From: Loktanella sp. 3ANDIMAR09
Lineage (GTDB): Bacteria > Pseudomonadota > Alphaproteobacteria > Rhodobacterales > Rhodobacteraceae
Assembly (NCBI RefSeq): GCF_001420005.1
Contig: NZ_LJAK01000001.1
Coordinates: 124,001-188,000 of the forward strand
Direction: 5' to 3'
DNA: 64,000 nt
The notes below the pieces were generated by a model, which was not told the origin of the DNA, searched no databases, and was given only the letters and a program-made list of their open reading frames with translations. The position numbers and the translations under genes are program-made. This document shows positions 1 through 64,000 of the stretch, one piece after another (the stretch's first letter is position 1; every line of letters starts with the position of its first letter).

Positions 1-26
1 CGATCTCCAATTGACAGTCCGTTCAT
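1..26 (-). CDS. flgL: Flagellar hook-filament junction protein FlgL, N-terminal fragment
   Basis: Only the first eight codons lie in the window (peptide MNGLSIGD), starting 2 bases after the flgK stop on the same strand. Rhodobacterales FlgL proteins commonly begin with a short ...SIGDL... sequence, and flgL normally follows flgK, so order and peptide agree. The rest lies outside the window; the call rests mainly on position. Confidence 0.5.
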
Positions 27-28
27 CG

Positions 29-1474
29 CTAGATCTCCATCAGTCTTTGCATCATGTCCTGGATTGTCTGCATGAGCCGTGCATTGGCGGCGTAGGCTTG
101 TTCAACCTGCAAAAGGCGTTGAAGTTCAGCGTCGGTATCGACCCCGCCCGCCAATTCGGCGACGCGCAGCGCATCGCGCCGCGCCGTTGCAAAGGTCGTG
201 GTGCGATCCGCCTGCAGTTGTTGGACGGACAAACCCTCGCCAAAATCAGCCACCAGTCTTGCAGCGGTCACAGGCGTCGTCGTCAGTGACGACAATCGCG
301 GTGTTTGCATTGCTGTTGCATACCGTAGCAGCTGTGCATTCTGACCGACCGGGGCCGATGTCGTGGCCGCAAGACCGTCGCGCAGCCGCGCAGGGTCCCC
401 GCCCTGCTGCGGATCCACTGCCGCATTCACTGCAATCCGGCCAGCCAATCCTGTCTCTGCGCCCGCCAGCAGCGGACCGCCCGCGTCCGTCAGCAGTCCT
501 GCACCACCTGGTCCCAGTGACGGATCAACACCCGTGGCGGCAAAGCGGGCTACAAGATCCGTTGCGACCGCGTCAATGTTGCGCTGTGCGGTCACAAGCG
601 TTTGATCGCGCAGCATGAACTGCGATGCGATTTCGCCACCGCGCAGGATGCCGACGCCATCTCGTCCGAGGGGGCGTCCGTTGATCGTCAGACCCGAAAG
701 CGTACCCTCAGACTGCAGCTGATCCTCTGTCAGACCAGGCGTCGGGTCAAAACCGATCGTCGGTGGTTTACCGTCCAAAAGCGGACTGCCCGACAGCGTC
801 AGCAGCGCGATCTGACCCTGTGACCGGGTCGATTCCTGAACCGGGACCAGGGCGGCAATCCGGTCCACCACAACCTGGCGGTTGTCCATCAGACCAGAGG
901 CATCGCCACCCGTCAGAACCGTGCGACTGATGTCTGCATTCAGCTTTGCGACCTGTTGCAGCGCGGTATTCAAGTCAGCCACATTCGATGCGATTCGCTG
1001 ATCAGCCCGCCTGCGCTCGGCCGTCACGCCTTCCGACACCGCATTTATCGCACCCGTCAATTCGGACAGCCTGTCGACGACCTGCGACAACCGCGCGACA
1101 GAGGACGGATCGGCCGCTGCGGTCGTCAGCGCAGACTCGACCGCTGACAGGCGCGCGCTGAGGCTGTCAGGCCTGTCAGGCGTCCCGATCCGGTCCATCA
1201 GGCGCGCCAGCGCTTCGACTTGGGTGTCCGCAAACGCGACCTCACCGTCGGCCTGACGCCGGTCGCCCAGCACGATCGGGTCGCTGTACCGCCGGATTCC
1301 ATCAATGCGGACGCCGGCACTGGTGCCGCCGACGGTTTGGGCAGAGGTCAGCAATTCCCGCCGCGCATAACCTTCGGTCTGGGCATTCGCGAGGTTCGCA
1401 GAAATGACCTCGGCACGTCGGGCGTTGGCGTTCAGGCCGGATACCGCGTTATTGAGTGATTGCGAAATGCTCAT
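29..1474 (-). CDS. flgK: Flagellar hook-associated protein 1 (FlgK)
   Basis: Forms the first hook-filament junction ring, exported through the flagellar type III apparatus. The 481-residue protein has the axial-protein N-terminus (SISQSLNNAVSGLNANARRA, with SANLANAQTEGYARRE following) and a C-terminal heptad segment ending in LLQVEQAYAANARLMQTIQDMMQRLMEI, the D0 coiled-coil signature. The length is typical for alphaproteobacterial FlgK. It lies 18 bases downstream of flgE and just ahead of flgL, so it is probably cotranscribed with both. No signal peptide is present, as expected for this export route. Confidence 0.95.
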   Translation of the reverse strand: MSISQSLNNAVSGLNANARRAEVISANLANAQTEGYARRELLTSAQTVGGTSAGVRIDGIRRYSDPIVLGDRRQADGEVAFADTQVEALARLMDRIGTPDRPDSLSARLSAVESALTTAAADPSSVARLSQVVDRLSELTGAINAVSEGVTAERRRADQRIASNVADLNTALQQVAKLNADISRTVLTGGDASGLMDNRQVVVDRIAALVPVQESTRSQGQIALLTLSGSPLLDGKPPTIGFDPTPGLTEDQLQSEGTLSGLTINGRPLGRDGVGILRGGEIASQFMLRDQTLVTAQRNIDAVATDLVARFAATGVDPSLGPGGAGLLTDAGGPLLAGAETGLAGRIAVNAAVDPQQGGDPARLRDGLAATTSAPVGQNAQLLRYATAMQTPRLSSLTTTPVTAARLVADFGEGLSVQQLQADRTTTFATARRDALRVAELAGGVDTDAELQRLLQVEQAYAANARLMQTIQDMMQRLMEI

Positions 1475-1492
1475 GCCTCATGTCCCGTTTTG

Positions 1493-2794
1493 TCAGCGTT
1501 TGATATTGGTGGTTTCCTGAAGCATCTCATCCACGGTCTGGATGACCTTGGCGTTTGACGAATAGGCCCGTTGGGTCTGGATCAGTTCGGTCAACTCACC
1601 AGCGATATCCACGGTCGATGCCTCACGTGCGAAATTGACGACCTCGCCCGTTGGGCCATCGCCCGCATTCCACAGGAAGAACGCGCCAGATTCGGGGGTG
1701 ACGCGATAGGCCTGCTGATCCAGCGCCTGCAGGCCATTCACGTTCGGCACATCCGCCAGCGGCACCTGATAGAGGATACGATTGATCCCGATATCGAACG
1801 ACGCGCGCACATTGCCGTTTGCGTCAATTTCGATGCCCGTCAGGTTCCCCACCTGTGATCCGTCCTTTTCCGAGACGACCTGTGCAAACCTGTCTGACAG
1901 CTGGGTCATGCCATCACGACTGCCCAGCGCCCCGATATCGAAATCGATGGGCCCACCTGCAACATCCAGCTGGATCATCCCGGTTGCGGGCACATAGCCG
2001 TTCCCGGTCACCGTCTGCACATTCGTCAGCGTTCCACCGTTTGCGCGACTGGCATCAAAGGTCAGGGTATATTCCGCGATCGTGGCGTCGTCGCTGGCAC
2101 TGTCCGTAATCGTCATGGTCCACTCGTTCGACGACCCAGTTGCCGGAACCGTGGGCGAGAAAACAACCGAAAGGGTTTCCGATTTCCCCAGGTTGTCGAA
2201 ATATTCCAGGGTCAACGGCTGCACTGCGCCGCCGGATCCCGCGACGGTTTCGGTTGCAGGCAAATTCGCGCTGAACCGCATCTGTGTCGTGGGTTCGCCC
2301 GGGTATTGGTTCGTATTGATCCGCACCGGCGTCAGGCCGTTGGCGGAATCGCGCGGAAAGGCCGGTATCACCCCATCGGGATTCGCCTGCCACCCCATCA
2401 AGACCAGTCCACTGTCACTCTTGAGATAACCCTGATCATCGATCCGAAACGACCCGGTCGTCTGCAGCATCATCGGATTGTTGCCGTCGGCACTGCCCAC
2501 AGAAACCGCGGGCGTCACGGGAAACATCCCGCGTCCGCGCACCGCGATATCGGTGGCGTTCGTCGTCGACACCAGTGAACCGCGCTGGTCAATCAGCCGC
2601 GTTGTCGTGGCGCGCACCCCACCCGCCGTATAGATGCCGCGCTGATCACCGATCACCATCGAATGAAAATCAGCCTCGACCCGCTTGTAACCGTAGGTCT
2701 GCGAATTGGCGATATTGTCCGAAATCGTGGCCAAGCGGGTCGCATTGGCCGACAATCCGAGGACACCGGCATTCAGGGAGGATGAAATGGTCAT
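1493..2794 (-). CDS. flgE: Flagellar hook protein FlgE
   Basis: Structural subunit of the flagellar hook. The protein has 433 residues. Its N-terminus carries the rod/hook motif (LGLSANATRLATISDNIANSQTYGYKR spans about residues 12-38). A middle FlgE D2-type region contains LTLEYFDNLGKSETLSV. The C-terminus ends AELTELIQTQRAYSSNAKVIQTVDEMLQET, a conserved helix of hook and rod proteins. It follows motB after 78 bases and precedes flgK on the same strand. Size and both termini fit FlgE rather than FlgF/FlgG. Confidence 0.95.
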   Translation of the reverse strand: MTISSSLNAGVLGLSANATRLATISDNIANSQTYGYKRVEADFHSMVIGDQRGIYTAGGVRATTTRLIDQRGSLVSTTNATDIAVRGRGMFPVTPAVSVGSADGNNPMMLQTTGSFRIDDQGYLKSDSGLVLMGWQANPDGVIPAFPRDSANGLTPVRINTNQYPGEPTTQMRFSANLPATETVAGSGGAVQPLTLEYFDNLGKSETLSVVFSPTVPATGSSNEWTMTITDSASDDATIAEYTLTFDASRANGGTLTNVQTVTGNGYVPATGMIQLDVAGGPIDFDIGALGSRDGMTQLSDRFAQVVSEKDGSQVGNLTGIEIDANGNVRASFDIGINRILYQVPLADVPNVNGLQALDQQAYRVTPESGAFFLWNAGDGPTGEVVNFAREASTVDIAGELTELIQTQRAYSSNAKVIQTVDEMLQETTNIKR

Positions 2795-2872
2795 GGACGC
2801 GCCTTTCCAAGCGAAAACAACTATCGCACCAGTGCATAGCGCGGTGGGCTTAACGGCCTCCTAACGTGGCCA

Positions 2873-3673
2873 TCACAAACCCGACCGCAGCAGGGTGACC
2901 GTCACGCGGTTGTTGCGCAGCTCTGTGTCCGGACTGACAAGTGGGACCCGGTCGGCATGACCCGTGGTGCGCACGATCCGGTCAGGCTGCGTGCCCGTGA
3001 CCTGCAACAGCGCACGGACCTGACCCGCCCGGTCCATCGTCATGTCCCACGGCAGATCGCCCTGGCCCTCTGCCACATGCGCCGCCACCGCGACATCATT
3101 CGTCACCAGCCCCATCACGCGACTGATCATGGTGATCAGCGTGACCGTCACCGGCTGCGGGCGCGCCGTATCAGCAATGAATATAGGTGCGCCGGGCAGA
3201 TCGAAAATCTCGATCACCAGACCTTCGTCGGTCATGCGGGTCACCAGCTGGCGCATGGCGTTTTCCAGCTCCATCGACTCGCCGCCCCGGCCCAGCAAGG
3301 CGGATTCAAGGTCACGCAAGGCCTGCCGGTCGGCTGCATCGGCCAGACCTGCGGCGGGCCCGCCTTCCAGCTCGGCAATGCCGCCAGTGCCCATTTCCAA
3401 CAGCGTATCCAGCGATTGCAGCGACTCGCCCGACAGTGATCCGTCACCGCCGCCCGACAACTGGCTGAACGGGATCGTCGGCGCAAAATAATCGGCGATC
3501 CCCGCGCGTTGCTGTTCCGTGGTCGCGTTCAGCAGCCACATCAGCATGAAAAACGCCATCATCGCCGTCACGAAATCCGCATAGGCGACCTTCCAGGCCC
3601 CGCCGTGGTGCCCGCCACCTGCGATGACCTTCTTGCGTTTGATGATGATCGGTCGGTTGTTGCCAGTGCTCAT
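2873..3673 (-). CDS. motB: Flagellar motor stator protein MotB
   Basis: Stator subunit that anchors the proton channel to peptidoglycan. The N-terminus is basic and followed by the plug/TM segment WKVAYADFVTAMMAFFMLMWLL (about residues 26-47), whose YADF aspartate is the proton-binding residue. The C-terminal OmpA-like domain is recognisable (TTGHADRVPL, ELRNNRVTVTLL). I chose MSTGNNRP at 3673 rather than the 18-codon longer frame, because AGGGAC lies just upstream and the extension has no MotB character. No motA is adjacent; in this order it is often elsewhere. Length is 266 residues. Confidence 0.93.
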   Translation of the reverse strand: MSTGNNRPIIIKRKKVIAGGGHHGGAWKVAYADFVTAMMAFFMLMWLLNATTEQQRAGIADYFAPTIPFSQLSGGGDGSLSGESLQSLDTLLEMGTGGIAELEGGPAAGLADAADRQALRDLESALLGRGGESMELENAMRQLVTRMTDEGLVIEIFDLPGAPIFIADTARPQPVTVTLITMISRVMGLVTNDVAVAAHVAEGQGDLPWDMTMDRAGQVRALLQVTGTQPDRIVRTTGHADRVPLVSPDTELRNNRVTVTLLRSGL

Positions 3674-3753
3674 GTCCGGTCCCTGCGTTGCCACCTGAAG
3701 CGGGGATGACAACGCAGGAGTGAACAACTCACTAAACGCGCAATGCGCCGGAT

Positions 3754-4527
3754 TTAGGTTGCGATATCCTTATGGACATAGATCTCGTCCACGCCACAGA
3801 ATTCCGCCAGATTGTAGCCATGTTCGCGCATCAGTGCCGCGATGTCGCGCGCGGTGGTGTTGTTCTCGATCGCCCAGACGCCGACCTTGTACTTGTCAAA
3901 GTCAAAGGCCCGCAGCGCGGCCAGCTCTCCGCCCTCGATATCAAGCGAGACAAAATCCACCTCGGTCACGCCAATTTCGTCGAACAAGGCGTTCAAAGTC
4001 CTTGTCGGCACGGTGATGCTGTCCTCGGCGTGGCGCGGATCGGCGCGCACCCGTTCCAGCAGCTTGGGGTCGTAGGTGCCTTTCAGGCCGCTCATCTGGG
4101 TATAGCCCTTGGTCACCGCAATGAACGGTGCCTCGCCGTCGCTGTCAGAGATCGCATAGGGCAGGCAGGGCGCCGTGCGCCACATTGCTGCCGTATCACG
4201 GTACGCTTTCACCGGCTCGACCAGGGTGCCGGTCCAGCCGCGCCACTTCTCGAAATACAGAGAATTTGAACCAGTTATTCCGTTGAACGCCCCGATATCC
4301 AAAAAGGTGCCGTCCCGCTTGCCCTTGAAAATCGTATCCACGACCTGATCCTGGCCCGCCTGGGATGTATAGGGGAATCCCGGCGTCATCATGCTGGCGA
4401 CCTCATGCAGCAACCGCACGACGGGGCCGCGCTTGCGGCTTTTCTCGGTCTTGAGGATCTTGGACAGCTGCTGGCGCACCTCGTGCAATTCCTTGCGGGC
4501 GGCATTGACGCGGTCTTGGGGGGTCAT
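3754..4527 (-). CDS. FkbM-family SAM-dependent methyltransferase
   Basis: The 257-residue protein carries the FkbM fold. GTFLDIGAFNGITGSNS is the SAM-binding loop (motif I), and FVSLDIEGGELAALRAFDF is the typical FkbM motif around the second acidic site. Family members O-methylate sugars in glycans, lipids or secondary metabolites. The N-terminus has a charged helical stretch. Its ATG overlaps the TGA of the upstream DUF6165-like gene by 4 bases, and motB follows after about 80 bases. Position suggests modification of a surface or flagellar glycan, but the substrate cannot be read from sequence. Confidence 0.88.
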   Translation of the reverse strand: MTPQDRVNAARKELHEVRQQLSKILKTEKSRKRGPVVRLLHEVASMMTPGFPYTSQAGQDQVVDTIFKGKRDGTFLDIGAFNGITGSNSLYFEKWRGWTGTLVEPVKAYRDTAAMWRTAPCLPYAISDSDGEAPFIAVTKGYTQMSGLKGTYDPKLLERVRADPRHAEDSITVPTRTLNALFDEIGVTEVDFVSLDIEGGELAALRAFDFDKYKVGVWAIENNTTARDIAALMREHGYNLAEFCGVDEIYVHKDIAT

Positions 4528-4928
4528 AGGCTTTGGCTCTCCGGACTGTAGTATGACTTCTCTTCCACGATGGCAGAGCCAAGCAGAACGTTGATCCGCT
4601 TTTTCACGGCGGCGCGTTGATCGTTGGTGACATATACCGCACGCGCCAGGGCGATGAAACCGGGGCCGAAATCGCGGCGGGCCTCAAAGGCACGGATATC
4701 GTCCTCGATTTCCCACAGGTCGGCGTTGATCCGGTACAGTTCATCCCACAGCGCAGTCAGCGCGGCGCTGTGCTGCAACGCCTGATCCGCAATAGCCTGC
4801 AACACGCGGCGCTCATGGCGGACATTGGTCAGCTTGGCCTGATCGGTGATCTTTTCTTCTTTCAGGCGCAGGATCGTCAGCTTGTCGATCAATTCGCCGG
4901 GTGCAGTCGGAACGAGTAACTCTTTCAT
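4524..4928 (-). CDS. DUF6165-like small protein
   Basis: The 134-residue, mostly helical protein opens with ELLVPTAPGELIDKLTILRLKEEKI and continues with HERRVLQAIAD and YRINADLWEIEDDIRAFEARRDFG. This pattern matches the small DUF6165 proteins often found among surface-polysaccharide genes. No catalytic motif is evident, and no signal or membrane segment is seen. It starts one base after the stop of the TPR/glycosyltransferase-like gene (TGA-G-ATG) and overlaps the FkbM gene by 4 bases, so the three are translationally linked. The function is unknown. Confidence 0.75.
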   Translation of the reverse strand: MKELLVPTAPGELIDKLTILRLKEEKITDQAKLTNVRHERRVLQAIADQALQHSAALTALWDELYRINADLWEIEDDIRAFEARRDFGPGFIALARAVYVTNDQRAAVKKRINVLLGSAIVEEKSYYSPESQSL

Positions 4929-4929
4929 C

Positions 4930-6315
4930 TCAAATCTCCATCTGGGCGCGAACGGCTGACGTCACATCCGCCATAACGCCGTCCCAGTCTAATGGTTCAT
5001 GCTGCCGGAACAGGCGCATTGACGGATACCATGCCGTGGTCGGTCCCGCATGGCGGTACACCCAAAAGGCATCCCAGTGCAAAACGACCCACACCGGCAC
5101 GCCCAGCGATCCGGCCAGATGCGCCGTGGCCGTGTCTGACGTGATCACCAGATCCAGTTGCCGCATCATCGCGGCCGTATCCGCAAAGTCGCGTTCGCTG
5201 CTGCCTGTGTCGATGATCACACCGTCCGTGCCGTCGGCGTGGTAGGGTGCCAGTTCCGGCCCCTTGTACAGCGAAAAAAGCTGGACACCCGGCACGGCCG
5301 CCAGCCCAAGGTAGTTACGGTGGCTGAACGACCGGAATGCATTGCCCTTGTAGGTGACGGACCCGGTCCAGACGACACCGATCCGCATCTTGCCGGCGTG
5401 TGGTTTCAGCAGGGCGCGCGCGCGCGCGACGCTGTCTACGGGCATCGTCAGGCGGCACGGCGGTGGCACTGTGTCATCCTGCTCGAAATGCAGCAGCGCG
5501 AGGTCCATGATATTGATCCAATAGTCGGCCTGCGTGTCCGCCGTCAGATCCGGCACCATCGCATCGACGCCATCGATCCCCGCGAACAGACGCCGCAGGG
5601 GTTTCTTGACCTGCATCACCACGCGCGCGCCACGCCCCCGCAGCACGGCGGCAAAGCGCGCAAACAGGATCGCATCACCAAATCCCTGTTCGGGCAGGAT
5701 CACGATGGTCTTGCCGTCCAGCGGCTGACCCGTCCATTCGGGAAACGGCAGATTGCGCGGTTTCAACTCTCCCGCACGCCAACGCGCGCGATAGTTCCGG
5801 AACGCCTGCGCGTAATCCCCCGCCCCCAGTTGCGCAAAGGCCAGCTGCATCTGCAATTCCGCATCATCGGGAAACCGCGCGCGCGCGGCTTCCAGCCAGC
5901 GTATCGCGGCTGCATAATCACCCTTGCCGCGCAGGCAGCGCCCGACCATCGCCAGATGGTTCAGATCGTCGGGGGTCTGGTCCAGCAACCTGTGCCGCAG
6001 GGCCAGCGACTGATCGTATTGCCCCACATCGGACAGCGCATTCGCCGCGTTGTTCATGACGGATACATCGTCCGGTGCCAGCGCCAACGCACGCTGATGG
6101 GCGAGCAGCGCCATCTGCGTGCGGTGCGCGCGCCGGTGCAGCGCCCCCAGGTTCGACCACATCCGCGCATCCCCTGGCACCCGCGCCAGATAGGCGGCAT
6201 AGGCGCGCAATGCGGTTTCGGTATCGCCATCCGTATGCGCCTGCGCCGCTGACGCACGCAATTCGGACAGTGACTTGGCCGTATCCGTCACTGCGCCATC
6301 ACTCCGACCGGTCAC
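4930..6315 (-). CDS. TPR protein with C-terminal GT9/GT41-like glycosyltransferase domain
   Basis: Residues about 10-180 form successive tetratricopeptide repeats (for example WSNLGALHRRAHRTQMALLAHQRALALAPDD and AANALSDVGQYDQSLAL). From about residue 200 there is a Rossmann-like domain with IVILPEQGFGDAILFARFAAVL, IGVVWTGS, and LDLVITSDTATAHLAGSLGVPVWVVL, the pattern of heptosyltransferase/O-GlcNAc-transferase-like proteins. It could glycosylate a protein or lipid acceptor. Its start overlaps the preceding gene by 17 bases and the next gene follows after 1 base. The 461-residue length is normal for this architecture. The acceptor is unknown; flagellar proteins are one candidate given the neighbours. 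Confidence 0.82.
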   Translation of the reverse strand: MTGRSDGAVTDTAKSLSELRASAAQAHTDGDTETALRAYAAYLARVPGDARMWSNLGALHRRAHRTQMALLAHQRALALAPDDVSVMNNAANALSDVGQYDQSLALRHRLLDQTPDDLNHLAMVGRCLRGKGDYAAAIRWLEAARARFPDDAELQMQLAFAQLGAGDYAQAFRNYRARWRAGELKPRNLPFPEWTGQPLDGKTIVILPEQGFGDAILFARFAAVLRGRGARVVMQVKKPLRRLFAGIDGVDAMVPDLTADTQADYWINIMDLALLHFEQDDTVPPPCRLTMPVDSVARARALLKPHAGKMRIGVVWTGSVTYKGNAFRSFSHRNYLGLAAVPGVQLFSLYKGPELAPYHADGTDGVIIDTGSSERDFADTAAMMRQLDLVITSDTATAHLAGSLGVPVWVVLHWDAFWVYRHAGPTTAWYPSMRLFRQHEPLDWDGVMADVTSAVRAQMEI

Positions 6316-7084
6316 GCTTGACCGGGCAGACCAGTTTTTTCGGACGCCGCGCCTCTGCCGCTTCGAACAGTGAAAACGTCTGGTTGACGTAGTTCACCGC
6401 GCCCGAAATCAGCTCCATGTAATTCTTCAGGTCCTCGGTCTGTTCGACCTCCTGCACGACGACCGACCGGTCCTGCGGCATCGTCTCGAATGTGACGTAG
6501 AACAGCGGGTCCCCCCGGTTCACGACCAACGGCTTGGTATGGTCGACCCACTCGAACGCCCACATCAGCGGACGCGGCCAGACATTGATCGGGAACCGCC
6601 CACCGAAAATCGTGCCCGGCAGCGGCGTTTTCGCATAATGCATGAAAGGCGCGACCTGGCTCATGTAAACCGGCTCATCCGCGATGAACGTATATGGCAG
6701 TTCCAGCTGGATGGTCGGCACGCCGGGGTAACGCCATTCATGTTCCGCCGCGATATGCAGTTTTTCACGTAGCTTGTTGCCACGGATGCCGCTGCGGTCC
6801 CCGTTGAGGTTGCGCATCGCGGGCTTGCCGTCCTTGTCGCGGACGAATTCGAGGTTCAGATCGAACGGGCACCGCACCACGAAATAGCGGCTTTCCATGT
6901 TGATGACCGCAGGGCAGCGACTTGCGGATTTCGCGTGGGTCTTGTTCATGTCCACGGACCGCACCCGTTCGGGCGGGAAATAGACGATCCCGGCCTTCAT
7001 CTGGTTCAGAAACCAGCCGACCTGCACAGGGCCTTTGCCCGGCTCTGTCCCTTGTGTGTTTTCAAATCTGACCGATAGCTGCAT
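6299..7084 (-). CDS. Conserved protein of unknown function in the sugar module
   Basis: The 261-residue soluble protein has no signal peptide or membrane segment. Recurrent features are an aromatic/proline-rich central stretch (PYTFIADEPVYMSQVAPFMHY, FPINVWPRPLMWAFEWVDH) and a charged C-terminal helix. It reminds me of DUF6065-type proteins that accompany glycan clusters, but I cannot confirm membership. It overlaps the TPR/glycosyltransferase gene by 17 bases in another frame, so expression is probably coupled. Upstream is an 87-base gap to the GT4 gene. No enzymatic motif was identified. Confidence 0.7.
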   Translation of the reverse strand: MQLSVRFENTQGTEPGKGPVQVGWFLNQMKAGIVYFPPERVRSVDMNKTHAKSASRCPAVINMESRYFVVRCPFDLNLEFVRDKDGKPAMRNLNGDRSGIRGNKLREKLHIAAEHEWRYPGVPTIQLELPYTFIADEPVYMSQVAPFMHYAKTPLPGTIFGGRFPINVWPRPLMWAFEWVDHTKPLVVNRGDPLFYVTFETMPQDRSVVVQEVEQTEDLKNYMELISGAVNYVNQTFSLFEAAEARRPKKLVCPVKRDRSE

Positions 7085-7171
7085 TGCCCAAACCTCTTGC
7101 CGTCCGCGTTCTTTGGTCCGTTACTTGTCCGGACTGGCGGTTGATTGGTCAATATATCGTAAATTACGGCC

Positions 7172-8821
7172 TTACTGTGGTGGGGTCGGGTCCAGTTTCA
7201 GATAATCGTATTTCGCCAGAAACAGCGCCGCCGCGATGGCAAGGTCGCCTCGCAGGTCCATTGCCGCCGCAATGTCGCCGATCCGGGCCATACCGGCACG
7301 CCCCGCCGCATCAACAAACCCCAAAATACGCGCATCCGGCAATTGCTTGCGCCGGTACAGCCCGCGCCCATTCAGCGCATCAAGTGACGCAAGCGCATCC
7401 TGCCCCATCGGTCGCACCTGTGACACGACCCAATCCGTCGTGACATGATCCGTCGGATACCCGGAATAGAGGTCAAAGGGGTCAATCTGCAACGGCATCA
7501 CCGCCGGGCGGGTCTTGGCTGCGGCCCGCCGCGCCGCCAGTTCGTCGCACAGTGCCAGATACTGCGGAATGACCGCCGCCCAGTCATAATGCGCGCGCAC
7601 GTGCGCCGCACCGGCCTGCCCCATCCTGCCCCGCAACCCTGCATCCAGCGCGAGAGCGCGCAGGGCATCGGCATAAGCGGCCACATCAATCTGCGTCTGC
7701 TGTTGGATCAGTGACAGATGATGCAGGTAGCCATCGCGCCCATCCGCGAACCGCGCCGCCAGATCGGCCCCCACGGGTTGACCCGGCCCGGTCATGCGGG
7801 TGGGGATCAACATGCCCGTCTCACCATGCACGACCGTGTCACGAAACCCATTCCAATCGGGCATGACAACGGGCAATCCCGCCGCCATCGCCTCGACCGG
7901 GACCAGACCGAATGTTTCCTGAATGTTGTCCACAGGCAGGGTGAATACATCGGCCCCCGCCCAGATATCGCGCCGGATGTCCGCGTCGCGCCCGTCGATC
8001 TGCACCACCTTGACCGACGGACAGAACACCGCCGCCGCATCACGGTGCAACGCCGCCTCCTTTTCGCGGTTGGCCCAGCCGACCTGCCACAGATGCACCG
8101 GGCGTCCCATATCCTGCGCGACCTGTTCCAGCGCCAGATACAATGGCACGGGGTTTGCCTTTTCCACACTGGTCAGACGCCCCATGGTCATGACGACAAA
8201 GGCATCATCCGCCCCGAACCGCGCCCGCATTGCAGCCCGCGCACCGTCGCGCTGCACAAAGTCATCCACATGAATCCCCAGCGGTATCACCGGCAGTTGC
8301 GGTATCGGCATCCGGGTCGCCCCGAACCGATCCGCATAGAACAGCACGTCTTCTTCCATCTGGCGGGCGACCACGGATTGCACCGCGCGACTGGTGCAGA
8401 TCACGGCGTCCCAGTCATGCACAGGCTCGGCCAGCAGTTTGTGCAACCCTTCCATCACACGCCGCGTGGATACCGTATGCGTGATGCCCACCAGACTGCA
8501 CGCCGCAGCGCCAAACCGCTGCCGCTGCCATGCCGCCTGCATATATCCCGGACCGGGGAAAAAGATCGTCCCGACCCCCGTGAAATCCGCACCGGAATTC
8601 AGCGCCATCGCAGACAGGGGCCGCGCCTCGCCCAGACCGCGCGCAACCGTGTCAAACACCTTGGCCGCTGCGGGGGTTTCCACCAGCGCATGAACGGTCT
8701 CGCCCGGCACATGTTGCAGGAAACCGCGCAGGAACGATTGCCCCGCGCTGCGCCGTCCCACCAGGTCCTTGCCCTCACCCTCGATCGCATCCGCATGGAA
8801 AAAGATCGCGGGCCCGGTCAT
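7172..8821 (-). CDS. GT4-family glycosyltransferase
   Basis: The 549-residue protein has a two-domain GT-B layout. The donor-side half contains VVMTMGRLTSVEKANP and the E-x7-E signature region ETFGLVPVEAMAAGLPVVMPDWNGFRDTV, diagnostic of group 1 (GT4) retaining transferases. The N-terminal acceptor half includes FFPGPGYMQAAWQRQRFG. It is longer than a typical GT4 (about 370-400 residues), with about 120 extra C-terminal residues. It starts inside the end of the Gfo/Idh gene (4-base overlap). The donor and acceptor are unknown. Confidence 0.85.
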   Translation of the reverse strand: MTGPAIFFHADAIEGEGKDLVGRRSAGQSFLRGFLQHVPGETVHALVETPAAAKVFDTVARGLGEARPLSAMALNSGADFTGVGTIFFPGPGYMQAAWQRQRFGAAACSLVGITHTVSTRRVMEGLHKLLAEPVHDWDAVICTSRAVQSVVARQMEEDVLFYADRFGATRMPIPQLPVIPLGIHVDDFVQRDGARAAMRARFGADDAFVVMTMGRLTSVEKANPVPLYLALEQVAQDMGRPVHLWQVGWANREKEAALHRDAAAVFCPSVKVVQIDGRDADIRRDIWAGADVFTLPVDNIQETFGLVPVEAMAAGLPVVMPDWNGFRDTVVHGETGMLIPTRMTGPGQPVGADLAARFADGRDGYLHHLSLIQQQTQIDVAAYADALRALALDAGLRGRMGQAGAAHVRAHYDWAAVIPQYLALCDELAARRAAAKTRPAVMPLQIDPFDLYSGYPTDHVTTDWVVSQVRPMGQDALASLDALNGRGLYRRKQLPDARILGFVDAAGRAGMARIGDIAAAMDLRGDLAIAAALFLAKYDYLKLDPTPPQ

Positions 8822-9879
8822 CCCAGAACGATATCCCGACAGCCGTCACCGTCACTCAGCACCGCCGCATCCAGCGCCCGCTGCAACGTCGCACCACGCG
8901 CAAAATCGGGCAGGACCGATTGCCCCGCGCGAATGGCCTCGATGAACCGGACATAGTTGGTCTGCACGGGCGGCACCTCCAGATACTCCCACGCAGCCGT
9001 GCCGATCTGGTCCCCCAGACAGGCCCGCAAGACGGACTGGTTATCCTCCCAGCGCACATCCAGACCACCTTCGGTTCCGAAAACCCGCAGGCGCAGGTCG
9101 TTCATGTGTCCGCTGGCATAGCGACTGGCGTGCACCACGCCGATCGCCCCGTTGGTCAGTTGCACCTGCATCGTCGCACTGTCGTTGGCATCCAGCACAT
9201 AGGCGCCGATCTGCCCGCCAGGCGCCTTGTCGAACGTCCTGAGCCGGCACGACACCGCAGCCGAATCCGCGCCCGCAACGAATGTCGCGAAATCAAGGAT
9301 ATGCACCCCTACATCGCCCAGCACACCCAATGACCCGTGTTTCGACGACAGCCGCCACAGCCATTGTTCTTCTTCGTCCCATTTCCCCCAGGCGGGCTGG
9401 GTCAGCCAGCTTTGCAGATAGGACGCCTCAAAGTGCCGGACCTCGCCGATGGCACCGCTGGCGACCAGTCGCTGGGCCTCCATGATCGCGGGAATGTTGC
9501 GATAAGTCAGATTGACCATGTTCACGACACCTGCCGCCTGCGCGGCCACCGCCATCTGTGCTGCATCGGCGTAGGTCACGGCAAGCGGCTTTTCGCACAA
9601 CACATGCTTGCCCGCTGCCAGCAGCGGCATGGTCGTCGGGAAATGCACGGCGTCGGGCGTCACGTTGGACACCGCGTCGAATTCCCCCCATTGGATCGCC
9701 TCGATCACGGAATCGAACCCGTGGGTGATCCCGTATTGCGCGTTGAATTCATGCAGATTTTCGGGATTCCGGTCGACACCGCCGACCAGTTCGACCCCCT
9801 CCATCGCCTGATAGGCACTGGCATGGGCATGGGCCATGCCGCCTGTCCCCACGATCAGGACACGTATGGGATCGCTCAC
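8818..9879 (-). CDS. Gfo/Idh/MocA-family sugar oxidoreductase
   Basis: NAD(P)-dependent dehydrogenase or related enzyme acting on a sugar, inositol or sugar nucleotide. The N-terminal Rossmann motif [20 protein letters not shown] is clear. The EKPLA motif, carrying the catalytic-site lysine of the family, lies near residue 95, and GVHILDF supplies the conserved histidine of the C-terminal domain. The length of 353 residues is normal. It overlaps the ThuA gene upstream and the GT4 gene downstream by 4 bases each, so these three form a tight cistron. Substrate specificity cannot be inferred. Confidence 0.92.
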
Positions 9880-10661
9880 TTGAAACCCTCTTCGCCATCC
9901 GCGTGCAGGCTTGGCCCGCGCGCCTCGATGGGTTCCAGCGCCTTTTCCACGGGCACGTTGGGCGCGTCTGTCGGGGCAGGATCGCGCATCGCGGGATTAT
10001 GCGCCCAGCGCACGGCATTGGTGATCACGCGCTGAATGTTCGCATCGTGATAGGTTGGATAGGTCTCGTGTCCGGGGCGGAAATAGAACACGTTGCCCGC
10101 ACCGCGTTTATACGTCAGCCCGGACCGGAACACCTCGCCGCCCTGAAACCAGCTGACAAAGACCGTTTCCAGCGGTTCCGGCACGCCAAAGGGTTCGCCG
10201 TACATTTCCTCGTTTTCCAGTTCGAAATGATCGGGCAGCCCCGCCGTGATGGGATGATTCCGTGACGTGACCCATAGGCGTTCGCGTTCCCCCGCCTCGC
10301 GCCAGGTCAGGTTGCAGGCGCTGCCCATCAGACGCTTGAACGGCTTGGCGAAATGCGCGGAATGCAGCGCGATGAATCCCATGCCGGACCAGACCGCCTC
10401 GGTCACGCGCGCAACCACGGCGTCATCGACATCGCCGTGCGCCGCATGGCCCCACCAGATCAGAACGTCGGTGTTGTCCAGCCGTTCCTGCGTCAGTCCG
10501 TGCTCCGGCTCTTGCAGCGTGGCGGTGGTGGCAGCGATTCCCTCTGCCTTGTTCAGCGCATCCGCAATCGCGCCGTGGATGCCACGGGGATACAGATCGC
10601 CGACGATCTTGTTATGTGTTTCGTGGACGTTTTCGTTCCAGACGGTGACGCGAATAGCCAT
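9876..10661 (-). CDS. ThuA domain (trehalose-utilisation type) protein
   Basis: A glutamine-amidotransferase-like fold of the ThuA family, usually linked to disaccharide oxidation with Gfo/Idh partners. Motifs seen are [32 protein letters not shown] and [22 protein letters not shown] start at [14 protein letters not shown] (10661); the longer frame adds 24 residues with no family character. It is 261 residues long and ATGA-coupled to the Gfo/Idh gene, a pairing common in thuAB-like systems. It diverges from bchG, and the PpsR boxes lie in the shared upstream region. Confidence 0.88.
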
Positions 10662-10742
10662 GGCAGGCCCTTTCCAAATCGTTTCGGTCACGGTGCATCG
10701 GGCGCAGAAAAAGTGCAAATGCTGTTTGGCCAAATCCGAATC

Positions 10743-10760
10743 TGTCCGCTTTAGTTTACA
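10743..10760. promoter_or_regulatory. PpsR/CrtJ binding site, distal copy
   Basis: TGTCCGCTTTAGTTTACA is an exact match to TGT-N12-ACA, the recognition sequence of the photosynthesis repressor PpsR/CrtJ. It is 39 bases upstream of the bchG start and 35 bases (start to start) from a second exact match. Paired sites are what this cooperative repressor normally uses. Confidence 0.8.
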
Positions 10761-10777
10761 CTTGCCCGCAGGGTATA

Positions 10778-10795
10778 TGTCTAGCTAGACTGACA
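10778..10795. promoter_or_regulatory. PpsR/CrtJ binding site, proximal copy
   Basis: TGTCTAGCTAGACTGACA is a second exact TGT-N12-ACA, ending only 3 bases before the bchG ATG. There is no Shine-Dalgarno sequence between site and start codon. Either the transcript has almost no leader or the box lies inside the transcribed region. It also contains the smaller palindrome GTCTAGCTAGAC. Confidence 0.8.
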
Positions 10796-10798
10796 CCC

Positions 10799-11704
10799 AT
10801 GAGCACCCTTGCCGATCACCCCGTACCACAGCGCCGCTGGCCCGCGCCGCGCGCCCTGTTGCGCCTGGTCAAGCCGTGGACCTGGTTCCCGCCCATGTGG
10901 GCCTACCTGTGTGGCGTCGTGTCCGTCGGCACATTGTCAGCCGACTGGACGCTGGTGGCGCTGGGCGTCGTGCTCGCCGGTCCGGTGACCTGCGGCATGA
11001 GCCAGGCTGCCAACGACTGGTGCGACCGCCACGTCGATGCGATCAACGAACCGGATCGCCCCATCCCGTCCGGTGCCGTCCCGGGCCGCTGGGGCCTGTG
11101 GATTGCACTGGCGATGACCGCGCTATCGCTGGCCATCGGCTGGCAACTGGGCGCATGGGGGTTTGGTGCAACCGCACTCGCCTGTGCTGCCGCCTGGGCC
11201 TATTCGGCAGAGCCGCTCCGGGCGAAACGTTCGCCCCTGTGGGGACCGCTGCTCTGTGGTCTGGCCTATGAAACCCTGCCGTGGATCACCGGCGCTGCCG
11301 TGCTGTCGGCCGGTGCGCCGCCCCCCCTCATCATGGTCACAGCCACGCTCTACGGGATCGGGGCCTATGGCATCATGGTGCTCAACGATTTCAAATCCGT
11401 GACCGGTGACCGCGCCCTCGGCCTGCGATCACTGCCCGTTGTCCTGGGCCCGGCCCGCGCCGCGCGCGTGGCCTGCTGGGCCATGACCCTGCCGCAGATC
11501 GCGGTCATTATCCTGCTCGACCTCAACGGCAAGCTGCTGCACGGCACCGCCGTCGCCGCCCTGCTCGCCATCCAGCTGATCGCCATGCGCACCCTGCTGC
11601 GTGATCCGCTGGGACGTGCGCAATGGTATCAGGGCATGGGCATCCTGTTTTTCATCGCAGGCATGATGGTCACAGCCACCGCCCTGCGCAGTATCGGAGT
11701 CTGA
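10799..11704 (+). CDS. bchG: Bacteriochlorophyll synthase BchG
   Basis: UbiA-type membrane prenyltransferase that esterifies bacteriochlorophyllide a with geranylgeranyl or phytyl diphosphate, the last assembly step. Diagnostic features are LVKPWTWFPPMWAYLCG near residue 20, the first Asp-rich motif NDWCDRHVDAINEPDRPIPSG (about 77-97), and the second motif VLNDFKSVTGDRALGLRSLPV. Multiple membrane segments follow, and the 301-residue length matches Rhodobacter BchG. No Shine-Dalgarno is visible before the ATG. It is first in bchG-bch2-bchP-idi and lies behind two PpsR boxes, so oxygen/light repression is expected. Confidence 0.96.
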   Translation: MSTLADHPVPQRRWPAPRALLRLVKPWTWFPPMWAYLCGVVSVGTLSADWTLVALGVVLAGPVTCGMSQAANDWCDRHVDAINEPDRPIPSGAVPGRWGLWIALAMTALSLAIGWQLGAWGFGATALACAAAWAYSAEPLRAKRSPLWGPLLCGLAYETLPWITGAAVLSAGAPPPLIMVTATLYGIGAYGIMVLNDFKSVTGDRALGLRSLPVVLGPARAARVACWAMTLPQIAVIILLDLNGKLLHGTAVAALLAIQLIAMRTLLRDPLGRAQWYQGMGILFFIAGMMVTATALRSIGV

Positions 11705-11705
11705 C

Positions 11706-12986
11706 ATGCTGACGTGGTTCCAGATCATGCGACTTGGCCTCGTGCAAATGTGCCTTGGCGCAATCGTGGTCCTGACCACATCCACCCTGAACCGCCTCAT
11801 GGTGGTCGAGTTGTCACTGGCCGCCGTCCTCCCCGGCGCGCTGGTGGCATTGCACTACGGCATCCAGCTTAGTCGCCCCAAGTGGGGCTTTGCCTCTGAC
11901 GCGGGCGGACAGCGCACCCGCTGGATCGTCGGCGGCATGGCGATCCTTGCCGCAGGCGCACTGCTGGCGACCGTGGCGATCCTGCTGTTCCCCGCCGGCT
12001 TTGCGCTGGGTCTGACCGTGTCCATCATCGCCTATGCACTGATCGGTCTGGGTGTCGGCGCATCCGGCACGTCACTGCTGGCACTGCTGGCGACGACCAC
12101 CGCCCCCCACCGCCGCGCCGCCGCCGCCACGATCACATGGCTGATGATGATCTTTGGCATCGCGGTCACCGCTGGCACCGTGGGTGCCTTCCTTGATCCA
12201 TACACGCCCGCCTTGCTGCTCAAGGTCGTCACCATCGTCGTGACCGCCGCCATAGCCCTGACCACCCTCGCCGTCTGGGGCCTCGAACGCCGCCTGATCA
12301 AGGTCACGGAACCCGACGCCACTCCCTTTCGCCAGGGCCTGGCAGAGGTCTGGGCCGAACGCCGCGCGCGCAACTTCACGCTTTTCGTGTTCCTCTCGAT
12401 GACCGCCTATTTCATGCAGGAACTGATCTTGGAACCCTACGCCGGCCTCGTCTTTGGCTTTACACCCGGCCAGTCCACCTCCCTGTCGGGCGCACAGAAC
12501 GGCGGCACATTCGTCGGAATGCTGGCCGTTGGCATCCTTGCCACCGGGTTCAAGATCGGCGGCCTGCGCGGCTGGGTCGTCGCAGGCTGCATCGGGTCCG
12601 CCGCATCGCTGGCGGCACTCGCTTTCATCGGGCCAATGGGGCCGGGTGCACCGCTGGTGCCCGTTGTCGTGGCACTCGGTTTCTTCAACGGCATGTTCGC
12701 CGTCGCCGCCATCGGGTCGATGATGGCGCTGGCAGGCCAGGGCCGCGACCGCCGCGAAGGCACGCGCATGGGCCTGTGGGGGGCCGCACAGGCGGTCGCC
12801 GCAGGCTTTGGCGGGCTGACGGGTGCTGCCCTTGTCGATCTGGGCCGCACCGCCCTTGGCGACGCACAGGCCTTTGGCTCTGTCTTCATCTTCGAGGCGG
12901 CCCTGTTTCTGACCGCCGCCCTGATGGCCGCGAAAATCATGGACCGCCACCGTGCGTCCGCATCCACACTCGTTCCGGGAGAATAG
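11706..12986 (+). CDS. Bch2/ORF428, PucC-family MFS-like membrane protein
   Basis: A 426-residue, 12-TM-type protein of the PucC/LhaA (BCD) family. LGLVQMCLGAIVVLTTSTLNRLMVVEL near the N-terminus and YFMQELILEPYAGLVFGFTPGQSTSLSGAQNGG in the middle are hallmark segments. Family members help assemble light-harvesting complexes or handle bacteriochlorophyll. The bchG-adjacent paralogue is the one called bch2 or orf428. It begins 1 base after the bchG stop (TGACATG). The family is certain; the exact role of this paralogue is not settled in general. Confidence 0.93.
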   Translation: MLTWFQIMRLGLVQMCLGAIVVLTTSTLNRLMVVELSLAAVLPGALVALHYGIQLSRPKWGFASDAGGQRTRWIVGGMAILAAGALLATVAILLFPAGFALGLTVSIIAYALIGLGVGASGTSLLALLATTTAPHRRAAAATITWLMMIFGIAVTAGTVGAFLDPYTPALLLKVVTIVVTAAIALTTLAVWGLERRLIKVTEPDATPFRQGLAEVWAERRARNFTLFVFLSMTAYFMQELILEPYAGLVFGFTPGQSTSLSGAQNGGTFVGMLAVGILATGFKIGGLRGWVVAGCIGSAASLAALAFIGPMGPGAPLVPVVVALGFFNGMFAVAAIGSMMALAGQGRDRREGTRMGLWGAAQAVAAGFGGLTGAALVDLGRTALGDAQAFGSVFIFEAALFLTAALMAAKIMDRHRASASTLVPGE

Positions 12987-12988
12987 CC

Positions 12989-14170
12989 ATGAAATATGAT
13001 GTCGTTGTCGTGGGCGCAGGCCCTGCCGGGGCCACTGCCGCCGAGGATCTGGTCCGTTCCGGCCACCGGGTCGCGATGCTGGACCGGTTGGGCCGGATCA
13101 AACCCTGCGGTGGCGCAATCCCGCCCCGCCTGATCGCTGACTTTTTCATCCCCGACGCACAGCTTGTCGCGAAAATCACGACCGCACGGATGGTGTCCCC
13201 CACCCAGCGCCACGTCGATATCCCGATCGAGAACGGTTTTGTCGGGATGGTGGACCGCGAACATTTCGACCCATTCCTGCGTGACCGCGCCGTATCAGCC
13301 GGGGCCGATCTGATCGCCGGGACATTCGTGCGCATCACCCGCGACGCGGACGGCAGCCACGTTGTTTACCGGGACAAGGAAACGGGCGACGAACGCACCC
13401 TGTCCACCAAGATGATCATCGGTGCCGACGGTGCGCGGTCCAAGGTTGCGGCCCAATGCGTGCCGGGCGGCGATAAAATCCCCTACGTCATCGCCTACCA
13501 CGAAATCGTCGAGGCCCCCGCCGCCAACGCCACCTACGACCCCAAGCGCTGCGACGTGATCTATGACGGCAAGATCTCGCCCGATTTCTACGGCTGGATT
13601 TTCCCCCACGGCGGTCAGGCCAGCATCGGCATGGGGTCGCTGGTCAAATCAGTGGACGTCAAACAGGCCACCGCCGACCTGCGCGCCGCCCACGGTCTGA
13701 CCGACTGCAAGACCATCCGCCGCGAAGGTGCGCCGATCCCGCTGAAACCGCTGGACCGTTGGGACAACGGCAGCGACGTCGTGCTGGCCGGTGACGCGGC
13801 CGGTGTCGTGGCCCCGTCGTCTGGCGAAGGCATCTATTACGCCATGGTCGGTGGTCGCGTCGCCGCGACCGCTGCTGCGGCGAAACTCAAAACCGGCCGC
13901 GCCAAGGACCTGCAACTGGCCCGCAAACTGTTCATGCGGGAACACAAACAGGTATTCCGGGTTCTCGGCGCGATGCAAAACGCCTATTACCGCAGCGATG
14001 AACGGCGCGAACGGTTCGTGTCGCTCTGCCACGACGTCGATGTTCAGAAACTGACGTTCGAGGCCTATATGAACAAGGCACTGGTAAAGGCACGGCCCAT
14101 GGCGCACCTGAAAATCGGCATCAAGAACCTCGCCCATCTGTCAGGGCTGGTCAGCGTCACCCGCACATGA
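12989..14170 (+). CDS. bchP: Geranylgeranyl reductase BchP
   Basis: Reduces the geranylgeranyl side chain of bacteriochlorophyll a to phytyl in three NADPH-dependent steps. The start MKYDVVVVGAGPAGATAAEDLV supplies the FAD-binding GxGxxG motif. Family segments GRIKPCGGAIPPRLIADF, IIGADGARSKVA, and VVLAGDAAGVVAPSSGEGIYYAM are all present. The length is 393 residues. I chose the ATG at 12989, preceded by GGGAG at good spacing; the longer open frame overlaps bch2 and is spurious. It is directly behind bch2 and overlaps idi by 4 bases. Confidence 0.96.
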   Translation: MKYDVVVVGAGPAGATAAEDLVRSGHRVAMLDRLGRIKPCGGAIPPRLIADFFIPDAQLVAKITTARMVSPTQRHVDIPIENGFVGMVDREHFDPFLRDRAVSAGADLIAGTFVRITRDADGSHVVYRDKETGDERTLSTKMIIGADGARSKVAAQCVPGGDKIPYVIAYHEIVEAPAANATYDPKRCDVIYDGKISPDFYGWIFPHGGQASIGMGSLVKSVDVKQATADLRAAHGLTDCKTIRREGAPIPLKPLDRWDNGSDVVLAGDAAGVVAPSSGEGIYYAMVGGRVAATAAAAKLKTGRAKDLQLARKLFMREHKQVFRVLGAMQNAYYRSDERRERFVSLCHDVDVQKLTFEAYMNKALVKARPMAHLKIGIKNLAHLSGLVSVTRT

Positions 14171-14700
14171 CGGTGATGATCCCCGCATGGATCGACGGCA
14201 CCCTGACGCCCGTCGAAAAACTGGACGCCCACCTGCGTGGCCTGCGCCACAAGGCGATCAGCGTCTTTGTCATGCGCGGCGATCAGGTGCTGATCCAGCA
14301 ACGGGCGATGGGCAAATACCACACGCCCGGCCTCTGGGCGAACACCTGCTGCACCCACCCCGACTGGGGCGAGGATTCACTGACCTGCGCCACGCGCCGC
14401 CTGAACGAGGAGTTAGGCATCACTGGCCTGACACTGACCCATCGCGACCGCCTTGAATATCGCGCGGATGTTGGCGGCGGCCTGATCGAACACGAGGTGG
14501 TCGAGGTCTATACCGCCGATGCCCCCGCCGATCTGCCTGTCATCCCCAACCCCGAAGAGGTCATGGCGACCCGCTGGGTCGCGTTGCGTGATCTGATGGC
14601 ACAGGTTGAGCGCGACCCCACGGCCTTTACCCCGTGGCTGAAAATCTACCTGGCTGACCACGCGCAGGCGATCTTTGGCGAGGCCACGCCGGTGGGCTAG
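14167..14700 (+). CDS. idi: Isopentenyl-diphosphate delta-isomerase, type 1
   Basis: Nudix-fold enzyme interconverting IPP and DMAPP, supplying prenyl precursors for carotenoids and the bacteriochlorophyll tail. Key features are the catalytic Cys in NTCCTHPDWGED (about residues 60-71), RRLNEELGITG as the Nudix-like helix, and the conserved glutamates in EHEVVEVY. The length is 177 residues, normal for type 1. Its ATG overlaps the bchP stop (ATGA). Placement at the end of a bch operon fits known Rhodobacterales photosynthesis clusters. Upstream isoprenoid enzymes dxs and ispA are in this window near 55-57.7 kb. Confidence 0.95.
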   Translation: MTVMIPAWIDGTLTPVEKLDAHLRGLRHKAISVFVMRGDQVLIQQRAMGKYHTPGLWANTCCTHPDWGEDSLTCATRRLNEELGITGLTLTHRDRLEYRADVGGGLIEHEVVEVYTADAPADLPVIPNPEEVMATRWVALRDLMAQVERDPTAFTPWLKIYLADHAQAIFGEATPVG

Positions 14701-15339
14701 TCAGTCAGCCGGGGCCTTGATCCGTTCGATCTGGTCCAATGCTGCATCTACGTCGTTGAAAGTGATGCCGTCCATTTCCTGCGGGGTAAGCGTCCACCAC
14801 TTCACCCGCTGAAACCGCGCGATCGTCGCCGCATCGAACCGATAGCGAATGACCAGCGCCGGAATACCGCCGACGATGGCATGGGGTGGCACGTCTTTGT
14901 TCACAAACGACCCTGCCCCAAGGATCGCACCATCGCCGACTTTGACCCCCCGCCGCACCACAACTTTCGTGCCGATCCATACGTCATGGCCGATCGCCGT
15001 GCTCGGGCGTGACTTGTGTTTGATCCGGCGCGGCTTGTCGTAGCCGGGAACGTCCCGAAAGTGACCTGTATTGTACTGGAAAGAGTGGACACTCATCCAA
15101 TCCATCGGGTGTTCCGGCGGACCAATGTCCACTCCCGTCGCAATCGTGCAAAAGCGGCCGATCGTGGTGCCGCGCGCCACCCGCGTGCCACGTATGAGGT
15201 AGGTATAGCGCCCGATGCTTGCACGATCCTTGATGATGGCACCGCCCGGACTGACCGGCCATTCCAGCTTCGCGCTTTTGGAAACATTTCTGTACTGCCG
15301 GCGTCTGGCCCGCAACCGTCTTAAATACTTGATAATCAT
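14701..15339 (-). CDS. Hexapeptide-repeat acetyltransferase (CatB/XAT-like)
   Basis: The 212-residue left-handed beta-helix protein has hexapeptide turns (SIGRYTYLIRGTRVARGTTIGRFCTIATGVDIG, IGHDVWIGTKVVVRRGVKVGDGAILGAGSFV) and HPMDWMSVHSFQYN, the xenobiotic acetyltransferase-type loop. These enzymes transfer acetyl from acetyl-CoA to sugars or antibiotics; in Rhodobacterales they often decorate exopolysaccharide. I prefer the start MIIKYLRRL (15339), since 212 residues is the family length; in-frame ATGs at 15387 and 15456 are possible. It is convergent with idi, without a visible partner. Confidence 0.8.
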   Translation of the reverse strand: MIIKYLRRLRARRRQYRNVSKSAKLEWPVSPGGAIIKDRASIGRYTYLIRGTRVARGTTIGRFCTIATGVDIGPPEHPMDWMSVHSFQYNTGHFRDVPGYDKPRRIKHKSRPSTAIGHDVWIGTKVVVRRGVKVGDGAILGAGSFVNKDVPPHAIVGGIPALVIRYRFDAATIARFQRVKWWTLTPQEMDGITFNDVDAALDQIERIKAPAD

Positions 15340-15476
15340 ACGCTCCGCGCCGCTGCTTTCTCTATGGCCGCGCAGCAACATTTCCATGCCCTCGCCCGGA
15401 CGGTGACACTCTGCGCGAGGGGCGCGAATTTCGCAATTCGAATGCGCCCCGATCATTCAGGACCGGGGCACATTTG

Positions 15477-16487
15477 TCAGTCGTAACGCAGCTCTGTCGC
15501 CTTGCCGCGGAAAATGAAATACGACAGCACCGTATAGCCTGCGATGGCAGGCAGAACGAACAGCGTGCCCACCAGAATGATCATCAGGCTTTCGGGGGCG
15601 GAGGCCGCATCGTAGATCGTGATCTGTTCCGGCACGACATAGGGATAGAACGAATAGGCCAGCCCACCGTAGGCAAGGACGAACAATCCCGTGGCCGCCG
15701 CAAACGGCGTCCAGGCCCAGCGGTCATCGACGAACGGCAGGCGGCGCAGCTTCCACCACAGGTAGCCGACCAGCGCCAGCGACAGGATCGGCAGCGGTGA
15801 CAGATAGCCGATCTCGGGCCAGCTGAACCATTTCTCAAAGATGCGGAAACTGACGAACGGCGTGGCCAATGAGATCGCGCCAATGCCTAATATCAAGCCC
15901 CAGATACCACCCTTGGCCCAGCGCACCGCATGCTGTTGCAGGTCGCCGTCGGTTTTCCAGATCAGCCAGGCCGCGCCAATGAAACTGTAGCCGACCGTCA
16001 GGAACACGGCCGTCAGCACGGCGAAACCGACATGCGGCAGGGTCCAAGTCAGGCCCATGATGTACATGCCCAGCATGAAGCCCTGACTCAGCGATGCCAT
16101 CAGCGACCCGGCGAAAAACGCGCCATTCCACGCCGCCTTTTGCGACAATGGGGCCTTGGCGCGCATCTCGAACGACACACCGCGCAGGATCAACCCGATC
16201 AACATGACAAATACCGGCAGATACAGCGCCGTCAGGATCGCACCATGCGCGGGCGGAAACGCCACCAGCAACAACCCGACGGCCAGCACCAGCCAGGTTT
16301 CGTTCGCGTCCCAGAACGGGCCGATCGACGCGACCAGCCTGTCCTTTTCATCGTCGTTGGCCAGCGGCATCAGCAGACCGACACCCAGATCGAAACCGTC
16401 CAGCACCACGTAGATCAGGATCGACAATCCCATGAGTGCGGCAAAGGTCCACGGCAGCCAGACAGCCGGATCACCAAACAGGTCCAT
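15477..16487 (-). CDS. cydB: Cytochrome bd-type quinol oxidase subunit II
   Basis: Membrane subunit of a bd-family oxidase that reduces O2 with quinol. It begins FGDPAVWLPWTFAALMGLSILIYVVLDGFDLGVGLLMP, the conserved first-helix pattern of CydB (YVVLDGFDLGVG). The length is 336 residues with about eight hydrophobic segments and FWDANETWLVLAVGLLL, also conserved. The gene starts 2 bases after cydA ends, so the two are cotranscribed. Its features match the CIO subgroup. No cydX or cydDC follows in the window. Confidence 0.95.
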   Translation of the reverse strand: MDLFGDPAVWLPWTFAALMGLSILIYVVLDGFDLGVGLLMPLANDDEKDRLVASIGPFWDANETWLVLAVGLLLVAFPPAHGAILTALYLPVFVMLIGLILRGVSFEMRAKAPLSQKAAWNGAFFAGSLMASLSQGFMLGMYIMGLTWTLPHVGFAVLTAVFLTVGYSFIGAAWLIWKTDGDLQQHAVRWAKGGIWGLILGIGAISLATPFVSFRIFEKWFSWPEIGYLSPLPILSLALVGYLWWKLRRLPFVDDRWAWTPFAAATGLFVLAYGGLAYSFYPYVVPEQITIYDAASAPESLMIILVGTLFVLPAIAGYTVLSYFIFRGKATELRYD

Positions 16488-16489
16488 CG

Positions 16490-17896
16490 TTATTCTCCCG
16501 GCTGCAAAGTGGCGATGTTGACCTCACCCCGGCGCGGGTAGCGACGGTTCGAGAACGGCTCTCCCTTTGTCGCCTTCCGCGCGAGGTAGGTGATCACACC
16601 GATATAGGCCACGATCAGCACCGCATAAATCGCGAGGTATCCGATCAGCGTGCTCAGCACCATGCTGGCAGGCACATCGCTAACCGCGTCCTTGGTCGTC
16701 AGCACACCCTGCACCAGCCACGGCTGACGCCCGATTTCGGTCGTGTACCAGCCCGCCAGCGTCGCGATCCACCCGCTAAAGCTCATCGCGGTAAAGGCCA
16801 GCAGCGGCAGCTTGGGCATCTCGCCGGCACCATAGCGACGCAGCAGGAACGCACCACCCCAGGACAGCAGCAACATGGCGACACCCGTGCCGATCATGAT
16901 GCGGAACGCGTAGAACACCGGGGCCACACGCGGGTGCAGGATTTCGCCATCCTCACCGACAAAGTCATTCAGACCCGGCACCACACCATCCGCCTTGTGC
17001 GTCAGGATCAGCGATGCACCATTCGGAATGCTGATTTCAAAGTCATTCGACCGGGTTTCCTGGTTCGGCACGGCGAACAGCACCAGCGGCACGTTTGACT
17101 GCGTTTCCCAGTTGCCTTCCATCGCGGCCACCTTGGCCGGCTGATATTCCAGCGTGTTCAGACCATGCATGTCACCGGCCAGAATTTGCAGCGGGATCAG
17201 AACGGCACCCGTGATGATGCCGAACCGCAGCGTGGATTTCACCGCCTCGCCGCGATCACCCCACAGCATCCGCAGGGCAGAGATACCCGCGATCAGGAAT
17301 GCCACCGTCAGGCCGGACGCCAGCATCATGTGCACGAACCGGTACGGCATGGAGGGGTTGAAGATGATCTCCATCCAGTTGGTCGCATGGACCACACCGT
17401 CGATCACCTCAAAGCCTTGCGGCGTATGCATCCAGGAATTCAGCACGATGATCCAGAACGTCGACATCGTCGTGCCGAACGCCACCAGGAACGTCGCCAG
17501 CGTATGCACCCAGTTTTTCACACGGGATGCACCGAACAGCATGATCCCCAGAAACACGGCCTCCAGGAAAAACGCCGTCATGATCTCGTAGGCCAGCAGC
17601 GGACCCGCCACGTTGCCCACGGTTTCCATGAACCCCGGCCAGTTGGTGCCGAACTGGAACGACATCGTGATGCCCGACACCACGCCCATGGCGAATGACA
17701 GGGCAAAGATTTTCACCCAGAACATGTAGGCGTCCATCCACTTCTGGTCGCCGGTCTTGTTGAACCGAAGCTTAAAGAACAGCAGCACCCAGCCCAGCGC
17801 GATCGTGATCGTCGGGAATAGAATGTGAAATGAAATATTCGCACCAAACTGGATACGAGAGAGTAGAAGGGTGTCCACCGCAAGCTCCGTCAACAC
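16490..17896 (-). CDS. cydA: Cytochrome bd-type (CIO) quinol oxidase subunit I
   Basis: Heme-bearing catalytic subunit. Conserved segments are LLLSRIQFGANISFHILFPTI (N-terminal helix with the heme-ligand His), GMVSGITMSFQFGTNWPGF-like helix II, QPAKVAAMEGNWE (Q-loop start) and TTEIGRQPWLVQGVL (GRQPW signature). At 468 residues it lacks the long C-terminal Q-loop insertion of E. coli CydA, which is the cyanide-insensitive oxidase form. It overlooks a 188-base gap containing no convincing FNR site. A role in microaerobic respiration or electron overflow in a phototroph is inferred. Confidence 0.95.
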   Translation of the reverse strand: MLTELAVDTLLLSRIQFGANISFHILFPTITIALGWVLLFFKLRFNKTGDQKWMDAYMFWVKIFALSFAMGVVSGITMSFQFGTNWPGFMETVGNVAGPLLAYEIMTAFFLEAVFLGIMLFGASRVKNWVHTLATFLVAFGTTMSTFWIIVLNSWMHTPQGFEVIDGVVHATNWMEIIFNPSMPYRFVHMMLASGLTVAFLIAGISALRMLWGDRGEAVKSTLRFGIITGAVLIPLQILAGDMHGLNTLEYQPAKVAAMEGNWETQSNVPLVLFAVPNQETRSNDFEISIPNGASLILTHKADGVVPGLNDFVGEDGEILHPRVAPVFYAFRIMIGTGVAMLLLSWGGAFLLRRYGAGEMPKLPLLAFTAMSFSGWIATLAGWYTTEIGRQPWLVQGVLTTKDAVSDVPASMVLSTLIGYLAIYAVLIVAYIGVITYLARKATKGEPFSNRRYPRRGEVNIATLQPGE

Positions 17897-18052
17897 AGGT
17901 TCATCGTTGACTTAGATTTATGGATTTCGCGGTTGCAGCAAAAGTCCGTGCGACAATACGCACAGTCAGATGGCGGGTGTAAAACGCCCCATTTCCTGAG
18001 GATTCAAGATGCTGCGTCAGCAGGTCGCGGATCGCGGCTGCCGTTTGAATGA

Positions 18053-18074
18053 CGCCGCGACCGTGGCCGCGGCG
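18053..18074 (-). terminator. GC hairpin after the ABC substrate-binding gene
   Basis: CGCCGCG and CGCGGCG form a 7-bp stem around an 8-base loop, 11 bases past the stop of the substrate-binding protein. No U-run follows in the direction of transcription (four T lie on the other side), so it may be only a processing or pausing structure. Confidence 0.35.
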
Positions 18075-18084
18075 CCTTTTGTCA

Positions 18085-19068
18085 TCAGTTCAGTGCAGCA
18101 TCCGTGATGACGCTGGTCCATGCACCGGTCGGTGCTTGGGAAATGACCGGATCGGACCCGCCGGCCAGCAGCGTATCGACGGTGCGCTGGTAATCAGCCT
18201 CGTCCAGCGCGCCGTTCGATCCCGCCGTCAGCAAGGCGACCTCGGACATCATGCGCTGCTGCGCCTCCAGGCCCTGTGCGCCGGTCATGTCGTTGTCCAG
18301 CACGATCTGTGCGGCCTCATCGGGATTGGCTTCGGCGTATTTCCACCCTTCCATCGACGCCCTGACAAAGCGTGTCATCTTCTCGACGAATGCCGGGTCC
18401 TCCAGGTTTTCTTCCAGCACCCACATGCCATCTTCCAGCGTGGCAACGCCCTGATCCTCGTACTTGAACGTGACCAGCTCGTCGGGGCTGACGCCCGCAT
18501 CCAGCACCTGACCGTATTCGTTGTAGGTCATGGTCGAAATGCAATCGGCCTGACGCTGCAACAGCGGATCGACGTTGAACCCCTGCTTCAGCACCGTGAC
18601 GCCCTCCTCACCACCATCAGTGGGGATGCCCGCCTGGCTCATCCAGCTCAGGAACGGGTATTCGTTGCCAAAGAACCAGACGCCGATGGTCTTGCCACGG
18701 AAATCCTCCACCGATGTGATGCCGGTATCCTTCCAGCAGGTCAGCATCAGGCCGGACGATTTGAACGGCTGCGCGATGTTCACGACCGGCAGACCCTTTT
18801 CGCGGGCCGCCAGCGCGCTGGGCATCCAGTTCAGCATCACATCAGCACCGCCACCGGCCAGCACTTGCGGCGGCGCAATATCGGGACCGCCGGGCAGGAT
18901 GGTGACGTTCAGCCCCTCTGCCTCGTAAAATCCCTTGTCCTGCGCGACGTAATAGCCCGCGAACTGGGATTGGGTGACCCACTGCAATTGCAGCGTCACG
19001 TCATTGTCCTGCGCGCTGGCCTGTCCCGCGACAAAGGTCAGCATCGCCGCTGTCATCAGATGTCTCAT
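18085..19068 (-). CDS. ABC transporter periplasmic substrate-binding protein (NMT1/ThiY-like)
   Basis: A 327-residue exported binding protein with a signal peptide (MRHLMTAAMLTFVAGQASAQ, cleavage near residue 20). LQLQWVTQSQFAGYYVAQDKGFYEAEGLNVTILPGG is the typical opening of the NMT1/ThiY family, whose known ligands include thiamine-precursor pyrimidines, riboflavin and related heterocycles. It is last in the minus-strand operon of amidase, hydantoinase, ABC ATPase and two permeases. Because that operon is under a RutR-like operator, the likely ligand is a pyrimidine or hydantoin-like compound (inference). Confidence 0.88.
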   Translation of the reverse strand: MRHLMTAAMLTFVAGQASAQDNDVTLQLQWVTQSQFAGYYVAQDKGFYEAEGLNVTILPGGPDIAPPQVLAGGGADVMLNWMPSALAAREKGLPVVNIAQPFKSSGLMLTCWKDTGITSVEDFRGKTIGVWFFGNEYPFLSWMSQAGIPTDGGEEGVTVLKQGFNVDPLLQRQADCISTMTYNEYGQVLDAGVSPDELVTFKYEDQGVATLEDGMWVLEENLEDPAFVEKMTRFVRASMEGWKYAEANPDEAAQIVLDNDMTGAQGLEAQQRMMSEVALLTAGSNGALDEADYQRTVDTLLAGGSDPVISQAPTGAWTSVITDAALN

Positions 19069-19111
19069 ATCGTTCTCCTTGTTGAGGTTACGCCGGGTTG
19101 TCCCGGTCTGG

Positions 19112-19948
19112 TTATCTGCGTTGGCTCGGGTGCCAGAATGTCAGGACCCTCTCGATCCCGGCCATCCCCCCGTAAAAGACCGACCCCGCCAGGGCCGCCA
19201 CGACAATCTCGGCCCAGACCAGATCCAGCGCAAGCTGCCCCACGCTGGTCGAGATCCGAAAACCCATTCCCACGGTCGGAGAGCCGAAAAATTCAGCAAC
19301 AATGGCCCCGATCAGCGCCAGAGTGGTCGCAATTTTCAGCCCGTTGAAAACGAACGGCAGTGCTGCCGGAATGCGCAACTTGATCAGGGTCGGCCAATAG
19401 CCCGCGCCGTAGGTGCGCATCAGGTCGCGCTGCATCGCGGTGGTGTCGCGCAGCCCGGCGACCGTGTTGATCAGGATCGGGAAAAACACCATGACGCCCA
19501 CCACCGCCGCCTTGGACGGCCAGTCGCTGCCCAGCCATTTGACAAAGATCGGCGCCGTCCCCACGATCGGCAGCGCCGCCATGAACCCGCCGACAGGCAG
19601 GATGCCCCGCATCAGAAAATCGCTGCGATCCGCCAGCACCGCGACCCCAAAGGCCGCCAACGCCCCGATCACATAGCCGGTCAGCGCCCCCTTCAGGATC
19701 GTCTGCTCGAAATCCGCCCAGAGGATGGACAGCGACCCGGCAAAGGTCACGGCAATCGCCGATGGAGGCGGCAGGATGATCGGACTGACCCCCGCCATGC
19801 GCACGTAAACCTCCCAGATCAGCAGGATCGTCAGGCCAAATATCACCGGGGCCAGCCAACCGGCGCCCGCAGCGCCGCGTCGCGCCAGCATCAGGTTCAA
19901 AAACCATCCGGTGCCCCAGATCACCATGACCGCCGCTGCCGCCATCAT
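19112..19948 (-). CDS. ABC transporter permease (second)
   Basis: Inner-membrane permease of the taurine/nitrate/pyrimidine type, about 278 residues. It has the BPD-type EAA loop (DTTAMQRDLMRTYGAGYWPTLIKLRIPAALPFVFNGLKIATTLALIGAIVAEF) and six or so hydrophobic helices. I start at MMAAAAVMVIWG (19948), where ATG overlaps the previous permease's TGA. The longer frame of 33 extra residues reads through the neighbouring gene and has no permease character. It pairs with the preceding permease to form a heterodimer with one ATPase and one binding protein. Confidence 0.88.
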   Translation of the reverse strand: MMAAAAVMVIWGTGWFLNLMLARRGAAGAGWLAPVIFGLTILLIWEVYVRMAGVSPIILPPPSAIAVTFAGSLSILWADFEQTILKGALTGYVIGALAAFGVAVLADRSDFLMRGILPVGGFMAALPIVGTAPIFVKWLGSDWPSKAAVVGVMVFFPILINTVAGLRDTTAMQRDLMRTYGAGYWPTLIKLRIPAALPFVFNGLKIATTLALIGAIVAEFFGSPTVGMGFRISTSVGQLALDLVWAEIVVAALAGSVFYGGMAGIERVLTFWHPSQRR

Positions 19949-20862
19949 GCTGCCATCCCCATGCGTTTCAGCGTCACGCGTTCCAGCGCCGCGAACAGCC
20001 CCACCAGTGCTGCCGCCGTGATCGCCGCCGCAAACAACGCAGCCCATGTCACCAGTGGCTGTCCGTATTGATCGCCCACCAGCATCCGCGCACCGAATCC
20101 GGCGCGCGCACCCGTGGGCAATTCACCCACGATCGCCCCGACAAGGGACGCCGAAATCCCGATCTTCAATGATGCGAACAGATAGGGCACCGACGCCGGC
20201 AGACGCAGCTTCCAGAACCCCTGCGCGGGCCCCGCACTATAGGTCCGCAACAAATCCAGCTGCATCGCATCAGGACTGCGCAGCCCCTTGACCATGCCGA
20301 CCACCACCGGAAAGAAAGACAGGTAGGCACTGATGATCGCCTTGGGCAGCAACCCCTGGATCCCCAGCGCCCCCATGACGACGATGATCATCGGAGCCAG
20401 CGCCAGAATGGGAATCGTCTGGCTGGCAATGGCCCAGGGCATCACGCTCAGATCCATGGTCCGCGAAAATACGATCCCCACGGCCAGCGCGATGCCCAGC
20501 GCCGTGCCCATGCCGAACCCCAAAAGGGTCGCCGACAACGTCACCCAGCCGTGATAGATCAGCGACCTGTTCGACGTGGGGGCCACGGCAAAAACCGTGT
20601 TCCACAATTCCACCACTACCTGCTGCGGCCCCGGCAGACGCGGCCGGTCCAGCGTATAGGTCATCGGGATCACCGCCGGATTGCCCAGCGCAAGCGCAAA
20701 AGCCCCCACCTCCTGGCGCGCCCGCGCATCATCGGGTTCCACGACCATATCGCCCCGCGCCGCCTGATCGGCGGCCAGGTGAATGTTCATCGGCACCACC
20801 GCCAGGGTCCAGAACCCCAGGATGAACGCCACGATCGTCAGGACAGGCAGCACCGATCTCAT
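19945..20862 (-). CDS. ABC transporter permease (first)
   Basis: Inner-membrane permease of 305 residues with an N-terminal TM helix (SVLPVLTIVAFILGFWTLAVVPM), a periplasmic insert of about 80 residues and a core TM domain. The coupling-helix motif is LRSPDAMQLDLLRTYSAGPAQGFWKLRLPASVPYLFASLKIGISASLVGAIVGE. The periplasmic insert makes it larger than its partner. It is separated from the ATPase gene upstream by 72 bases holding a dispersed repeat element, and overlaps the second permease by 4 bases. Confidence 0.9.
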   Translation of the reverse strand: MRSVLPVLTIVAFILGFWTLAVVPMNIHLAADQAARGDMVVEPDDARARQEVGAFALALGNPAVIPMTYTLDRPRLPGPQQVVVELWNTVFAVAPTSNRSLIYHGWVTLSATLLGFGMGTALGIALAVGIVFSRTMDLSVMPWAIASQTIPILALAPMIIVVMGALGIQGLLPKAIISAYLSFFPVVVGMVKGLRSPDAMQLDLLRTYSAGPAQGFWKLRLPASVPYLFASLKIGISASLVGAIVGELPTGARAGFGARMLVGDQYGQPLVTWAALFAAAITAAALVGLFAALERVTLKRMGMAA

Positions 20863-20876
20863 CGCGCACCCATGGC

Positions 20877-20918
20877 ATCATCTTGCCGGAAATACTCCCG
20901 CCGGAGGCACCCGCCCCC
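20877..20918 (-). repeat. Dispersed intergenic element, GGAGTATTT subtype
   Basis: On the minus strand it reads GCCTCCGGCGGGAGTATTT then CCGGCAAGATGAT, with a CCTCCGG/CCGG inverted portion. It fills the 72-base gap between the ABC ATPase and the first permease, inside one operon. It matches the copy at 58941-58973 in the GAGTATTT and GGCAAGATGATG parts. Confidence 0.7.
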
Positions 20919-20934
20919 ACAATCAGCGCCACGC

Positions 20935-21765
20935 TCAATCATCCGCATGCCCCGCCCGCAAACCATCCCGCACCCGGTGCGCAATCGCGATGAACTCAGG
21001 GCTGTCACGAATATCCAGGGGGCGCTCGCGCGGCAGAGTGCTCTCGATCACATCCGCGATCCGGCCGGGCCGGGGCGACATCACGACAATCTTGGTCGAC
21101 AGATACACCGCCTCGGGGATCGAATGGGTGACAAACCCGATGGTCTTTTCCGTCCGCGCCCACAGCTGCAACAACTGCTCGTTCAGATGATCGCGCACGA
21201 TCTCGTCCAACGCGCCGAACGGCTCGTCCATCAGCAGGATATCCGCGTCAAAGGCCAGCGCCCGCGCGATGCTCGCCCGCTGCTGCATCCCACCCGACAA
21301 TTGCCAGGGGTATTTGCGCGCGAACCCGGCCAGATCGACCAGCTCCAGCACGCGGCGCACACGCGCCTCCTGCTCCGCTTTGGAATATCCCATGATCTCC
21401 AGCGGCAGTTTCACGTTTCCGCCGATCGTGCGCCAGGGATACAGCCCCGCCGCCTGAAACACGTACCCATAGGCCCGCGCCCGCCGCGCTTCGTCCGGCG
21501 TCATCCCGTTGACGCTCAGCGCCCCACCCGTCGGTGTTTCCAGCCCCGCGATGCACCGCAGGAACGTCGTCTTGCCACACCCCGAAGGCCCGATGAAACT
21601 GACGAAATCGCCCTTCTCGATGTCCAGACTGACATCCTTCAGCGCATGGACCGGCCCGTCATTGGTCTGAAAGGTCAGATCAACCGAACTAGCAGAAATC
21701 ACAGCTGATCGCGCTGTTTTTGCGGAATGTTCCAAGCCTTGAGGATTGCCGTCCACGGACACCAT
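20935..21765 (-). CDS. ABC transporter ATP-binding protein
   Basis: Cytoplasmic ATPase of 276 residues. Walker A is GPSGCGKTTFLR, the signature is LSGGMQQRASIARAL, Walker B is ADILLMDEPFGALD, and the switch is FVTHSIPEAVYLS. It belongs to the nitrate/taurine/ThiZ-type group, in agreement with the NMT1-like binding protein. The start codon ATG at 21765 follows the hydantoinase stop within 6 bases, with GAGGA just ahead, so the two genes are probably translated together. It energises the two permeases downstream. Confidence 0.93.
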   Translation of the reverse strand: MVSVDGNPQGLEHSAKTARSAVISASSVDLTFQTNDGPVHALKDVSLDIEKGDFVSFIGPSGCGKTTFLRCIAGLETPTGGALSVNGMTPDEARRARAYGYVFQAAGLYPWRTIGGNVKLPLEIMGYSKAEQEARVRRVLELVDLAGFARKYPWQLSGGMQQRASIARALAFDADILLMDEPFGALDEIVRDHLNEQLLQLWARTEKTIGFVTHSIPEAVYLSTKIVVMSPRPGRIADVIESTLPRERPLDIRDSPEFIAIAHRVRDGLRAGHADD

Positions 21766-21771
21766 CTATCC

Positions 21772-23226
21772 TCAGACCCCCGTCGCCGGAATGCCGGACC
21801 GTTCGACGGGGCGCGGTGCGGTCAGCTCTTTCCACGACGACAGCGCCTTGTTCACCGACCCGTTGGGCGCACGCTTCACGAATTTTCCGTGGCCTTCCTG
21901 CGCGCGCATCTCGCCGTCGTGCACGGCAACATGGCCGCGCGTCAGGGTGAACCGAGGCAGGCCCTTCACGTGCTTGCCCTCGAACACGTTGTAATCGATC
22001 GCGCTGACCTGGCTTGCAGCGGCAATGGTCTTTTCCTTTTCCGGGTCCCAGACCACCAGATCGGCGTCCGCCCCCACCAGCACCGCACCTTTTTTCGGAT
22101 AACAGTTCAGGATCTTGGCGATATTGGTCGACGTCACCGCAACAAATTCATTCATCGTCAGCCGCCCGGTGTTCACGCCGTAAGTCCACAGCATCGGCAT
22201 CCGGTCCTCCAGCCCCCCGGTCCCGTTCGGGATCTTGGTGAAATCACCCACGCCATATCGCTTTTGTTCAGTGGTAAAGGCACAATGATCCGTCGCCACC
22301 ACCGAGAGTGACCCGCTTTGCAGACCGGCCCACAGGCTGTCCTGATGCTGCTTGTTGCGGAACGGTGGCGACATGACCCGTCGCGCGGCATGGTCCCAAT
22401 CGGCGTTGAAATACTCGGATTCGTCCAGCGTCAGATGCTGGATCAACGGCTCGCCCCAGACGCGCTTGCCCTGCATCCGCGCACGCCGGATCGCCTCGTG
22501 ACTGTCCTCGCAAGAGGTATGCACCACATACAGCGGCACGCCCGCCATGTCGGCGATCATGATGGCGCGGTTCGTGGCCTCGCCCTCGACCTGGGGCGGG
22601 CGCGAATAGGCATGTGCCTCCGGCCCCGTGTTGCCCGCCGCCAGCAGCTTGGCCGACAGTTCCGCCACGACGTCACCGTTTTCGGCATGGACCATCGCGA
22701 TGCCGCCCAGTTCCGCCAGCCGGTTGAACGACGCGTATAGCTCGTCATCGTTCACCATCAGCGCACCCTTGTAGGCCATGAAGTGCTTGAAGGTGTTGAT
22801 GCCGCGATCCCGCACCACGGTCTCCATCTCGTCGAACACCTGCTCGCCCCACCATGTCACCGCCATGTGGAACGAATAATCACAGGCGGCACGCCCCGAT
22901 TTGTTGTCCCACATCTGCAAGGCGTCCAGCAGCCCCTGTCCCGGCGAAGGCAATGCAAAATCCACGACCATTGTCGTCCCGCCCGACAGTGCCGCACGCG
23001 TGCCGCTGTCAAAATCATCGGCGGAATAGGTGCCCATGAACGGCATCTCCAGATGCGTATGCGGGTCGATCCCGCCCGGCATGACGTAGCAGCCGGTCGC
23101 GTCCAGAACCTCGTCCCCCTTCAGGTCAGGACCGATCTGGGTGATCACACCGCCCTCGATCAGCACATCCGCCTTGTAGGTCAGATCAGCGGTGACAATC
23201 GTGCCGTTCTTGATGACTTTGCTCAT
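21772..23226 (-). CDS. hydA: Dihydropyrimidinase / D-hydantoinase
   Basis: Amidohydrolase hydrolysing 5,6-dihydropyrimidines to N-carbamoyl-beta-amino acids, second step of the reductive pathway. Metal-binding motifs are GGIDPHTHLEMPF (HxH), the carboxylated lysine in FKHFMAYKGALM, MVHAENGD, YVVHTSCED and a final VATDHCAF Asp. The length is 484 residues, normal for the family. It lies between the N-carbamoyl amidohydrolase gene and the ABC ATPase gene, both on the same strand. The tetrameric cytosolic enzyme would act on products of PreT-PreA encoded 3-7 kb away. Confidence 0.95.
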   Translation of the reverse strand: MSKVIKNGTIVTADLTYKADVLIEGGVITQIGPDLKGDEVLDATGCYVMPGGIDPHTHLEMPFMGTYSADDFDSGTRAALSGGTTMVVDFALPSPGQGLLDALQMWDNKSGRAACDYSFHMAVTWWGEQVFDEMETVVRDRGINTFKHFMAYKGALMVNDDELYASFNRLAELGGIAMVHAENGDVVAELSAKLLAAGNTGPEAHAYSRPPQVEGEATNRAIMIADMAGVPLYVVHTSCEDSHEAIRRARMQGKRVWGEPLIQHLTLDESEYFNADWDHAARRVMSPPFRNKQHQDSLWAGLQSGSLSVVATDHCAFTTEQKRYGVGDFTKIPNGTGGLEDRMPMLWTYGVNTGRLTMNEFVAVTSTNIAKILNCYPKKGAVLVGADADLVVWDPEKEKTIAAASQVSAIDYNVFEGKHVKGLPRFTLTRGHVAVHDGEMRAQEGHGKFVKRAPNGSVNKALSSWKELTAPRPVERSGIPATGV

Positions 23227-23250
23227 GGGCGTGGTCCTTATTCAGTCAAA

Positions 23251-23301
23251 CTTCTTCTGGTCAAAAATATCCCGGGGGAGGCGCAGCCGGGGGCAGAGCC
23301 C
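23251..23301 (-). repeat. Dispersed intergenic element, GGGATATTT subtype
   Basis: Read on the minus strand it begins right after the amidohydrolase stop, with GGGGCTCTGCCCC (stem GGGGC/GCCCC), then CCCCCGGGATATTTTTG and ACCAGAAGAAG. It separates amidohydrolase and hydantoinase genes within the operon. The TTGACCA inside it is part of the repeat and is not evidence for RutR binding. Confidence 0.75.
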
Positions 23302-24552
23302 CTAAGACACCACCTCTGCCGTCTCGAGCACCGCATGCAGCAGCACGTCCGCCCCGGCCTTGGCCCAGTCCTTGGTGATCTCCTCGGCCTCGTTGTGGCT
23401 CAGCCCGTCGACACAGGGACACATCACCATCGCGGTCGGATACAGGTCGTTGATCCAGCAGGCGTCGTGACCCGCGCCGCTGACGATATCCATATGAGAA
23501 TAGCCCAGCCGTTCCGCAGCGCCGCGCACTGCCGCCACACAGCCCTCATCGAATGCGGGCGGATCAAACTGACCGACGATTTCGGCGCTGAATTCAACCT
23601 CGATATCCGCGCACAGCGCGGGGGCCCGCGCCATCAATTCGTCGACCATGCCGTTCAGCTTGTCCAGCAGATGCGTCCGCATATCGATGGTGAACACGAC
23701 CTTGCCGGGGATGATGTTGCGGCTATTGGGATAGACGTCGATATGACCGATGGCACCCACCGCGTTGGGCTGGTTTTTCATCGCAATCTCGTGGACCAGT
23801 TCCGTGATCAGCGCGAGTCCCCGTCCCGCGTTCTTGCGCATCGACATCGGTGTCGATCCGGTATGGCTTTCCTTGCCGGTCACCGTGCATTCGATCCAGC
23901 GCAAACCCTGACCGTGGGTCACGACACCGATATCCTTGCCCTCGGCCTCCAGGATCGGTCCCTGCTCGATATGCAACTCGAACAGCGCGTGCATCTTGCG
24001 CTGGCCTACGGTTTCATCACCCTTCCAGCCGATGCGTTCCAGTTCATCGCCAAAGCGTTTGCCCTGCGCATCGACCCGGTCGTTCGCCCAGTCCAGCGTG
24101 TGCTTGCCCGCGAAAACGCCCGACGCCAGCATCGCGGGGGCGAACCGTGTGCCTTCTTCGTTGGTCCAGTTCACGACGACGATCGGGTGCCTCGTCTTGA
24201 TATCCAGATCGTTCATCGTGCGGATCAGTTCCAGCCCGCCCAGCACGCCCAGAACGCCGTCGTATTTGCCGCCCGTGGGCTGGGTATCCAGGTGGCTACC
24301 GACATAGACCGGCAGCGCGTCAGGGTCGGTGCCCTCGCGCCGCGCGAACATGTTGCCGATCTCGTCGACAGCCATGGTCATGCCCGCATCCTTGCACCAT
24401 GCGGCGAACAGGTGACGGCCTTCGCTGTCCTCATCCGTCAGGGTCTGGCGGTTGTTGCCACCCGCGATGCCCGGGCCGATCTGGGCCATGTCCATCAGAC
24501 TGTCCCACAGGCGGTTCCCGTCGATCCGCAGATTTTCCCCCGGTGCCGCCAT
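23302..24552 (-). CDS. Zn-dependent N-carbamoyl-beta-alanine amidohydrolase / hydantoinase-carbamoylase
   Basis: M20-family amidase releasing beta-alanine (or beta-aminoisobutyrate), CO2 and ammonia in the third step of reductive pyrimidine breakdown. Metal ligands and motifs seen are VGSHLDTQPTGGKYDGVLGV, VVNWTNEEGTRFAPAML, LHIEQGPILEAE, and the dimerisation-domain segment VTGKESHTGSTPM. I start at MAAPGENLRI (24552) with GAGGG 9 bases upstream; an ATG at 24561 is less well spaced. The length is 416 residues. It is the first gene after the RutR-like operator and heads the minus-strand operon. Confidence 0.93.
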   Translation of the reverse strand: MAAPGENLRIDGNRLWDSLMDMAQIGPGIAGGNNRQTLTDEDSEGRHLFAAWCKDAGMTMAVDEIGNMFARREGTDPDALPVYVGSHLDTQPTGGKYDGVLGVLGGLELIRTMNDLDIKTRHPIVVVNWTNEEGTRFAPAMLASGVFAGKHTLDWANDRVDAQGKRFGDELERIGWKGDETVGQRKMHALFELHIEQGPILEAEGKDIGVVTHGQGLRWIECTVTGKESHTGSTPMSMRKNAGRGLALITELVHEIAMKNQPNAVGAIGHIDVYPNSRNIIPGKVVFTIDMRTHLLDKLNGMVDELMARAPALCADIEVEFSAEIVGQFDPPAFDEGCVAAVRGAAERLGYSHMDIVSGAGHDACWINDLYPTAMVMCPCVDGLSHNEAEEITKDWAKAGADVLLHAVLETAEVVS

Positions 24553-24577
24553 GTTCGTCATCCCTCGCCATTCATGA

Positions 24578-24595
24578 TTTGACCGCTTGGTCAAA
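24578..24595. promoter_or_regulatory. RutR-type operator
   Basis: TTTGACCGCTTGGTCAAA is an inverted repeat whose core TTGACC-GCTT-GGTCAA agrees with the RutR consensus TTGACCANNTGGTCAA at 13 of 14 defined positions. It lies 26 bases upstream of the amidohydrolase start and 118 bases upstream of the divergent rutR-like gene, so it can serve both promoters. Confidence 0.85.
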
Positions 24596-24712
24596 CTCAC
24601 GCTACCACGGGACCTGAATCCGTCAAGCCTGCGCCGCGACAATCCCGCGCAGCCAGTGCGACGGCACAGCACGCAGGCAGCACCGCCCGAAAAAGCGGCA
24701 GCAGGAGAACCG

Positions 24713-25330
24713 ATGGACGACGCAGCGCCCAAGACCCGCATCCAGATCCGCAATCGCAAGGTGATCCTGACCGCCGGACTGGAGGTGTTTTCCGCAAACG
24801 GCTTTCGCGGCGCGACGCTCGATCAGATCGCACGCGAGGCGGGTCTGTCGAAACCCAACCTGCTGTATTATTTCCCCTCCAAGGAGGCGATCTACACCGC
24901 TCTGCTGGACGCGCTGCTGGACACTTGGCTGGACCCGTTGCGCGCCCTTGACCCGACAGGCGATCCGATCACGGAAATCCTGGGATATGCGCAGCGCAAA
25001 CTGGCCCTCAGCCGCGATTTCCCGCGTGAAAGCCGCCTGTTCGCCAACGAAATCCTGCAAGGGGCGCCGATGGTGCGTGACCTGTTGAAAACCGACCTCA
25101 AGGCGCTGGTCGATGACCGCGCGGAGGTGCTGCAAAACTGGATGGACGCGGGCCTGATCCGCCGCACCGACCCGGTACACCTGATTTTCTCGATCTGGTC
25201 ACTGACCCAGCACTACGCTGATTTCGACGTGCAGATCCGCGCCGTGCTGGACGAAGAGGACCCGTTTCCCGGCGCGGAATGCTTTCTCGATCAACTCTAT
25301 CGCAGTCTTTTGGAACCACGCGCCCGTTAG
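24713..25330 (+). CDS. rutR: TetR-family regulator, RutR-like
   Basis: A 205-residue one-domain HTH regulator with a ligand domain. The HTH is ATLDQIAREAGLSKPNLLYYFPSKEAIYTALLDA, and the rest (SRDFPRESRLFANEILQGAPMVRDLLKTDLKALVDD, DPVHLIFSIWSLTQHYADF) follows RutR closely, including the YCP/TetR-C dimer region. RutR senses uracil or thymine and represses pyrimidine catabolism. The start at 24713 has AGGAG 5 bases upstream; the longer frame lacks family resemblance. It diverges from the amidohydrolase operon across a matching palindrome. Confidence 0.93.
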   Translation: MDDAAPKTRIQIRNRKVILTAGLEVFSANGFRGATLDQIAREAGLSKPNLLYYFPSKEAIYTALLDALLDTWLDPLRALDPTGDPITEILGYAQRKLALSRDFPRESRLFANEILQGAPMVRDLLKTDLKALVDDRAEVLQNWMDAGLIRRTDPVHLIFSIWSLTQHYADFDVQIRAVLDEEDPFPGAECFLDQLYRSLLEPRAR

Positions 25331-25361
25331 ATCCGTTTTCCTGTCAACCAAGGAGAACGAG

Positions 25362-26030
25362 ATGACCCATACATTGACCGTCCAAAAGACCGAACAGCTG
25401 ACCCACGACACTTATCGGCTGATTTGCAGCAAACCCGACAGCTTTCGATTCGAGGCAGGCCAGGCCACCCATATGGCGCTGGACAAGGATGGCTGGCGCG
25501 ACGCGGACCGCGCATTCACGATGGTCAGCGATCCCGATGCCGAACATGTCGAATTCGTGATCAAATCCTATCCGTCCCACGATGGTGTCACGGAACTGGT
25601 CCCCGATATCCAACCGGGCGACCGCTGGCTGGCCGAGGACCCGGCCGGTGCCATTACCGACCACGGTTGCGGCACCTTCCTGGCCGCCGGTGCAGGCATA
25701 ACGCCATTCATCGCGATCCTGAACAAACACGCCCGCGAAGGCGTGGGCGGCGATCACCTGATCTTTGCCAACACCCATGACCGCGACATCATCATGAAGG
25801 AGACATGGGACCAGATGGCGGGCGTGACGCCGACCTATGTGATTTCGGATCAGGACGATACGGCCCACCGCAAGGGCAAACTGGACCGCGCCATGCTGGC
25901 CGACATCGGCATCGCCATAGACAAACCCTGCTATGTCTGTGGGCCGGGTGAATTCGTCGACGACATCCGTGACGCCCTGAGGGAAATGGGCGTGCCAGAG
26001 GACCAGATCATCACCGAAAACGGCTGGTAA
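25362..26030 (+). CDS. Flavodoxin/ferredoxin-reductase-like FAD protein (no 2Fe-2S domain)
   Basis: The 222-residue protein resembles the FNR superfamily. RAFTMVSDP corresponds to the FAD-binding RxYS/T motif, GAGITPFIAIL to the NAD(P)-phosphate loop, and CYVCGPGEFVDDI to the CGP nicotinamide-binding motif. It has no plant-type ferredoxin domain, so it must pass electrons to another partner. It starts 31 bases after the rutR stop on the same strand with AAGGAGA, so it may be cotranscribed. A link with pyrimidine metabolism is suggested only by position. Confidence 0.85.
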   Translation: MTHTLTVQKTEQLTHDTYRLICSKPDSFRFEAGQATHMALDKDGWRDADRAFTMVSDPDAEHVEFVIKSYPSHDGVTELVPDIQPGDRWLAEDPAGAITDHGCGTFLAAGAGITPFIAILNKHAREGVGGDHLIFANTHDRDIIMKETWDQMAGVTPTYVISDQDDTAHRKGKLDRAMLADIGIAIDKPCYVCGPGEFVDDIRDALREMGVPEDQIITENGW

Positions 26031-26042
26031 GTCCGGACAGGA

Positions 26043-26090
26043 CCGGGGGCGCTGCCCCCGGACCCCCGGGATATTTGACACCAGAAGAAG
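26043..26090 (+). repeat. Dispersed intergenic element, GGGATATTT subtype
   Basis: Perfect 8-bp hairpin CCGGGGGC-GCT-GCCCCCGG, then ACCCCCGGGATATTTG and ACCAGAAGAAG. It sits between the convergent reductase gene and preA, 12 bases past the reductase stop, so it could act as a terminator for that gene. Confidence 0.8.
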
Positions 26091-26099
26091 GGAGAGCCC

Positions 26100-27404
26100 C
26101 TATTCTGCTGCAACCGCACCGGGGTTGTTGGGATGCGTGGTCCAGTTTGCATAGTCTTTCTGGACTTCTTTGCCGGTGCGCGGATCAATCGTGCCGGGGG
26201 TCATCGCCTCCATCGTGATGCAATCCGCGACCGGGCAGACATCAACGCAGAGGTTGCAGGCCACGCATTCGGCGTCGATCACGCTGAAGGTGCGGTCCTC
26301 TGACATGGCGATGGCCTGGTGGCTTGTGTCCTCGCAGGCGGCATAGCAACGGCCGCAAGAGATGCATTTGTCCTGGTCGATCTTTGCCTTGGCGACGTAG
26401 TTCAGGTTCAGGTACTGCCAATCGGTGACATTGGGAACGGCGCGGCCCACGAAATCGGCCGTCGAGGTATAGCCCTTTTCGTCCATCCACTGGGACAGGC
26501 CCGATTTCATTTCTGACACGATCTTGAACCCATAGGTCATGACGGCGGTGCAGACCTGGACGTTGCCGCAACCGAGCGCCATGAATTCAGCCGCATCGCG
26601 CCATGTCGACACGCCACCGATGCCCGAAATGGGCAGACCACGGGTCGCGGGATCGCGGGCGATTTCGGCCACCATGTTCATCGCGATCGGTTTCACCGCA
26701 GGGCCGCAATAGCCGCCATGCGTGCCCTTGCCGTCGATCATCGGTTCGGGTGACATCGCATCAAGGTTCACCGAGGTGATCGAGTTGATCGTGTTGATCA
26801 GGCTGACAGCATCGGCCCCGCCGTTTTTCGCCGCCTGCGCGGGTTTGCGGATATCCGTGATATTCGGCGTCAGCTTCACGATGACGGGCCGGTCATAGTA
26901 TTTCTTGCACCAGCGCACGACCATTTCGATGTATTCCGGCACCTGCCCCACGGCCGATCCCATGCCGCGTTCGGCCATCCCGTGCGGGCAGCCAAAGTTC
27001 AGCTCGATCCCGTCGGCGTTGGTTTCCTGAACCCGTGGCAGGATGTCTTTCCAGGCCTGTTCCTCGCAGGGGACCATGATCGAGGCGATCATCGCGCGGT
27101 CGGGGTAGTCAGCCTTGACCCGCGCCATTTCCTCGAGGTTGACCTCCAGCGGGCGGTCGGTGATCAGCTCGATGTTGTTGATCCCTAGCACGCGGCGGTC
27201 GGCCCCGTAGATCACGCCGTAGCGCGGGCCGTTGACGTTGACGACCGGCGGCCCCTCGGCCCCCAGCGTTTTCCACACGACACCGCCCCAGCCCGCCTCA
27301 AAGGCGCGGCGCACGTTGTATTCCTTGTCCGTGGGCGGTGCCGAGGCCAGCCAGAACGGGTTCGGGCTCTTGATGCCGAGGAAATCAGTGGTCAGGTCAG
27401 CCAT
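26100..27404 (-). CDS. preA: NAD-dependent dihydropyrimidine dehydrogenase subunit PreA
   Basis: FMN- and 4Fe-4S-containing catalytic subunit reducing uracil and thymine to the dihydro forms. It starts MADLTTDFLGIKSPNPFWLASAPPTDKEYNVRRAFEAGWGG, a dihydroorotate-dehydrogenase-like barrel, with NFGCPHGMAERGMG carrying the catalytic-loop Cys. Two ferredoxin motifs close the protein (CISCGRCYAAC and CVACNLCVDVCPV). The length is 434 residues. I chose the start at 27404 over the 33-codon longer frame, supported by AGGA upstream. It is the last gene of preT-glycosylase-preA. Confidence 0.96.
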   Translation of the reverse strand: MADLTTDFLGIKSPNPFWLASAPPTDKEYNVRRAFEAGWGGVVWKTLGAEGPPVVNVNGPRYGVIYGADRRVLGINNIELITDRPLEVNLEEMARVKADYPDRAMIASIMVPCEEQAWKDILPRVQETNADGIELNFGCPHGMAERGMGSAVGQVPEYIEMVVRWCKKYYDRPVIVKLTPNITDIRKPAQAAKNGGADAVSLINTINSITSVNLDAMSPEPMIDGKGTHGGYCGPAVKPIAMNMVAEIARDPATRGLPISGIGGVSTWRDAAEFMALGCGNVQVCTAVMTYGFKIVSEMKSGLSQWMDEKGYTSTADFVGRAVPNVTDWQYLNLNYVAKAKIDQDKCISCGRCYAACEDTSHQAIAMSEDRTFSVIDAECVACNLCVDVCPVADCITMEAMTPGTIDPRTGKEVQKDYANWTTHPNNPGAVAAE

Positions 27405-27421
27405 GGTGTGTCCTATCGTCG

Positions 27422-28201
27422 TTAAGTCTGGTGAGCAGGGCAATGGTAGGATGTGCGCCCGCCGACGGTCATCCTGGTGATCGTGCCGTTGCAGCGTGTG
27501 CAATCGGCACCATCGGTGCGGTTGTGGATCAGCCAGTCGCGGGGCAGCTGGCTGTAGTCCGCGTTCTTGTCCATCACGGCACCCATCACGTCCTGCACCG
27601 TCCGGCGCAGGGCCGCGATGCGGTCAGCAGGCAGATCACGCGCGCAGGCGTCGGGCATGATGCCGGTGCGATAGAGCGTTTCATCCGCCCAGAGGTTGCC
27701 GACACCCGCCAGTTTGCGCTGATCCAGCAGTGCGGATTTCACAGCACCCCGCGTGCCGCCGATCACATTGGCAAAGGCATTGTCTCCGATCTGCATCGCA
27801 TCGGGGCCCAGACGCTTTTGCGCGACAAACCGTTCGATGTCGGCGACCAGCTGCACGTGACCGAACTTGCGCGGGTCGCGAAACGTCAGGCGGCGACCGC
27901 CCTCGAAATTGACGGTCAATCGCGCGTAATCCGGCACGTCATCGCCTGCATCCCAGATGCGCAAACTGCCTGCCATGCCCAGATGGATGTGCAGCCAGGG
28001 CCCATCCACGGACCCCGCAAAGATGTATTTGCCGTGCCGATGCGTGCGCGTCAGCTGCGTGCCGATGAACCGGTCCAGCTGATCTGGTGTCGGCAGGTCC
28101 ACATGCGACACCTCGCCGATCGTGAACCCCGCGATCGTGCGGTGCAGACAGTGGTCCGCGATCCGGCGACGCGCGGCATCAGCTTCGGGCAGTTCAGGCA
28201 T
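27422..28201 (-). CDS. Fpg/Nei-family DNA glycosylase between preT and preA
   Basis: The 259-residue base-excision repair enzyme starts MPELPEADAARR, giving the catalytic Pro2/Glu3. The other key parts are intact: Lys in HRHGKYIF, Met in HLGMAGSLR, DPRKFG loop, helix-two-turn-helix DQRKLAGVGNLWADETLYRTGI, and the zinc-finger Arg in GGRTSYHC. The finger is CTRC...CPAH, with His as the fourth ligand instead of Cys. Its start overlaps the preT stop by 8 bases and preA follows 17 bases after its end. It could act on oxidised pyrimidines or purines; Fpg and Nei cannot be separated from sequence alone. Confidence 0.9.
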   Translation of the reverse strand: MPELPEADAARRRIADHCLHRTIAGFTIGEVSHVDLPTPDQLDRFIGTQLTRTHRHGKYIFAGSVDGPWLHIHLGMAGSLRIWDAGDDVPDYARLTVNFEGGRRLTFRDPRKFGHVQLVADIERFVAQKRLGPDAMQIGDNAFANVIGGTRGAVKSALLDQRKLAGVGNLWADETLYRTGIMPDACARDLPADRIAALRRTVQDVMGAVMDKNADYSQLPRDWLIHNRTDGADCTRCNGTITRMTVGGRTSYHCPAHQT

Positions 28202-29546
28202 CGCGGACCAAGGCGCTGTGAATGTCCATCGCCGCATCGCGCCCTTGGGCGACGGCCGTCACGGTCAGATCATCGCCACCCTGTGCACAATCGCCCCCCG
28301 CCCAGACGCCCATCCGCGTGGTTCGCCCGGCGCCCGTCACCTTGATCTTGCGATCCTCGATCATCAGGCCACCGTCTGTGGTCAAGGTCTGGCCGATGGC
28401 GCGGAACACCTGGTCGGCGGGAATGCGGATGATCTCGCCCGTGCCTTTCAGGCCGGTGCCATCGTCTGCGGTATATTCCAGCGCGATTTCACCATCGTGG
28501 ATCGCATGCGGCTGGACGTTGAACATGATCCGCACACCGTGGCTGGCGGCCAGATCCTGCTCATAGCGGCTGGCCCCCATCCGGTCGCGGTCGCGGCGAT
28601 AGGCAATGGTCACGGCCTCTGCCCCCAGCAGCTTGGATTGCACGGCCGCATCCACGGCCGTCATACCGCCGCCGATGACGACGACATGACGACCGACGGG
28701 CAGTTGTGTCAGGTCGGTCGCCTGCCGCAAGTCAGCGATGAAACTGACCGCATCCGTCACGCTGTCGCTGTCGTCGCCCTCTGCGCCAAGCGCATTCACA
28801 CCGCCCAGCCCAACGCCCAAGAACACGGCATCAAAGTCGGTGGCGAGGGTGTCCAGCGACAGATCCGCGCCCAGCGCACGACCGGTTTCCAGCGTGATCC
28901 CGCCAATCTGCATCAGCCAGGCAGCCTCGCGGGCGGCGAAATCATCGGTGCTCTTGTAGGCGGCGATCCCGTATTCGTTCAGACCACCCGGCTTGGGACG
29001 TGCGTCATACAGCGTCACGTCATGTCCCAGCATCGCCAGACGGTGCGCACAGGAAAGGCCCGCCGGACCTGCGCCGACGACGGCCACACGCTTGCCCGTT
29101 TCAGGCGCGCGGGTGAACGGATGCCCCTGCTGCGCCATCAGCGTATCGGTGGCATGGCGTTGCAGACGACCGATCTCGACCGGTTTGCCCTCGGCCAGCT
29201 CACGCACGCAGGCACCTTCGCACAGGTCTTCGGTCGGGCAGACGCGGGCGCACATGCCGCCCAGGATATTCGCGTCAAAGATCGTGCGCGCTGCGGCCTC
29301 TGGCGTGCCGGTGGAAATCTGGCGGATGAACAACGGGATATCGATGTCCGTCGGGCAGGCCGTCACGCAGGGCGCGTCATGGCAGAAATAGCAGCGGTCG
29401 GCGGCGACCAGTACCTCGTGCGGGTCAAGCGGCGCGTGCAGGTCGGCAAAGGCTTCGGCCAGCGCATCCGCGCTCAGGCGGCCTGCGGCGATTCCGGGGG
29501 CAGTAGGTGATGTCATGGCGGCCTCGGTCGTTGTCTGGATCGCCAT
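28194..29546 (-). CDS. preT: NAD-dependent dihydropyrimidine dehydrogenase subunit PreT
   Basis: FAD and NAD(P)H oxidoreductase subunit, homologous to glutamate synthase small subunit, feeding electrons to PreA. The N-terminal Fe-S region has CYFCHDAPCVTACPTDIDIPLFI and GGMCARVCPTEDLCEGACVRE, followed by the FAD motif VAVVGAGPAGLSCAHRLAMLGHDV and the NAD motif VVVIGGGMTAVDAAVQSKLLGAE. The length is 450 residues; MTSPTAPG (residue 11) is an alternative start. A RutR-like box lies 22 bases upstream. It overlaps the glycosylase gene by 8 bases. Confidence 0.95.
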   Translation of the reverse strand: MAIQTTTEAAMTSPTAPGIAAGRLSADALAEAFADLHAPLDPHEVLVAADRCYFCHDAPCVTACPTDIDIPLFIRQISTGTPEAAARTIFDANILGGMCARVCPTEDLCEGACVRELAEGKPVEIGRLQRHATDTLMAQQGHPFTRAPETGKRVAVVGAGPAGLSCAHRLAMLGHDVTLYDARPKPGGLNEYGIAAYKSTDDFAAREAAWLMQIGGITLETGRALGADLSLDTLATDFDAVFLGVGLGGVNALGAEGDDSDSVTDAVSFIADLRQATDLTQLPVGRHVVVIGGGMTAVDAAVQSKLLGAEAVTIAYRRDRDRMGASRYEQDLAASHGVRIMFNVQPHAIHDGEIALEYTADDGTGLKGTGEIIRIPADQVFRAIGQTLTTDGGLMIEDRKIKVTGAGRTTRMGVWAGGDCAQGGDDLTVTAVAQGRDAAMDIHSALVRDA

Positions 29547-29567
29547 CAGCTTTGCACGGTTTTATTT

Positions 29568-29583
29568 TTTATCAAATGGTAAA
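29568..29583. promoter_or_regulatory. Candidate RutR-type operator upstream of preT
   Basis: TTTATCAAATGGTAAA matches the RutR consensus TTGACCANNTGGTCAA at 11 of 14 defined positions and keeps dyad symmetry. It lies 22 bases upstream of preT in a locally A/T-rich stretch, in the right place for repression. Weaker than the site at 24578-24595. Confidence 0.5.
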
Positions 29584-29678
29584 TTTTAGGCAGCTTGTGA
29601 ACTTGCCCCGGCCGGCACCGTGGCACTGGCGCATCCCGATCCGATCCGCAATGATGCAGGTCCAGTGGCCAGGGACGC

Positions 29679-30158
29679 ATGTTTGATATGGACGATACGC
29701 CGATCGACGTAGATTTCGAGGACGACGAAGACGAGTTCGACCATTTTACCGATGCGCAGGACAGCGTCTGGGACAGGGTGATGGCGGACCTCGCGGCAGG
29801 CCGCGCGACGGGCAACTGGGTCTGGTTCGTCTTTCCGGTGCTGACGGGAATAGACGATGCCCCCATGGCGATGTTCTATTCCCTGCGGGACGCGGCAGAG
29901 GCCAGCGAATTTGCCCGGCATCCGGTCCTGGGTGCGCGATTGGTCACGTGCCTGCGCAGGCTGACGGAAAATGACCGCCCCTTGTCCGATACCATGGCCG
30001 ATGAAAACGCCTACAAGGTGCGCGCCTGCGCCACGTTGTTCGAAGCCGCCGTCCCGCAGGACCCGATTTATGCGCGGGCGCTGGACGATCTGTTCGGCGG
30101 GCAGCGCTGCACCAAAACGCAGCGCCTGCTGCGCGAACCACCGCCAGCGCTGTTTTGA
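29679..30158 (+). CDS. DUF1810 family protein
   Basis: A 159-residue soluble protein. After an unusual very acidic N-terminus (MFDMDDTPIDVDFEDDEDEF) it follows the DUF1810 pattern: FTDAQDSVWDRVMADLAAGRATGNWVWFVFPVL, FARHPVLGARLVTCLRRLTE, KVRACATLFEAAVPQDP, and a terminal YARALDDLFGGQRCTKTQRLL. No biochemical function is established for the family. It diverges from preT and is convergent with rnr. No partner gene is evident. The acidic leader is longer than in most relatives; a start at Met4 would not remove it. Confidence 0.85.
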   Translation: MFDMDDTPIDVDFEDDEDEFDHFTDAQDSVWDRVMADLAAGRATGNWVWFVFPVLTGIDDAPMAMFYSLRDAAEASEFARHPVLGARLVTCLRRLTENDRPLSDTMADENAYKVRACATLFEAAVPQDPIYARALDDLFGGQRCTKTQRLLREPPPALF

Positions 30159-30168
30159 TACACCTGAA

Positions 30169-30226
30169 GGGGGGCCAGCCCCCCGGCCTGCGGCCTCCCC
30201 CCCGGGATATTTCGAAAACAGCGAAG
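30169..30226 (+). repeat. Dispersed intergenic element, GGGATATTT subtype
   Basis: GGGGGG-CCAG-CCCCCC hairpin, then GGCCTGCGGCC, CCCCCCCGGGATATTTCG and AACAGCGAAG. It lies between the convergent DUF1810 and rnr genes, 10 bases past the DUF1810 stop. The 3' part is the most diverged of this subtype. Confidence 0.65.
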
Positions 30227-30228
30227 TG

Positions 30229-32478
30229 TTAGCGCTTCGCCTTGCGGATGCGGGACACCTTGCGTGCGGTCTTGGCCGCTTTGGCCTTGGCGGGGCCGAC
30301 GCGGCGTTTGCCCGGTTTGCCGCGCCCCTTTGACGGGCCACGCGGCAGGGTCGCGCCATCCAGTTCGATCAGGTCGGCAAGCAATCCACCCGTGGTCGGG
30401 ACAGCTTCGGTCAGGCGGACCGTCGCGCGCTGACCCAGCCCGATCACAGTGCCGCTGTCCGATCCCATCAGCGTCTGGGTTTCCGCGTCATAGTGGAAAT
30501 ATTCCGCCCCCAGATTGCGCATGGGGATCATCGCATCCGCGCCGGTGCCATCCAGTTTCACAAAGACGCCGAATCGCGCGATCCCGGCGATACGCCCGCC
30601 GATCTCGGTCCCGACCCGGTCCGCCAGAAAGGCCGCAAGATAGCGGTCCGTGGTGTCACGCTCTGCCGTCATCGACCGGCGTTCGGTGTCCGAGATCGCC
30701 TTGGCCGTGGCGTCCAGATGTTCGATGTCCCAGGGGCTGAGCCCGTCCTTGCCCCAGCCATGTGCGGCAATCAACGCGCGGTGCACGATCAGATCGGAAT
30801 AGCGCCGGATCGGTGACGTGAAATGCGCATAGGCCCGCAGCGCGAGGCCAAAGTGGCCAAAGTTTTCTGGATGGTAATAGGCCTGCGTCATCGACCGCAG
30901 CGTGGCGATGTTGATCAGTTCAGCACTGTCTGTGCCTGCCGCGGCAGCCAGCAGGCGGTTCAACGTGGCCGTGCGCAGCACCTGCCCCTTGGCCAGCGCA
31001 AGGCCGGCGCTGTCGGCCACTTCGCGCAGGGCGTCCAGTTTTTCGGGGCTGGGTTCCTCGTGGACGCGGAACAGCAGGGGGGTCTTTTTCGCGATCAGGG
31101 TTTCGGCAGCACAGACGTTCGCCAGCACCATGAATTCCTCGATCAGGCGATGCGCATCCATGCGTTCCTTGTGGTTGACCGCCGTCACCTTGCCGTCGTC
31201 GTCCAGTTCGATCCGGCGCTCGGGCAGGTCCAGGTCCAGGGGCTGGCGCGTCTCGCGGGCGCGCCTGAGCGCATCATAGGCGTCATACAGCGGCGCGATC
31301 ACATCGTCGACCAGCGGGGCGGTCCGCGCGTCGGGGTTGCCATCGCGCGCGGCCTGCGCCTGTTCATACGACAGCGAGGCCACCGACCGCATCATGCCGC
31401 GATGGAACTGATGGCTGATCTTGGTGCCGTCCGCGTCGATATGCATCTCGACCGCAAGACAGGCGCGGTCGACGTGTTCATGCAGGGAACACAGATCACC
31501 CGATAGCGTATCGGGTAGCATCGGCACGACGCGGTCAGGGAAATAGGTGGAATTGCCGCGTTTGCGGGCCTCGACATCCAGCGCACTGCCCGGGGTGACA
31601 TAATGCGCCACATCGGCAATCGCGACCCAGATGACGAAACCATCACCGTCACGCTGCACAAGCACCGCATCGTCCCGATCGCGGGCGTCTGCCGGGTCAA
31701 TGGTCAGCAGCGGCATGTCACGCAGGTCCTTGCGTTTGCCCATCGGTGCCGGTTTCGCGGCATCGGCCTGCGCCACCACCTCGTCCGGGAAATGGTCCGG
31801 GATGCCGTGCTGGTGGATTGCGATCAGGCTGACGGCGCGTGCGCTGGTCGGGTCGCCCAGCCGGGTCAGGATGCGCGCCTTGGGCAGACCCATCCGGCCC
31901 TTGGGGCCAGTCTGTTCAGCTTCGACCAACTCGCCGTCGCGGGCACCACTGGTCGCGCCGGCGGCGATCGTCCACTGCTTGTCCGACCCCTTGTCGATGG
32001 GCATGACACGGCCGCCCTCTGACGCGGCGCGGAACACCCCGAGGATGCGTTGCGGGTTCGTCCCGATCCGGCGGATCATGCGGCCCTGATAGGCATGTGC
32101 CTCGCCCGGTGTGGCGGTCAGTCGCGCAAGCAGGCGATCACCGGGCCCGAGCGCGGGGTCAGAGGCGCGCAGCGCCAGCAGGATGACGGGCGGGTCCGTG
32201 TCCTCGGCCCATTCCAGGGGTCGCGCCAGCAGATCGCCGTCTGCATCCGGACCCGTGACCTCGATCACGCTGACGGGGGGCAGTTTGCCCGGCTCGCGGT
32301 AGCTGGACCTGCGTTTGGTCAGGGAGCCCTCGGCCTCCATCTCGCGCAGGAGCGCCTTGAGGTCGACACGCGCCGCACCCTTGATGCCAAAGGCACGGGC
32401 GATATCGCGTTTCGCGGTCTGCGTCGGATTGTCGGCCAGAAAGGCCAGCACGTCGCGTTTGGAAGGGATCTGTTTCAT
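30229..32478 (-). CDS. rnr: Ribonuclease R
   Basis: 3'-5' processive exoribonuclease. The RNB catalytic block PLLTIDPADARDRDDAVLV (with its metal-binding aspartates) is in the first half, preceded by cold-shock-like domains. A C-terminal S1 domain (GTEIGGRIAGIARFGVFVKLDGTGADAMIPMRNLG) precedes a Lys/Arg-rich tail. I choose MKQIPSKRD (32478) rather than the ATG three codons earlier. The length of 749 residues is normal. A small N-terminal helical domain (AKRDIARAFGIKGAARVDLKALLREME) resembles the RNase R HTH. Confidence 0.95.
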   Translation of the reverse strand: MKQIPSKRDVLAFLADNPTQTAKRDIARAFGIKGAARVDLKALLREMEAEGSLTKRRSSYREPGKLPPVSVIEVTGPDADGDLLARPLEWAEDTDPPVILLALRASDPALGPGDRLLARLTATPGEAHAYQGRMIRRIGTNPQRILGVFRAASEGGRVMPIDKGSDKQWTIAAGATSGARDGELVEAEQTGPKGRMGLPKARILTRLGDPTSARAVSLIAIHQHGIPDHFPDEVVAQADAAKPAPMGKRKDLRDMPLLTIDPADARDRDDAVLVQRDGDGFVIWVAIADVAHYVTPGSALDVEARKRGNSTYFPDRVVPMLPDTLSGDLCSLHEHVDRACLAVEMHIDADGTKISHQFHRGMMRSVASLSYEQAQAARDGNPDARTAPLVDDVIAPLYDAYDALRRARETRQPLDLDLPERRIELDDDGKVTAVNHKERMDAHRLIEEFMVLANVCAAETLIAKKTPLLFRVHEEPSPEKLDALREVADSAGLALAKGQVLRTATLNRLLAAAAGTDSAELINIATLRSMTQAYYHPENFGHFGLALRAYAHFTSPIRRYSDLIVHRALIAAHGWGKDGLSPWDIEHLDATAKAISDTERRSMTAERDTTDRYLAAFLADRVGTEIGGRIAGIARFGVFVKLDGTGADAMIPMRNLGAEYFHYDAETQTLMGSDSGTVIGLGQRATVRLTEAVPTTGGLLADLIELDGATLPRGPSKGRGKPGKRRVGPAKAKAAKTARKVSRIRKAKR

Positions 32479-32520
32479 GCACAGCACCTAGTGCGGCGGC
32501 CTGCCGGTTGCAAATGGCGG

Positions 32521-32566
32521 ACCGGGGCGCTGCCCCGGACCCCGGGATATTTTTGACCAGAAGAAG
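32521..32566 (+). repeat. Dispersed intergenic element, GGGATATTT subtype, antisense to both neighbours
   Basis: CCGGGGC-GCT-GCCCCGG hairpin, then ACCCCGGGATATTTTTG and ACCAGAAGAAG on the plus strand. Both flanking genes (rnr and dapE) are on the minus strand, so this copy is oriented against their transcription. It ends 3 bases before the dapE stop codon. Confidence 0.8.
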
Positions 32567-32569
32567 CCG

Positions 32570-33718
32570 TCAGGCGAAGTAGTCGCGCAGGATGCGGCCA
32601 TAGATGGCCTTGAGCGTCTGGATATCCTGCACGGGGACCTTTTCGTCGACCTGGTGCATGGTTTTGCCGACCAGGCCGAATTCGACGACGGGGCAGTGAT
32701 TTTTCACGAACCGCGCGTCCGAGGTGCCGCCGGAGGTCGACAATTCGGGCATGACCCCCAGTTCGGCCTGCACGGCCTTGCCGATCAGGTCGGACAACGG
32801 GCCGGGCGGGGTGAGGAAACTTTCGCCGCTGACCTTGATCTTCATGGTGATGGCGATGCCGGTGTCCGCCGCGACCGCATCGGCATGGGATTGCAGCCAG
32901 TCGGTCACCGATGCGCCACTGTGGTGATCGTTGAACCGGATGTTGACCGTGCCACGGCAGGACGCCGGGATCACGTTGGTTGCTGGATTGCCCGTGTCCA
33001 TCGTCACGATGGCCAGCGTCGAGGCGTCGAAATGATCGCTGCCCTGATCCAGCGGTTCGGACGCCAGCCGGTCCATCAGCCGCGCCATGGCAGGCAGCGG
33101 GTTTTTCGCCCGGTGCGGGTAGGCGGAATGGCCTTGTTCGCCGGTAAAGGTGATCCAGGCCGTCATCGAGCCGCGCCGCCCGATCTTCATCGCCTCGCCC
33201 ATGTGGTTCGGGCTGGTCGGTTCACCCACCAGGCAATCGGTCATCGCCTCGCCGTTCTGCGCCATCCAGTCCAGCAGCGCGGTGGTGCCGTCGAGCGCAT
33301 CGCCCTCTTCGTCACCGGTGATCGCAAGGATCACTGCACCGTCCGGTGGCGTGTCACGCACAAAATCACAGGCGGCAGCCGCAAAGGCCGCGACACCGGA
33401 TTTCATGTCCGTGGCACCACGTCCCCACAGAAAACCGTCCTTGATGACAGCGCCGAAGGGATCGACGCTCCAGTCATCGGGATTGCCGATGGGCACCACA
33501 TCCGTGTGCCCGTTGAACCCGAAACTGCGATTGGCCCCCTTGCGTCCCCAGCGCGCATAAAGATTGCTGACGCCACCGCGATCCACCCGCGTGCAGTCAA
33601 ATCCGGCCCCTGACAACAGATCCTCCAGCAACAGCAATGCGCCGCCCTCGGTCGGTGTCACAGATGCGCAGCGCACCAGTTGCGCTGTCAGGTCAACGGG
33701 GTCGATCGGGTCAGTCAT
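32570..33718 (-). CDS. dapE: Succinyl-diaminopimelate desuccinylase
   Basis: Zn-dependent M20 hydrolase producing LL-diaminopimelate for lysine and peptidoglycan. Motifs are [19 protein letters not shown] (first Zn ligand), [18 protein letters not shown] (bridging Asp), [22 protein letters not shown] (catalytic Glu) and [14 protein letters not shown]. The dimerisation region has [15 protein letters not shown]. The length is 382 residues and it starts at an ATG. The succinyltransferase dapD of the same pathway is about 5 kb away, also on the minus strand. Confidence 0.96.
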
Positions 33719-33996
33719 GGCGCGCCTCTCTTGCTATGGGACATAGCGGTAGCCTGCTGTCCGTCAGGATGCAAATGCTGTGGCCAATGCGCCACGCGAA
33801 CGCAACGACGCGCGATTATTCAATGACACAGAGAAATTTGTCGTGCATCTTCAAGGGAATAAATGACCCGAGGCAGGGCAAACCCCAATGTGGGTGTGAG
33901 TGCGAGCAGGCACCACAACATATAGCGAAACACGGGACAACGATCCTGTGCAAGCGTTTGCGCTGACCCCGGGCTGTTGCGGCAAGGGGCATTTAA

Positions 33997-35601
33997 ATGG
34001 CGACGGCATCGGAACTTTCGATGAACCAGAACGCGTCTGCGGCACAAATGGCGCAGACGATCTTTGGCGACGGCGTGATCGTGGTGGGCGCGTCCTATTC
34101 GGGATCGAGCTATTCTTCGGCGACCTATTCGGGCGGTGACAGCACCAGCCCCGGTGTGGTGCCGGGCGATACGGGCGTCATCCTGTCCACGGGGCGCGCG
34201 TCGGATTTCACCAATTCCCAGGGCTGGGGGAACTGGTCGGGCGACCCGAACCTCAGCACCAACACGTCGACCAACTCGGGCGGACAGAACGGCAACGCGG
34301 ATTTCGAGGCCATTTCAGGCCAGCGCACATTCGATGCATCGTTCCTGACGGTCAATTTCATTCCCACCGGCAATGTCATGTCGATCAAGTTCGTCTTTGC
34401 GTCGGACGAATACCCCGAATACGCGTCGTCGATCTATAACGACGTGGTCGGTGTTTGGGTCAACGGCACGCACATCCCCCTGTCGGTGACGCAAAGTGCT
34501 GCGTCCGTGACGGAAATCAACGATACCGAGAACATCAACCTCTACAAGGACAACACGGGCGATCAATACAACACCGAAATGGATGGTTTCACCGTCAGCA
34601 TGACGCTGACGATCCCGGTCAACTCGGGCCAGGTGAACACGATCAAGCTGGGCATCGCCGACGCCTCTGACAGCAACTACGATTCCAACCTGCTGATCGC
34701 TGGCGACAGTATCCAGACGACGGTCATCGCCATCCAGGACGATGTGACCATCGCACCGGGCGGCACCCAGAACGTCGATCTGCTGGCCAATGACCTGAAT
34801 GCGACCGGCGGCGTGCTGTCGGTGACCCATATCAACGGCGTTGCGGTCAATCCGGGCGACACGGTCATCCTGCCATCGGGACACCAGGTCACCCTGCTGG
34901 CCGACGGCACGGTCGACATCCTGACCACGAACGTCGAGGAAAAGGTCAGTTTCACCTACGAGACCACCAGCACCAACGGGCTGGGCCAGGAGGTGGGTGG
35001 CGATCTTGGATTTGTCACGGTCGACACGGTTCCCTGCTTTGTCGCGGGCACACTGATCCGCACGCCGCTGGGCGACATTCCGGTCGAGACGCTGGAACCC
35101 GGCGATCTGGTCGATACGATGGATGACGGCGCACAGCCCCTGCGCTGGGTGGGACGTCGCACCGTCGCGGCAGAGGGCGCATTGGCCCCCATTGCCATCG
35201 CCGCGAATGCGCTGGGTGAACACGCGGCCCTCATGCTGTCGCCGCAGCATCGCGTGTTGCTGGGCGACCCGCTGTCCAGTCTGCTGTTCGGCGAGGACGA
35301 GGTGCTGGTCGCAGCCAAGGATCTGGTCAACGACCTGACGATCCGCCCCAGACCCGGCGGCGACGTCACCTATCTGCATCTGATGTTCGACCGCCACCAG
35401 GTCATCTGGGCCGAGGGCCTGCCCACCGAAAGTTTCCTGCCCGGCCCCCAGATGAAAAAAGCCTTTGCCCGCGAGGCGCTCGAGGAGATCACCACGCTGT
35501 TTCCCCAGATCGACTGGACCTCTGGCCGTGGCTACGGGCCTGCGGCCCGCCGCACGCTCAAGCGGTTCGAGGCGCGTGTCTTTCGCGGGTCTGCCCTTTG
35601 A
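33997..35601 (+). CDS. Choice-of-anchor L / Hint-domain surface protein
   Basis: A 534-residue protein with three parts. Residues about 20-250 are a choice-of-anchor L domain (GVILSTGRASDF, MSIKFVFASDEYPEYASSIYNDVVGVWVNG). About 245-340 is a beta-rich cadherin/VCBS-like linker (DDVTIAPGGTQNVDLLANDLNATGG). About 345-490 is a Hint_2 domain starting at Cys347 (PCFVAGTLIRTPLGDIPVETLEPGDLV) with LSPQHRVLLGD later. There is no classical signal peptide, so type I or similar export is possible. AAGGGG lies 8 bases before the ATG. Its stop overlaps the TTG start of the next Hint gene. Confidence 0.85.
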   Translation: MATASELSMNQNASAAQMAQTIFGDGVIVVGASYSGSSYSSATYSGGDSTSPGVVPGDTGVILSTGRASDFTNSQGWGNWSGDPNLSTNTSTNSGGQNGNADFEAISGQRTFDASFLTVNFIPTGNVMSIKFVFASDEYPEYASSIYNDVVGVWVNGTHIPLSVTQSAASVTEINDTENINLYKDNTGDQYNTEMDGFTVSMTLTIPVNSGQVNTIKLGIADASDSNYDSNLLIAGDSIQTTVIAIQDDVTIAPGGTQNVDLLANDLNATGGVLSVTHINGVAVNPGDTVILPSGHQVTLLADGTVDILTTNVEEKVSFTYETTSTNGLGQEVGGDLGFVTVDTVPCFVAGTLIRTPLGDIPVETLEPGDLVDTMDDGAQPLRWVGRRTVAAEGALAPIAIAANALGEHAALMLSPQHRVLLGDPLSSLLFGEDEVLVAAKDLVNDLTIRPRPGGDVTYLHLMFDRHQVIWAEGLPTESFLPGPQMKKAFAREALEEITTLFPQIDWTSGRGYGPAARRTLKRFEARVFRGSAL

Positions 35602-36680
35602 ACTGGATCGGCCTGCGCGAGGCACGGACCGCCCTGTTTGACACAGGGGGTCTGGCCACGCCATCGGCACGGCCCGGCGATCTGGACGCGCTGATGGCGC
35701 GCGGGGCACTGATGGTGGACTGTGCGATCCTGCCCAGCCTGACCGAACAAACGTTGCTGTCCTATGCCGCAAAAACGCCTTGGGATACGGCGCTGTCGAT
35801 TGCGCTGTCACCCGAAGGCGTTGTGATCCTGCGGCATCGCGTGGGTCGGTCGCAGCGGACCTACCGCCTGGACACGGGGGTCAAGGAACGCGCCGTTTCG
35901 GTCACCATCGTTTTCAACTGGGACGCGCCAGCCAGACGGGCCAGCCTGTCGGCTGAATTCCCCGACACCGGCGCGTTGGCCTATCGCGTGCTGGATGCGC
36001 CGCTGCCGCCGACCCTGCGCGACGCCCGTCGCATCATGATGGACCGCCGTCAGTGCTATCTTGCCCCTGGCGTCCGCTTTGCCGCGATTGCGACCGATCA
36101 GGTCCCGGTCGGACCGCTGCCATCGCTGGACGGTCAGACGCAGGTCATCACCCAGACAGGCCGTCGCAGCATCCAGTCGCTGCGCCCCGGCGATCTGGTG
36201 CAGACCGCGACAGGCAGCATGGCACAGGTTCGCTGGACCGGTGCGGTGACCTTGCCTGCGCGCGCACGGTTCCGTCCCCTGCGGGTCAAGGCGCCGTTCT
36301 ATGGTGCACTGCGCGACATCGACTGTGCCGCCTGCCAGCAGATCAGGTTTCACCATTCCGCCGTGGACTATTTGTTCGACACCCGCACGGTCATCGCCCG
36401 CGCCGGTGACCTGCTCGAAGGTCTGACACCGCGCCTGCAACCGGATCAGGTGCTTGAAACCTACTGGCATGTCTTGCTGGATCGCCCGGTGCCGATGCAG
36501 ATCCATGGGGTGGCGTGCGAATCGCTGAACGCCCGCGATCTGCTGGCCGACCCTGTCCTGCGGTCATTGTCCGTGCTCAGGAATTTGCCCAAGGAACTGT
36601 TTCCGCAGGACGCCGGACCAGCGCCATTGCGCCTGAAACACTACGAGGTGCGGTCACTGTGTGAATCGCGCGCCGCCTAA
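35598..36680 (+). CDS. Second Hint-like protein with Ser at the nucleophile position
   Basis: A 360-residue protein starting at a TTG that overlaps the preceding stop (TTGA), so translation is probably coupled. The N-terminal half (residues 1-170) is unfamiliar. From about 176, SLDGQTQVITQTGRRSIQSL followed by RPGDLV aligns without gaps to the Hint domain of the upstream protein, but the Cys nucleophile is Ser176 and the downstream G of the CFxxGT block is Gln. FHHSAVDYLFDTRTVIARAGDLL corresponds to the partner's LSPQHRVLL region. It may be a non-cleaving or altered Hint module. Confidence 0.75.
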   Translation: MNWIGLREARTALFDTGGLATPSARPGDLDALMARGALMVDCAILPSLTEQTLLSYAAKTPWDTALSIALSPEGVVILRHRVGRSQRTYRLDTGVKERAVSVTIVFNWDAPARRASLSAEFPDTGALAYRVLDAPLPPTLRDARRIMMDRRQCYLAPGVRFAAIATDQVPVGPLPSLDGQTQVITQTGRRSIQSLRPGDLVQTATGSMAQVRWTGAVTLPARARFRPLRVKAPFYGALRDIDCAACQQIRFHHSAVDYLFDTRTVIARAGDLLEGLTPRLQPDQVLETYWHVLLDRPVPMQIHGVACESLNARDLLADPVLRSLSVLRNLPKELFPQDAGPAPLRLKHYEVRSLCESRAA

Positions 36681-37021
36681 TCGTCGGCGTCGTCGTTTTC
36701 GTCACCCTCGTAGAACGGGGTCATCTGCGCCACGATCACGCTGTTTTCGTCCAGCGCCCGCTGCATCAGCGCACGTTCCTCGTCGGGAATGTCGTGACCT
36801 TCGGCCAGACGTTCATCCAGCGTTCCGTAGCCCGACACGTCCAGCGGTGACAAATCAGCCTGTTTCAGGATCGCCACGGTTTCGCGCACGGCCTCTGCCT
36901 CGTCCACACCGCTGGCATAGCACATCAGCGCGGCCCCGGTTGCGCCCTTTGGCAGACCATCATCCTTGGACCGGCCAACCTCGACCAGCAGCGTATAGAC
37001 CTGTTGCACACGTTTGTTCAT
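36677..37021 (-). CDS. Conserved hypothetical protein
   Basis: A 114-residue soluble protein, helical and acidic at the C-terminus (PFYEGDENDDADD). MNKRVQQVYTLLVEVGRSKDDGLPKGATGAALMCYASGVDEAEAVRETVAILKQADLSPLDVSGYG shows regular alternation and no known motif. It looks like a conserved small Rhodobacterales protein, but I cannot assign a family. Its stop overlaps the stop of the second Hint gene by 4 bases (convergent). The antiporter gene ends upstream of it by 33 bases, so the two may share a transcript. Confidence 0.65.
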   Translation of the reverse strand: MNKRVQQVYTLLVEVGRSKDDGLPKGATGAALMCYASGVDEAEAVRETVAILKQADLSPLDVSGYGTLDERLAEGHDIPDEERALMQRALDENSVIVAQMTPFYEGDENDDADD

Positions 37022-37054
37022 GTCGCCAGCAGTCGCGCGGCAGGCACCCGATTG

Positions 37055-38086
37055 TCAAGCGGCGGTGAATTGGACGGCCAAGGCTGCCGCGTAAATCGCG
37101 ATCAACAACACGCTTTCGATGCCGATCCGGCCCGGACCCGCGCGTTGTCGCAGGATCAAACCGCCCAGCAGGACGGCTGTCATCAGCAGACCCGTTGCCA
37201 GCCAATACAGGTCGGTACCGCTGACCGCATGGAACAGTGACCCGTCGCGATAGCTGACGTCGGATGCAACCAGAAACAGCGTGTCAAAGGTGTTGCCGCC
37301 GATGATGCCGCCCACCGCCAGTTGCAGCGCACCGCGTTTGACTGCCGTCAGTGTCGTCACCAATTCCGGCAGTGACGTCACCACGGCGGTAATCACGGCA
37401 CCCACCAGGGATGATGCCAGACCGAACCGGGTGATCAGGCTGCCACCGACCTGGGAAATGACGTAACCTCCCAGACCCATCACCGCCACGAGTGCCAGGA
37501 AAATCAGCGCCGGGCGCAATGCCGAGCGGTCTTTTTCGTCGTCGTCTTCGGGTTCATCGGTGCGGGTGTCGCGGGTCTGTACCGGTCGCCACATCGGCTG
37601 TTCCGATACGGTCTGCGTCAGCTTTACGCCGCCAAGGTAGGCCAGGAACATCAGGATCGATGCCGGATGCACCCCGAAATACGCCATATCAGGACCGGCC
37701 ATCGCACACAGCGGAATCGAGAGCAGCACGATCAGCATGACCGCCTGAAACAGATTGGCCGGTTCCGCTGCCGCATGTTCCAGATTGGCCTTACGGTGGA
37801 TGATATCCGCAAGCGCCAGAAACAGCGTCTGCGCCGCGATCCCGCCGACCGAATTTGAAAAGGCGAAACTTGCATCACCGCTGATCGCCGCATCCACCGA
37901 CACCACGACACCGGCCAGCGACGTGGCGGCACCCAGTATCAGACCACCGGCCAGCGCCTCGCCCATGCGCGTGCGGTCGGCGATGATATCGGCCAACCCC
38001 GTTGCCTTGATCGACGACACGACGACAGCCGCAGCGGCGAGGATGAAAACAAGGAGCAGCAGCGGTAGGGGCAGATTCGCGATCAT
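37055..38086 (-). CDS. Sodium/calcium-exchanger-family membrane protein
   Basis: A 343-residue membrane protein with two repeated alpha motifs typical of the CaCA superfamily: LGAATSLAGVVVSVDAAISGDASFAFSNSVGGIAAQTLFLAL in the first half and SSLVGAVITAVVTSLPELVTTLTAVKRGALQLAVGGIIGGNTFDTLFLVASD in the second. The first motif has Ser/Asp where most members have an acidic SxPEL-type block, so cation specificity is uncertain. A cytoplasmic acidic loop (DEPEDDDEKD) joins the halves. It is a probable Na+ or H+/Ca2+ antiporter in the inner membrane. Confidence 0.85.
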   Translation of the reverse strand: MIANLPLPLLLLVFILAAAAVVVSSIKATGLADIIADRTRMGEALAGGLILGAATSLAGVVVSVDAAISGDASFAFSNSVGGIAAQTLFLALADIIHRKANLEHAAAEPANLFQAVMLIVLLSIPLCAMAGPDMAYFGVHPASILMFLAYLGGVKLTQTVSEQPMWRPVQTRDTRTDEPEDDDEKDRSALRPALIFLALVAVMGLGGYVISQVGGSLITRFGLASSLVGAVITAVVTSLPELVTTLTAVKRGALQLAVGGIIGGNTFDTLFLVASDVSYRDGSLFHAVSGTDLYWLATGLLMTAVLLGGLILRQRAGPGRIGIESVLLIAIYAAALAVQFTAA

Positions 38087-38104
38087 GTGCGATGGCCTTT
38101 AACT

Positions 38105-38134
38105 AAAAAAGCGGCACGCAAACCTGCGCGCCGC
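38105..38134 (-). terminator. Intrinsic terminator of glsB
   Basis: On the minus strand GCGGCGCGCA-GGTT-TGCGTGCCGC forms a 10-bp stem (one G-U pair) and is followed directly by TTTTTT. It begins about 29 bases after the glsB stop. A standard rho-independent terminator. Confidence 0.9.
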
Positions 38135-38162
38135 CTTGTCTGTCGGTCCTGATCAAAGAGGA

Positions 38163-38411
38163 TCAGCTACGCACCTTGCGCGCGATCCAGATCAGGATGC
38201 AGGCACCGACAAAGCCGACAAACAGATAGCCAAGGCTAAAGCTTGCGCCAGCGGCATAGAGACCCAGCAGTGTGCCAAAGATGAAGTTGAACACGATCGC
38301 GCCCAGGATACCCAGACCGATGTTGGCCAGCAGGCCCATGTTCGATTTCATGAATTTCTCTGCAAGCCAGCCGGCGATGCCGCCGACGATGATTGCTGCT
38401 AACCAGCCCAT
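38163..38411 (-). CDS. GlsB/YeaQ/YmgE-type stress membrane protein
   Basis: An 82-residue membrane protein with three hydrophobic segments and the family pattern GWLAAIIVGGIAGWLAEKFM...GLLANIGLGILGAIVFNFIFG (residues 1-45). Members are transglycosylase-associated or general-stress proteins of unknown mechanism. It has no partner in the operon and ends in a strong terminator at 38105-38134. The neighbouring 89-base gap on the upstream side holds no other gene. Confidence 0.9.
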   Translation of the reverse strand: MGWLAAIIVGGIAGWLAEKFMKSNMGLLANIGLGILGAIVFNFIFGTLLGLYAAGASFSLGYLFVGFVGACILIWIARKVRS

Positions 38412-38500
38412 AAGGTTTTCCTTCGATTAAAAATTTCACCCCGTGGCCGGGGTATTCCGCGACAGAACGCCTCAGCCTTGGACGAGGTTCCACAGAATTA

Positions 38501-38794
38501 TCACAGCGTTGTGAATTTGTCGTCCGGATCCACATATCGTGATTTCGCAGCCCAGAGCGACGACAGGATCAACACCACCTGTATCGGCAGGAAAAACAGG
38601 ATGAAAAAGATGCCGACCGTCACGGTGACAGGTGGCTGGTTGGCATAGATCAGCGACATGACGGGCATGAACATCAGGCCCAGCGCCGCCAGCAACATCA
38701 GCGCATCCAGCGCCACAAGGCCCCAGGCCGCGAACCAGCCGGGGCGGACGCCCGCCGCGATCCGGCGGCGGGCGACAAAACGGCTGACGATCAT
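38501..38794 (-). CDS. Small two-helix membrane protein after dapD
   Basis: A 97-residue protein with two hydrophobic segments (WGLVALDALMLLAALGLMFMPVM; VTVGIFFILFFLPIQVVLILSSLW) and a positively charged N-terminus. No family is recognised. Its ATG shares one base with the dapD stop (TGATG), so it is probably translated from the same mRNA. The C-terminal tail SRYVDPDDKFTTL is short and soluble. A membrane partner for a lysine-pathway enzyme is unlikely; the link may be only operon structure. Confidence 0.75.
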   Translation of the reverse strand: MIVSRFVARRRIAAGVRPGWFAAWGLVALDALMLLAALGLMFMPVMSLIYANQPPVTVTVGIFFILFFLPIQVVLILSSLWAAKSRYVDPDDKFTTL

Positions 38795-39621
38795 CAGTCG
38801 CGCAGCAGCTCGTTGATGCCGGTCTTGGACCGGGTCTGTGCGTCAACGCGTTTGACGATCACGGCGCAATACAGGTTGACCCCGTTCTTGGACGGCATGG
38901 TGCCCGCCACGACCACGGAATAGGGCGGCACCTCGCCGTACATCACGTCGCCGGTTTCGCGGTCCACGATTTTGGTCGACTGGCCAATATAGACCCCCAT
39001 CCCCAGCACGGAGCCTTCGCGCACGATGCAGCCTTCGACGACTTCGGACCGGGCCCCGATAAAGCAGTTGTCCTCGATGATCGTGGGGCCGGCCTGCATG
39101 GGTTCCAGCACGCCGCCGATGCCGACGCCGCCGGACAGGTGGACGTTCTTGCCGATCTGCGCGCAGCTGCCGACCGTGGCCCAGCCGTCGACCATGGACC
39201 CCTCGTCCACATAGGCGCCGAGGTTCACGAAGGACGGCATCAGCACCACGCCTTTGCCGATAAAGGCCGAGCGACGGACGATACTGCCGGGCACGGCGCG
39301 GAAACCTGCGTCGCGCCACTGGTTTTCGCCCCAACCGTCGAATTTGGACGGGACCTTGTCCCACCACGTCGCACCACCGGGACCGCCGCTGATGGGTTCC
39401 ATGTCGTTCAGGCGGAACGACAGCAGCACCGCCTTTTTCGCCCATTGATTCACGTGCCAGTCGCCATTTTCGTGGCGTTCGGCCACGCGCAGGGTGCCGC
39501 TGTCGAGGGCGTTCAACGTGTCCTCGATCGCCTCGCGGACCTCGCCGGTGGTGGCGGGGCTGATGCTGTCGCGATCATCCCATGCGGTTTCGATTGCGGT
39601 TTCGAGTTGGGCATTGGACAT
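38794..39621 (-). CDS. dapD: Tetrahydrodipicolinate N-succinyltransferase
   Basis: Acyltransferase of the succinylase branch of lysine biosynthesis. It is a 275-residue left-handed beta-helix protein with hexapeptide repeats ([55 protein letters not shown]) and the conserved C-terminal segment [30 protein letters not shown]. Length and motifs match DapD exactly. It is upstream of the small membrane protein and about 5 kb from dapE. The LOG gene diverges 83 bases away. Confidence 0.97.
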
Positions 39622-39704
39622 CGGATGATCCCTTTGGCTGGTGACACTGGTTGGCGGGGGCTATAGACCACGCAGGCCCTGCCGCGCAATCACAAGGACA
39701 CGCC

Positions 39705-40550
39705 ATGAAGGACGACCACACCCATCCCCTCCGCCATTCGGGCGAGGATCGCGCAGCCACGCAGCATGTGCCCGACACGCCGCAGACACGTGCGCCATCG
39801 TATAAACTGGCGTTCACCGACGATGATTTCATGTGCCGGGACGAATTGCGCCCGGTGCGCTGGCAGTTGGAACTGATGAAACCAGAGCTGCTGATGAACG
39901 CGGCCGATGTGCAATCCACCGTGGTCATGTTCGGCGGGGCGCGCATCCCCGATCCGGTGAACAAGAACACCGCGCGGACGCAGACGTTGGCAGAACTGAC
40001 CGCGTTCTATGACGAGGCCCGCACATTTGCCCGGATGATGACGGAACGGTCGCTACGCGACGGCGGACGCGACAACGTCGTGGTCACGGGCGGCGGTCCG
40101 GGCGTGATGGAGGCAGGCAACCGTGGTGCCGTTGATGCAGGCGGGCGGTCCATCGGTCTGAACATCGTGCTGCCGCACGAACAGGCCCCGAATGAATACG
40201 TGACACCTGACCTGTGTTTCAACTTTCACTACTTTGCCACGCGCAAGATGCATTTCCTGATGCGTGCGTCGGTCATCACCGTGTTCCCCGGCGGGTTCGG
40301 CACCTTGGACGAGATGTTCGAGGCGCTGACGCTGATCCAGACGGGCCGCATGGCCCGCGTGCCATTCCTGCTGTTCGGTCGGGATTTCTGGGAAAAGATC
40401 ATCAACTGGGACGCGCTGGCCGACGCAGGCACGATTTCACCCGAAGATCTGGAACTGTTCCGGTTCGTGGACACCGCAGAAGAAGCCATCGCAGCGATTG
40501 ATGCCTGGGACGGGGCCGGACAGAAACGGGCGGAAATCCCGGGCCGCTAG
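39705..40550 (+). CDS. LOG-family protein (TIGR00730), putative nucleotide-sugar phosphoribohydrolase
   Basis: A 281-residue Rossmann-fold protein of the LOG/lysine-decarboxylase-like family; characterised members cleave cytokinin riboside monophosphate or nucleotides. Motifs are MFGGARIPDP, VVTGGGPGVMEAGNRGAVDAGG (PGGxGTxxE-type partner loop) and TVFPGGFGTLDEMFEALTLIQTG. I chose MKDDHTHP (39705) with AAGGA 7 bases ahead. The longer N-terminus is a non-conserved read-through of the dapD promoter region. A 45-residue N-terminal extension is polar and probably disordered. Confidence 0.88.
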   Translation: MKDDHTHPLRHSGEDRAATQHVPDTPQTRAPSYKLAFTDDDFMCRDELRPVRWQLELMKPELLMNAADVQSTVVMFGGARIPDPVNKNTARTQTLAELTAFYDEARTFARMMTERSLRDGGRDNVVVTGGGPGVMEAGNRGAVDAGGRSIGLNIVLPHEQAPNEYVTPDLCFNFHYFATRKMHFLMRASVITVFPGGFGTLDEMFEALTLIQTGRMARVPFLLFGRDFWEKIINWDALADAGTISPEDLELFRFVDTAEEAIAAIDAWDGAGQKRAEIPGR

Positions 40551-40572
40551 GCCGATATATGCCGATTCGATG

Positions 40573-40592
40573 ATGTTTCGCGTGCGAAACAT
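40573..40592. repeat. Palindrome in the LOG-rlmN gap
   Basis: ATGTTTCGC-GT-GCGAAACAT has 9-bp arms. Because it sits 22 bases past the LOG stop and is followed by A/T-rich DNA, it may be a weak terminator. It is not a parS site, since its centre is 6 bases instead of the 4-base centre of the parS consensus. Confidence 0.5.
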
Positions 40593-40601
40593 ATTATGTT
40601 A

Positions 40602-40645
40602 TTTGCCAATGATTTCATAACCTTCGTTAAGAATTCATTGGCAAA
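40602..40645. repeat. Long inverted repeat in the LOG-rlmN gap
   Basis: Arms TTTGCCAATGATTTC and GAATTCATTGGCAAA pair at 14 of 15 positions around a 14-base loop. The loop contains CCTTCGTTA, which is the reverse complement of TAACGAAGG at 40721-40729, so two alternative foldings are possible. A smaller hairpin, TCAGGG-CAAA-CCCTGA (40685-40700), lies between. The whole 191-base gap has lower G+C than its neighbours. Confidence 0.6.
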
Positions 40646-40741
40646 CCGGGTCGAGGCGCTGCCTGAGTGAAGCCATAGCCACGATCAGGGCAAACCCTGA
40701 AAGTCATGCTTAGGACAAGCTAACGAAGGCTTGCGGCTGGG

Positions 40742-41923
40742 TTACATCCCCGCCTCGGCCTCGATCTGCTTGCGGCTCTTCCTTGCGCGTTCGGTTTCGG
40801 ATTTCAGCTGGCCACAGGCGGCCATGATGTCCTCTCCGCGGGGTTTGCGGATGGGGCTGGCGTAACCTGCCTTGTAGATGATGTCGGCAAAGGCGCGGAT
40901 GCGATTGTTGGACGACCGTTTGTAGGGCGCACCGGGCCATTCGTTGAACGGGATCAGGTTGATCTTGGCCGGGATGCCTTCGATCAGCTTGATCAGGCGG
41001 CGGGCGTCGTCGTCGCTGTCGTTCACGCCGTCAAGCATCACGTATTCGAACGTGATCCGTTCAGAGTTCGACACCTTGGGGTATTCACGCAAGGCATCCA
41101 GCAGTTCGGCGATGTTCCAACGTTTGTTGATCGGCACGAGTTTGTCGCGCACCTCGTCGGTGGTCGCATGGAAACTGACAGCCAGCTGGCAGCCGATTTC
41201 CTGCGCGGTGCGGGCGATTTCGGGCACAACGCCGGATGTGGACAGCGTGATGCGGCGGCGCGACAGGGCCAGCCCCTCGCCGTCCATCGCGATTTTCATC
41301 GCGTCGCGGACGTTTTCGAAATTATACAGCGGCTCGCCCATGCCCATCAGGACGATGTTCGACACCAGACGCGGGCCGTTCTCGCCGGTGCCCTGACCGG
41401 GCGTGTGCCATTCGTCCAGATCGTCGCGCGCCAGCATCACCTGACCCACGATTTCGCCCGCGGTCAGGTTGCGCACCAGTTTTTGTGTTCCGGTATGGCA
41501 GAACGAACAGGTCAGCGTGCAACCGACCTGCGACGACACACACAGCGTGCCGCGATCGGTTTCGGGGATATAGACGACCTCGACCTCGTGGCCGCCGGCA
41601 ATCCGCACGAGGTATTTGCGGGTGCCGTCCTCGGAAATCTGGCGGGTCACCACTTCGGGCAGTTGCACCACGCATTTTTCAGCCAGCAAGGCGCGGAAAT
41701 CCTTGGACAGGTTTGTCATCTGGTCAAAGTCGCGCACGCCGCGATGATAGATCCACTGCCAGATCTGGCTGACCCGCATCTTGGCCTGTTTTTCAGGGGT
41801 GCCGATCGCGATCAGTGCATCACGCATCGCGTCGCGGGTCAGGCCGACAAGGTTCAACGGTCCCTCCGGCAGCTTGCGCGGCATGGTGTGGACGTCCTGT
41901 GTGATCGGTGCGGTCGCGGTCAT
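40742..41923 (-). CDS. rlmN: 23S rRNA/tRNA (adenine-C2) methyltransferase RlmN
   Basis: Radical-SAM enzyme methylating A2503 of 23S rRNA and A37 of some tRNAs. The CX3CX2C cluster motif is [16 protein letters not shown]. Further family segments are [17 protein letters not shown] and [38 protein letters not shown]. The longer frame begins at 41965; I chose MTATAPITQ (41923) because AGGGG lies 7 bases ahead and the upstream part has no similarity. It is 393 residues long. IalB precedes it with a strong terminator between, so it has its own promoter. Confidence 0.95.
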
Positions 41924-41963
41924 ATCAATACCCCTGTCGGCGTGAAGCCTGTCCCATATAAGC

Positions 41964-41997
41964 AAAAAGGCCCGGTTTCCAATGGAAAACCGGGCCT
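41964..41997 (-). terminator. Intrinsic terminator of the IalB-like gene
   Basis: On the minus strand an 11-bp perfect stem (AGGCCCGGTTT / AAACCGGGCCT) with an 8-base loop is followed by TTTTT. It lies 19 bases past the stop codon of the IalB-like gene and directly ahead of rlmN. Confidence 0.92.
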
Positions 41998-42016
41998 CGC
42001 AATTCTGTGACGCCGA

Positions 42017-42550
42017 TCAGGACGCGCAGCGGCTCTCGGCTTCTTCGACGCCTGCGGTAAAGCCCAGCAGCGAAAACGTATCGGTTGTGATGTTGCCGCG
42101 ACCGGACCGGCCACGCACCACCGCATCGGCACCGCGTTTCAGGGCTGCGACGACGCGGGCGTCATCCTCGGGGGTGGCGGGCCAGGCCCATTCACCTTCG
42201 GTAAAGAGCTGGAACGTGCTGTCACCGACCGTCAGATCCACGGTGGACCCCGATGCAAAAGGATAGCCGCCCGTGAACGTCACCTGCCCCTGCACGTTCG
42301 CGCCCGGGCGGTAGAAAACCATGAGGTAGATGTCGCCCCGCGTGCCGGTCGTGGGGTTGCCATTGCCGTCGGTCAGCGTGCTGGATGTGGGTGCGGACAC
42401 GCTGATGCATTCGCGGGGGTTTTCCGCCTCGAACGTGCTCCAGTCCGTGTTGGCCGCGACCAGGTTGTCGGTGGTCTGCTGCGCCGCTGCCGGCATCGCC
42501 ACGGCCAACATGCAGGCCAGTGTCGTCGCAAAGGTCGTTTTGTTCATCAT
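42017..42550 (-). CDS. Invasion associated locus B (IalB)-like secreted protein
   Basis: A 177-residue exported protein with signal peptide MMNKTTFATTLACMLAVAMPAAAQQ. The mature part follows the IalB pattern, with CISVSAPTSSTLTDGNGNPTTG, IYLMVFYRPGANVQGQVTFTGGYPFASGSTVDLTVGDSTFQLFTEGEWAWP and a late DTFSLLGFTAGVEEAESRC. The two cysteines may bridge. The role of the family is unclear outside Bartonella, where it was named. MMNK at 42550 is preferred over an ATG five codons earlier. A strong terminator follows. Confidence 0.85.
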   Translation of the reverse strand: MMNKTTFATTLACMLAVAMPAAAQQTTDNLVAANTDWSTFEAENPRECISVSAPTSSTLTDGNGNPTTGTRGDIYLMVFYRPGANVQGQVTFTGGYPFASGSTVDLTVGDSTFQLFTEGEWAWPATPEDDARVVAALKRGADAVVRGRSGRGNITTDTFSLLGFTAGVEEAESRCAS

Positions 42551-42719
42551 GTCATAGGCCTCCAAGCTGCCCTTGCCTCATTCCGTATGTGCCGCACCGG
42601 TCTTGGCGACCTTTTCGTCTGGCGGCATCCTGTTCAACCAGATAGCCATGAGTCTAGCAAAAAACCGCCCAAACATAAAAGCCAATTCCACGCACAAAGC
42701 CGTGGGTGAAAGGACCAAT

Positions 42720-43715
42720 ATGTCATCCCCTGCCCCCCTGATCGAAGTTCACCGCGGCGACATGCTGGAGTCGCTGCACAGCGGCCATGCGGTCGTTTGC
42801 GACGACAGCGGCCAGATCGTGCAGGCCTGGGGCGACCCCGATGCAGTGATCTTTCCGCGGTCGTCGTGCAAGATGATCCAGGCGCTGCCCCTGATCGAAA
42901 GCGGGGCAGCCGACGCGCACGGGCTGACGTCCGAACAGCTGGCGCTGGCCTGCGCCAGCCACCAGGGCGCGCATATCCACACCGACCGGGTGCAGGTCTG
43001 GCTGGACCAATTGGGCCTGAAAGACAGTGATTTTCGCTGCGGTCCGCAATGGCCCGGCGATATCCCGGCCCGCAACGAGATCATCCGCGCCCATGCCCAG
43101 CCCTGCCAGATCCACAACAATTGTTCCGGCAAACATGCGGGATTTCTGACGCTGAACCGCCATCTGGGCGGTGCGGCGGATTACGAGCTGGTGGATCATC
43201 CCGTGCAGCAGGCGGGCAAGGCCGCGTTCGAGGAGGTGACCGGCATGACCTCGCCCGGTTACGGGATCGACGGATGTTCCGCCCCGAATTTCGCTACCAG
43301 CGTGCAGGGTCTGGCCCGCGCGATGGCCAGCTTTGCCAGTGCGGGCGACCGCAGCGACACGCGGTCGCAGGCGATGGTGCGGCTGACGCAGGCGATGACG
43401 GCGCATCCCGAACTGGTCGCGGGCGAGACACGCGCCTGCACCGACCTGATGCGCGCGATGGACGGCCGTGTGGCGATCAAGACCGGGGCCGAGGCGGTGT
43501 TCGTTGCCATCATACCCGAACGCAAGATGGGCGTGGCACTGAAGATCACCGACGGCAGCACGCGCGGTGCCGAGGCTGCGATTGCCGCGATCCTGGTGAA
43601 ACTGGGCGTGCTTGACCCGGACCACCCTGCCACCCGCGCCCGGATGGTGCCCGAAATCCGCAACTGGCGCGGCACGCTGTGCGGCCATATCCGCCCCACC
43701 TCTGCCCTGCTGTAA
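42720..43715 (+). CDS. Asparaginase (AnsA/PF06089 type)
   Basis: L-asparaginase of the Rhizobium etli thermolabile family, hydrolysing asparagine to aspartate and ammonia. The 331-residue protein contains IEVHRGDMLESLHSGHAVV, the conserved IFPRSSCKMIQALPLIESGAAD and NNCSGKHAGFLTLNRHLGG blocks, and GYGIDGCSAPNFATSVQGLA. I start at 42720 with AAGGA 6 bases ahead; the longer frame has 49 additional residues with no family match. It is followed by xthA after 10 bases, and diverges from the IalB-like gene. Confidence 0.88.
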   Translation: MSSPAPLIEVHRGDMLESLHSGHAVVCDDSGQIVQAWGDPDAVIFPRSSCKMIQALPLIESGAADAHGLTSEQLALACASHQGAHIHTDRVQVWLDQLGLKDSDFRCGPQWPGDIPARNEIIRAHAQPCQIHNNCSGKHAGFLTLNRHLGGAADYELVDHPVQQAGKAAFEEVTGMTSPGYGIDGCSAPNFATSVQGLARAMASFASAGDRSDTRSQAMVRLTQAMTAHPELVAGETRACTDLMRAMDGRVAIKTGAEAVFVAIIPERKMGVALKITDGSTRGAEAAIAAILVKLGVLDPDHPATRARMVPEIRNWRGTLCGHIRPTSALL

Positions 43716-43725
43716 GGAGAGCCCC

Positions 43726-44514
43726 ATGTCATTCACACTCGCCACATGGAACATCAACTCGGTTCGCCTGCGCGAGGACCTGGTCGCGCGGCTGCTGCGC
43801 GACGCGGGCCCCGACGTGCTGTGTTTGCAGGAATGCAAATCGCCGATGGACAAGATCCCGACGGAACAATTCGAGGCGCTGGGTTACGTGCACCGCATCG
43901 GGCGCGGCCAAAAGGGCTATAACGGGGTGGCGATCCTCTCAAGGATGCCGATCGAAGAGGTGGGTGCCGCCGATTACGCAGGTCTTGGGCATGCGCGGCA
44001 CATCGCCGGGCGGCTGGCCAACGGCGTGACGGTGCATAATTTTTATGTGCCGGCCGGTGGCGACAAACCGGACCGCACAATCAACGAAAAATTCGGGCAA
44101 AAGCTGGATTATCTGACCGACATGCGCGACGCCTTTCATGCGGACCGGCCAGAGCGCGCGATCCTTGTGGGGGATCTGAACATCGCCCCGCGCGAGGACG
44201 ATGTCTGGGATCACAAGAAGCTGCTGAAGGTCGTGAGCCACACACCGATCGAGGTCGAGCACCTCGCACAGGTGCAGGACGCAGGCGGCTGGGTCGACAT
44301 CACCCGGCAGGATATCCCCAACGGCAAACTGTATTCCTGGTGGTCCTACCGGTCGCCTGACTGGGATGCCGCCGACAAGGGCCGGCGGCTGGACCACATC
44401 TGGGCCACGCCGGACATCGCGGGGTCCGCGCATTCCAGCCGGGTGCTGCGTGACGTGCGTGGCTGGGACCAGCCCAGCGACCACGCCCCCGTGTTTGCGA
44501 CCTTTGATCTGTAG
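43726..44514 (+). CDS. xthA: Exodeoxyribonuclease III
   Basis: AP endonuclease/3'-phosphatase of the exonuclease III family. Catalytic residues fall in MSFTLATWNINSVRLRED (Asn/Trp), CLQECKSPMDKIP (Glu), RAILVGDLNIAPREDDVWDHKK (Asp-x-Asn) and GWDQPSDHAPVFATFDL (Asp-His). It is 262 residues long. The start is the ATG at 43726 with AAGGAGA upstream; the open frame extending into the asparaginase gene is spurious. It would process abasic sites created by glycosylases such as the Fpg/Nei protein in this window. Confidence 0.95.
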   Translation: MSFTLATWNINSVRLREDLVARLLRDAGPDVLCLQECKSPMDKIPTEQFEALGYVHRIGRGQKGYNGVAILSRMPIEEVGAADYAGLGHARHIAGRLANGVTVHNFYVPAGGDKPDRTINEKFGQKLDYLTDMRDAFHADRPERAILVGDLNIAPREDDVWDHKKLLKVVSHTPIEVEHLAQVQDAGGWVDITRQDIPNGKLYSWWSYRSPDWDAADKGRRLDHIWATPDIAGSAHSSRVLRDVRGWDQPSDHAPVFATFDL

Positions 44515-44519
44515 GGCGG

Positions 44520-44587
44520 CCAAATTTTCGCGAAAATTTGGGGTGGGGCGCTGCCCCACACCCCGGGATATTTCGAACCAGAAGAAT
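44520..44587 (+). repeat. Dispersed intergenic element with an added 22-bp palindrome
   Basis: 44520-44541 is a perfect self-complementary sequence (CCAAATTTTCG and its reverse complement). It is followed by GTGGGGC-GCT-GCCCCAC, ACCCCGGGATATTTCG and ACCAGAAGAA. The copy lies between the convergent xthA and SGNH hydrolase genes, 5 bases past the xthA stop, and could terminate in both directions. Confidence 0.85.
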
Positions 44588-45219
44588 TAGCGCCGCAGGG
44601 CGGTCGCTGCCGCTTTGGCGAGGGTTCTGTGAGCATCGGGGTCGAAGTGCACACCGTCCTGCGCACTGACGGCGATGTGGTCGGCGGCGTTCAGGAATCC
44701 TGTGCCCCAGGTTCGTGCAAGATCACGGTAGTGGGAGGCGAGGGCCTGTGATCTGGTGGTTGCACCGTGAAACACCTGGCTGATCGGGCCGGTTTCCACG
44801 ATGGGCGGCGGGCAGATCAGCAGGATGTCGAACCCGCCATGGCGGGTCTGTGCCGCGTCACCACAGGCAATGGCGAGAAGACCCGCGATCCCCGCAGCGA
44901 TCCCCGCCGGCGTTTGACCAAAGTGCGCCTTGCAGTCGTTGGTCCCGAGCATCAGCGTGAGCGTGTCGATGGGGCCATGGCTGTTCAGGGCCATGTGCAG
45001 GCCCAGATGGCCGTTCATATGCGCGCCCATCTCGGGATCGCTGTCAGCGCGGGCAAGACGGCCCGGCAGGCCTTCTTCGATCAGGTCCGCATCCAGCGCG
45101 CGTGCCATCAGCACAGGCCAGCGGGTGCCCGCGTCATAGCGCGCGTAGTCGCCACGCGTCACGATGGGCGGGGTGCCGTGGGTGTTGCTGTCGCCGAATG
45201 TCAGGATCATGCGTGCCAT
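44587..45219 (-). CDS. SGNH/GDSL-family hydrolase, arylesterase-like
   Basis: A 210-residue cytosolic serine hydrolase. Block I is ILTFGDSNTHGTPP with the nucleophilic Ser. Block III is LTLMLGTNDCKAHFG, and block V is DGVHFDPDAHRTLAKA with catalytic Asp and His. This resembles arylesterases and acyl-CoA thioesterase-like enzymes. There is no signal peptide. It is convergent with xthA through a repeat element, and diverges from the thioredoxin gene. The substrate is unknown. Confidence 0.87.
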   Translation of the reverse strand: MARMILTFGDSNTHGTPPIVTRGDYARYDAGTRWPVLMARALDADLIEEGLPGRLARADSDPEMGAHMNGHLGLHMALNSHGPIDTLTLMLGTNDCKAHFGQTPAGIAAGIAGLLAIACGDAAQTRHGGFDILLICPPPIVETGPISQVFHGATTRSQALASHYRDLARTWGTGFLNAADHIAVSAQDGVHFDPDAHRTLAKAAATALRR

Positions 45220-45318
45220 GCCGCAGGCTAGACCCCGGTCGGATGCAGGTCAAATGCCTTGCCCCGGCCCGGGCGCGCCCACATATACGCATGACGCAAT
45301 ATCAAAAGGAGACGCGGC

Positions 45319-46221
45319 ATGATGGATCTGACCGCCACGCCCGAGACCCATATCATCGACGGCACCGACGCGACCTTTATGGCCGACGTCGTCGACGCCT
45401 CGATGACCACCCCCGTGATCGTGGATTTCTGGGCCCCATGGTGCGGGCCGTGCAAATCGCTGGGCCCGGCGATCGAGGCTGCCGTGACCAAGGCCGGAGG
45501 CCGGGTCAAGCTGGTCAAGATCGACACCGATGCCAACCAGCAGGTCGCGGCGCAATTGCGGGTGCAATCGCTGCCGACGGTGTATGCGTTCTGGCAAGGC
45601 CAGCCGGTTGACGGATTTCAGGGCGCGCTGCCGCCGTCCGAGGTCGATGCCTTTGTCACCAAGATCGCCGATATGGGCGGAGAGCCCGAGGATGACGGTC
45701 TGGCCGGTGCGATCGCTGCGGCACAGCAGATGCTGGACGAGGGGGCTGCGGCGGACGCGGCCGAGACATTTGCCGCGATCCTGCAGGAGGACCCGCAGTC
45801 TGCCCCCGCCTATGCCGGTCTGGTCAGTGCCTATCTGGCGCTGGACGACGTGGATCAGGCCGAAGCCATCTTGAACGGTGCCCCCGCCGAGATCAGCCAT
45901 GATCCCGCGCTTGAGGCGCTGGCAGCACGGATCAACCTGCTGCGCGCGGCGGCCAACGCAGGCCCCGTTGCAGATTTGCAGGCCAAGGTCGCGGCAGATC
46001 CCGCAGATCATGCGGCGCGTCTGGAACTGGCCACCGCACTGTCTGCCAAGGGCGAGACTCAGGCGGCGGTGGATCATTTGCTGGAATCGTTCCGGCTGGA
46101 TCGTGAGTGGAATGATGGCGCGGCCAAGGCCCAGCTGTTTCAGCTGTTCGATGCGCTGGACCCCAAGGACCCGGTTGCGCTGACGGGGCGGCGCAAATTG
46201 TCGTCGATGATATTTGCCTAA
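45319..46221 (+). CDS. Thioredoxin-TPR protein (CnoX/YbbN-like)
   Basis: A 300-residue protein. Residues 10-110 are a thioredoxin domain with an active WCGPC motif (Cys42, Cys45) and DFWAPWCGPCKSLGPAI. Residues about 125-300 are helical TPR-like repeats (AETFAAILQEDPQSAPAYAGLVSAYLALDDVDQAEAIL). This matches the holdase CnoX/YbbN that protects and delivers oxidised proteins to GroEL. AAGGAGA lies upstream of the ATG, and LonN and Trm112-like genes follow in the same direction. Confidence 0.9.
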   Translation: MMDLTATPETHIIDGTDATFMADVVDASMTTPVIVDFWAPWCGPCKSLGPAIEAAVTKAGGRVKLVKIDTDANQQVAAQLRVQSLPTVYAFWQGQPVDGFQGALPPSEVDAFVTKIADMGGEPEDDGLAGAIAAAQQMLDEGAAADAAETFAAILQEDPQSAPAYAGLVSAYLALDDVDQAEAILNGAPAEISHDPALEALAARINLLRAAANAGPVADLQAKVAADPADHAARLELATALSAKGETQAAVDHLLESFRLDREWNDGAAKAQLFQLFDALDPKDPVALTGRRKLSSMIFA

Positions 46222-46248
46222 GGTGCGGTGCAAGCTAGGTCGTCTGAC

Positions 46249-46887
46249 ATGATGAACCCATCCGATCTGCCTGACACGATCCCGATTTTTCCGCTGCCGG
46301 GCGCATTGCTGCTGCCGCGGGGGCGGATGCCGCTGCACATCTTTGAGCCGCGCTATCTGGCAATGATCGAGGATGCGATGAAAACGTCGGACCGTCTGAT
46401 CGGGATGGTCCAGCCGTTCGAGGGCCCCGGCAAGGCAAGCAGACTGCACAGCATCGGCTGCGCGGGGCGTCTGAACGCGTTCAACGAAACCGACGACGGG
46501 CGGTACATGATCACGCTGGCCGGCGTATCGCGGTTTCGCATCACCAAGGAGGTCGAGGGGTTCCAGCCCTATCGGCGCTGCAATGTGAAGTGGGACGGTT
46601 TCGCCCGCGACCTGGGCCCGGCCGAACATGATGACGGTTTTGAACGGGATGTGTTCATGGACATGCTGTGCCGTTATTTCGAGGATCAGGGCCTGAAAAC
46701 CGACTGGGACCAGCTGGGCGATGCCGAAGACGAATTGCTGATCAATTCGCTGTCGATGCTGTGCCCCTTTCCCCCCGAGGACAAACAGGCCCTGCTGGAA
46801 GCACCGTCGTTGACGACGCGGCGCGAAACGCTGGTGACGCTGATCGAATACGCCCTGCGCGGCGGAAGTGCGGAGATGATGCAATGA
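46249..46887 (+). CDS. LON-substrate-binding-domain protein
   Basis: A 212-residue protein that is essentially the N-terminal domain of Lon without the AAA+ protease. [36 protein letters not shown] is the opening of PF02190, and GGSAEMMQ closes it. The function is unclear; a chaperone-like role is possible. It follows the thioredoxin-TPR gene by 27 bases and overlaps the Trm112-like gene, a combination common in Rhodobacterales. An alternative ATG exists one codon downstream. Confidence 0.88.
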
Positions 46888-47057
46888 CGGTGTTTGACGG
46901 CCGTATGCTGGAGGCGCTGATCTGCCCGCAGACCCAAGGCCCGCTGAGCTATGACGCGCAGACGCAAGAGCTGATCAGCAAACGTGCAGGCTTGGCGTTT
47001 CCGATCCGCGACGGTATCCCGGTGATGCTGGTGGACGAGGCCCGCAAGCTGGATTGA
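46884..47057 (+). CDS. Trm112-family protein
   Basis: A 57-residue protein whose start overlaps the LonN stop (ATGA). [50 protein letters not shown] matches bacterial Trm112/YcaR. The Zn-ligand Cys positions are reduced to one (CPQT) instead of the pair found in canonical members. Bacterial relatives bind small methyltransferases; the partner is unknown. The reading frame given to it is the shorter one, because the longer frame lies inside LonN. Confidence 0.85.
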
Positions 47058-47071
47058 GGCTGGCCCAGCGA

Positions 47072-47770
47072 TCAGACCAATCGATCCTGAATGTACAACC
47101 CACGGAAGAACACCCTCATGTTGGGCCACCAGTGGGTAAATTCGTCTTGTTCCCATCCGTCCAGCGGATCATCGACATATTCCGAAAAGAAGACGCTGCA
47201 CACTTTGGGATCGTCCCCCTCGCGGTAGTCGAGGACCATCGCCTGACAGTCACGGCAGGCGATGGCGATCAGGCGCGGATCAAGACGCTGCCAGTCGTGA
47301 CCCGGCATCTCTTGCACCATGAAATCCCGCAAAGGGGCTGCATCCTCTAGCCGAAGATATTCATGGCCCGCGTGAATGATGCCTTTTGGGTCGTTCAGGC
47401 GCGGGTCATCCGGATCGCCCCAGTACAAACGATCGCTCCAGCCGCCGTTGAAATGTGTGTAAACCTGACGCCAGGGCTCTGGCAGGCGGACGCCCAAACG
47501 CGTCTCCTGAGCCGCGATCCGTGCCTCGGTCAAACGCGCATCAGGGGTTTCACCGACGGGCCTGAGAAAAACGCCCTGTCGTCGCAATTTCGGATCGGTT
47601 TCATTCTCAAAAATCGTGTGCTGGCTGAGGTGGGATTGGAAAATGTTTTGCGGCTGGGCAGATATCACCGGCTGCTGAAGGGACCGGCGGTCCCTTGGTG
47701 TCAAAAATTCATCATCAGGCACGCGTGCATCTAGCAGACGTCGATATTGATGTTCCGTGTCGGATGACAT
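47072..47770 (-). CDS. SMI1/KNR4 (SUKH)-fold protein
   Basis: A 232-residue protein with the SUKH hallmark IAAQETRLGVRLPEPWRQVYTHFNGG (about residues 85-110), followed by EYLRLEDAAPLRDFMVQ and CVDYREGDDPKVCSVFFSEYVDDPLDGWEQDEF-type acidic segments. SUKH proteins often serve as immunity proteins against polymorphic toxins, but may act alone. It stands isolated between the Trm112 gene (convergent) and the cenR terminator. No toxin or Rhs/CdiA-like gene is nearby, and the codon use looks slightly less G+C rich than neighbours. Confidence 0.8.
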   Translation of the reverse strand: MSSDTEHQYRRLLDARVPDDEFLTPRDRRSLQQPVISAQPQNIFQSHLSQHTIFENETDPKLRRQGVFLRPVGETPDARLTEARIAAQETRLGVRLPEPWRQVYTHFNGGWSDRLYWGDPDDPRLNDPKGIIHAGHEYLRLEDAAPLRDFMVQEMPGHDWQRLDPRLIAIACRDCQAMVLDYREGDDPKVCSVFFSEYVDDPLDGWEQDEFTHWWPNMRVFFRGLYIQDRLV

Positions 47771-47872
47771 GCAGTCCCCTCACCGTGGGCAATAGGCCGG
47801 ATGTTAACCAGGCAAGGCCTGCGCAGCCACTTGCAAAGGTGCATATTTTCAGGATTTCGGTTCCCCAGAACA

Positions 47873-47904
47873 AAGACACCCCGCATGCATCTGCGGGGTG
47901 TCTT
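47873..47904 (-). terminator. Intrinsic terminator of cenR
   Basis: AAGACACCCCGCA and TGCGGGGTGTCTT form a perfect 13-bp stem around a 6-base loop. The minus-strand transcript continues TGTTCTGG, moderately U-rich. It begins 32 bases past the cenR stop. Confidence 0.85.
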
Positions 47905-47935
47905 GAAATCAGAGTGCGACTGGCGGACCAACCCG

Positions 47936-48622
47936 TCAGCTCGACAGGCGGTAGCCGCCTTGTTCGGTGACCAGCAGGCGGGCGTTGCCGGGGTCGGGTT
48001 CGATTTTCTGGCGCAAGCGGTAGATGTGGGTTTCCAGCGTATGCGTGGTGACCCCCGCGTTATAGCCCCAGACCTCGTGCAGCAGCACGTCGCGCGGCAC
48101 CACACCGTCAGAGGCGCGGTAAAGGAATTTGAGGATGTTGGTTTCCTTTTCGGTCAGACGCACCTTGCGGTCGTCCTCGGTCACCAGCAGTTTTTGCGCA
48201 GGCCGGAACGAATAGGGCCCCAGCTGGAATACCGCATCCTCTGATTGTTCGTGGGTCCGCAGCTGGCTGCGCAAGCGGGCCAGCAGCACGGGAAACTTGA
48301 ACGGTTTGCTGACGTAATCGTTGGCGCCCGCATCCAGCCCGTAGATCGTGTCGGCGTCGCTGTCCTGTGCGGTCAGCATGACGATGGGACATTTCACACC
48401 CTGCTTGCGCATCAGGCGGCACAATTCGCGGCCATCGGTGTCGGGCAGGCCCACATCAAGGATCACCAGATCATAGAGCTGTTCCTTGACCTTGGTCATG
48501 GCGGATGCGCCGTCGTCGGCCTCGAACACGTCGAAATCCTCGGTCATCAAGAGCTGTTCGCCCAGGGCCTCGCGCAGATCGTCGTCGTCATCGACAAGCA
48601 GAATTTTCTTTAACTGTGCCAT
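47936..48622 (-). CDS. cenR: OmpR-family response regulator CenR
   Basis: A 228-residue response regulator. Receiver residues are the Asp cluster in LLVDDDDDLREAL, phospho-acceptor Asp in LVILDVGLPDTDGREL, and Lys in YVSKPFKF. The winged-helix domain has LTEKETNILKFLYRA, LLHEVWGYNAGVTTHTLETHIYRLRQKIEPDP. It closely matches CenR, an essential envelope-related regulator in Caulobacter and relatives (EANDYVSKPF and TTHTLETHIYRLRQK are characteristic). The cognate CenK kinase gene is not next to it. It diverges from ribA. Confidence 0.9.
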   Translation of the reverse strand: MAQLKKILLVDDDDDLREALGEQLLMTEDFDVFEADDGASAMTKVKEQLYDLVILDVGLPDTDGRELCRLMRKQGVKCPIVMLTAQDSDADTIYGLDAGANDYVSKPFKFPVLLARLRSQLRTHEQSEDAVFQLGPYSFRPAQKLLVTEDDRKVRLTEKETNILKFLYRASDGVVPRDVLLHEVWGYNAGVTTHTLETHIYRLRQKIEPDPGNARLLVTEQGGYRLSS

Positions 48623-48691
48623 CTTCTACTCCGGTATTACTCAACGTCAGGTGTGGTCCGTCACAAGAACAACAACCAATGCTGCAAATAG

Positions 48692-48709
48692 TTCACACGG
48701 ACGTGTGAA
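48692..48709. promoter_or_regulatory. 18-bp palindrome between cenR and ribA
   Basis: TTCACAC-GGAC-GTGTGAA has two perfect 7-bp arms. It lies 70 bases from the cenR start and 70 bases from the ribA start, in the shared divergent promoter region. Protein or function is not known. Confidence 0.5.
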
Positions 48710-48778
48710 TTGATGCCCCAATGTTTCAATCTGCCGCAGTTCATCCTAGATCACCAAGGGAACAGAGGATTGCGCGCG

Positions 48779-49849
48779 ATGTCATTGGCACCGGACAATA
48801 CGGAACGTCTGGCACGGGCGCGTGCCGATCTGCGCATGGGTGTGCCTGTGGTCGTGGCAGGTGCGGGGGTCATGCTGGCCGCCGAAACGCTGGACCCCAC
48901 CCGACTGGGCGCGCTGCGTGATCTGGGGGCGGCCGTCGCCTTGACCGACTGGCGGGCCAAGACGCTGAAAGTTGCAGCCTATGACGGCGACGTGGCGCGG
49001 ATCGTTTTGCCATCGGATGCAAATGTGTCGTGGGTGCGAGCGCTGGCCGATCCCAGTGGTGATTTGCGCCACCCGATGAAAGGACCGTTGCGCGGGCTGC
49101 GAGAGGGATCACCGCTGCTTGCGCGGGTTGCCGTGGCACTTTGCAAATCGGCGCGGTTGCTGCCCGCGGCGGTTATTGCCGCGCTGGATGACGCGGCAGG
49201 CTTTGCCCAGACCCACGGGCTGACGGTGGTGGATGCCGATGCGGCACTGGCCACACAAGAGGCCGCGCTGCGGTCCATCACCAGCGCCCGCCTGCCGATT
49301 TCGGTATCAGAGGCAGGCCGGCTGCACGTGTTCCGCCCCGATGACGGTGCAGAGGAACACTACGCCGTCGAAATCGGCAATCCGGATCGCAATGCGCCCG
49401 TGCTCGCGCGGTTGCATTCGGCCTGTTTCACGGGCGACCTGCTGGACAGTCTGAAATGCGACTGCGGCCCGCAACTGCGCGCCGCACTGGCCCAGATGGG
49501 GTCCGAGGGTGCGGGCGTGTTGCTGTATCTGAACCAGGAGGGCCGCGGGATCGGTCTGGCCAACAAGATGCGGGCCTATGCGCTACAGGATCAGGGGTTC
49601 GACACGGTCGAGGCAAACCACCGGCTGGGATTTCACGACGATGAACGCGATTTCCGCATCGGGGCCGCGATCCTGAAACAGATGGGGTTCGGGGCGGTGC
49701 GGTTGCTGACGAACAACCCCGCCAAGATCGCCCGGATGGCGGATTCCGGTATACACGTGGCCGAACGGGTCGCCCTGAAGGTGGGCGAGAACGCCCATAA
49801 CCATGCCTATCTGGCGACCAAGGCGGCAAAATCCGGCCACTTGCTGTGA
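48779..49849 (+). CDS. ribA: GTP cyclohydrolase II
   Basis: First committed enzyme of riboflavin synthesis. The catalytic domain is in the C-terminal half: HSACFTGDLLDSLKCDCGPQLRAAL (Zn-binding cysteines), LYLNQEGRGIGLANKMRAYALQDQGFDTVEANHRLGF. The N-terminal 140 residues (MGVPVVVAGAGVMLAAETLD...) are a regulatory or DHBP-synthase-derived region common in alphaproteobacterial RibA. The ATG at 48779 is chosen over an earlier one; AGAGGA lies 9 bases ahead. The length is 356 residues. Translation is coupled to the L,D-transpeptidase by GTGA. Confidence 0.93.
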   Translation: MSLAPDNTERLARARADLRMGVPVVVAGAGVMLAAETLDPTRLGALRDLGAAVALTDWRAKTLKVAAYDGDVARIVLPSDANVSWVRALADPSGDLRHPMKGPLRGLREGSPLLARVAVALCKSARLLPAAVIAALDDAAGFAQTHGLTVVDADAALATQEAALRSITSARLPISVSEAGRLHVFRPDDGAEEHYAVEIGNPDRNAPVLARLHSACFTGDLLDSLKCDCGPQLRAALAQMGSEGAGVLLYLNQEGRGIGLANKMRAYALQDQGFDTVEANHRLGFHDDERDFRIGAAILKQMGFGAVRLLTNNPAKIARMADSGIHVAERVALKVGENAHNHAYLATKAAKSGHLL

Positions 49850-50346
49850 CAGCGGCCGATCTGGTCGTGATGCCGACGCATGTGCGGTTTCGGGGGCGGC
49901 GGTTTCCCCGCACCATCGGACGCGGCGGCCTGACCCCTGCGGCGACCAAGGCAGAGGGCGACATGGCCACGCCGCGCGGCGTGCACCACATCGTCGACAT
50001 GCTCTATCGGGCGGACCGGATGGCGCAGCCTGCGCCCTGGGCCCGCCCCATCGGGCCGCATGATCTGTGGTCGGATGACCCGGCGCATCCCGATTACAAC
50101 CATCTGGTGCGGGCACCCTATACGCACAGCTGCGAATCCCTGCGCCGCGCCGACCCGATGTATGACCTGATTCTGGTGACGGACTGGAATTACCCCGCTG
50201 CCGTGCCGGGACGCGGGTCCGCCATTTTCTTGCATCAATGGCGCGGTCCGGGTCGCCCGACCGCAGGCTGTGTTGCCTTTCGGCGCGATCACCTGCGCTG
50301 GATTGCGGCACGGTTAGAGCCTTTCAATCGGCTTGTTATCGCTTAA
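49846..50346 (+). CDS. L,D-transpeptidase (YkuD family)
   Basis: A 166-residue protein with a GTG start overlapping the ribA stop. The active-site motif is HQWRGPGRPTAGCVAFRRDHL (His and Cys), which is the HxnG-x2-GCxxx pattern of YkuD catalytic domains. LVVMPTHVRFRGRRFPRTIGRGG is the N-terminal substrate-binding region. There is no evident signal peptide in this frame, so export is uncertain. It may crosslink peptidoglycan or attach lipoproteins. The family is also found near ribA in related genomes (inference). Confidence 0.82.
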   Translation: MTAADLVVMPTHVRFRGRRFPRTIGRGGLTPAATKAEGDMATPRGVHHIVDMLYRADRMAQPAPWARPIGPHDLWSDDPAHPDYNHLVRAPYTHSCESLRRADPMYDLILVTDWNYPAAVPGRGSAIFLHQWRGPGRPTAGCVAFRRDHLRWIAARLEPFNRLVIA

Positions 50347-50391
50347 CGCTGGACCTTGGCTGCATAAATTTGCCAAACGAAAGGACATGCG

Positions 50392-50895
50392 ATGAAACCT
50401 CAAGGCCAGTTTATGACCGACGCGCAAATCAGCGACCTGCCCTACCGCCCCTGTGTGGGTGTGATGCTGGTCAATACCCGTGGCCATGTCTGGGTCGGCA
50501 GCCGGTTGGACCGGGATGCAGACGCATGGCAAATGCCACAAGGCGGGGTCGACCCGGGAGAGACCTGCCGCGACGCGGCCCTGCGCGAGCTGTGGGAAGA
50601 AACCGGCGTATCCGACCGTCTGATCACCATCGAGGGTGAAACGGCAGGCCTGATCCGCTATGACCTGCCGCATGATCTGGTGGGCAAGGTCTGGGGCGGC
50701 AAATACCGCGGTCAGGAACAGAAATGGTTCCTGTTCCGGTTCCACGGCGAGGACAGCGATATCGACATCGCAACCGAGCATCCCGAATTTTCGGAATGGA
50801 AATGGATGCCGCGCGACCAGCTGGTCGCCAATATCGTGCCGTTCAAACGGGCGGTCTATGAACAGGTGCTGGCTGAACTGGGTGCCAAACTGTGA
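50392..50895 (+). CDS. rppH: RNA pyrophosphohydrolase
   Basis: Nudix hydrolase removing pyrophosphate from mRNA 5' ends. The Nudix box is [22 protein letters not shown], with [36 protein letters not shown] preceding and [19 protein letters not shown] following, typical of RppH. The length is 167 residues. An internal ATG at residue 8 is an alternative start. Its end overlaps the GTG start of the small exported protein by 4 bases. Confidence 0.93.
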
Positions 50896-51347
50896 AAGCG
50901 ATCACCGTGGCGCTGATGCTGGCGGGCACGCAGGCTGCCGCGCTCAGCTGTATTGCGCCCGACCCGCTGGATGCATTTGACCGCGCCAACGCCAGCACCG
51001 CCCCCTACCTGCTGCTGACGGGCCGGATCACGCTGAACCAGCCTGCGCCAGACCCGATCACGAAACCCGGTGTCTTTGCCGGGCGGATCGAGGGGGTGGG
51101 CCTGTCGCAGACGGGATTCGACGTGCCCTTTGCCGAGGACGTGCGCGTTGCCGTCAGCTGCGCGGGTCCGTGGTGTGGCAGTATTCCAACCAAGGAAGAC
51201 GTGCTGGTTTTCGTCAACGCCGAGGGTGACGTGCCGACGATCGAGATCGGGGCCTGTGGCGGATGGATTTTCGCGGCACCCGATGCGGCCTTGCAGGACA
51301 GGCTGACCGCCTGCCTGAACGACGGGATGTGCGCGCCCGCCGACTAG
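50892..51347 (+). CDS. Small exported protein of unknown function
   Basis: A 151-residue protein with a signal peptide ([20 protein letters not shown]) that starts at a GTG overlapping the rppH stop. The mature part contains several Cys (positions about 20, 93, 97, 121, 143 and 148), [33 protein letters not shown]. No known family is recognised; the OB-like tissue-inhibitor or Cys-rich fold is possible. It is probably periplasmic or surface-exposed. Confidence 0.7.
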
Positions 51348-51389
51348 GGGCACCTTGCACCCGGCGCCCAAGGGCGCGATTGTCCGGCC

Positions 51390-52244
51390 ATGACACAGAC
51401 ATTGCTTTCATTCGGACACGGCTATTCGGCGCAGGCGCTGGAACGGCTGCTCTTGCCGCGCGACTGGCGCGTGATCGGCACCACCCGCAACGCGGACAAG
51501 GCCACAGCCTTTCTGTCGCGCGGGGTCGAGCCGCGCCTCTGGCCGGGGGCCGACATGATCCCGGCGCTGGATGCCGCAACGCATCTGCTGATTTCCGCCG
51601 CACCCGGCGACGACGGTGACCCGGTGCTGGCGGAACTGCACGACGCGATTGCCGCGCGCGCAGGTCAGTTTGAATGGGTCGGCTATCTGTCCACCACCGG
51701 GGTCTACGGCGACCACGGCGGCGACTGGGTGGATGAGAACGCCCCCCTGACCCCCGCCACAAGACGCGGACAAGCGCGGGTCACGGCAGAGGCGGCATGG
51801 TCTGCCATTCCCGGTCTGCCGCTGCATATCTTTCGGCTGGCGGGGATCTATGGCCCCGGCAGGGGTCCGTTCGCCAAGGTGCGCAACGGCACGGCACGGC
51901 GCATCATCAAGGACGGTCAGGTGTTCAGCCGCACCCATGTCGCGGATATCGCGCGGGTGCTGGCGGCATCCATCGCCCGGCCCAACCCCGGTGCAGCCTA
52001 CAACGTCTGCGACGATGACCCGGCCCCGCCGCAGGACGTGATCGCCTATGCCGCCGAACTGCTGGGCCTGCCGGTGCCAGAGTCGGTCGCATTCGAGGAT
52101 GCGGAGATGACGCCAATGGCCCGCAGTTTCTATGCCGAGAGCAAGAAGGTCCGCAACGACCGCATCAAGGACGAACTGGGGGTCGAACTGCTGTTCCCCG
52201 ACTATCGCAGCGGGTTGCGCGCCTTGCTGGCGCAAGAGGGCTGA
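51390..52244 (+). CDS. SDR-type NAD(P)-dependent epimerase/dehydratase-like protein
   Basis: A 284-residue extended SDR of the YeeZ-like group. The nucleotide-binding Gly motif is reduced (SFGHGYSAQALERLLL). YLSTTGVYGDHGGDWVDENAPLTP contains the Ser/Tyr region, and FRLAGIYGPGRGPFAKVRNG, RTHVADIARVLAAS are extended-SDR hallmarks. The substrate is unknown. It starts 42 bases after the exported protein gene, and the Na+ channel gene follows 57 bases later. Confidence 0.82.
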   Translation: MTQTLLSFGHGYSAQALERLLLPRDWRVIGTTRNADKATAFLSRGVEPRLWPGADMIPALDAATHLLISAAPGDDGDPVLAELHDAIAARAGQFEWVGYLSTTGVYGDHGGDWVDENAPLTPATRRGQARVTAEAAWSAIPGLPLHIFRLAGIYGPGRGPFAKVRNGTARRIIKDGQVFSRTHVADIARVLAASIARPNPGAAYNVCDDDPAPPQDVIAYAAELLGLPVPESVAFEDAEMTPMARSFYAESKKVRNDRIKDELGVELLFPDYRSGLRALLAQEG

Positions 52245-52301
52245 GCCTTGAAAACCGCGCGACTGCTGGGCATATCGACGCAAACCACGTGAAGGTCCAT
52301 C

Positions 52302-53090
52302 ATGTCCCTGCGCACCACCCTTGCCCATCAGCTTGACCGTCGGCTGGTCCAGAATTTCATTCTGGGGGTCATCATTTTCAACGCGGTGCTGCTGGGGCTG
52401 GAAACATCCGCGCCCGTCATGGCGCAGGCCGGGCCGCTGATCCTGTTTCTGGATCAGCTGTGTCTGGCGATCTTTGTCGTGGAACTCGCACTCAAACTGT
52501 TCGTGCGCGGGCGCGATTTCTGGCGCAGCGGCTGGAACATCTTTGATTTCGTGATCGTGGGCATCGCCCTCATTCCGTCGTCACAGGGGCTGTCGGTGCT
52601 GCGCGCGTTGCGCATCCTGCGGGCGCTGCGGGTGATTTCGGTCGCGCCGTCACTGCGCCGCGTGGTCGAAGGTCTGGTGACGGCCCTGCCCGGCATGGCG
52701 TCGGTGTTCCTGCTGATGGGTATCCTGTTCTATATCGGCGCGGTCATGGCCACGAAACTGTTCGGCAGCGCGTTCCCCGAATGGTTCGGCACGCTGGGGC
52801 ACAGCCTGTATTCCCTGTTCCAGATCATGACCCTCGAGAGCTGGTCCATGGGCATCGTGCGGCCTGTGATGGAGGTCTATCCGCTGGCCTGGATGTTCTT
52901 TGTTCCGTTCATTCTGGTCACGACATTCGCGGTGGTGAACCTGCTGGTGGGTCTGATCGTGAATTCGATGCAGGACGCCCACGCCGAAGAAGGCAACGCC
53001 GCCACCGACGCCTACCGCGACAGCGTCATGGCCAAACTGGAAGACATCGAACGCCGGATCGGCGAACTATCGGACAGGAAATCATCCTGA
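52302..53090 (+). CDS. Bacterial voltage-gated sodium channel (NavBac type)
   Basis: A 262-residue single-domain six-TM channel that assembles as a tetramer. S4 has Arg at 101, 104, 107 and 110 (LRALRILRALRVIS), the voltage sensor. The selectivity filter is T177-L-E-S-W-S-M183, the sodium-selective NaChBac/NavSp1-like motif. The S6 segment is FFVPFILVTTFAVVNLLVGLIVNSMQD, and the C-terminus (about 236-258) forms a heptad coiled coil. The S5 segment and the pore helix precede the filter. The family is known from marine roseobacters. Confidence 0.96.
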   Translation: MSLRTTLAHQLDRRLVQNFILGVIIFNAVLLGLETSAPVMAQAGPLILFLDQLCLAIFVVELALKLFVRGRDFWRSGWNIFDFVIVGIALIPSSQGLSVLRALRILRALRVISVAPSLRRVVEGLVTALPGMASVFLLMGILFYIGAVMATKLFGSAFPEWFGTLGHSLYSLFQIMTLESWSMGIVRPVMEVYPLAWMFFVPFILVTTFAVVNLLVGLIVNSMQDAHAEEGNAATDAYRDSVMAKLEDIERRIGELSDRKSS

Positions 53091-53203
53091 CCCTGAAACT
53101 GGTTAAGGTGATTGGCAGATTTTTGGGCTGCGGTGTTCAATCGTGCGATCATCTCGCGTAGGCGCCGAAAATTCGCCGTTTCCCATTCCTAAGACGTGGC
53201 ATC

Positions 53204-53842
53204 ATGACATCAACAGACACCACATCCGAAACCAGATCACTGCATCTTGCAACAGGGTTCGCCATTGTCGCCGCCGGGGTGATCGGGCTGGACTGGCTGA
53301 TGCTGGGCGATGGCGGGTCGCTGACGCGCGAGGGCGGGTCGGTCGAAACGATGTCGATGCTGGGCTATGTCTATGCGCTGGTGATCTATGTGTGGCGTGC
53401 GCGTCCCGTGTTCTGGCCGGTGCCGGTGATCCTGTTGTTCATGGCCGCCCGCGAAGGCGATCTGGACAAGGCGCTGACAAGCGAAGGCATCCTGAGCACC
53501 AAGATCCTGCTGTATGACACCGCGCTGTGGGAAAAATCGCTGGCGGTCGCGATTTGGGTGCTGCTGGTCACAGCGCTGGTCACGCTGACGCGATACCGCG
53601 CGCCGCTGTTGTGGCGCGACCTGCGCCGTGGCGCACCCTGGGCGCTGCTGTTTCTGGCGGGACTGTTCATCGCCGCCTTTTCCAAGACGATCGACGGCTT
53701 GGGGCGCAAACTGGGCGCCTTCGGTGTCGACGTCGCAACCGAGGTCGTCCAGGGCAGCGGCATCGTCGAAGAGGCATTGGAACTGCTGATCCCGATCCTG
53801 TTCGTCATGGCGATCTGCCTGCGGACCCGCAAACCGACCTAA
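53204..53842 (+). CDS. Multi-pass membrane protein of unknown function
   Basis: A 212-residue protein with about six hydrophobic segments (for example TGFAIVAAGVIGLDWLML, WALLFLAGLFIAAFS and LLIPILFVMAI) and no recognised motif. LIYVWRARPVFWPVPVILLFMAAREGDLDKALTSEGI is a distinctive middle segment. It is 113 bases downstream of the Na+ channel and precedes the TIGR03643 gene. It may be an unassigned envelope protein. An N-terminal polar lead of about 15 residues (MTSTDTTSETRS) precedes the first helix. Confidence 0.75.
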   Translation: MTSTDTTSETRSLHLATGFAIVAAGVIGLDWLMLGDGGSLTREGGSVETMSMLGYVYALVIYVWRARPVFWPVPVILLFMAAREGDLDKALTSEGILSTKILLYDTALWEKSLAVAIWVLLVTALVTLTRYRAPLLWRDLRRGAPWALLFLAGLFIAAFSKTIDGLGRKLGAFGVDVATEVVQGSGIVEEALELLIPILFVMAICLRTRKPT

Positions 53843-53882
53843 ACCGGGTTGCCGCAGGGACGCGCACCGCTAGGTCTGAGCC

Positions 53883-54098
53883 ATGTCCAAGATGCCAGAC
53901 CTGCCCCCCGACCATATCAGCGGCATCATCGAGATGGCGCTGTCTGACCACGCGAGTTTTGCCGATATTCAGCGCGAATACGGGGTCAGCGACAAACAGG
54001 TCAAAACGCTGATGCGCGAAAACCTGAAGGCAGGCAGCTACAAGGCGTGGCGCAAACGCGTGCGGGCATTCGGGGACAGGCGGGCGGTATATAAATAA
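53883..54098 (+). CDS. TIGR03643/DUF2805 family small protein
   Basis: A 71-residue protein with a likely helix-turn-helix (ISGIIEMALSDHASFADIQREYGVSDKQVKTLMRENLKAGSYKAWRKRVRAF). This matches the TIGR03643 family, found widely in marine proteobacteria and cyanobacteria, including many phototrophs. A nucleic-acid-binding role is likely, but the function is not known. The inverted repeat ATTTGCG...CGCAAAT (54104-54146) lies between it and the convergent LysE gene. Confidence 0.85.
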   Translation: MSKMPDLPPDHISGIIEMALSDHASFADIQREYGVSDKQVKTLMRENLKAGSYKAWRKRVRAFGDRRAVYK

Positions 54099-54155
54099 GC
54101 TAGATTTGCGTGAATTCGGTGACAGGCTGTCTGCACCTGCGCAAATTTCAGAAGT

Positions 54156-54752
54156 CTACGCCAGCAGCATCCAGATCGCGACTCCTGCCAGTATCGCGGC
54201 AAACGACAGGTTCAGAAAACGAGCGGTATCCGGGCTACGCCACCGCGCTGTCATGCCGTCGCCAAGGGCGGCATAAATGGAGAACGCCACCGCGTTATTG
54301 ACCGTGAAAACAGCCGCAATCCAAATAACGGACGCAGTTCGATGCATGTCCGCCGCACCTGCGAATTGGGTGAACATCAAGGCGATGATGAGATAAGCCT
54401 TCGGGTTCAGCAGAAGCAGGATCGCACCGTCCATGACGCTTGCAGGCTTTGCTTCGTCATTCCCCGACATCACACCCGCCCGCGCGAGCATCCACGCCAG
54501 ATACAGAACGTAGGCTGCGCCTGCAAATCGGATGATCGCCAAGAACATCGGCGCTTCGCGCGATATCCAATCGAAGCCGAGCCCGATCCCAATCGTCACA
54601 ACCAATGTAGCAGCATGGTAGCCAAGATTTGCCGGGACCGTCGCACGAAACCCGAAACGCGCGCCGTTGGCCGCAAAGAACATATTCCCCGGCCCAGGCG
54701 AATAGGCCAGCGGTGCAAGGAAAAGGATCAGGGCAATCGTAAGCTGCGTCAT
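54156..54752 (-). CDS. LysE/RhtB-family amino acid exporter
   Basis: A 198-residue inner-membrane protein. The N-terminal motif LAPLAYSPGPGNMFFAANGARFGFRATVPANLGYHAATLV is the conserved first segment of LysE. Five or six helices and a C-terminal LNLSFAAILAGVAIWMLLA follow. I chose MTQLTIAL (54752) since the longer frame is a non-conserved extension. The gene and its flanks are less G+C rich than neighbours and differ in codon use, so recent acquisition is possible. The substrate is an amino acid or homoserine lactone (family inference). Confidence 0.87.
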   Translation of the reverse strand: MTQLTIALILFLAPLAYSPGPGNMFFAANGARFGFRATVPANLGYHAATLVVTIGIGLGFDWISREAPMFLAIIRFAGAAYVLYLAWMLARAGVMSGNDEAKPASVMDGAILLLLNPKAYLIIALMFTQFAGAADMHRTASVIWIAAVFTVNNAVAFSIYAALGDGMTARWRSPDTARFLNLSFAAILAGVAIWMLLA

Positions 54753-54956
54753 GTGCCCGAAGCGATCATAACCTACCGACCATAGCGACCCGAATCTTGC
54801 GCCTTTCGCGCATCGCATTCTCAGCGATGGTCCTGTCTGGATCTGACCCTCGGCGGTGTCTGAATTATCCAGACAGGTTGACCATTTTCGGTACGCGCGC
54901 ATCACGACAGTGCAAACGTCCAAGACGATGCTTTGCCCGTCAGCGCACGCGCAATA

Positions 54957-56870
54957 TCAAGCGCGTTTGCTGATTACCTCGACGCCCATGACATTTAGCA
55001 CCTTGGCTTCGATATCGGCGGCGTTCAGGCCCGCCATCGCATACATGTCCGCCGGGCTGGACTGGTCGATGAACGTGTCGGGCAGGCACATGGACCGGAA
55101 TTTCAGGCCCTTGTCGAAAACGCCTTCGTCGGACAGCAGTTGCGCGACGTGGCTGCCAAAGCCGCCCACGGCCCCCTCTTCGATCGTGATCAGCGCGTCG
55201 TGATCGGCGGCCAATTGCAGGATCATGTCCCGGTCGAGTGGTTTGGCAAAGCGCGCGTCCGCGATGGTCGGCGTGATCCCACGGGCCGACAATGCCTCGG
55301 CGGCGGTCTGGACCTCTGACAGGCGGGTGCCGAACGACAGGATCGCGACGCCGCTGCCCTCCTGGATCATGCGGCCCTTGCCGATTTCCAGCGGCTGCGG
55401 GTTGCCGGGCATCTCGACGCCCACACCCTCGCCACGGGGAAACCTGAATGCAATCGGCCCGCTGTCGTGCGCGGCGGCAGTGGCAACCATGCGCACCAGT
55501 TCCGCCTCGTCCGACGCGGCCATCACCACGATACCCGGCAGGTTTGCCAGGAATGCCACGTCAAAGCTGCCCGCATGGGTCGCCCCGTCCGCACCCACCA
55601 GCCCGGCGCGGTCGATGGCAAAGCGGACCGGCAGACGTTGCAGGGCAACGTCATGCACCACCTGATCGTAACCGCGTTGCAGGAACGTGGAATAAAGCGC
55701 GCAGAAAGGTTTCATCCCCCCCGCCGCAAGCCCGGCAGCAAATGTGACCGCGTGCTGTTCAGCGATGCCTACGTCGAAACACCGGCTGGCGTAGCGTTTC
55801 ATGAATTTGTCCAGCCCGGTGCCGTCGGGCATGGCGGCCGTGATCGCACAGATCCGGCTGTCGGTATCAGCCAGCGCGATCAGCGCATTCGCAAAGACCG
55901 ATGTATAGGACGGCGCATTGGATTTCGCCTTTTGCACCTCGCCGGTGACAACATCGAATTTACCGCGGGCGTGGCCCTTGTCTGCGGCGGATTCGGCCGG
56001 GGCGAAACCCTTGCCCTTGGTCGTGATGGCGTGGATCAGGATCGGGCCGTCGGCGCGCTCCTTGACCGTGCGCAGCACCGCCATCAGCTGATCCATATCG
56101 TGCCCGTCGATGGGTCCGACATAGGAAAAACCCAGTTCCTCGAACAATGTGCCGCCCACGGTCATGTGCTTGAGCATGTCCTTGGCGCGTTTTGCACCCT
56201 CGCGCAGGGGCGGCGGCAGGAACGACACGGCCCCCTTGGCCGCGGCCTTGAGGTCCTGGAACGGTGCCCCCGCATAGAGCCGCGACAGATAGGACGACAT
56301 CGCCCCCGTCGGCGGCGCGATCGACATTTCGTTGTCGTTGAGGATCACGATCAGACGCTTGCCCAGATGGCCTGCGTTGTTCAGCGCCTCGTAGGCCATG
56401 CCGGCGGACAGCGACCCGTCACCGATGATGGCCACCGCATCACCCACGTCACCGCCCAGATCCCGCGCCACCGCAAAGCCGAGCGCCGCACTGATCGAGG
56501 TCGAACTATGCGCCGCACCAAAGGGGTCATAGGGACTCTCTGACCGTTTGGTAAAACCCGACAACCCGTCCTTTTGGCGCAGGGTGCGGATGCGGTCGCG
56601 GCGACCGGTCAGGATCTTGTGCGGATAACACTGGTGGCTGACGTCCCAGATGATCTTGTCCCGGGGGGCATCGAACACGGCATGCAGGGCAACGGTCATT
56701 TCGACAACGCCAAGGCCCGCACCCAGATGCCCGCCGGTGACGGACACGGCACTGATGGTTTCTGATCGCACCTCGTCGGCCAGCTGCTGCAGCTTGCGGT
56801 TCGAGAGATTTTTCATGTCGGCGGGGGATTGCACCGTGTCCAGCAGGGGCGTGTTCGGTCTGTCGGTCAT
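54957..56870 (-). CDS. dxs: 1-deoxy-D-xylulose-5-phosphate synthase
   Basis: Thiamine-diphosphate enzyme catalysing the first step of the MEP pathway to IPP. The ThDP motif is [25 protein letters not shown]...NDNEMS. The transketolase His region is [18 protein letters not shown], and [23 protein letters not shown] is in the pyrimidine domain. The length is 637 residues. It follows ispA after 7 bases, and with idi in the bch operon supplies prenyl precursors for carotenoids, quinones and bacteriochlorophyll. Confidence 0.97.
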
Positions 56871-56877
56871 GGTGTCC

Positions 56878-57744
56878 TCACTTGTCGCGCGCGATGACGA
56901 ATCGCGCGGCTTCTTTCAAGGTATCGGCGCTGGACCCGTAATCGGTCAATGCGTCACAGGCGTTTTCCACCAGATCATGCGCACGCGCGCGCGCACCATC
57001 GAGCCCCAGCAGCGAGACGAATGTGGCCTTGCCTGCGTCCGCATCCTTGCCCACGGCCTTGCCCACTGTGGCCGCGTCGCCCGTTGCGTCCAGCACGTCA
57101 TCGGCAATCTGGAACGCAAGGCCCAGCGCGTCACCGTAGGCCCGCAACGCACTGATGTCGTCACCCGCGATCCGCGGTCCGGCGCAGGCCGACCATGTGA
57201 TCAGCGCACCCGTCTTGCCAGCCTGCAACGTCGTGATCGCATCCAGATCCAGCGGCGGACCCGTTTCCGCGGCGATATCCAGCGCTTGCCCCAACACCAT
57301 GCCGCGCGCGCCCGCCGCCTGCGCCAGGGTCAGCGCCAGGTTGGCGCGCGCTGCGTCAGACACACCCGATCCCGGTTCGCAGACCAGCTCAAACGCCAGT
57401 GATTGCAAGGCGTCACCCGTCAGGATCGCCGTTGCCTCGTCCCACTTGCGATGCACGGTCGGCTGGCCACGGCGCAGATCGTCGTCGTCCATCGCCGGCA
57501 GATCGTCATGCACCAGACTGTAGGCATGCACCGCCTCGATCGCGGCGGCCGCATGCCCCGCCAGATCACCAACGCCGTGCAGGCGCGCGCCCTCGCGCAC
57601 CAGAAAGGCCCGCAAGCCCTTGCCGCCCTGCACCGCATAAAGCATCGCTTCGCGCAGCGGCACATCCGCCCCCGGTGCCAGTGCGGTCTCGATCAACCGG
57701 ATCGCGGCAGAGGCATCAAGCGCCAGTTGGTTGGTGAACATCAC
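56878..57744 (-). CDS. ispA: Farnesyl/geranylgeranyl diphosphate synthase (short-chain prenyltransferase)
   Basis: A 288-residue trans-prenyl transferase. The first Asp-rich motif is [22 protein letters not shown], and the second is [20 protein letters not shown]. Both are intact. Synthesis of farnesyl diphosphate is most likely, since it sits between xseB and dxs in the classical ispA layout. The start overlaps the xseB stop by 4 bases, and it is 7 bases from dxs. A separate crtE-type enzyme for GGPP was not seen in the window. Confidence 0.94.
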
Positions 57745-57983
57745 GGATCAAGCGGACCCAGACCGGCGGCCTGCCCATCGGGACCGACGGTGATCTTGGC
57801 GACCTTTTCTTCGGCCTCGGACAATTTCGCCTCGCAGCGCGCCTTGAGTGCTGCACCGCGTTCATACAGCGCGATACTGTCGTCCAGCGCCACATCGCCA
57901 CGTTCCAGCTGGCCTACGACGCGCTCCAGCTCCTTGATCGCATCCTCAAAGGTCATTTCGTTCACTGGCGTATCAGCCATCAC
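57741..57983 (-). CDS. xseB: Exodeoxyribonuclease VII small subunit
   Basis: An 80-residue protein with the coiled-coil hallmark MTFEDAIKELERVVGQLERGDVALDDSIALYERGAALKARCEAKLSEAEEKV. This matches XseB, which partners XseA in single-strand DNA degradation. It overlaps the histone-deacetylase-like gene by 11 bases and ispA by 4 bases. The hdaH-xseB-ispA-dxs order is a conserved Rhodobacterales arrangement. xseA is not in the window. Confidence 0.95.
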   Translation of the reverse strand: MMADTPVNEMTFEDAIKELERVVGQLERGDVALDDSIALYERGAALKARCEAKLSEAEEKVAKITVGPDGQAAGLGPLDP

Positions 57984-58902
57984 ATCGCTCCCTCAAAACC
58001 TTGACATGGGCCGCCGCAGAGGCGCCCAGCGCCGTCAGGTCATAGCCGCCCTCCAGACAGGACACCACCCGCCCGGCGCAGAACGCATCGGCCAGATCAC
58101 ACAGCTGCGCGGTAATCCAGGCAAAGTCGTCCTCGACCAGTTCCAGCCCCGCCAGCGGGTCGGCAGCATGGGCATCGAACCCGGCGGACATCAGGATCAG
58201 CTCGGGCTTGAAATCCCGCAGGCGCGGCAGGACGTGATCGTTGATCGCGCGACGAAAACCTGCACCATCCGTGCCCTCGGGCAGCGGGACGTTGACGACA
58301 TTGTCCGCAACGCCGGTTTCATCCGCGCGACCGGTGCCGGGATACAGCGGACTTTGGTGTGTCGAACAGAACAGGATGCGCGGATCATCCTCGACCAGAT
58401 CCTGCGTGCCGTTGCCGTGATGCACGTCGAAATCGACGATCGCGACCCGGCCCAGCCCGTGATGATCCAGCGCATGTTTCGCCGCGATCGCCACGTTGCC
58501 GAAAAAACAGAACCCCATCGGTGTCGTCTTTTCCGCGTGATGTCCGGGCGGGCGCATCGCGACAAAAGCGTTCTGCGCCAGACCACCCAGCACCATATCG
58601 ACAGCACGGACCGCACCGCCCACCCCACGCCAGACAGCGGACAGTGTGCCGGGTGACATATGGGTATCGGCATCCAGTGACACCCAGCCGGTCGCGGGTG
58701 CAGCATGGCGCAGCGCCGCGATATGCGCATGCGGATGGACCCGCAGCACGTCATCCTCGGCTGCCATCGGTGCGGTGACGCGGTTCAGGTCCATATCCTG
58801 CAGGGCCTGCGCCACGGCGTCCATGCGCGCGACCTGTTCGGGATGGCCGGGCGGCGTGACGTGATCCAGACAATCGGGGTGTGTGATCAAGGCTGTTTTC
58901 AT
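57973..58902 (-). CDS. Histone-deacetylase-like amidohydrolase (acetylpolyamine deacetylase family)
   Basis: A 309-residue Zn hydrolase. RPPGHHAEKTTPMGFCFFGNVAIAA has the paired His, AIVDFDVHHGNGTQDL the Zn-ligand Asp/His, and MSAGFDAHAADPLAGLELVEDDF the second Zn-ligand Asp, all intact. Substrates in bacteria are acetylated polyamines or small compounds. The preferred start is the ATG at 58902; a GTG two codons earlier is possible. It precedes xseB with an 11-base overlap. The acetylated target here is unknown. Confidence 0.92.
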   Translation of the reverse strand: MKTALITHPDCLDHVTPPGHPEQVARMDAVAQALQDMDLNRVTAPMAAEDDVLRVHPHAHIAALRHAAPATGWVSLDADTHMSPGTLSAVWRGVGGAVRAVDMVLGGLAQNAFVAMRPPGHHAEKTTPMGFCFFGNVAIAAKHALDHHGLGRVAIVDFDVHHGNGTQDLVEDDPRILFCSTHQSPLYPGTGRADETGVADNVVNVPLPEGTDGAGFRRAINDHVLPRLRDFKPELILMSAGFDAHAADPLAGLELVEDDFAWITAQLCDLADAFCAGRVVSCLEGGYDLTALGASAAAHVKVLRERCDG

Positions 58903-58940
58903 GACCACAGCAAACCCTGACGCGCGTCAAAGGACAAGTG

Positions 58941-58973
58941 CATCATCTTGCCAAAAATACTCAAAAACACCCA
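58941..58973 (-). repeat. Dispersed intergenic element, GGAGTATTT subtype (truncated)
   Basis: Minus-strand GAGTATTTTTGGCAAGATGATG, preceded by GGGTGTTTTT. It lacks the GC hairpin found in the other copies. It lies in the 165-base gap between petR and the deacetylase-like gene. Confidence 0.6.
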
Positions 58974-59067
58974 GCCGGCAATCTGCCGCCGCCATGACGG
59001 GCTCAGGCTGCAAGGCGCGCCAGAAAAGACGTGCGCGCGACAGCGCGCTCTGCTGTTTCAAACCGCC

Positions 59068-59769
59068 TCAGTCGGGCGACAGCATGTAGCCTGCGCCACG
59101 CACCGTTTGCAGGTATCGCGGTTGCTTGGGGTCCGGTTCGATCTTGCGGCGCAGGCGGGTGATCTGCACATCCACCGCCCGCTCCTGTGTCTGCCCACCC
59201 GACCGGCTCAGTTCCTCGACCAGTTGTTGACGGGTCACCGGTTCGTTCGGGCGCGCGGCAAAGATGCGCATCAGATGACTTTCCGTGGCCGTCAGACGCA
59301 GGGGACCGGCGGCATTGCTGATTTCGCCCCGCGTGATGTCGTAGGTATAGCTGCCGATCGTAAGCTCGGTCACCGCGATCGGCTGCGCTTCTTCCTTGGG
59401 GGCGCGCCGAAGGATGGCATTGATGCGCAACAACAATTCCTTGGGTTCGAAGGGTTTGGCCAGATAATCGTCGGCACCCGCCTCGAGTCCCGCGATCCGG
59501 TCCGCGGTTTCGCCGCGTGCCGTCAGCAGCAGGACGGGCGTGCCCAGCTGCGACCGCAGGCTGCGACAGAAACTGATGCCATCCTCGCCCGGCATCATCA
59601 CGTCCAGCACGATCAGATCGAATTCCAGCCCCGCCAGCAGGCGGCGTGCATGGGCCGCATCCCGCGCCAAGGTGACCCGGAAACCGGACCGCACGAGGTA
59701 TTTGCGCAGCAAGTCGCGGATGCGTTCGTCATCATCGACGACCAGCAGGTGCGGTGCATCAACGTCCAT
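59068..59769 (-). CDS. petR: OmpR-family response regulator PetR
   Basis: A 233-residue DNA-binding response regulator. LLVVDDDERIRDLLRKYLV, phospho-acceptor Asp in FDLIVLDVMMPGEDGISF, and YLAKPFEPKELLLRI are receiver motifs. The effector domain has LRLTATESHLMRIFAARPNEPVTRQQLVEELS and TRLRRKIEPDPKQPRYLQTVRGAGYML. The order petP-petR with an 11-base overlap matches the R. capsulatus locus needed for cytochrome bc1 and c2 expression. No sensor kinase gene is adjacent, as in that species. Confidence 0.9.
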   Translation of the reverse strand: MDVDAPHLLVVDDDERIRDLLRKYLVRSGFRVTLARDAAHARRLLAGLEFDLIVLDVMMPGEDGISFCRSLRSQLGTPVLLLTARGETADRIAGLEAGADDYLAKPFEPKELLLRINAILRRAPKEEAQPIAVTELTIGSYTYDITRGEISNAAGPLRLTATESHLMRIFAARPNEPVTRQQLVEELSRSGGQTQERAVDVQITRLRRKIEPDPKQPRYLQTVRGAGYMLSPD

Positions 59770-60280
59770 CGGGTTGATCCACCATTGCCTGATACTGGCG
59801 TCGCATATCGTCGTCCATCATCGCCTCCAGCACCTCTCTGAAACCTGCCACGGCGGCTGGTCCTGCGGCCCGGTAGGCGGCCCGCATCCGTTCACGTTGC
59901 GCATCCGAAAGGCTGCGTTCCAGCGCCGCACCTTCTGGCGTCAGATGCAGGTGCCGTTCACGCCGGTCGCGCGCGCCGACGGTAGACGACACAAGACCGT
60001 CCGCGATCAGCGTGCGCAGGACACGGTTCAGCGACTGCTTTGTCACCCCCAGGATCGACAGCAGATTGTTGACCGTGGTGCCGGGGCTGCGGTGAATAAA
60101 ATGGATGGCCCGGTGATGCGCGCGGCCATAGTTCTTTTCGGCCAGAATGCGGTCGGGATCGGCGGTAAAGCCGCGGTAGGCAAAGAACATCGCCTCGATT
60201 CCCTTGCGCAGCTGATCATCGGTCAGGAACAGCAGGCTGCGGCCTGCGGGGGCAGTGGTGTCAGAGGCCATGAATCCCAA
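59759..60280 (-). CDS. petP: MarR-family regulator PetP
   Basis: A 173-residue MarR-type transcription factor. The wing-helix core is NNLLSILGVTKQSLNRVLRTLIADGLVSSTVGARDRRERHLHLTPEGAALERSLSD. It matches PetP upstream of PetR in R. capsulatus, where both act on photosynthetic and respiratory electron transport. It diverges from ilvE. Its start (60280) and the inverted repeat at 60430-60461 lie in the same 200-base region. Ligand and operator are not known. Confidence 0.88.
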   Translation of the reverse strand: MGFMASDTTAPAGRSLLFLTDDQLRKGIEAMFFAYRGFTADPDRILAEKNYGRAHHRAIHFIHRSPGTTVNNLLSILGVTKQSLNRVLRTLIADGLVSSTVGARDRRERHLHLTPEGAALERSLSDAQRERMRAAYRAAGPAAVAGFREVLEAMMDDDMRRQYQAMVDQPDGR

Positions 60281-60429
60281 CTTCTCGCGAACTTTTCGCC
60301 GTTATAGGGCAATCCAGCGCCGCTGTAGAAGATTTTTAAGACAGCAGATTGCGACCGTGCCCGAAATACGTCAGCCTTGTTGACATGACTGGCAGCACTT
60401 GCTACCGAACGCGCATCATTTACGCAATA

Positions 60430-60461
60430 TTATGTCCGAACCGGAACTATTCGCGACATAA
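60430..60461. promoter_or_regulatory. Inverted repeat upstream of ilvE
   Basis: TTATGTC and GACATAA form 7-bp arms separated by 18 bases, 22 bases upstream of the ilvE start and 149 bases upstream of petP. It may be an operator; no protein is assigned. TTGACA at 60380-60385 resembles a -35 element but no good -10 is found. Confidence 0.4.
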
Positions 60462-60482
60462 ACGCAAAACAGAGGGTGGAAC

Positions 60483-61352
60483 ATGGAAGGCTCATACGCG
60501 GATCACGACGGCAAGATCTGGATGGACGGCAAGCTGGTGGACTGGCGCGGGGCGAATGTCCACGTGCTGACCCATGCGCTGCACTATGCCTCTTCCGTAT
60601 TCGAGGGCGAGCGTTGCTACAACGGCAAGATCTTTCTGGACCGCGAACATGCGGAACGTCTGCATTTCTCGGCCAACTGCCTTGATTTCCAGATCCCCTA
60701 CACGGTCGAGGAGCTGATGGCCGCCAAGGCCGAAGTGCTGGCAGCCAACAACCTGACCGACGCCTATGTGCGCGCCTTTGCCTGGCGCGGTGCGGGTCCC
60801 GACATGGGTGTCGCATCCGCGCGCAACCCTGTGCAGGTGGCCATCGCGGCCTGGCATTGGGGCAACTACTATGGCGACGCGAAAACCAAGGGTGCCAAGC
60901 TGGACATTGCCAAATGGAAACGCCCCAGCCCCGAAACGATCCCGCACCAGGCCAAGGCCGCAGGTCTGTACATGATCTGCACCATGTCCAAGCACGCGGC
61001 AGAGGCCAAGGGATGTTCGGACGCGCTGATGTTCGACTATCGCGGCTATGTCGCTGAATGCACCGGCGCGAACCTGTTTTTCGTCAAGGACGGCGAAGTG
61101 CATACGCCGCTGGCCGATTGTTTCCTGAACGGCCTGACGCGCCAGACCGTCATCAAGACGCTGCGCGCCAAGGGCGTCACCGTCCACGAGCGTCACATCA
61201 TGCCCGAAGAGCTGGAAAGCTTTCAGCAATGCTGGCTGACCGGCACCGCGGCAGAGGTCACGCCAGTGGGCCAGATCGGTGACTACAACTTTGAGGTTGG
61301 CGCGCTGACGCTGGACATCGCCAGCGACTACGAAAAGCTGGTCCGCGCCTGA
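60483..61352 (+). CDS. ilvE: Branched-chain amino acid aminotransferase
   Basis: PLP enzyme transaminating leucine, isoleucine and valine. It has 289 residues. ILTHALHYASSVFEGERCYNGKIFLDREH, and FDYRGYVAECTGANLFFVKDGEVHTP are family segments, and the PLP Lys lies in RPSPETIPHQAKAAGLYM. The start (EGSYADHDGKIWMDGKLVDWRGANVHVL) has GAGGG upstream. A strong hairpin terminator follows. Divergent neighbours are petP-petR; nothing in the gene suggests a link with photosynthesis. Confidence 0.94.
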   Translation: MEGSYADHDGKIWMDGKLVDWRGANVHVLTHALHYASSVFEGERCYNGKIFLDREHAERLHFSANCLDFQIPYTVEELMAAKAEVLAANNLTDAYVRAFAWRGAGPDMGVASARNPVQVAIAAWHWGNYYGDAKTKGAKLDIAKWKRPSPETIPHQAKAAGLYMICTMSKHAAEAKGCSDALMFDYRGYVAECTGANLFFVKDGEVHTPLADCFLNGLTRQTVIKTLRAKGVTVHERHIMPEELESFQQCWLTGTAAEVTPVGQIGDYNFEVGALTLDIASDYEKLVRA

Positions 61353-61371
61353 TCGTCTGACCGGGTACGCC

Positions 61372-61403
61372 CAGGCCCGCCCCCGCTGCCGGGGGCGGGC
61401 CTG
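61372..61403 (+). terminator. Hairpin terminator after ilvE
   Basis: CAGGCCCGCCCCCG and CGGGGGCGGGCCTG form a perfect 14-bp stem with a 4-base loop (CTGC), 20 bases past the ilvE stop. There is no long U-run after it, so termination may depend on stem strength alone. Confidence 0.75.
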
Positions 61404-61475
61404 TGTATCAGGGGCATGCTGCTTGACGCGGCGCGGTGTCGCACCACTTCGTGATCATCAAGCGAAGGATGCACC

Positions 61476-62381
61476 ATGACCGATGATGACCCCGAATTCC
61501 GCCGCGCCGTAGAGGCGAACGAGGCCAAGCGTCAGGCCGCCATGACCGACCGCGAAGAGCAGGCCAGCAACGAACCCGACGAAGAAGAGGCGGTGCGCGA
61601 GGCGTCGCACATGTCCGCCAAGCTGGTCTATCAGGTCGTCCGCCGCGAAGGCGACGAGGAACTGAAACGGCCCACTTCGTCACTGTTCTGGTCCGGCATC
61701 GCCGCCGGCGTCTGCATCAGCTTTTCCGTGATCGGCGAAGGTATTTTCGGGGCCTATCTGCCGGAATCCGACTGGCTGCCGCTGGTCGAAAGCTTTGGCT
61801 ACACCTTCGGTTTTCTGATCGTCATCATCGGGCGGATGCAGCTGTTCACCGAAAATACGCTGACAACCGTGTTGCCGTTTCTTGCACGGCCAAGCCGGTA
61901 TCTGCTGGGCTGTGTTGCGCGGTTGTGGGCGATCGTGGTGGGAGCCAACCTGATCGGCTGTTTCATCGCGGCGATCTTTATCGCCTTTATCCCCGCATTC
62001 GAACAAGAGGTCGTTGACGCCATGATCGTGGTGTCGAAACACGCGACGGAACACCCGCCGCTGATCGCGTTCTTCAAGGCGATCCCGGCTGGTCTGCTGA
62101 TTGCGGCGCTGGTCTGGATGCTGGCCGCGGGCGAGGTGAACAACTTTTTCATCATCCTGATCATGACATGGCTGATCGCGGCGGGTGGGTTCACCCATAT
62201 CATCGCCGGGTCCGTCGAAATGGCACTGCTGCTGGTCATTGGCGAGATGGGGATCATCCACGCGGTGTTCGGGTTCTGGATACCTGTGTTTCTGGGCAAC
62301 GTGTTCGGCGGCACGATCGTATTCAGCCTGATCACCTGGGGTCAGGTCCGCGAAGAAGTACGCGCCCGCCGCGCCGATTAA
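61476..62381 (+). CDS. Formate/nitrite-transporter (FNT) family membrane channel, YfdC-like
   Basis: A 301-residue protein with a long acidic cytoplasmic N-terminus of about 65 residues, then six membrane segments. The FNT regions are SLFWSGIAAGVCISFSVIG, GRMQLFTENTLTTVLPFL, and AAGGFTHIIAGSVEMALLLVIGE. It resembles YfdC-like FNT members rather than FocA or NirC; the substrate is a small anion. It overlaps the convergent DMT gene by 4 bases at the stop. The N-terminal extension is not seen in FocA. Confidence 0.88.
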   Translation: MTDDDPEFRRAVEANEAKRQAAMTDREEQASNEPDEEEAVREASHMSAKLVYQVVRREGDEELKRPTSSLFWSGIAAGVCISFSVIGEGIFGAYLPESDWLPLVESFGYTFGFLIVIIGRMQLFTENTLTTVLPFLARPSRYLLGCVARLWAIVVGANLIGCFIAAIFIAFIPAFEQEVVDAMIVVSKHATEHPPLIAFFKAIPAGLLIAALVWMLAAGEVNNFFIILIMTWLIAAGGFTHIIAGSVEMALLLVIGEMGIIHAVFGFWIPVFLGNVFGGTIVFSLITWGQVREEVRARRAD

Positions 62382-63301
62382 TTGTGACCGACGGATCCGG
62401 TGACCTTGCGTTGCCGGGTCCGTTGCAGACCCAGATGGCGTTCGCGCAGAATGATCCCGATGCCCGCCGCAATCACGATGGCCGCACCGATCAGCATGGT
62501 CCCTGTCGGCACCTCGTCAAAAAACACATAGCCCACGATCAGCGCCAGCAGCATCGAGGTATAGTCAAAAGGCGCCACCAGCGACGCCTCGGCGTAGCGG
62601 TAGCTGGAGGTCAGGAAAATCTGACCCAGACCACCCAACAGCCCCGCCACGATCAGCAAGGCCAGCCGGTCAGCCGACGGGACGGTCCAGCCCCACGGCA
62701 AGGTCAGCAGCGACAGACAGGTGGCGGTCACGGAAAACCAGAACACGATGGCGGCGGTGGATTCGGTCGCGACCAGCTTGCGCACGAAAACCTGTGCGAG
62801 TGCTGCACAGATTGCCCCCATCAGCACCAGAACGGCCCCCAGCGTTTCAGCCGTGCTGGCACTGGCCCCGATGGACAGGCGCGGCGACAGCACGATCAGA
62901 ACACCCGCCATGCCCACGGCGACGGCAGTCAGACGAAATTTGCCCACCTGTTCGTTCAGGAACATCGCGGCAAAAACGACCACCAGCATCGGCGCGGCAT
63001 AGCCGATGGCCGTCACCTCTGGCAGGGGCAACAACCCCAGACCCGCAAAGCCCAGACCCATCGCGGTCGTGCCCACCAGCCCACGCCAGACATGACCCAT
63101 CGGATTGGCGCTGCGCCAGCCTGTGCGCAACTCGTGCCGCATGGCAAGCCAGCCCAGAATCACCGGCAAGGCACAGAGCGAGCGAAAGAATACGGCCTGA
63201 CCCGGCGGCACCTGATCGGATGCGGCCTTGATCAGCGCGGACATGGCGACGAACAGGCAAACCGAAAGGATCTTGAAGGCGATACCGTGCAAGGGTTGCA
63301 T
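62378..63301 (-). CDS. DMT-superfamily transporter (EamA type)
   Basis: A 307-residue inner-membrane protein with about ten hydrophobic segments in two EamA repeats. SVCLFVAMSALIKAASDQVPPGQAVFFRSLCALPVILGWLAM is the first-repeat start. GWTVPSADRLALLIVAGLLGGLGQIFLTSSYRYAEASLVAPFDYTSMLLALIVGYVFFDEVPTGTMLIGAAIVIAAGIGIILRE is the second, and ends in a charged tail. The substrate is unknown (RhaT/YdcZ-like families move sugars or metabolites). It is convergent with the FNT gene. Confidence 0.88.
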   Translation of the reverse strand: MQPLHGIAFKILSVCLFVAMSALIKAASDQVPPGQAVFFRSLCALPVILGWLAMRHELRTGWRSANPMGHVWRGLVGTTAMGLGFAGLGLLPLPEVTAIGYAAPMLVVVFAAMFLNEQVGKFRLTAVAVGMAGVLIVLSPRLSIGASASTAETLGAVLVLMGAICAALAQVFVRKLVATESTAAIVFWFSVTATCLSLLTLPWGWTVPSADRLALLIVAGLLGGLGQIFLTSSYRYAEASLVAPFDYTSMLLALIVGYVFFDEVPTGTMLIGAAIVIAAGIGIILRERHLGLQRTRQRKVTGSVGHN

Positions 63302-63356
63302 ATGGCGGGTCCTTTTTCGCCGACCCTACGCCCCGGCGAAACCATCCGAAAGGGGG

Positions 63357-64000
63357 TCAGGCGGCGGGTCTGACCGCAACCGCGAGGCGCGCCAGCGCAT
63401 TGCGATAATCCGTCGACACGCTGACAGGCACGTTCACAGCCCCAAGCCGTTCGATCTGAAGCTGGTCGTCCGTATCCAGACCATCGGCGGTGGTCCGCAA
63501 CACGACGTGCAGGACGCGGCCGGGGTGGCGAATGGCGGCATCGGCATAGATATGCGCATCATGCTGGCCGGTATCGCCGATCAACACCACGGGCAGGTCG
63601 GGGTTGGCCGCCATCAGACGGTCCACGGCATCGCCCTTGTGGCTGCCATGGCTGGCCGTGATGAACTGATCCTTGCCGAAACCGTAATCCTTGAGGAATT
63701 TCGGGGCCACCGGCAGCCCCGCCCGCGCAAAGACTTCGTCGAGAAAATCGTGAAAATTCCACGGCGAAGAGCTGACGAAATAGACAGGGTTGCGGCCATC
63801 TGCATGCAACATCCGCATCAGTTCGACCGCATCGCCAAAGACTTCGCGGCTTTCGACGCTGCCGGTAAAGGACGTCCACAGGTTGCGCAGGGTGGAATAG
63901 GCCCCCGTGCGCATCATCGTGTCGTCAATGTCGGACACCACCATCATCTGCGCCGCAGGATCAGCGACCAGCACCGGGCAGGTCGCAGTGACGTCACCTG
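63357..64000 (-). CDS. App1-like (DUF2183) phosphatase-domain protein, 5' end outside window
   Basis: The open frame continues to the window end (the codons before the possible GTG at 63974 read GDVTATCP), so the N-terminal part is missing. The visible 205 residues include the HAD-type motif VVSDIDDTMMRTGAYSTLRNLW (nucleophile Asp), FVSSSPWNFHDFLDEVFARAGLP, and VLIGDTGQHDAHIYADA. This is the DUF2183 catalytic region of App1 phosphatidate phosphatase-like proteins. Full-length proteins are about 340 residues. The role is likely in phosphatidate or lipid phosphate hydrolysis (family knowledge). Confidence 0.85.
   Translation of the reverse strand, partial: GDVTATCPVLVADPAAQMMVVSDIDDTMMRTGAYSTLRNLWTSFTGSVESREVFGDAVELMRMLHADGRNPVYFVSSSPWNFHDFLDEVFARAGLPVAPKFLKDYGFGKDQFITASHGSHKGDAVDRLMAANPDLPVVLIGDTGQHDAHIYADAAIRHPGRVLHVVLRTTADGLDTDDQLQIERLGAVNVPVSVSTDYRNALARLAVAVRPAA

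Follow-up and report, generated by a model that had tools for sequence, protein, structure and literature searches.

Among the closest described relatives of the system that we examine here are the bacterial intein-like (BIL) domains of type B and the Hog domains of Hedgehog proteins. The first step of the intein reaction centres on Cys1 or Ser1 and on a block-B histidine, His B:10, which has been called the most conserved intein residue (PMC4031507). Type B BILs, which are devoid of block G, only cleave (PMC4031507), and Hog domains use the first acyl shift only (PMC7664689). Hint domains are also among the features that are over-represented in bloom-forming Rhodobacteraceae (PMC12487129). 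In the open-licence literature, we found no function for the Hint domains of this family, and nothing on pairs that include a pseudo-Hint.

We will focus on two adjacent genes, ORF1 and ORF2, which lie within a window of 64,000 nucleotides of Loktanella sp. 3ANDIMAR09 DNA, all coordinates given below being positions in this window. In many marine roseobacter-type bacteria, the gene of a probable self-cutter is found directly before a gene carrying a preserved and apparently dead cutting domain. The domains are already known and the chemistry is that of the textbooks; what appears to be new, with respect to the open-licence literature, is that a pseudo-Hint family is conserved, carries an N-domain of its own, is paired with an active-looking Hint and occupies a fixed locus. 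A dead Hint that is conserved and under selection, next to a live one, would constitute a natural control pair. Such a pair would show that the Hint fold is worth keeping without its chemistry, and it makes the role of C-terminal Hint modules, be it export, anchoring or release, directly testable in marine bacteria.

ORF1 (33997-35601, + strand) encodes 534 amino acids, and its organization is the one that an earlier note on this DNA had proposed: a choice-of-anchor L domain, a linker and a complete-looking Hint domain beginning at Cys347. A C-terminal tail follows. In a profile search, the choice-of-anchor L family (NF038133) matched residues 17-238 (34045-34710, +) with 156.1 bits for a cut-off of 27, and Hint_2 (PF13403) matched residues 346-483 (35032-35445, +) with 174.9 bits for a cut-off of 28.4. 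Between these two domains, residues 244-328 (34726-34980, +) make up a weak Ig-like linker, whose Big_9 score is below threshold (19.5 vs 23.6 bits). The tail (35446-35598, +) is about 50 residues long and carries the helix motif ARRxLxxxEAxxL. The AlphaFold2 models of both proteins, built from few alignment rows, are poor outside the Hint halves; with that of ORF1, Foldseek retrieved Hint and intein structures (6y75, 2lwy and 6qaz), and the beta-sandwich matches of the front part are of low value. Like other choice-of-anchor L proteins, ORF1 carries this domain at its N-terminus and a further module at its C-terminus. Those other proteins bear sorting signals at the position of the C-terminal module, whereas in ORF1 the Hint domain replaces the PEP-CTERM, LPXTG or T9SS signal.

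ORF2 (35598-36680, +; 360 amino acids) starts, as had also been noticed, at a TTG located inside the stop codon of ORF1, the two genes overlapping by 4 nt in the sequence TTGA (35598-35601, +). This start is credible, since Trp3 does not vary among the ORF2 orthologues and TTG is likewise the start in the two closest relatives. The N-terminal domain (35598-36101, +) is weakly CBM40/ConA-like: compared with the PDB, a profile of 64 orthologues retrieved 6er2-6er4 (E 8e-5) and the leech trans-sialidase 1sli (E 0.002), and it matched no Pfam family. The CBM40 match to these sialidases is a weak one (25 bits, over half of the domain), and, in contrast to them, ORF2 contains no sialidase. The N-domain is a weak lead for a ConA-type lectin fold, which might bind a ligand.

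The rest of ORF2 consists of a Hint-like domain (residues 173-311; 36114-36530, +) and a tail. Hint_2 matched this domain with 70.7 bits for the same cut-off of 28.4, and it also matched all 16 ORF2 orthologues of the profile alignment; in ORF2, the divergence of the Cys1 end delays the start of the match to profile position 6. The N-domain half of the ORF2 model is uninterpretable and the Hint half alone is usable. There, residues 173-309 superpose on 2lwy, a bacterial intein-like structure (Z 14.4, rmsd 2.2 over 117 residues), and residue 176 falls on residue 1 of inteins and on residue 258 of Hedgehog. According to this model, the three-dimensional Hint fold is kept in ORF2 and Ser176 (36123-36125, +) really occupies the nucleophile position, as the earlier note had predicted. 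The Gln that it had seen in place of a conserved Gly is likewise present (Gln180 of ORF2, opposite Gly351 of ORF1), and its view that an intact Hint module and an altered one are produced together, here by coupled genes, agrees with the Hint_2 matches and with the residue states detailed below. Its gapless alignment of the two Hint domains holds for their N-terminal half, whereas small gaps appear near the end.

The reading that we favour, while holding it tentatively, is that of a cassette of two exported proteins ending in one and the same C-terminal Hint and tail module, which would cleave itself in ORF1 but could not be cut in ORF2. The cassette, often translationally coupled, would be vertically inherited, and its two proteins would follow one plan: a beta-sandwich passenger, then Hint_2, then a short conserved helical tail. 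The ORF1 Hint, catalytically complete at its N-terminal side, would probably cut between Pro346 and Cys347 by an N-S acyl shift, and the choice-of-anchor L part would then be released or handed to a nucleophile. The pseudo-enzyme Hint of ORF2 would be a folded C-terminal module that cannot be cleaved, and therefore the lectin-like N-domain would stay joined to the Hint and the tail.

This cassette is found at one chromosomal place. At the 101 loci examined, the gene order is rnr-dapE-[ORF1-ORF2]-114-aa gene-dapD, and synteny identifies dapE (32570-33718, - strand) and the 114-aa gene (36677-37021, -) as the conserved left and right neighbours. The 114-aa protein, which is kept beside dapE/dapD across Rhodobacteraceae, matched no Pfam family. 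In most of the examined genomes that are devoid of ORF1 and ORF2, dapE and the 114-aa gene adjoin directly, and ORF1 alone is also found at the same dapE locus. In many genomes, a second choice-of-anchor L-Hint gene often stands between the 114-aa gene and dapD (11 such loci are named). A few copies are damaged, one ORF1 by an internal deletion and one ORF1/ORF2 locus by apparent frameshifts, and they would be showing the loss of these genes in progress. A mobile or phage element is unsupported: ORF2 sits in a fixed chromosomal locus, and IMG/VR yielded five contigs with ORF1-like or Hint proteins but no ORF2. Two choice-of-anchor L-Hint genes were seen on provirus contigs that IMG/VR takes from the genomes of isolates, in what is probably host flank.

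The ORF1 and ORF2 profiles were searched in 297 Rhodobacteraceae genomes, with E at most 1.5e-49 for a clear ORF2 and at most 1e-180 for a full-length ORF1. ORF2 was found in 135 of them and full-length ORF1 in 114. Over the 297 genomes, the co-occurrence of the two has a Fisher odds ratio of 12.5 (p 1.4e-21), a value that is uncorrected for phylogeny, the dapE tree meant for such a control being weakly supported and leaving too few supported pairs. Of 289 genomes sampled across the class, only four carry ORF2, all of them Rhodobacteraceae and 3ANDIMAR09 included. The closest named relative found is Loktanella sp. DSM 29012, whose ORF2 is 96% identical. At the 68 loci with adjacent genes, 54 of the distances between the two fall in the range from -4 to +14 nt, and 21 are exactly -4 nt. 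The adjacency is conserved in related genomes; the pair is linked and often translationally coupled, yet not obligatory, because both genes are present in 91 genomes, ORF2 only in 44, ORF1 only in 23 and neither in 139.

These data bear on the most serious competing explanation, which we consider doubtful, namely that ORF2 acts in trans, its pseudo-Hint pairing with the ORF1 Hint or presenting a lectin-like acyl acceptor, to control the timing or the target of cleavage. Slightly less likely still is that the pseudo-Hint protein controls or accepts the self-cleavage of its neighbour so that a surface passenger is joined or released in trans. The conserved adjacency and coupling speak for a trans role, as do the co-occurrence and the preserved dead fold, which has the look of a pseudo-enzyme regulator. 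However, a full-length ORF1 is absent from 44 of the 135 genomes with ORF2, and ORF2 from 23 of the 114 with ORF1; their association may reflect linkage within a single inherited locus; and the residue states remain unchanged when the partner is absent. In particular, those of ORF2 are the same with and without ORF1, and Cys and His are kept in 22/22 ORF1 copies from loci without ORF2. Neither predicted activity state depends on the presence of the partner. The counts speak against ORF2 as an obligate partner, not against ORF2 as a helper, and the two-part system of the earlier note does not hold if it is taken as an obligatory machine; the surface anchoring and the self-processing that it ascribed to the pair are functions that we, too, infer from sequence. 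Residue states that are kept without the partner fit separate jobs for the two proteins, as in the reading that we prefer, with one cleavable and one uncleavable module.

The cleavable module depends on the residues of ORF1, which we counted in 84 copies, the duplicate row of the 3ANDIMAR09 copy being excluded. Cys347 (35035-35037, +), the candidate nucleophile and the sole cysteine of the protein, is Cys in 82/84 copies and Tyr in two. His418 (35248-35250, +), the block-B His within SPQH, is kept in 83/83 orthologues, and His461, Asp465 and His467 are each found in 82/82. ORF1 carries both elements of Hint autoprocessing, a Cys1/Ser1 and a block-B His, and it does not carry the block G His-Asn of inteins and type A BILs: where splicing inteins have His-Asn, 82/82 orthologues have Glu478-Ser479. 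From these residues, the Hint of ORF1 looks capable of cleavage at its N-terminal junction; since it ends in Glu-Ser and not in His-Asn, it looks unable to splice. It is in this respect like type B BILs and Hog domains, with a Hint fold, Cys1 and block-B His and no C-terminal His-Asn, and N-terminal cleavage only is the chemistry that its sequence leads us to expect. Unlike them, it has a Pro at -1, and its Hint is placed C-terminally with a 50-aa tail.

This Pro346 is present in 81/84 ORF1 copies. A Pro at -1 is unusual for an acyl-shift site, and it could make the reaction slow or dead. Its conservation is one argument for an explanation that we judge improbable, in which neither Hint is catalytic today, the Hint and tail of both proteins serve solely for export or anchoring, and something other than catalysis preserves Cys347. 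That 6 of the 12 Hint_2 copies of the 3ANDIMAR09 genome lack Cys1, and hence that the fold often persists in non-catalytic form, points the same way; the near-invariant Cys and His of the 84 ORF1s, maintained even where ORF2 is missing, are, however, hard to explain without chemistry. A self-cleaving ORF1 beside an uncleavable ORF2 remains the reading that we favour.

ORF2 is a different case. At its Cys1 position, the 101 orthologues carry Thr (30), Gly (27), Ser (25), Ala (10), Cys (4), Trp (4) or Leu (1), and this residue has changed at least 12 times within 36 sampled ORF2s. At the block-B His position, which is Gln247 in our protein (36336-36338, +), 81 of the 101 have Gln and 10 have His. 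Thus, neither a conserved Cys1/Ser1 nor a conserved block-B His is found among these orthologues, and ORF2, which differs from BILs and Hog domains in that the catalytic residues are missing altogether, looks like an inactive pseudo-Hint. Cys and His are kept together in only 3/101. These three orthologues form one clade and may be still active, or may represent the ancestral state.

It is very improbable that ORF2 nevertheless has Hint activity, with Ser or Thr as an O-type nucleophile or with some other residue, both proteins then being self-processing. Ser or Thr does occupy position 1 in 55/101 orthologues, Ser1 is among the nucleophiles that inteins are known to use, and other routes are open to inteins that have neither Cys1 nor Ser1 (PMC4031507). 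However, Gly, Ala, Trp or Leu is found in 42/101; the His lost in 91/101 corresponds to His B:10, which is regarded as the best-conserved residue of inteins (PMC4031507); and no conserved Cys takes over, a conserved block-F Cys like that of class 3 inteins being absent from residues 285-314 of the orthologues. The idea that Ser176 is a meaningful alternative nucleophile loses its footing, the position being freely variable and the block-B His lost too.

Nor does the loss of Cys1 set ORF2 apart in its own genome. Five further Hint_2 proteins of 3ANDIMAR09 are without Cys1, with Ser in two, Gly in two and Ala in one, and nucleophile loss appears to be common among Hint_2 proteins and not special to ORF2. 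What distinguishes ORF2 from the other Hint_2 proteins of Rhodobacteraceae is its own clade, its lectin-like N-domain and its fixed dapE locus, and what distinguishes ORF1 is its choice-of-anchor L domain. In the Hint tree, ORF2 forms one clade (support 96/97) and ORF1 another (95/93).

Both genes are under purifying selection. With respect to the nearest relative, dN/dS is 0.036 for ORF1, 0.088 for ORF2 and 0.045 for dapE. Within ORF2, similar constraint acts on the pseudo-Hint and on the N-domain, with 0.078 and 0.099 against the nearest relative and 0.236 and 0.222 against a 72% relative. As selection acts on both ORF1 and ORF2, what is observed here is not due to chance, and a random or decaying reading frame for ORF2 is ruled out by selection together with synteny. 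It is hardly credible that ORF2 is merely a functionless duplicate in decay: its catalytic residues are lost and the gene is gone from some lineages, but clear orthologues in 135/297 genomes, a dN/dS of 0.09-0.23, invariant structural residues and a fixed locus all stand against it.

Coming back to the favoured reading of two exported proteins, no signal-peptide-like start is found on ORF1 or ORF2, which is why the shared Hint and tail would probably be their export or sorting element. The tails are related and helical in both (ARRxLxxxEAxxL in ORF1, Lxx[FY][ED]AxxL in ORF2), and the same tail is found at the end of RTX-Hint proteins in 3ANDIMAR09 and in its genus; the Pfam family, the C-terminal position and the tail motif are common to ORF1, ORF2 and these other Hint_2 proteins of Rhodobacteraceae. 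The 3ANDIMAR09 genome encodes two PrtD-type type I exporters, and no exporter gene lies within the ORF1-ORF2 locus. Because they lack such a start, share their tail with RTX-Hint proteins and coexist with these exporters, both proteins would most likely leave the cell by type I secretion, a route suggested by the company that the family keeps. Finally, many of these proteins end in Ala-Ala (61/101 for ORF2, where it is mostly Arg-Ala-Ala, and 50/84 for ORF1), far more commonly than those of neighbouring genes (3/101 for dapE), and this end could be a sorting signal or resemble a protease tag.
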